Source of the DNA: a virus | Virus record (IMG/VR): IMGVR_UViG_3300035157_000326 | Coordinates: 1 to 20,449 of that record | DNA length: 20,449 bases | Direction: 5' to 3' (one strand) | In this document: piece after piece, positions 1 through 20,449 of the stretch | Layout of the letters: every line of letters begins with the position of its first letter | Position numbering within the stretch: position 1 is the first letter of the stretch | Program-made: the position numbers and the translations under genes | Notes under the pieces: model-generated | The model's database searches: none | Told to the model about the DNA's origin: nothing | What the model saw: only the letters and a program-made list of their open reading frames with translations

Positions 1-192
1 TAAGGCATCTCTGACCGCCTCCTGACCTTGATCTATGAGACTATACAATTGTCCTCTAGTATACTCATAGTCCTTCTCTCTGTCCTCTGTAACATCTCTA
101 AGTTGATCCTTGCGTTTAGCACAACCATTTTCGGGTGTATCAGATACTTCAATATCCAACATGTCTTCCATGTTTTCTTCTAAACTTTTCAT
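1..192 (-). CDS. gp16: Small terminase subunit gp16, N-terminal part (runs off the window)
   Basis: This is the first 64 codons of a gene that continues past base 1; I translated it by hand because it is too short for an ORF list. It begins MKSLEENMEDMLDI, is acidic, and then has a charged helical segment with DYEYTRGQLYSLIDQGQEA around residues 41-59. T4 gp16 has the same plan: an acidic N-terminus followed by a 'DDY...' helix. In the T4 order gp16 directly follows gp15, as here. The ATG overlaps the gp15 stop (ATGA, 4 bases), implying translational coupling. In T4, gp16 binds DNA and hands it to the large terminase gp17, which would be expected just beyond the window. The assignment rests on gene order and overall pattern, because the core helices lie outside the window. 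Confidence 0.75.
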   Translation of the reverse strand, partial: MKSLEENMEDMLDIEVSDTPENGCAKRKDQLRDVTEDREKDYEYTRGQLYSLIDQGQEAVRDAL

Positions 193-986
193 AAGAATGA
201 CATTCCTTCATTAAATCCAAAGTCATCGTCAGCAGTTACAAGTGCGTCATCTGCTGCTGTAACCTGACCATCCTGATTAATATCAGTCTTCGCTTTGGGT
301 GTGTATGATAACTCAACGTGTCTCTTATTAACATTAGTATCACCAATAGTTTCAATAATACGAGACTTACGAATAACATCTGCCTTGGTGTAAGGACCGT
401 AGATATAAGACTTACAAGTAAACTGCATTGAATATGTTATGCTACGTCTTGTAGTAAAATCATCCTCCCAATCATCTTCAAAATCAACATTATTTAAAAC
501 AACAGCAACATCTCTAACCTCATCCATATCTGGAATGAACTTAAGACTCATACTAAATGATGGTTGAAAGAAAGGAAGAATCTGTTCTAATATTTGAAGT
601 CCATCATCCTGAGACTTGGCAAGAATACCAACTTCAAATGAAATGTTATAAGGAACAGGTACATACTGAGTTCTTACTTCATTACCTTCATCGTTAATAA
701 CTGTCTTATACTTCTGTGTAGCAGGTGTTTTTCTTGAAGGATCATAATCAATACCAGTCATTTCAAAGTACATACGTGGCATGGTAATTGCTACCTTTCT
801 ACCATCAGTAGGATTACCTTGCAACCTATATAAAAACTTTTGCTTTGGTCCATAAGCAAGAGGAACTTTCTCAACTTCCATTACTTGACCATCAACAATC
901 TTCTTCAATTCAATATTATTGAAAAGAGTACCAAATGAAATGACAGTTTTTCTAACTGCTTGATTATAAAATTGTGTTCCTAACAT
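189..986 (-). CDS. gp15: Tail completion / sheath stabiliser protein gp15
   Basis: 265 aa, close to T4 gp15 (272 aa). It starts MLGTQFYNQAVRK and is mainly a beta-rich virion protein. It carries phrases typical of this family: a 'YGPKQKFLYRL' stretch near residue 45, 'PVPYNISFEVGI' near 110, and 'QILEQILPFFQPSF' near 131. In T4, gp15 forms the terminator ring on the tail tube and sheath and is the docking surface for the neck proteins gp13/gp14. Its start shares one base with the gp14 stop (TGATG), and its stop overlaps the gp16 start (ATGA), so gp14-gp15-gp16 are likely translated in a coupled way. The last 30 residues are unusual: an Asp-rich tail with a dockerin/EF-hand-like calcium loop at residues 235-246, listed separately. 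Confidence 0.9.
   Translation of the reverse strand: MLGTQFYNQAVRKTVISFGTLFNNIELKKIVDGQVMEVEKVPLAYGPKQKFLYRLQGNPTDGRKVAITMPRMYFEMTGIDYDPSRKTPATQKYKTVINDEGNEVRTQYVPVPYNISFEVGILAKSQDDGLQILEQILPFFQPSFSMSLKFIPDMDEVRDVAVVLNNVDFEDDWEDDFTTRRSITYSMQFTCKSYIYGPYTKADVIRKSRIIETIGDTNVNKRHVELSYTPKAKTDINQDGQVTAADDALVTADDDFGFNEGMSFL
249..284 (-). other. Dockerin/EF-hand-like calcium loop at gp15 C-terminus
   Basis: Residues 235-246 of gp15 read DINQDGQVTAAD. This fits the 12-residue calcium loop of dockerin type I and EF-hand proteins: D at 1, N at 3, D at 5, G at 6, a hydrophobic residue at 8, D at 12. The loop is followed by DALVTADDD. The pattern match is seen directly; calcium binding is inferred. Only one loop is visible, whereas dockerins have two. 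Confidence 0.5.
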
Positions 987-2401
987 CAGAAGCTACCTGT
1001 ATAATTACCAAATTCACCAAATGGGTTCTTCTCACCCCAATCAATTAAATCATCTGCACCATCTTCAATCGCTTTATTTTGATCCCATTCAGTGCTCTGG
1101 TTATCAATTGTAGAGAATGTCCCTAATGTATATATGGCATTAGATTCAACCCCTCTAATCATGTCACCATCAAGGAAGTTACCTGTACGGTTCATGACTT
1201 CAAGTGTATTTGTAACACCATTCCAATCAGCAACCTCAGCAATAGTAGCACTCATTAGATCGTACATAGTTGCTTGTCCACCACTAGTAGAAGTCTCCTC
1301 CCAAGCATTAATAATATATTTTACATTGGCAGAATCATAATAGAAGAAACCAGGAGTAGTAGTTGCAGTAGTTCCATTGTATTGATAAACATAACTAATA
1401 CGTTTATCTTCAAACTTCCAATAGAAATACTTCTTCTGTGTAGTAGTAGCAAATACAGGATCAAATGCACCAAGTGCAGTTACAGTAATAACTTTATTAG
1501 CAGAAGTCCACGTTCTTCCTGCACCTTGTGCAGTAAATCCACCTATAACAACATGTTCATCATTAACAAATTGAATTGCTGTTGGTGGAGCATCAATAGT
1601 AATGGTTGGAGGATTGTTGCCAGTAACATCATACCCACTACCACCATTAACAATAGTAAGAGTAACTACACCACCGTCCATTATTGAAGTTGTGATAATT
1701 CCACCACTTCCATTACCAGCATTACCAATAGTGACATTTGGTGCTACGTTATATCCAGTACCAGCAAGTGTTACTGTTGCTAGTGATATTGCACCAGTAG
1801 AATCCACTTCAAGAGTTCCAGTTGCAGTTTGTCTAGTAGTAAGTCCGACATTAAGAGTGGTGATATTACTAAACTCTCTTTCAATATCATCAACTTCATC
1901 AATACCTGTATCAAACTTATCAGCACCCTGCTCGTAGATCTCAGCAGTGAGTTGATAGAAATACTGTTTGCCTAACTGGAAGAACGGATTCTCTCGTTCA
2001 ACATACTTGATCTCATATAGATCCTCTGTCAATGGGAAGTATATTAAATCTCCTTCATTAGGTCTTCCATCTACAGAAAGGTTCAATGCTGGATTAGCAG
2101 ACTGTTCCCATCTTCTACGTGACACAACAAAACTAATCTCATCGGTTATTCTCAAACCAAACTTACTTACAAACTCAGCACCAGCACCAAATCCCTCAAC
2201 ATTCACAAGAAACATCTCTATCATATAGCTCTGATTAAATTCAGATTGTATGACTTCTCCAAGAGACTTATCCTTAAGATGTACTCTAGGAATATAAAAC
2301 ACATCAGAACCAAACAACTTGATCTGTTCATCAACCAAGTCCTGTACAAGATTCTGTTCGGTGGCAACACCACCGTGTTGAGGAAAATATACTTTTTTCA
2401 T
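986..2401 (-). CDS. gp14: Neck protein gp14 with an internal expansion
   Basis: 471 aa against 256 in T4 gp14. The N-terminal part (residues 1-180) carries the recognisable gp14 signature: MKKVYFPQHGG, 'EQNLVQDLVDEQIKLFG', 'VFYIPR', 'RRRWEQSANPAL', and 'ENPFFQLGKQYFYQL'. The extreme C-terminus (about 440-471, 'DWGEKNPFGEFG') also looks like the family end. The extra length sits at about residues 185-435. That segment is low-complexity beta sequence with two 'GxGYxxxPxxTI' units (about 210-226 and 250-270). In T4, gp13 and gp14 form the neck complex that closes the filled head and receives the tail. The ATG overlaps the gp13 stop by four bases (ATGA), and its own stop overlaps the gp15 start by one base. 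No strong Shine-Dalgarno precedes it, consistent with coupled translation. Confidence 0.9.
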   Translation of the reverse strand: MKKVYFPQHGGVATEQNLVQDLVDEQIKLFGSDVFYIPRVHLKDKSLGEVIQSEFNQSYMIEMFLVNVEGFGAGAEFVSKFGLRITDEISFVVSRRRWEQSANPALNLSVDGRPNEGDLIYFPLTEDLYEIKYVERENPFFQLGKQYFYQLTAEIYEQGADKFDTGIDEVDDIEREFSNITTLNVGLTTRQTATGTLEVDSTGAISLATVTLAGTGYNVAPNVTIGNAGNGSGGIITTSIMDGGVVTLTIVNGGSGYDVTGNNPPTITIDAPPTAIQFVNDEHVVIGGFTAQGAGRTWTSANKVITVTALGAFDPVFATTTQKKYFYWKFEDKRISYVYQYNGTTATTTPGFFYYDSANVKYIINAWEETSTSGGQATMYDLMSATIAEVADWNGVTNTLEVMNRTGNFLDGDMIRGVESNAIYTLGTFSTIDNQSTEWDQNKAIEDGADDLIDWGEKNPFGEFGNYTGSF

Positions 2402-3213
2402 CCGATCATATCAAATGGTGGTAATTCGTATGTAGTAGTAGATGCTTCTTCTATCTCAGCAATTTCTTTCTGAGCATCTTCAAAGATCTCTCTACCATTA
2501 ATGGCAACTCCACCTGGAAGTTGGATACCATTAAACTTAATTAGGTTTTGACCCCACTGTCTTTTAATAAGAGCAGTAGTATACTTCTTCAAGAAGATAT
2601 CACTATAGACTTGAGTATAGGTATCAGGATCTAATGCTCTATGACATTCAACAATGACATGAACATCTTCATCAAGCATATCCTTACCTACATCAATATA
2701 AAGTCTGTCCTGTCTCATATTAAATCTGAACTGAACAAAAGAACCATTGTTCAGAATCATATCCATACTCTCCATCCACTGCTTAACCATGTAATAGTTA
2801 AGGAAGTCAAGAGAACCTACAGCATATAGATCATTTAAAAAGATTTGATACTCTATACCAAAAAGGTTATTTCTAATTGCGTTACTAGCAAGACCCCATA
2901 CTTTAGACACACCAACAACATCAGCAGGTAAATCAAGATATCTATCCCTTACTTCCCACACTGTAGTGTTGGGAGCAGTACCTAACGTGGTTGTAGTATT
3001 CTGTGTTTCAAATTTTGTTTCGTCATCAGCAGTAAACTTATGCTTCATATAAGCAAGTTCAACACCATCGTAATGTCTCATACGATAATATTGAAGAGCA
3101 TCATCAATTGAGTCCTCTATCTGATCGTCATCCACATTGATCTCTAGGACTGGGTGACCCAACTTTCTCAAGCAATAATCTTTTAATTGGTCCCTACTGG
3201 CAGGTTCAGCCAT
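2398..3213 (-). CDS. gp13: Neck protein gp13
   Basis: 271 aa; T4 gp13 has 309. The N-terminus has the family hallmark: a helical opening 'SRDQLKDYCLRKLGHPVLEINVD' followed by 'DQIEDSIDDALQYYRMRHYDG'. Further on are 'RYLDLPADVVGVSKVW' and, near the end, 'KKYTTALIKRQWGQNLIKFNGIQLPGG', a stretch shared by gp13-type neck proteins. The protein joins gp14 in the head-completion neck. A modest Shine-Dalgarno (TAGG) lies 8-9 bases before the ATG. It is the first gene of the tightly overlapping gp13-14-15-16 block. It sits 26 bases after the second oxygenase gene, and I see no terminator between them, so it is probably read through from the enzyme cassette. Confidence 0.92.
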   Translation of the reverse strand: MAEPASRDQLKDYCLRKLGHPVLEINVDDDQIEDSIDDALQYYRMRHYDGVELAYMKHKFTADDETKFETQNTTTTLGTAPNTTVWEVRDRYLDLPADVVGVSKVWGLASNAIRNNLFGIEYQIFLNDLYAVGSLDFLNYYMVKQWMESMDMILNNGSFVQFRFNMRQDRLYIDVGKDMLDEDVHVIVECHRALDPDTYTQVYSDIFLKKYTTALIKRQWGQNLIKFNGIQLPGGVAINGREIFEDAQKEIAEIEEASTTTYELPPFDMIG

Positions 3214-3239
3214 AAAAATACCTACACTTTTCCTAATAC

Positions 3240-3776
3240 TTATTTAGGATCTACTTGAGCGTTAACATGCCAGGATAAAATAGTCTTTCTATTATCGGTA
3301 TCATTTACAGGAGCACGATGTGCTACAAAACTAGGGAAAGTCATGATATCCCCCTCTTCAACATCAGGTACAAAGACCTCATTAGTCATAGTATTTTTAA
3401 ATTCTGTACAAGGAGATCCTTCTGGAAATTCCAAATAGTATACTGAAGTGAACATGCATTCCTCATGTACATGCCATCCATGTTTGCCACCTTTTTCATA
3501 TTGTTGATACCAAAAATTAGCCATAGAAGCATTTTTATATCCCATTTCAGTAGTTACATTCTTAACAAACTCATATATTGGTTGTTGTATATCTATCCAA
3601 TATAATTTTCTAGAATATGAATCAGTACCCCAATCAGAAAATATATTCATAGTATCACTTTTAAGACTTTTCCCGTGACGATCTGAATTAATTAGTCTTA
3701 ATGTTTGATCTTTATACTTCTCATGTTCTGGAAATTTTTCTATAGAACATATAGAATCGTAAGTAAATATTTTCAT
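3240..3776 (-). CDS. 2-oxoglutarate/Fe(II)-dependent oxygenase, second of a pair
   Basis: 178 aa with the double-stranded beta-helix pattern of the 2OG-Fe(II) oxygenases. A 'FWYQQYEKGGKHGWHVHEE' stretch (residues 88-106) is followed by 'SVYYLEFPEG'. Later comes 'EEGDIMTFPSFVAHRAP', holding the distal histidine (H153), and 'NRKTILSWHV', holding an arginine (R163) suited to 2-oxoglutarate binding. The phrase 'H..H....SVYYL' is like the 2OG-FeII_Oxy_5 group, small oxygenases common in cyanophages. The proximal metal motif is ambiguous: H104-E105-E106 would give the usual HxE, while H102-V-H104 would be an unusual HxH. Members hydroxylate or otherwise oxidise proteins, nucleic acids or small molecules; the substrate here is unknown. 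The start overlaps the upstream oxygenase stop by four bases (ATGA). It shares no obvious close identity with its partner, so it does not look like a recent duplicate. Confidence 0.82.
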   Translation of the reverse strand: MKIFTYDSICSIEKFPEHEKYKDQTLRLINSDRHGKSLKSDTMNIFSDWGTDSYSRKLYWIDIQQPIYEFVKNVTTEMGYKNASMANFWYQQYEKGGKHGWHVHEECMFTSVYYLEFPEGSPCTEFKNTMTNEVFVPDVEEGDIMTFPSFVAHRAPVNDTDNRKTILSWHVNAQVDPK

Positions 3777-4369
3777 AGTACTTGCGTTTTTAAATATGAT
3801 GGATCTATTTGTATTAAAGTATTTACAGTAAATCTATATGGATGTGCATTATAACTAGATGAATATATTTTATGTGGGATAGAACTGTCAAATAAAATCA
3901 TTCTTCCTGGTTTATAATCTGAAAGATACTCAACTTCACTTAGATCATCAGTTCTAAAGACTGTTCCACCATCCCATTCCAAATCCCATTTTGAATTTGC
4001 ATAATACAATAAACTAAGATAAGAACTGTCATTTGTATGTGCATCTGCATGATATCTATTAGTTGAGTTATCTCTATTAAATAAATTAATCCATGATTTT
4101 TCAATCTTACCACGATTGACAATTCTTTTTAATGTAAAAGATTCTGGACTTGTTATACTATTTAAAATAGATTTAATAAATCCTACATCTACATTTTTAC
4201 CAAAACCACTGATACCTTTAAAATCCTGTAATACTGTATCATTAGAAGGAACTAAAGGATACTCCTGAGATCTTAATTGAAAGAATATATCATTGATTAA
4301 TGATACAGGACAAAGATCATCATAAACTGTAAGTAACTTTCCACTCTTGGTATTAATTCTAGTTTCCAT
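3773..4369 (-). CDS. 2-oxoglutarate/Fe(II)-dependent oxygenase, prolyl-4-hydroxylase-like
   Basis: 198 aa. The iron and cosubstrate residues are visible: H107-A-D109 (HxD) in 'NRYHADAH', a following 'SLLYYAN...WDGGTVF' strand pair (residues 119-138), the distal H166 in 'SSIPHKIY', and R179 in 'HPYRFTVN' as the likely 2-oxoglutarate carboxylate binder. This layout is that of the prolyl-4-hydroxylase-like branch of 2OG-Fe(II) oxygenases. The substrate cannot be told; prolyl, aspartyl or small-molecule hydroxylation are all possible. The ATG lies inside the last codons of the halogenase gene (overlap 11 bases, different frame). A GAAGGAG Shine-Dalgarno-like stretch sits within that gene, somewhat far (about 13 bases) from the ATG. 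The gene is visibly AT-rich: of bases 4081-4140 I count 14 G or C. Confidence 0.85.
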   Translation of the reverse strand: METRINTKSGKLLTVYDDLCPVSLINDIFFQLRSQEYPLVPSNDTVLQDFKGISGFGKNVDVGFIKSILNSITSPESFTLKRIVNRGKIEKSWINLFNRDNSTNRYHADAHTNDSSYLSLLYYANSKWDLEWDGGTVFRTDDLSEVEYLSDYKPGRMILFDSSIPHKIYSSSYNAHPYRFTVNTLIQIDPSYLKTQVL

Positions 4370-5978
4370 TTTTATAAATGTGCTCCTTCAAAAATTCATG
4401 ATGTGATGGTAATGTCTTCACATATTCAATTACTTCTTCCCTATGTTTTATCCATTGATTAAAAGTTTCTTGTACTTCCTCTAAAACTTCTGGATGATCT
4501 TCTACAAGTATTTTCATAAAATGTTTGGTTAATGGTTTATACCCAAACCCTGCTTGAATATAATTCCATCCAGTAGTTTGTATTGTCCACCTCTTATTCA
4601 TCATATTTCCAAAGACACATGCTTCAAAGGCATCTTTAAAGGCAACCATATTATTAACTGACACATCATATATGTTTTTAAAGTCTTCAACTTCATGTGC
4701 CAATCCAACTAATTTTCTTCTAGTCTGAAATTTCCAGTAAGGAGTATCCTCTCTTGTACCCATTGCATAATGCATTGCAACAAAATCCCTAAACCCATCC
4801 ATTTCATTTCTTGAAGCAAAATTATGACAATCAATATCATATTGATTGCAATTAAAATTGCGATCTTTAATTATATCACACAATCTCAGTGCAATACTAT
4901 GGGTTGAGACTAAGCTAGTTGATTCTAATGGTTCAACAAATGCATAAGATAAACCAACCCCAACAACATTTTTAACCCATCCTTTTTCACGAATACCATG
5001 TCTAATATTAATCTTTCTTACTTCTGCTTCTTTTGCACGTTTTTCAAATCTAGGATCTCTTGCTAAATGTTTTCTAAATTCTTTTTCTGCTGTTTCATCA
5101 TCAACAAAATCACTTGAGTATACATAACCAGTTCCTATCTCATTCCACAAAGGAATATTCCAGACCCAACCATTCTCAATAGCAGTACAATTAGTTTCAT
5201 TACGTATCTCTGTTTCTTTATCAACATAAGGAATATGAGTTGCCAATGCACTATCATTAGACAACCAAGGTTTATAAGACAAGAACTTAGATCCCATCTC
5301 TTGTTCTAATAAAACAGATTTAAATCCTGTACAATCAACATATAAATCAGCACTGTACTTTCCAGATTTTCCAACTACAGATGTTACATATCCATCTTCA
5401 TCTTTTTCAGTGCCGACAATATCATCATAATGATGTTCCACACCAGATGGAATACAAATCTTTTCTTTTAAAAACTGTCCTAATTGACCAGCATTAAAAT
5501 GATATGCAGTCTCATGTCTAAAATTAAATCCATCTATATATCCCTTTTCATTTTTAGTACAACGATTAAATCTTGCTAAGTATGTATTTTCATTATGAAA
5601 TTCTGTAAATGAATGATCATCAAGACCATCAACACTAGCAGCTATCTTACCCCAAGTCATAATACCATCTTGTAGATTATAATTACCACCAAAGGGATAT
5701 TCTATTTCATGTCCAATCTCTTTAAAATCTGTAAATCTAATAGAGTTTTTATATGTGCCATTACAATAAGGCATCCACTCTTCATCTTCCAAACCAAGTA
5801 ATTGAAAATAATTATTGATAGATCCGATAGTAGATTCTCCTACACCAACAGTAGGTACAGAATCTGATTCCACTAAAGATATTTTAATATTATCTTCAGC
5901 AAAAAATTTAGACATAAAAGAGGCGGTCATCCATCCAGATGACCCACCTCCTACGATAAGTATACTTTTTATTTTCAT
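4359..5978 (-). CDS. Flavin-dependent halogenase (tryptophan-halogenase family)
   Basis: 539 aa, full length for the family (PrnA and relatives have roughly 510-540). The FAD-binding GxGxxG-type motif is at residues 9-16 (VGGGSSGW). The second hallmark, WxWxIP, is at 271-276 in 'GWVWNIPL'. The catalytic lysine that handles hypohalous acid in PrnA (K79) matches K77 in 'GTYKNSIRF'. The active-site glutamate (PrnA E346) matches E352 in 'FVEPLESTS'. A 'VYVDCTGF'-like segment (212-219) is the usual flavoprotein strand. The enzyme should use FADH2, O2 and halide to halogenate an aromatic or other electron-rich substrate, needing a flavin reductase from elsewhere. A viral homologue, VirX1 of cyanophage Syn10, was shown to halogenate with a preference for iodide. 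It is followed by two overlapping 2OG oxygenase genes. No clear Shine-Dalgarno precedes the ATG (TTATTTTATAACATG). The cassette lies between fibre and neck genes, an uncommon place for an enzyme. Confidence 0.93.
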   Translation of the reverse strand: MKIKSILIVGGGSSGWMTASFMSKFFAEDNIKISLVESDSVPTVGVGESTIGSINNYFQLLGLEDEEWMPYCNGTYKNSIRFTDFKEIGHEIEYPFGGNYNLQDGIMTWGKIAASVDGLDDHSFTEFHNENTYLARFNRCTKNEKGYIDGFNFRHETAYHFNAGQLGQFLKEKICIPSGVEHHYDDIVGTEKDEDGYVTSVVGKSGKYSADLYVDCTGFKSVLLEQEMGSKFLSYKPWLSNDSALATHIPYVDKETEIRNETNCTAIENGWVWNIPLWNEIGTGYVYSSDFVDDETAEKEFRKHLARDPRFEKRAKEAEVRKINIRHGIREKGWVKNVVGVGLSYAFVEPLESTSLVSTHSIALRLCDIIKDRNFNCNQYDIDCHNFASRNEMDGFRDFVAMHYAMGTREDTPYWKFQTRRKLVGLAHEVEDFKNIYDVSVNNMVAFKDAFEACVFGNMMNKRWTIQTTGWNYIQAGFGYKPLTKHFMKILVEDHPEVLEEVQETFNQWIKHREEVIEYVKTLPSHHEFLKEHIYKNGN

Positions 5979-6019
5979 GTTATAAAATAATTAAAAGATC
6001 AATACAAACTGACTAATCT

Positions 6020-6295
6020 TTATTCCCCAGGATTTCTTGTCGTTGCTTCATCACTCATTTGCTTTGCTGTCTTAATATTAGCAGCATTTACAACTGCTTC
6101 TTTATCAGCAGGAATAGATGTGGTATTAGGATCAGCTGTCATACGAGCAACTTCTGCATTATATATTTCATCCATTGCCATACGAGCTCTGTTTTCAACT
6201 ACGTTCTTCACCCATTCGGCAGGATCATATGCAACATATTCCATAGCCTTTTGCTGGGCTTCATTCAACGTAACTGTGTAGGTTGTGTCTGCCAT
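6020..6295 (-). CDS. Conserved cyanophage protein, 91 aa, function unknown
   Basis: A short acidic, mostly helical protein, Ala-, Glu- and Asn-rich, without signal peptide or membrane segment. It begins MADTTYTVTLNEAQQKAMEY and contains 'AEWVKNVVENRARMAMDEIYNAEVARM' (about 27-53). That stretch resembles small proteins I associate with cyanophage tail and fibre gene clusters, but I cannot name a function. It is the first gene behind a perfect TATAAATA late promoter element and sits 41 bases ahead of the halogenase, with no terminator between. It therefore probably shares that transcript. Only a weak ribosome site (GGAAC) precedes the ATG. It could be a minor virion component or an assembly helper. 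Confidence 0.75.
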   Translation of the reverse strand: MADTTYTVTLNEAQQKAMEYVAYDPAEWVKNVVENRARMAMDEIYNAEVARMTADPNTTSIPADKEAVVNAANIKTAKQMSDEATTRNPGE

Positions 6296-6329
6296 GAGTC
6301 TTAGTTCCGAAAATTAATAACTTTGTTTT

Positions 6330-6337
6330 TATTTATA
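6330..6337 (-). promoter_or_regulatory. T4-type late promoter element TATAAATA
   Basis: The minus strand reads TATAAATA, identical to the T4 late promoter -10 consensus recognised by the phage sigma gp55. It lies 35 bases ahead of the 91-aa gene, in the 52-base gap after the last C1q-like gene. Initiation about a dozen bases downstream would leave a short AT-rich leader. It is well placed to drive the 91-aa gene, halogenase, oxygenases and probably gp13-16. Confidence 0.65.
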
Positions 6338-6347
6338 ATGTTTTTTA

Positions 6348-6884
6348 CTATGCAATTTGAACGCCAGCAAAGTGGTTCCAACTTCCACCATGAGCATTAC
6401 CACTATTGTATACAGTACATTCTGCATAATCTCCTTGATTCAAATACCAAGTAACAGAAACTACTGTAGGAGCATAATTTCCAGTTTGCCTATCACTAAT
6501 AGAATGACTAGCATTAGTACTACCATTTAACATAATGGCAAAACGGGTATCACTATCACCACTACTAGTTATACCAGACATTGTAAGTATATAACATCCT
6601 GTTTTTGGTGCGGTAAACCTACCAGTTGAAGCATTAAATCCACTATTGGTACTATTACCACTGGCAACCTCACTTGTAGTATAAGTTTGCCATACGCTTC
6701 CTTCACCATGATTACTATTGGGATATCCAGAAAAGAAAGATCTAACAACATGACCACCACAATATTGATCAGAATTAGTAGATCCACCTGCTAATCCATG
6801 CTTTTCAACAACATCTGTATTATCAACTTTAAGATTTACTTCAGTATCATACTGAAAACCATCTCCACGTAATGTAATTGCCAT
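6348..6884 (-). CDS. C1q-like jelly-roll virion protein, third of three paralogues
   Basis: 178 aa. The C-terminal about 95 residues carry the C1q/TNF-like pattern: 'GRFTAPKTGCYILTMSGIT' near 88-106, 'DTRFAIMLNG' near 111-120, and 'LNQGDYAEC' near 149-157. It ends 'GSWNHFAGVQIA'. The N-terminal about 80 residues (MAITLRGDGFQYD...) differ from the neighbours and probably attach the domain to the virion. C1q-fold domains trimerise and bind ligands, so a receptor-binding or fibre-tip role is likely but inferred. There is no collagen-like Gly-X-Y tract. A strong GGAGGA Shine-Dalgarno lies about 9 bases ahead of the ATG. The gene begins 4 bases after its upstream paralogue ends. Confidence 0.8.
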   Translation of the reverse strand: MAITLRGDGFQYDTEVNLKVDNTDVVEKHGLAGGSTNSDQYCGGHVVRSFFSGYPNSNHGEGSVWQTYTTSEVASGNSTNSGFNASTGRFTAPKTGCYILTMSGITSSGDSDTRFAIMLNGSTNASHSISDRQTGNYAPTVVSVTWYLNQGDYAECTVYNSGNAHGGSWNHFAGVQIA

Positions 6885-6888
6885 TTTA

Positions 6889-7449
6889 TTATCCTCCGTA
6901 TGGTCCTATGTATGTTCCTGAAAAATGATTCCAATCATTAGTATGAGATTTAACACCTTCATGATCTGCCATTGCAACCCAATCACCTTCTGCTAAATTA
7001 CAGATATAAGTAGCTGGTCTATTGTTATGACCTCCTCCATATTGAGAAGTGTTGATAGTTCTTCTACTATGGTATGTAGCATTTACATACAGTGCATGAC
7101 GATTATCACTACCACTAGAATTGGTTATACTATCAATAGTGAACAAATATATCCCAGCTCTAGGAGCAGTAAATCTACCATTAGTAGTATTAAAACAATC
7201 TCCATTTTGCCCACTATGACCATGAGATGAGGTATAATCTCTAGCATGTGTTGTTGTGCTACTAGAGGTTTCAGTAGTTGATGCATGATATTTAAACCAA
7301 GGTCTTTTTCTAGCAGCAGAGTTGCCAGATCCATCATTAGAACTAATAGCACCATTTGAATGGTGTGTACACATTATATTACCGTTAGTATCACGGTAGA
7401 ACATTGCACCATCAGAAACTATCTGATTTTGATTAATTGAAGTTGCCAT
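6889..7449 (-). CDS. C1q-like jelly-roll virion protein, second of three paralogues
   Basis: 186 aa. The C-terminal half has 'GRFTAPRAGIYLFTIDSIT' (about 91-109), 'DNRHALYVNATYHSRRTI' (about 114-131), 'NLAEGDWVAMADHEG' (about 150-164), and the terminal 'NDWNHFSGTYIG'. This matches the other two members and the general C1q/TNF-like pattern. The N-terminal region is different (MATSINQNQIVSDGAMFYRD) and is rich in Ser, Thr, His and Asn around residues 55-85. The ribosome site is weaker (GGATAA) than for the other two. It sits 4 bases after the first paralogue and 4 bases before the third. A fibre-tip, adhesin or decoration role is inferred from the fold and from the adjacent fibre gene. Confidence 0.8.
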   Translation of the reverse strand: MATSINQNQIVSDGAMFYRDTNGNIMCTHHSNGAISSNDGSGNSAARKRPWFKYHASTTETSSSTTTHARDYTSSHGHSGQNGDCFNTTNGRFTAPRAGIYLFTIDSITNSSGSDNRHALYVNATYHSRRTINTSQYGGGHNNRPATYICNLAEGDWVAMADHEGVKSHTNDWNHFSGTYIGPYGG

Positions 7450-7453
7450 ATGT

Positions 7454-8026
7454 TTATCCGATTAGTGTTCCACCCCATTTAGACCAGTCACCACCATGTG
7501 CTCCTGACCCTTCATAAGTTCCTATTTGAACATAGTCTCCAGCTGCTAAACTAAGATTTATATTCTGATTGGTAATACCTCCATGTCCCTGACCTTGAGC
7601 CATACAAATAGATCTAGCTGCATAAGATCCATTTACATAAACTGCTATTCTACAATCAGTAGTGGTACTATTAGTTATACCGTGACCACCAAAATGATAG
7701 ACACCTGCTACAGGAGCCGTGAATCTATCACTACCACACCAGTTACCACCATTAACATTCCTTTCAACTCTACCTTGACCATCCCTAGCAGAACTAAAAT
7801 CATTCCAAGTATGTTGATTTTGCTGACCAGATGTATTTCTTTGAGTATGACAAAGTGGGTGATATTGTTTATAAGTTCCTTGAGCAGCTCCTTGGCCACT
7901 ACCCTTAGATTCCTGTACTTGTATACCACCTGATAGGACACCCTCACTACTGACTGTTGATCCTATATATTTTTCAATTGTATTCTGGTCAGTTGAGATG
8001 CTGTCACCTCCAAATGTTATTGCCAT
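7454..8026 (-). CDS. C1q-like jelly-roll virion protein, first of three paralogues
   Basis: 190 aa. The conserved half starts at 'DRFTAPVAGVYHFGGHGIT' (about 100-118), then 'DCRIAVYVNGSYAARSI' (about 123-139) and 'LSLAAGDYVQIGTYEG' (about 157-172). It ends 'GDWSKWGGTLIG'. This is the C1q/TNF-like beta-sandwich pattern. The N-terminal half (MAITFGGDSISTDQNTIEK...) contains a Gly/Gln-rich, possibly flexible stretch at about 38-55. The opening MAITF.GD resembles that of the third paralogue. A strong AAGGAGGA Shine-Dalgarno (8036-8043) overlaps the last codons of the tail-fibre gene. Lying directly after that fibre gene, the protein is a candidate for a tip or adhesin subunit, as small genes after fibre genes are in many T-even-like phages. 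Confidence 0.8.
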   Translation of the reverse strand: MAITFGGDSISTDQNTIEKYIGSTVSSEGVLSGGIQVQESKGSGQGAAQGTYKQYHPLCHTQRNTSGQQNQHTWNDFSSARDGQGRVERNVNGGNWCGSDRFTAPVAGVYHFGGHGITNSTTTDCRIAVYVNGSYAARSICMAQGQGHGGITNQNINLSLAAGDYVQIGTYEGSGAHGGDWSKWGGTLIG

Positions 8027-8030
8027 AGGA

Positions 8031-8297
8031 TTATTTCCTCCTTAGTTCGTCAATCTCTGATTTGAGATCTTTAACTGCTTCAATTAGAACACCAACGATG
8101 TTCGCATAAGCAACGGATTTAATTCCGTCTGCACCCTCATGTACTAAGCATGGGAATTCTTTTTCAACTTCCTCAGCAACAACACCCATATTATGTGTTC
8201 CATTGGACTTGTAATCCCACTCAACACCACGTAGGTTCAAGACCCTTGAAAGTGCATTAGGAATAGTTTCAACATTATCCTTAAGTGCTATAGAAGA
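8031..8297 (-). other. Peptidase S74 self-cleaving chaperone domain of the tail fibre
   Basis: Residues 1543-1630 of the fibre. In S74 domains the chain is cut just before a serine, with a lysine five residues on forming the dyad (Ser911/Lys916 in the K1F endosialidase). Here S1543 and K1548 keep that spacing in 'SSIALKDN'. The aspartate usual after the serine ('SDxRLK') is replaced by serine. Further hallmarks are 'LRGVEWDYK', 'MGVVAEEVEKEFP', 'VAYANIVGVLIEAVKDL', and the final coiled coil. Cleavage after trimer folding would release an 88-residue chaperone. Confidence 0.85.
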
Positions 8298-11200
8298 TTG
8301 TGCAGTAACAGTACCCACAACAACCAAGTTATTGGAAGTATTGAATGTTGCACAAAGACTACCATTAGTTTCTACTGTTACATTAGCATTACTTGCTGCT
8401 ATAACTTTTGAGTTACCATTAGCAATCTCTGTAGCATTAACATTAAGTGTTGTCCACTGAACACCACTACCAGTACTTTCTAGGTACTTACCAGCAGAAC
8501 CAGCAGAACCACCAGCAGTTAGTGTGCCAGCTAAGATTGCATTACTGTATGTCTTATTGGTTAGTGTCTGTGTACCATCTGTTGTTACAGCAGAACCAGA
8601 TCCACCACCTCCAAATGGAGTGCCAAGTACTTGTGTAGAACTTAGAACCTCAGTTCCGTTGATGTAAATTGCTTTACCAGTTGGAAGGTTAATGTTCTCA
8701 CTGATATCAAATCTATCACCAGCATCATTGAAAGCAATTGACTTGTCGGTTGTACCCTTAATTGTAAGTCCACCTCCATCGGCGGTAACATCTGTAGGAC
8801 CACCTGCACCAAATGTAGCACCTGTTGCAGATCCTGTACCACCGAATGAAGCATCCAATGTTGCAGTAGTTCCTGACAATGCAGTAACCTTAACAGTACC
8901 AGATAGTGTTACACTTGCACCACCACTAGTTAATGTAATAACAACGCCTGGAGCAACATTTGTAGTATCACTAATGTTAGTGATAGTATTCTGTCCAGAA
9001 GTCATGTTACCAGTGAAACTTCCAGCAGCAACTTTAGCAAGAGTTAAGTTTCTATCTTTAGTTTCAACATCTACAGAAGCAACTGTTGTTGTAGTACCCT
9101 TGACTGTTAGGTTACCAGCAACTTCAAAGTCACCAGCAACAGAAGCTAATGTAGAAACATATGTTCTAACCGCTTTCTGTGTAGGAACTTTAACGTCACT
9201 ATTCTGTGATAGTGTTCCATCTGTTGAGAATTCGTTAATAGAAGCACCCAACTGAGCACCAATTGAACCAAGTCTCAAGGACTGTAGACCAGATAAGTCA
9301 AACGCAGAAGCATCTAGAGTCGCCTTACCAGTCGCCTGTTCAACCCTGAAGAACTTACCAACGGCAAAGTTACCATCTTGGTCAGTAGAGACGTAGTAAA
9401 CACGTCCTGGGCGGGTCTCATCGGTTTCCTGTGAAGGGACATTTGCCTGTGTTGACAAATAAGGCCAGTTTGTAGTTGTTCTATTTCCTGTACCAACGTC
9501 TAGGAAGTCGTGTGCAGTTAGACGAACTTGAGAATATCTGTAACGAGTCTTGAATGATTGACCATTAGTACATCCAATAGTCTTCTCATCAGCAAATCTT
9601 AGTATAGTAATACCAGTTGTATCTGGTGTAACAGCACTTAACTTGAAGAACTCATTGTCAATCTTAATGTAGTCATTTGCTGCGAAACTAACATTAGCAG
9701 CTTTAACACGCATTGTTAAAGATGAATTATCAAGATCCTTAATGGTCTTATCTTGAGCAGCAACTTTCTGTGCAAGTATTGTGATAGTAGCACCAGAAGA
9801 ATGTGCAATTGCACTTGTTCCTTCTACAGCACGTGTAAGTTCAACAGATGTTGCAGATGGGAACGATACAACAGTGAACATCTCTGTTCCGATAACAAGA
9901 TATCCACCGATAACCATTCCTGTAACACTACCAACATTAGCAGTGTGTGGAGAAGCAGCACCAACAAGAATATTGGACTGTAGTGTAGTAGTTGCTCCTT
10001 GATCTTTATAAAGAGCAATATTTGAATCACCATCATGAGCAGCAGCAGTACTTCCTAAGAGTCCTCTAGTATATGTAAGAGTACCTCTTCCATCTGGAGC
10101 ACTGTAACTAGCACTAGAAATAACATATGATCCAGCATCATTGTTGACTCCATCATCAACCATTGAAACAGAACCACCTTGGTCTGGAGCAGATCCTAAA
10201 CCTTCAGCAACAAGTAAGAATCCTTTCTGACCACTAGTAGCATCTGAGTTATTCTTAAGAGTAATTGTTGCACCTGATGTAGCACCAGTAACAACTTCAC
10301 CTTGTTGGAAAGTTCCCTTAACTGGGAAGTAGTAAATCTTATCGGCAGTAACTGATTGATCGCTTCTTAGTTCACCAATAGCATTTGATGTACCACCAGT
10401 AATGTATTCATTTGCTGAGAATGTACCACTCTTAGAAGCATTTGAATCAGTACCAAGCATTAAACCGCCTACAGTACCATTAACTGTTGCCTCAGCAGCA
10501 TCAAATCCTCTAGCAATACAACCGTACTTACCGTAAGATGAGTTACCAGATACAGCACGAATTCTTGCACCACCAGTTGAGATATAAGAGATATGTGCGT
10601 AGTATGTGAAGGAGGATACAATCTCCATTGCAGATGTACCCTTACCATAGAATCCTACACCGCCCTCTAAGACCTGTGTATAAGCGTCAAAGCAAGCTGA
10701 TTTGAATGATGGGGTAGAAGAGTTATCCCAGTGTCTATGAGCACCTCCATCAATGAATGCACCAACAGCAGCACCACCTATAGCAGAACAGTTCTGAACG
10801 TATGGTGATTTCTGAATTGGTGAATTAGGATCTAATCTGAAATAACAACCCTTAATAGTAGAACCATCAATGTTCTTATCATCACTACCATTAGGAACGA
10901 ATCCTGTCATTCCTTCCATCACCAAGTCCTTAACAATGGTATGAGTACCAATGTAGAACATGGTTGCATCACTGTTGTTATTTGTTGCTGCTGAATTAAT
11001 GGTTATGTATGGTTCTGTCTTAGAAGTACCAGCCATATTACCATTACTAATAGCAGTTGTTACAACACCAACCAAAGTAGTAATAGCAGAAGCAACAGTA
11101 GGACACTTAGGATTAGCACCATCTGCTGTAATATTTGTATCTGTAGTCTGATTCTCACTGTTTCCAGCAGACTTAGTTACTGTTATGTTACGTATAACTT

Positions 11201-12923
11201 CAGCACCAACAGTATCAATATAATTTAATAGTGCTGTATCCTGAGTATTGTTACCAGTAATTGCAGTACCACCAACTAAAGCATTAGCATAATCCCAAAC
11301 TTTATTATTAGAACCTGCCTTTACGTTATAAGCAAGAGCAACAACGTATGCTTCCAGTCTAGTCTTAACAGTTGCTTCAACACCACTAACAGCACCTACG
11401 TTTGCAACATGACGATGATAGACTTCATGAGCAATGAATGTTTTGTTTGCAGTAAGTAAATTAGAAGCATCTGCATTCTTATTACCGACAACATCAACAT
11501 ACTTGTCGCTAGTTGTCCATGTACCACCAGTTAAATTCAGAAGATGTACATTATTTGTGAAGTCAGAATCAAGAACCTTAGCAGTCTTAGTTCCAGCATC
11601 GTTCTCAATAGTTTCACCTAATTTTAAAGAAGTTAAACTAGATCCTAGAACCAATGCTTGCATATTTGAAGCACCAGATTTTGGCTTAATAACTGTGTTT
11701 CTTATGTTATCACCAAGTAATGAAACATAAGGAGGAACTTGAATTGGAAGAACTTCTTCGTAAATACCTGCCTTAATGTAAATACTAACTGGATTAGTTA
11801 GAGAAGGTGCATCAGAACCTGTTAATGCAGAAATAAAATCACAAGCATGACGAACTGTTTTAAATGCACGTTGAATTTGTCTACCACTATTAGTATCTAA
11901 ACCAGTTTCAGCAACATAGTAAACACTAGTTGTTACATTATTTTCTTCCCATCTTGGTAGTAATGGTGAACCACCAACTGTTAATACTTGACCACTTGCA
12001 ACTCGTTGTTCAGCAGCAGTACCAGTTGATCCAGTTGGAAGTGCAATTCTGTTAATACCACCAGCAGCCTGATAAAGTAAGTCACCAGTATCTTGAAGTA
12101 CCTGTGCAGCAGAACCACCCTGTGATGTATAGTTCCAATAGTTACCATTAGTATCTAATTCTGGAGCTTTAGCAGCACCAGTAGTATCACTAGCAATACA
12201 AATATATGAGTTAGAGTTTCTGTTTACAACATCACCTAACTGATAAGTATCACCTGATGTCCAAGCACCTCTCCAATTAAATCCTTCACTAAGAAGATCC
12301 CAGTAAGTAGCATCAGTAGGAGCATTACCAGTAGAAGTTAATTTATTTACGTAGTTGTTACCACCATATCTAACAACATCACCTGGAGCATAAGCTGTTC
12401 CTGAAGCATACACACCAGCAGATTTAAATCCAGTTGTTATAACACTCCAATTTGTTGTATCGGCATTAGGAGTAGTTGCGGAACTATGATTATTTTTAGC
12501 AGTATAACTATAACCTTTGTAAGTTACAATATCACCAGTTTGATATGATGTATTGGCAACCCAGTTATCTTCAAATTTTAGACCTTCAACATAAGTCGCA
12601 AAATTAATAGCGGTAAATGTAGCAGGAGAAGTATGACCACTAGTACAACGATACTGAGTATTACCCTCTTTAACAATATCGTTTATCTTGTACCAAGTAG
12701 AAGCAGCCCAAGCTCCTTTATTAACAATACCTTCAGTATGAAGACTCCATTTAGCAACATCAGTTGAATAGAATAAATTCTCATTTGCTGATGAGGTATG
12801 GTTTGTTGTACAAACATATGAGTTTGCACCGTACTTGACAATATCGTCAATGACGTAAGCTGTTGAAACGGCCCAATTGCCCTTCCAATTAAACTTCAAT
12901 CTGCCGAGTCTAAAATCTGCCAT
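8031..12923 (-). CDS. Large tail fibre with chitin-binding-like modules, beta-helix and S74 chaperone
   Basis: 1630 aa. Residues 11-269 hold five tandem modules of the chitin-binding (CBM5/12-like) type ('W..ST.Y...DIV.Y....Y.C...H'). Residues 275-328 are a phage linker ('GDLLYQAAGGINRIALP...GQVLTVGGSPLLPRW'). From about 333 to 815 there is a pectate-lyase-like beta-helix, starting 'YYVAETGLDTNSG...AFKTVRHA' and including 'YIKAGIYEEVLPIQVPPYVSLLGD'. A helical insert at about 485-630 interrupts it ('ANKTFIAHEVYHRHVAN'). Next come repeats of the 'GTFxxxExxTGxTSxAxG' kind (about 833-890), then Gly/Thr/Ser-rich beta sequence. The last 88 residues are a peptidase S74 intramolecular chaperone, ending in a coiled coil ('AVKDLKSEIDELRRK'). 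Such proteins trimerise, fold with the chaperone's help, and bind host surface polysaccharide. A TAGGAA ribosome site precedes the ATG. It is the prime candidate for a host-range determinant here. Confidence 0.88.
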   Translation of the reverse strand: MADFRLGRLKFNWKGNWAVSTAYVIDDIVKYGANSYVCTTNHTSSANENLFYSTDVAKWSLHTEGIVNKGAWAASTWYKINDIVKEGNTQYRCTSGHTSPATFTAINFATYVEGLKFEDNWVANTSYQTGDIVTYKGYSYTAKNNHSSATTPNADTTNWSVITTGFKSAGVYASGTAYAPGDVVRYGGNNYVNKLTSTGNAPTDATYWDLLSEGFNWRGAWTSGDTYQLGDVVNRNSNSYICIASDTTGAAKAPELDTNGNYWNYTSQGGSAAQVLQDTGDLLYQAAGGINRIALPTGSTGTAAEQRVASGQVLTVGGSPLLPRWEENNVTTSVYYVAETGLDTNSGRQIQRAFKTVRHACDFISALTGSDAPSLTNPVSIYIKAGIYEEVLPIQVPPYVSLLGDNIRNTVIKPKSGASNMQALVLGSSLTSLKLGETIENDAGTKTAKVLDSDFTNNVHLLNLTGGTWTTSDKYVDVVGNKNADASNLLTANKTFIAHEVYHRHVANVGAVSGVEATVKTRLEAYVVALAYNVKAGSNNKVWDYANALVGGTAITGNNTQDTALLNYIDTVGAEVIRNITVTKSAGNSENQTTDTNITADGANPKCPTVASAITTLVGVVTTAISNGNMAGTSKTEPYITINSAATNNNSDATMFYIGTHTIVKDLVMEGMTGFVPNGSDDKNIDGSTIKGCYFRLDPNSPIQKSPYVQNCSAIGGAAVGAFIDGGAHRHWDNSSTPSFKSACFDAYTQVLEGGVGFYGKGTSAMEIVSSFTYYAHISYISTGGARIRAVSGNSSYGKYGCIARGFDAAEATVNGTVGGLMLGTDSNASKSGTFSANEYITGGTSNAIGELRSDQSVTADKIYYFPVKGTFQQGEVVTGATSGATITLKNNSDATSGQKGFLLVAEGLGSAPDQGGSVSMVDDGVNNDAGSYVISSASYSAPDGRGTLTYTRGLLGSTAAAHDGDSNIALYKDQGATTTLQSNILVGAASPHTANVGSVTGMVIGGYLVIGTEMFTVVSFPSATSVELTRAVEGTSAIAHSSGATITILAQKVAAQDKTIKDLDNSSLTMRVKAANVSFAANDYIKIDNEFFKLSAVTPDTTGITILRFADEKTIGCTNGQSFKTRYRYSQVRLTAHDFLDVGTGNRTTTNWPYLSTQANVPSQETDETRPGRVYYVSTDQDGNFAVGKFFRVEQATGKATLDASAFDLSGLQSLRLGSIGAQLGASINEFSTDGTLSQNSDVKVPTQKAVRTYVSTLASVAGDFEVAGNLTVKGTTTTVASVDVETKDRNLTLAKVAAGSFTGNMTSGQNTITNISDTTNVAPGVVITLTSGGASVTLSGTVKVTALSGTTATLDASFGGTGSATGATFGAGGPTDVTADGGGLTIKGTTDKSIAFNDAGDRFDISENINLPTGKAIYINGTEVLSSTQVLGTPFGGGGSGSAVTTDGTQTLTNKTYSNAILAGTLTAGGSAGSAGKYLESTGSGVQWTTLNVNATEIANGNSKVIAASNANVTVETNGSLCATFNTSNNLVVVGTVTAQSSIALKDNVETIPNALSRVLNLRGVEWDYKSNGTHNMGVVAEEVEKEFPCLVHEGADGIKSVAYANIVGVLIEAVKDLKSEIDELRRK
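12117..12893 (-). repeat. Five tandem chitin-binding-like modules encoded in the tail fibre gene
   Basis: These encode fibre residues 11-65, 66-114, 115-165, 166-214 and 215-269, about 50 residues each. Each opens with W or an aromatic residue followed by 'xxSTxYxxxDIVxYxxxxY' and closes with 'W......EG'. This is the pattern of CBM5/12-type chitin-binding modules. The copies are diverged from each other, so the array is old rather than a fresh duplication. Confidence 0.75.
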
Positions 12924-12934
12924 TTGTAAAATTC

Positions 12935-13300
12935 CTACTTAGGTCCGTTGGTTGTGTGATCATATGTTTTATTTAGTCTTGCGACTAAGTAACCATCATC
13001 ATCAATAAAATAAGTCAAATTCCTGAAATCAAATCTGAATTGTTGATATTTATCGTCAGGATCTGTTGTTAGTGTCTTTGCTCCTGAAGGTGCATCAACA
13101 TAATCAGTTCCTTGAAGAAAATTTTCATACTGTTCACCATCTAAACGATGGAAATCAAATACAGCATCTTCCGTAGATCTTGCTTTTGTATAATGAAGCA
13201 TTCCTTCTGCATCTCTACGAAGAGCATGTACGGTAAAATCGTTTGCTTGAGCTACAGTTTGTCCAACTGTTCCGCTACTTGAACTAAGATGTAAAGCCAT
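12935..13300 (-). CDS. Small conserved virion protein, 121 aa
   Basis: I place the start at base 13300 (MALHLSSSSGTV), not at the upstream ATG at 13333. The internal ATG is preceded by a perfect GGAGGA at ideal spacing, and its A is the last base of the upstream stop (TAATG). The longer version would overlap the upstream gene by 34 bases without a ribosome site. The protein contains 'DDKYQQFRFDFRNLTYFIDDDGYLVARLNKTYDH' near its end and a 'VFDFHRLDGEQYENFLQGTDYVD' stretch mid-protein. I do not recognise a named family; similar small proteins lie beside fibre genes in cyanophages. Placed between an Mtd_N-like protein and the big tail fibre, it is probably a minor fibre or baseplate component. 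Confidence 0.75.
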   Translation of the reverse strand: MALHLSSSSGTVGQTVAQANDFTVHALRRDAEGMLHYTKARSTEDAVFDFHRLDGEQYENFLQGTDYVDAPSGAKTLTTDPDDKYQQFRFDFRNLTYFIDDDGYLVARLNKTYDHTTNGPK

Positions 13301-13764
13301 TACATTAATATCCTCCAGTAAGTTCCGTCCCAAACAAATTGAGTATACATGCCAGCTACATCAAGAATGAATTCGTGATCAGTATTCCCAAATTGATTTA
13401 AAAATTTAATCGTGCTGCTACTTGTAGTTAAAGTAACATTATTAATTGCCCAAGTTGATTTCATATCAACCACTTCAATCATATCTCCTACATGAGGAAC
13501 TATACCATTTTGTTCATAAGGCATTGTCAATGACAAAGCAGAAGATGACGTGTCTATTAAATATCTAAGTCCACAAACAAGTTGTTGATTAGAATTTATA
13601 TGTTCCCATCGTGCTCGCTGAAGTTCAAAACCTCCAACATCAGTACCATCATGAACAACAGCAGTTTTCTTTTTGGTGTCAACTGTTATTTCAGCATTAG
13701 CACCAGTAAACTGAGCGTGTTCTGTGGTAGTACCCTTTCTAAATTGTACTTGGGTTGTTGCCAT
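13300..13764 (-). CDS. Virion protein with Mtd_N-like N-terminal domain
   Basis: 154 aa. Residues 7-50 ('QFRKGTTTEHAQFTG...EITVDTKKKTAVVHDGT..GGFEL') match the short beta domain at the N-terminus of the phage major tropism determinant and of many tail fibres (Mtd_N / HylP-N type). That domain anchors fibres to the baseplate or starts trimer formation. The rest (about 55-154) is a small beta domain with 'VGDMIEVVDMKSTWAINNVTL' and a C-terminal 'YTQFVWDGTYWRILM'. The latter is a common ending of phage fibre and wedge proteins. The protein is far shorter than Mtd and has no receptor-binding lectin domain, so an adaptor or collar role is more likely. It follows a CATAAATA late-promoter element and is coupled to the 121-aa gene by TAATG. 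The ribosome site is weak. Confidence 0.8.
   Translation of the reverse strand: MATTQVQFRKGTTTEHAQFTGANAEITVDTKKKTAVVHDGTDVGGFELQRARWEHINSNQQLVCGLRYLIDTSSSALSLTMPYEQNGIVPHVGDMIEVVDMKSTWAINNVTLTTSSSTIKFLNQFGNTDHEFILDVAGMYTQFVWDGTYWRILM
13311..13316 (-). promoter_or_regulatory. Shine-Dalgarno GGAGGA that fixes the start at 13300
   Basis: The minus strand reads GGAGGATATTAATG. The GGAGGA lies ten bases before the ATG at 13300 and inside the last codons of the 154-aa gene, which ends in the overlapping TAATG. This decides the start of the 121-aa protein. Confidence 0.8.
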
Positions 13765-13791
13765 CTACTATTACGCACTTTTCTCACATTA

Positions 13792-13799
13792 TATTTATG
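13792..13799 (-). promoter_or_regulatory. Late promoter element CATAAATA
   Basis: The minus strand reads CATAAATA in the 37-base gap between the 1689-aa gene and the 154-aa gene, 28 bases before the latter's ATG. It fits the NATAAATA form reported for late promoters of T4-like cyanophages. It would drive the 154-aa, 121-aa, tail-fibre and C1q-like genes. Confidence 0.55.
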
Positions 13800-13801
13800 G
13801 T

Positions 13802-16800
13802 TTAAATAATCCAGACCTGAGTATGAGGTGGCTGGAATAGTTGAACTTGTACTAATGCAATACCAGAAAGTGCAATTCTTCCACTGCCTTGATATCCTTT
13901 ACGTACAAATGATTCATCAACATTATTGACGTTAGAGATTCTACCAGAACCTGCATATCCATAAGCACGAAGATCATAACTGTCTCCAGTGATATCAATC
14001 TCAACTTGTTTTTGTTCCGCAAATGTAAGGAGTGGATCTCCTGAAGTTCCTCTGACTGTGAGTACTCCACTCTGACTGAGTAATTTGGAAGTTCTGCTTT
14101 CTGCTCCAACTCCAATAAAGGAGAAGAGCATTTGCTTCTCTTCTGGATTGAAGGTAAGAGATTCCGCTGCACCTGAAAGTTTTCTGAGTGATCCAAATCC
14201 AACAAAGTCTCTTGCTCTGGTGATGGTTGCTTCTCCAGAAACTCTTGCTGTACCAGAACCAAAGTATACAGGAGAGAACCGAACTGTAGATTCTCCAAGT
14301 GTCTTGACTGTACCTTGACCAGATTCGCTTCTTGTTCTTGTAGTTGTACCCTGACCCAAGAAAGAGAAGAGCATTTGCTTCTCTTCTGGATTGAAGGTGA
14401 GAGATTCAGCAGCACCCTGGAATTTCTTAAGTGATCCAGATCCAATGTAAGGTCTACTACGAGCAATATCACCATTACCATAAACTCTGAATAGAGTTGG
14501 AATTGATGTGATAGCAATTGCTTGAGATTCTGCTGCTCCATTCCAAGTCCAGAGTCCACCAGTTCCTTCAATATCTGGAACATAATGAGTCTTGGCAGAT
14601 CCAGTAATTCTAATAAGACCAGAACCAATATTATTTGGAACCCATCTAACTCTTGGAGTTCCATCAAGTCTGATAGTACCACCTTTAACGATTCCTTTAA
14701 TGGTTGTACTTTCTGCTCCTGTTCCTGTAAAGGAGAAGAGCATTTGCTTCTCATCAGGATTGAAGGTAATAGATTCAGCAGCACCAGAGAATTTCTTAAA
14801 TGTACCAGAACCAATCCATACAGGAGCAAATCTGTAAGTAGATTGAATTTCAATTCTAACTCCACCAACAGAATTCCAGTTAGGTGTGAATCTGTAATCT
14901 GCTGCCTCTGGATATATTGAAATTCTTCCATCACCTTCTGGAGGAACAACAAATGTACGTTCCGATCCTGCTCCTGTGAAGGAGAAGAGCATTTGCCTCT
15001 CATCAGGATTAACCGTAATAGATTCAGCAGCACCACTGAATTTCTTAAATGTACCAGAACCAATGAAGTCTCTAGATCTTGTGAAGTCAGTGAATCCACC
15101 AACTCTGAATAATCCAGTGCTTTCATATGCAGCAGCAGATGTTGCTGTTGATCCACCAAACGTAAAGAGTATACCATCACCTTCTGGAGGAATAACGAAT
15201 GTACGTTCTGATCCTGTTCCTGTGAAGGAGAATAGAAGTTGCTTCTCTTCTGGATTGAATGTAATACTCTCGGCAGCACCAGAGAATTTCTTGAGTGAAC
15301 CTGATCCAATATGACGTAAAGATGCTTTCGCAACTGCATCTCCAAATATGGGGATTCTGATATCTCCAACTTGAGAGATAGTTGCCCTGACAACTCCTTC
15401 TCCACGAAGACGAATATCTGTTCCTTTCTCTGGAGGATTGAATGTAACTTTCTCGGTTCCTGTTCCTGTGAAGGAGAATAGAAGTTGCTTCTCTTCTGGA
15501 TTGAAAGTAATACTCTCTGCTGCACCACTGAATTTCTTGAGAGATCCAGAACCAACAATTGCTCTTGCTCTTGGTTCTTCTCCTTCTCCAGTAACCTTGA
15601 TGACACCGTATCCAGGATATTTGGGTATAAAGAATACTGGGAAAGCATCGCCAGAAATACGAACTTGCGTTCCTTCCTCTGGTGGATTTGCAGTAAAGGT
15701 TTCTGTTCCAACTCCAGTAAAGGAGAAGAGCATCTGCCTTTCCAGTGGATTCCAAGTAGCAGACTCTGCTGCACCACTGAATTTCTTGAGAGAACCAGAA
15801 CCAATATGTGTTGCTGGAGTAATAGACTCTGCACCAGTTCCAATAATTCTGACAGTACCAGAACCTGGATGAAGTAGACTGAATAGTGTATATGCTTGAG
15901 ATCCAATCTTAAAGAGACCGTCTGCTTTCTCAACATTAGCAATACATTCAGCAGAACCACTAAGTTTCCTGATACGTCCAGATCCAATCTCTGTTGCTGG
16001 TGTAAAGCTCTCTCCAACTGTACCACCAAATCTGGTAAGAACTCTTCCAAAGTAAGGAGGAGTCCAGAATGTAGCACCAGCACCAAAGATACTAATACCA
16101 GCTTTACCAGAAACAGAGTAACCAGTAGAAACAATATTCTCAACAAAGTGAGTCTTGGCAGTGCCTGTAATTTCAAATGCACCGTATGGACATAACTTAG
16201 AACGAGTTCCAAGTATCCAACCATAATCTCTATGTTCTGGTGCGTTAGCATCAGAAACAAGACCATAATCTTCAGTAACAGATGGTGTTGTTAACTGATT
16301 TGGAATTGTGTATGTAGAACCTGGTGCTATAGCAAGTGTAGTTCCAGGAGCAACCTTAATACATCCATTTGCAGCAGTAGTATTGGTGGATATTGTTCCA
16401 CTATTTGCTACACAGTTAGTTAGATTCTGATTAACAAGGAATCCATAATCAAGATCTACATCATCTATACATGCAGAATTGTTATATGCTTCAGTATGTT
16501 TTTCATGTCCTTCTTCACAAGTAATCCATTTAAGTTGAGCATCACCAAGATTAGTATGTCCATCATAGAAATCAATATTACCAAGATTGATATATTCACT
16601 TCTAAGAACGTAAGTATCAAGTGTGAAGTTTGCAAGTTCTTCTAACTCATAACAATCTGGTTTTCTTGGTAAGAGGTTAATTGAACCAGATCCAACATAA
16701 TCAAATGATTTCCTTAGTTCAACTGTGGCGAAGTTTCTAAGTCTTCCAGAACCAACATAAGACTCAGTGTGTTTCTCACTAGTAATACCACCAATGAAGG

Positions 16801-18871
16801 AGAACAACATGTCTCTTTCAAGTGGATTGAAGGTGAGAGATTCAGCAGCACCAGTGAATATTGGGATTCTTCCAGATCCTTCAAATACTCTTGCACGTAG
16901 ATCAATAGAATCACCACTGATTCTATAAAGACCTGTTGTATGTTGAGCACTCCAACGAACAGACTCAGCAGAACCTGAAAGTTTTCTAATTCTTCCAGAA
17001 CCAACATAAGATTCTGTATGCTTCTCTGTTCCAACTCCATTGATAGAGAATAGAAGTTGTCTCTCAAGTGGATTCCAAGTAACAGATTCTGCAAGACCAG
17101 AGAATTTCTTAAGACTTCCAGATCCAACAAAGTCTCTAGATCTTGAAACATCAGTGTCAGAGAAGAATCTATAAAGACCTGTAGCACCTAAAGCAACAGA
17201 TGTTGATTCAGCAGAACCACCCATTGAGAAGAGAGTTCCTTGACCCACTTCAGAAACATCAAGTGGTAATGCAGTCTTACCAAGTATCTTAAAGATAGGT
17301 GGAGTTCCATCACTAGTAAAGTGGAACTGCTTAGTAACAATAACATCAGTTTCAGATGTAATCCTAAAGAGACCATATGGTGTTCTTAGATCACTTCTTT
17401 CTCCTAATATCCAACCATGATCTATCTGCTGTGGAGCATTAGGATTAGCAACATCACCATAATCAATTGTTACTGATGGTGTTGTTAACTGATTTGGTAT
17501 TGTGTAAGTATTGCTTGGTGCAATAGCAAGTGTAGTTCCTGGAACTATCTTAATACATCCACTTGCTGCTGTTGTGTTAGTGGATATCGTTCCACTAACA
17601 GTAACACAATTTGTTAAATTTGTATTAACAAGAGTTCCATAATCAATTTCACTATATGGAACAAATGCAGTTTGAGTATAAACTTCTGTATGTTTCTCGT
17701 GTGACCACTCTGTAAGTTGACCCAGTTGGACAGCACCGAGTTTTTTAGTTTGATGCCAATTATCATTAGGATCAGTAAGACCTTTCCAATGAGGTGCAAG
17801 AGATTCATGAACTTCTAATGTGAAGTTAGCAAGATCTGACAAGGAATGATCTGTGGGTTTCCTTGGTCTTAACTTAAGACTTCCTGAACCAATATAATCA
17901 AAAGTACCTTTCTCTGCTTCAAGCTTAGCAAAATTCCTGAGTCTACCAGAGCCGACCCAAGATTCTGTGTGCTTCTCGCTTGTTAATCCACCTGTAAAGG
18001 AGAAGAGCATTTGCTTCTCCAAAGGATTCCATGTTGCAGACTCTGCTGCACCACTGAATTTCTTAAGGCTTCCATCACCAAGAATACCAATACCAATACC
18101 AATAGTTGCGGTTCCACTAAGCGGAGTAAGTCCACCACCTGCACGAGAGGTGGTGAACGAGGCATCCGCAGAACCGAATATTCGGACCTTACCATCAGCA
18201 ATAGCACCCCATACAGCTGGAGATACTTGTCTACCAAACTTCCTTATTCTACCTGAACCTATCCATGCATTTGTTGCCTTGGCTTGTGCCTCACCAATTA
18301 CCTTCTTAAATCCAAATCTCCTTCTCCAACCATGAAGTATATGACCACGATTCTCTATGGTCACACCATTAAGTTGTGTTACTAATCCGTTATCTACAGT
18401 ACTTCCAGCATTAGCAGTAATTAATCCAAAGTCAAGTTCTGAATAACCTTCTACAATATCAGGTTTGTAAATATATGCTCTACTTTCAGTTGCACTTATA
18501 AACTTAAATATCTCAGTGCGACTTCCTATATTAGTCTGGAATGATGAAATCCTTCTTGCAGCAAGGAAACTAAGAGTACTTGCTCCATGTTGTCCAACTG
18601 TCTCTGATTTATTTCCAGCTTCATATGAATAGATGCATATCCCACCTTGACATACAATACTCGTTATAGGTGAATCATAATATTCATAACTTGCTCCACC
18701 ACCATATCTCAATAAAGGTGGCCAAGATTCATATACAAACTTTTCAATTTTAATACTGTTGTATATTCTAGGTTTAAATTGTCTTTCGTCAGATTGGCTG
18801 TTTAAAACATCACTTCCGTGATCGGAAATGATACGTGATCCGCTTTCTGAGGTATAGACGTATTGTGCCAT
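13802..18871 (-). CDS. Giant repeat-rich virion structural protein (putative fibre)
   Basis: 1689 aa, nearly all beta-type repeats. The core unit reads 'GSGSLKKFSGAAES.TFNPEEKQMLFSFTG' and occurs ten times, around residues 291, 609, 691, 1050, 1133, 1215, 1297, 1380, 1503 and 1584. Between cores lie half-units such as 'G.IRI.G.A......P...GSG'. The region between residues about 290 and 1050 also holds two copies of a long block ending 'LANFTL...', containing 'TISTNTTAA.GCIK..PGTTLAIAP'. A partial 'YSELDFGLI' relative lies near residue 140. The N-terminus (MAQYVYTSESGSRII) and C-terminus (HTQVWII) are unique. No enzymatic motif, signal peptide or membrane segment is visible. The regular repeats suggest an extended fibre or filament; the exact location in the virion is unknown. 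A modest ribosome site (AGG) precedes the ATG. The gene follows a terminator, listed separately. Confidence 0.8.
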   Translation of the reverse strand: MAQYVYTSESGSRIISDHGSDVLNSQSDERQFKPRIYNSIKIEKFVYESWPPLLRYGGGASYEYYDSPITSIVCQGGICIYSYEAGNKSETVGQHGASTLSFLAARRISSFQTNIGSRTEIFKFISATESRAYIYKPDIVEGYSELDFGLITANAGSTVDNGLVTQLNGVTIENRGHILHGWRRRFGFKKVIGEAQAKATNAWIGSGRIRKFGRQVSPAVWGAIADGKVRIFGSADASFTTSRAGGGLTPLSGTATIGIGIGILGDGSLKKFSGAAESATWNPLEKQMLFSFTGGLTSEKHTESWVGSGRLRNFAKLEAEKGTFDYIGSGSLKLRPRKPTDHSLSDLANFTLEVHESLAPHWKGLTDPNDNWHQTKKLGAVQLGQLTEWSHEKHTEVYTQTAFVPYSEIDYGTLVNTNLTNCVTVSGTISTNTTAASGCIKIVPGTTLAIAPSNTYTIPNQLTTPSVTIDYGDVANPNAPQQIDHGWILGERSDLRTPYGLFRITSETDVIVTKQFHFTSDGTPPIFKILGKTALPLDVSEVGQGTLFSMGGSAESTSVALGATGLYRFFSDTDVSRSRDFVGSGSLKKFSGLAESVTWNPLERQLLFSINGVGTEKHTESYVGSGRIRKLSGSAESVRWSAQHTTGLYRISGDSIDLRARVFEGSGRIPIFTGAAESLTFNPLERDMLFSFIGGITSEKHTESYVGSGRLRNFATVELRKSFDYVGSGSINLLPRKPDCYELEELANFTLDTYVLRSEYINLGNIDFYDGHTNLGDAQLKWITCEEGHEKHTEAYNNSACIDDVDLDYGFLVNQNLTNCVANSGTISTNTTAANGCIKVAPGTTLAIAPGSTYTIPNQLTTPSVTEDYGLVSDANAPEHRDYGWILGTRSKLCPYGAFEITGTAKTHFVENIVSTGYSVSGKAGISIFGAGATFWTPPYFGRVLTRFGGTVGESFTPATEIGSGRIRKLSGSAECIANVEKADGLFKIGSQAYTLFSLLHPGSGTVRIIGTGAESITPATHIGSGSLKKFSGAAESATWNPLERQMLFSFTGVGTETFTANPPEEGTQVRISGDAFPVFFIPKYPGYGVIKVTGEGEEPRARAIVGSGSLKKFSGAAESITFNPEEKQLLFSFTGTGTEKVTFNPPEKGTDIRLRGEGVVRATISQVGDIRIPIFGDAVAKASLRHIGSGSLKKFSGAAESITFNPEEKQLLFSFTGTGSERTFVIPPEGDGILFTFGGSTATSAAAYESTGLFRVGGFTDFTRSRDFIGSGTFKKFSGAAESITVNPDERQMLFSFTGAGSERTFVVPPEGDGRISIYPEAADYRFTPNWNSVGGVRIEIQSTYRFAPVWIGSGTFKKFSGAAESITFNPDEKQMLFSFTGTGAESTTIKGIVKGGTIRLDGTPRVRWVPNNIGSGLIRITGSAKTHYVPDIEGTGGLWTWNGAAESQAIAITSIPTLFRVYGNGDIARSRPYIGSGSLKKFQGAAESLTFNPEEKQMLFSFLGQGTTTRTRSESGQGTVKTLGESTVRFSPVYFGSGTARVSGEATITRARDFVGFGSLRKLSGAAESLTFNPEEKQMLFSFIGVGAESRTSKLLSQSGVLTVRGTSGDPLLTFAEQKQVEIDITGDSYDLRAYGYAGSGRISNVNNVDESFVRKGYQGSGRIALSGIALVQVQLFQPPHTQVWII
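14112..15732 (-). repeat. Seven regularly spaced copies of the core repeat in the 1689-aa gene
   Basis: The codons for 'MLFSF' or 'LLFSF' (plus strand gagaag/gagaat...) begin at 14121, 14364, 14733, 14982, 15228, 15474 and 15723. The spacings are 243, 369, 249, 246, 246 and 249 bases, so the period is about 82 residues. The single 369 is 1.5 periods, which points to a 41-residue half-unit. All copies are in frame and 70-90% alike by eye in the core. Confidence 0.85.
15723..18010 (-). repeat. Two-copy super-repeat of about 1.2 kb in the 1689-aa gene
   Basis: Cores at 18000 and 16800 both continue into 'TSEKHTES.VGSGRLRNFA', then a 'SGS..L.PRKP' stretch, then 'LANFTL', and then the long 'TLAIAP..TYTIPNQLTTPSV' block. 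The same nucleotides 'gatggtgttgttaactgatt' occur at 17475 and 16281, an offset of 1194 bases or 398 codons. The first copy has an extra core at 17046; the second copy is shorter (next core at 15723). Confidence 0.8.
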
Positions 18872-18889
18872 ATCAACCTAGAATCCAAC

Positions 18890-18917
18890 AAAAAAGGGGA
18901 TTGCAAACGCAACCCCC
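18890..18917 (-). terminator. Intrinsic terminator after the 486-aa gene
   Basis: On the minus strand, GGGGGTTGC, loop GTTT and GCAATCCCC form a 9-bp stem (one G-U pair), followed at once by TTTTTT. It lies in the 86-base gap between the 486-aa and 1689-aa genes and is the only hairpin-plus-U-tract I found in the window. Confidence 0.85.
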
Positions 18918-18957
18918 ACAAAGTAAAGAATATAAACTGGGTATACTCTATGTATAA

Positions 18958-20418
18958 TCAGTCTAGGCTGACATTTAGAGTAACCTTGATTTGGTCACCA
19001 CTGTTTTGAATAGCGTATGGACCATTTGTAAACTGTTCTGCGAAGAATATACTTGAGTATAAAGTAGCATCTGCTGGATAAGAAGATGCTTGAATCGCAG
19101 GAGTTGTAGTAAACGTACTATTTGATGGAACACTATCAACTGTATAATGCTGTGCAGTAATTGTACTTGAAGTACCTTGTGCAATGTAGATAACATCACC
19201 AACATTCAAACCATGAGCAACAGCAGTACCACTAGGATCTGATGTTACAATACCAAAATCAAAGTTTACTTTATCATTGCTACTTGCTGTACCAATGTTA
19301 TCTGTAAGTTGCTTGTTTAAGAAAACTTTTGGTCCTATTTCACCAGTCTGCTTAGAATAATCAATACCAGTAATAACTGTATCAGCAGGGAAAGCATCTG
19401 GACCTGTATTACCACCACCAGTTGTTTTAGTAACTTTTTGTCCAATAGTTAAATCAGATGCAACATCTGGAGTAAATGTAGCATTACCTGAAGCAGCACC
19501 ACCTGTAATTGGTTTGTCTAGATAAATGTTCTGTCCGTCAATACCAGAAACACGTGTTTCTGTTGGAATATTTGTACCAGCAACTCTCTGTCCTACTTTA
19601 ATTTGTGCGAGATTACCACCAGCATCTACTCCAATAACAAAACTATTTTGAACACCAGAAGCAATATTTTGAGTGAAATCAGTTTCTAATAATTCAATGT
19701 AGTCATTACCAATAACTCCTTTACATCCTGCTTTTTCAATAGTTGTAGCAGCAGCAACTGTACCACCATCAACAACACCATGAAGTGATTCAGGCATATT
19801 GTTTGCACGTGCTAAGTAGTAACCATAAACATTACCAGCAGCACCAGAGAATGTAAAGATTTGCTCAGGGTAAGAAGCAGTTGTTCTACCAACGGCAAAT
19901 ACACAAGCAGTACCAGCAGTAACATTAGCAGTTAACTTCTGACTTATCTCAATATTGTTACCGTCAATATCAACAACATAGGTATTTGCAGGGATTCCAG
20001 TTCCTGTAACATAGTCTCCTTTCTTAAGATCAGTATTGTCAGGTGCAACTACAATCTGATAAGTTCCAGTAGAACCAGAAAATGTTTTATTAATACCAGC
20101 ACCACTACCAGTAGTAGCAATTGACCAACGGTTACCATTTAGGAGTATACCATACTGTTGAGAGAAATCTTGATTCTCTTCAGTTCTATTATTCTTACAA
20201 ACTGGATATCCAGTAGTAGCAGAAGAACCATATCCACTAGTGTTAGTGGCATTGTATGGTTCAAAATATTTTGTCGCTGAAGGGACATCCTGTTCTGAAG
20301 GTGGTGTTGAAGGTCCTGTGTAAAGCTTCAATACCAAGTTTCTTGGAATTTCGTGTGTCGCATTCAATAAGGTGCGGAGTGAATCAATCTCACCCTGGTC
20401 GGTAACTAGCAGTGCCAT
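18958..20418 (-). CDS. Virion structural protein with three IPxxTxVxxID modules
   Basis: 486 aa, beginning MALLVTDQGEIDSLRTLLNAT. The N-terminal about 95 residues ('IPRNLVLKLYTGPSTPP', 'FSQQYGILLNGNR') and the C-terminal about 40 ('SIFFAEQFTNGPYAIQNSGDQIKVTL') read like one domain split by an insertion. The inserted part holds three related modules at about 118-176, 258-318 and 322-388. Each has 'G..V.GT.IP..T.V..IDG..I.L....T'. Such modules are frequent in cyanophage fibre and baseplate proteins. The place upstream of the fibre genes suggests a baseplate or fibre-base protein, but I cannot assign a T4 counterpart. A clear GAGGAG ribosome site lies about ten bases before the ATG, and a hairpin terminator follows the stop. 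The 31 bases beyond the start, to the window edge, hold only this ribosome site and no other feature I can name. Confidence 0.75.
   Translation of the reverse strand: MALLVTDQGEIDSLRTLLNATHEIPRNLVLKLYTGPSTPPSEQDVPSATKYFEPYNATNTSGYGSSATTGYPVCKNNRTEENQDFSQQYGILLNGNRWSIATTGSGAGINKTFSGSTGTYQIVVAPDNTDLKKGDYVTGTGIPANTYVVDIDGNNIEISQKLTANVTAGTACVFAVGRTTASYPEQIFTFSGAAGNVYGYYLARANNMPESLHGVVDGGTVAAATTIEKAGCKGVIGNDYIELLETDFTQNIASGVQNSFVIGVDAGGNLAQIKVGQRVAGTNIPTETRVSGIDGQNIYLDKPITGGAASGNATFTPDVASDLTIGQKVTKTTGGGNTGPDAFPADTVITGIDYSKQTGEIGPKVFLNKQLTDNIGTASSNDKVNFDFGIVTSDPSGTAVAHGLNVGDVIYIAQGTSSTITAQHYTVDSVPSNSTFTTTPAIQASSYPADATLYSSIFFAEQFTNGPYAIQNSGDQIKVTLNVSLD
19255..20067 (-). repeat. Three diverged protein modules in the 486-aa gene
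   Basis: They encode residues 118-176 (19891-20067), 258-318 (19465-19647) and 322-388 (19255-19455). Shared pattern: '..G..V.GT.IP..T.V..IDG..I.L....T......F..G'. The second and third are adjacent; the first is separated from them by about 80 residues. They are diverged at nucleotide level. Confidence 0.7.
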
Positions 20419-20449
20419 TTAAGTTTACTCCTCGTGATCTATGTCCTAT

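Follow-up and report, generated by a model that had tools for sequence, protein, structure and literature searches.

Why would a T4-like phage encode a halogenase and two 2-oxoglutarate (2OG)-Fe(II) oxygenases in overlapping genes beside its tail genes, and on what would these enzymes act? The window analysed here, i.e. the whole 20,449-base virus record, is from such a phage, with homologues of gp15, gp14 and gp13 located just downstream of the enzyme genes and tail-fibre genes upstream. Its closest isolates are Kyanoviridae infecting Synechococcus and Prochlorococcus; Pelagibacter may be an alternative host, because the layout of HTVC008M, with oxygenases beside gp13-gp15, is related. A preliminary description had read the three genes as a cassette for one shared process, made together with virion proteins, that modifies tail or host surface proteins or generates a halogenated signal or toxin. 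The three ORFs, their coordinates and their overlaps were confirmed, the halogenase and oxygenase 1 (ox1) genes sharing 11 nt (4359-4369) and the ox1 and oxygenase 2 (ox2) genes sharing 4 nt (3773-3776, ATGA). The trio is part of a larger unit, preceded by a 91-aa ORF and followed by gp13 (Table 1). Its enzymes are of known kinds, the halogenase type being known from VirX1, and the trio itself is a small version of an adhesin-linked enzyme island that occurs widely. The conserved arrangement in related phages suggests that such phages may chemically modify their own host-recognition proteins.

Table 1. Features of the window around the enzyme genes
Feature	Coordinates	Strand	Details
gp13 (head-tail adaptor Ad2), downstream border	2398..3213	-	phrog_211 3e-45
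Oxygenase 2 (ox2), PF13759/TIGR02466-like	3240..3776	-	178 aa; predicted triad H102-x-H104...H153
Oxygenase 1 (ox1), prolyl-hydroxylase-like 2OG-Fe(II) enzyme	3773..4369	-	198 aa; invariant triad, profile, AF2 model
Halogenase, VirX1-type flavin-dependent	4359..5978	-	539 aa; PF04820 and VirX1 6qgm homology
91-aa ORF heading the enzyme unit	6020..6295	-	Same slot as YorD-like gene of relatives
T4-type late-promoter motif TATAAATA	6330..6337	-	35 nt upstream of the 91-aa ORF; sole exact copy in window
C1q-like protein, probable tail-tip adhesin	6348..6884	-	PF00386 E 2e-4, just below cut-off
C1q-like protein, probable tail-tip adhesin	6889..7449	-	PF00386 E 2e-6, above cut-off
C1q-like protein, probable tail-tip adhesin	7454..8026	-	PF00386 E 4e-3, weak
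Tail fibre, 1630 aa	8031..12923	-	Five CBM_5_12 stretches, C-terminal Peptidase_S74 chaperone

The halogenase matched PF04820 (Trp_halogenase) with an E value of 7e-104 (348.6 bits, cut-off 21) and aligned over its full length with VirX1 of cyanophage Syn10 (PDB 6QGM; E 2e-139 over residues 1-537). The FAD motif GGGSSGW, the lysine of TYK, WVWNIP and EPLES were conserved in 14 relatives, and in 14 sequences G10, G12 and G15 of GxGxxG, K77 of TYK, W271, W273 and P276 of WxWxIP and the glutamates E349/E352 were invariant or nearly so. Homology and motifs together place the predicted protein in the VirX1-type family. Its identity to the Syn10 gene is 43.8% (about 44% to the Syn10/syn9 gene, with like motifs), and its closest isolate match is the S-CREM1 halogenase, at 47.8%. 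The setting in syn9 also resembles that in the window, the halogenase following tail-fibre genes and preceding a run of 2OG oxygenases. The window enzyme differs from VirX1, however, in falling into another supported subclade, in being accompanied by two oxygenases only, and in lying beside C1q-like proteins that replace the Gly-rich adhesins.

Ox1 matched PF13640 at an E value of 1e-5, its 26.6 bits lying just below the 27-bit cut-off, and matched PHD2/EGLN1 at 5e-9 in profile searches. H107-x-D109, H166 and the 2OG-binding R179 were invariant in 23 sequences, and this HxD...H and arginine set lies in a double-stranded beta-helix fold in the AlphaFold (AF2) model (pLDDT 85), for which PHD2 and the Pseudomonas putida prolyl 4-hydroxylase (P4H) acting on EF-Tu were among the top matches (Z about 15), at an identity of 14-17%. 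By profile and modelled fold, ox1 is nearest to protein prolyl hydroxylases, and prolyl hydroxylation is a candidate activity. Against the FlmC family NF052475 it scored 45.1 bits (curated cut-off 240), and our literature search found nothing on FlmC. Ox1 also matches phrog_274, named 'DNA endonuclease V', and ORFs inside oxygenase arrays (e.g. L001, 14628-20118) carry the PHROG names of phrog_274, phrog_2954 ('ferrochelatase') and phrog_1644 ('minor coat protein'); these names, present in GenBank records, are probably wrong for the array ORFs.

Ox2 matched PF13759 (2OG-FeII_Oxy_5) at an E value of 4e-10 (40.4 bits, cut-off 27) and scored 44 bits against TIGR02466, below the curated cut-off of 62.5. 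H102, H104 and H153 were invariant in 24 sequences. Profile searches matched ox2 to 3bvc/2rg4 (E 1e-27), with which it has HxH in common, and 3bvc was the best Foldseek match (TM 0.74) of its AF2 model (pLDDT 85). These solved relatives of the TIGR02466/PF13759 type, which ox2 resembles in HxH...H and fold, are themselves uncharacterised. We considered HxH as a mark of a non-heme iron halogenase and rejected this, HxH being normal in 3BVC and 2RG4; non-heme iron halogenases carry Gly/Ala at that triad position.

Across T4-like phages the enzymes recur in a unit that we define as adhesin genes, a small ORF, a VirX1-type halogenase and then 2OG oxygenases, all on one strand. The isolates S-CREM1, Sf-FP1, syn9, S-RIM44, S-WAM1, P-RSM6, P-TIM40, S-SZBM1 and Sf-FR1 have the same order, in which 'tail fibre assembly' genes are followed by a small gene, one or often two halogenases, and a run of 2OG-Fe(II)/JmjC-type oxygenases. 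The 'tail fibre assembly' proteins are rich in Gly (PF21722) and match tail-fibre PHROGs, and by analogy we infer that they are tail-tip adhesins like T-even gp38. Array members carry PF13759, PF13640, DUF6445 and, in S-CREM1, JmjC_2. From halogenase through oxygenase array, 58 of 68 neighbouring gene pairs overlap in eight isolate genomes and the window, often by 4, 8 or 11 nt; overlap is thus the rule in the family and not chance. In S-CREM1, the adhesin is followed by a YorD-like gene, the halogenase, a gene denoted y and nine oxygenase/cupin-type ORFs with short overlaps, an array that differs from that of the window in being larger and not next to gp13; these halogenase and 2OG-Fe(II)/JmjC ORFs have been described only as auxiliary metabolic genes (PMC9964418).

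The order small ORF, halogenase, y, oxygenases is fixed. A conserved protein of about 245 aa, phrog_7084 (L001, 13669-14406, and relatives), is encoded between halogenase and oxygenases in most of them. The window contains three C1q-like genes, the 91-aa ORF, the halogenase, ox1 and ox2 in the order of the island; the Gly-rich adhesin, the YorD-like gene and the phrog_7084 gene are absent from it, and the C1q-like genes and an unrelated 91-aa ORF, without detectable similarity to three YorD-like genes of relatives, are present instead. The trio itself is not conserved as a three-gene order: the oxygenase set ranges from none to about ten, and it is the larger, variable unit that recurs. Single-protein searches of IMG/VR with ox1 and ox2 gave no confirmed matches, so the exact trio could not be tracked there. 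The shared process proposed for the cassette nevertheless held at the level of the unit, VirX1-type halogenases and 2OG oxygenases being paired in overlapping genes in many T4-like cyanophages and IMG/VR contigs.

With the Gly-rich adhesin, and not the halogenase, as anchor, a scan of IMG/VR yielded 75 newly fetched loci with the adhesin gene. A halogenase lay no more than three genes downstream in 65/65 loci with at least 2.6 kb of downstream sequence, a figure that reflects tight linkage rather than 65 independent events and partly common descent, because the adhesin query alignment was built from halogenase-linked adhesins and the loci are related. The 52 adhesin loci with at least 8 kb each held 4-10 oxygenase ORFs (median 6.5). 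The adhesin link is looser when viewed from the halogenase side: a Gly-rich adhesin lay within 3 kb in 48 of 62 halogenase loci with upstream room (14 without), and an oxygenase was nearby in 54 of 71 with downstream room (17 without). The arrays of L031, L046-L048, L055, L059, L060, L062, L063, L065, L074, L087 and L088 end in one or two further, divergent halogenases on the opposite strand.

The block occupies at least two genome positions, before gp13 and after t35 fibre genes, and the holders of the adhesin slot differ: Gly-rich proteins, C1q-like proteins (window), proteins of about 180-200 aa (L094, L097, L105) or GspG/LamG-type proteins (Sf-CH11). The three C1q-like proteins, which have a PHROG match in common (phrog_15750), are the probable occupants of the slot in the window; a C1q profile built from them found no clear relatives. 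The N-terminal motif MAxTLxxxGxxF, common to Gly-rich and some C1q-like adhesins (L026, L029, window 6348-8026), is perhaps a common attachment segment. The window also encodes a 1689-aa repeat protein (13802-18871), with repeats such as GSGSLKKFSGAAES...NPEEKQMLFSFTG, which occurs in L093 and few other loci.

Close relatives of the window vary at exactly this point. L093 resembles it in gp13-gp15 (91-98%; gp13 91%, gp15 98%) and in neighbouring tail genes (83-95%); its fibre matches that of the window over residues 1-1256 only (59%), with a different C terminus, and between fibre and gp13 it has neither the adhesin triple nor the enzymes. In L094, L097 and L105 the fibre C terminus is of the window type (63-72%). 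After it come the proteins of about 180-200 aa, in which no Pfam domains were found, and then between one and eight enzymes or ORFs resembling enzymes, among them a halogenase in L097. In these few cases, therefore, adhesins and enzymes come and go together. L103 (gp13 98%) has one oxygenase and no adhesin triple, and in the whole gp13-anchored set the association of adhesins with enzymes is only suggestive (2x2 Fisher p = 0.09). In L097, a Nol-like carbamoyltransferase gene (8498-9970) lies between the oxygenases and gp13.

The enzyme unit is probably expressed late, as had been supposed from its place among virion genes. The motif TATAAATA, the T4 late-promoter consensus, precedes the small ORF; its single occurrence in the window does not exceed chance (2 expected), so it is informative only by its position and by the pattern in relatives. 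There, NATAAATA lies within 100 nt before the small-ORF slot gene in 47 of 103 cases (2.5 expected) and before gp13 in 60 of 93 (5.0 expected), and is depleted before oxygenases (6 of 692, 30 expected). A single late transcript running from the small ORF through the oxygenases would fit this motif pattern.

The window halogenase falls in a supported clade of nine rows, the other eight of which have no adhesin detected nearby; several of these adjoin UvsX and DnaB-helicase genes, mostly without oxygenases, whereas L015 has oxygenases and is placed before gp13. The window phage may have brought a halogenase from another clade into the slot beside the adhesins, and such recruitment would favour a functional link with adhesins. 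Supported branches of the halogenase tree show at least 12 switches of adhesin context, a figure that truncated contigs inflate. VirX1-type halogenases lie beside UvsX/DnaB-helicase genes in the T4-like contigs L013, L014 and L018-L022, and in L013, L019, L020 and L021 they share up to 13 nt with the helicase ORF.

Based on these data, the best-supported reading, to which we give about an even chance, is that the cassette serves post-translational modification of the phage's own receptor-binding or tail-tip proteins. During infection, the late-expressed enzymes would work within the host cell on proteins of the distal tail fibre; the likeliest substrates would be the adhesins of the genes immediately upstream, which are C1q-like in the window (three proteins) and Gly-rich in relatives. 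The halogenase would use reduced flavin to form hypohalous acid, which the conserved lysine would pass on to exposed aromatic side chains, and the oxygenases would hydroxylate other side chains (e.g. Pro, Asn/Asp, His, Arg or Lys); the modifications might tune receptor binding, trimer stability or the durability of the tips, and the oxygenase set would be exchanged as the adhesins change. In favour of this we count the 65 adhesin loci, the synteny of isolates, the varied adhesin types, the contrast of L093 with L094, L097 and L105, the two genome positions of the block, the late motif, the nearness of ox1 to protein-acting prolyl hydroxylases and the JmjC_2 protein of the S-CREM1 array, JmjC_2 being a family of protein hydroxylases. 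Against it we count the clade-mates of the window halogenase beside uvsX/DnaB, the halogenase loci lacking a Gly-rich adhesin or an oxygenase, and the gp13-anchored test. Some flavin halogenases are known to brominate peptides and proteins (PMC10286304, PMC12615548), and the open active site of VirX1 takes large and many aromatic substrates (PMC8407142). The RiPP halogenases SrpI and MibH, likened to the window enzyme by description and not by sequence, are likewise flavin-dependent and act on ribosomal peptide side chains, the MibH peptide also being hydroxylated (PMC12615548), but their substrates are peptides in biosynthetic clusters and not virion proteins. Virion mass spectrometry of S-SZBM1 detected the products of fibre genes 51-54, upstream of the adhesins, but no adhesin and no enzyme (PMC9146016); it speaks neither for nor against modified adhesins, because adhesins were not among the detected proteins. 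The same virion list gives no support to the enzymes being virion components.

Unlikely, in our estimate, is the tailoring of a small molecule, in which a host or phage metabolite (tryptophan, an indole or a phenolic) would be decorated to give a halogenated antibiotic, signal or detoxified compound, nearness to tail genes being due only to late expression and to a hot spot of recombination. VirX1 adds iodine or bromine to many small aromatics (PMC8407142), a role in antibiotic protection has been proposed for cyanophage halogenases (PMC2984593, PMC9964418), and the window's halogenase clade is located elsewhere in other phages. However, no scaffold-making gene (NRPS, PKS or prenyltransferase) was annotated beside the isolate loci examined, PHD2/JmjC-type relatives act mostly on proteins, and the linkage is tight with adhesins and not with metabolic genes. 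Of the targets first envisaged, action on tail proteins has become the leading reading, and nothing was found in support of a toxin or signal. The enzymes might instead modify host surface or other host proteins (e.g. an outer-membrane receptor or translation proteins), thereby blocking superinfection or redirecting metabolism. One of the nearest folds is the P. putida P4H-EF-Tu structure 4iw3, and such 2OG oxygenases modify translation proteins in bacteria, but late promoters and exchange with adhesins are not expected of host-takeover enzymes, and we consider this improbable.

A common process might also be lacking altogether, the interval between fibre genes and gp13 being a cargo-gene hot spot where halogenase and oxygenases built up independently. 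Genes related to ox2 are found at many sites in 185 phage records, the trio lacks conservation and the gp13-anchored association is weak; yet the 65/65 adhesin loci, the fixed gene order, the 58 overlapping pairs of 68, and L021, where a halogenase accompanies three oxygenases away from the tail region, make such independent accumulation quite improbable. Least credible, and very improbable, is that the oxygenases lower 2-oxoglutarate for NtcA/nitrogen signalling, as proposed for cyanophage 2OG genes (PMC3037559), or act AlkB-like on DNA, repair having been proposed beside uvsX/uvsY (PMC2984593). Up to ten divergent enzymes per array together with a halogenase make bulk 2OG use or a single repair activity unlikely, and both sequence and fold place ox1 nearest to prolyl hydroxylases.

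That no function had been described for such a trio agrees with the literature searched, which offered guesses only (antibiotic, DNA repair, nitrogen signalling). A 2021 review gave no associated pathway for VirX1 (PMC8407142). Neither a natural substrate of viral halogenases such as VirX1 nor a proposal that halogenases or oxygenases modify adhesins was found in that literature, which covers few subscription papers. Viral halogenases such as VirX1 serve as biocatalysts, and in cyanophages the large families of 2OG oxygenases are usually classed with host metabolism; the fixed link to tail-tip adhesins joins these two puzzles into one testable statement on virion proteins. More tentatively, T4-like marine phages may possess a dedicated post-translational system for the halogenation and hydroxylation of their own receptor-binding adhesins, swapped together with these as part of host-range evolution, which would be the natural role of VirX1-type viral halogenases. 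Were this so, adhesins bearing chemical modifications would take part in phage host recognition, and neither sequence-based host prediction nor standard proteomic searches would reveal them.
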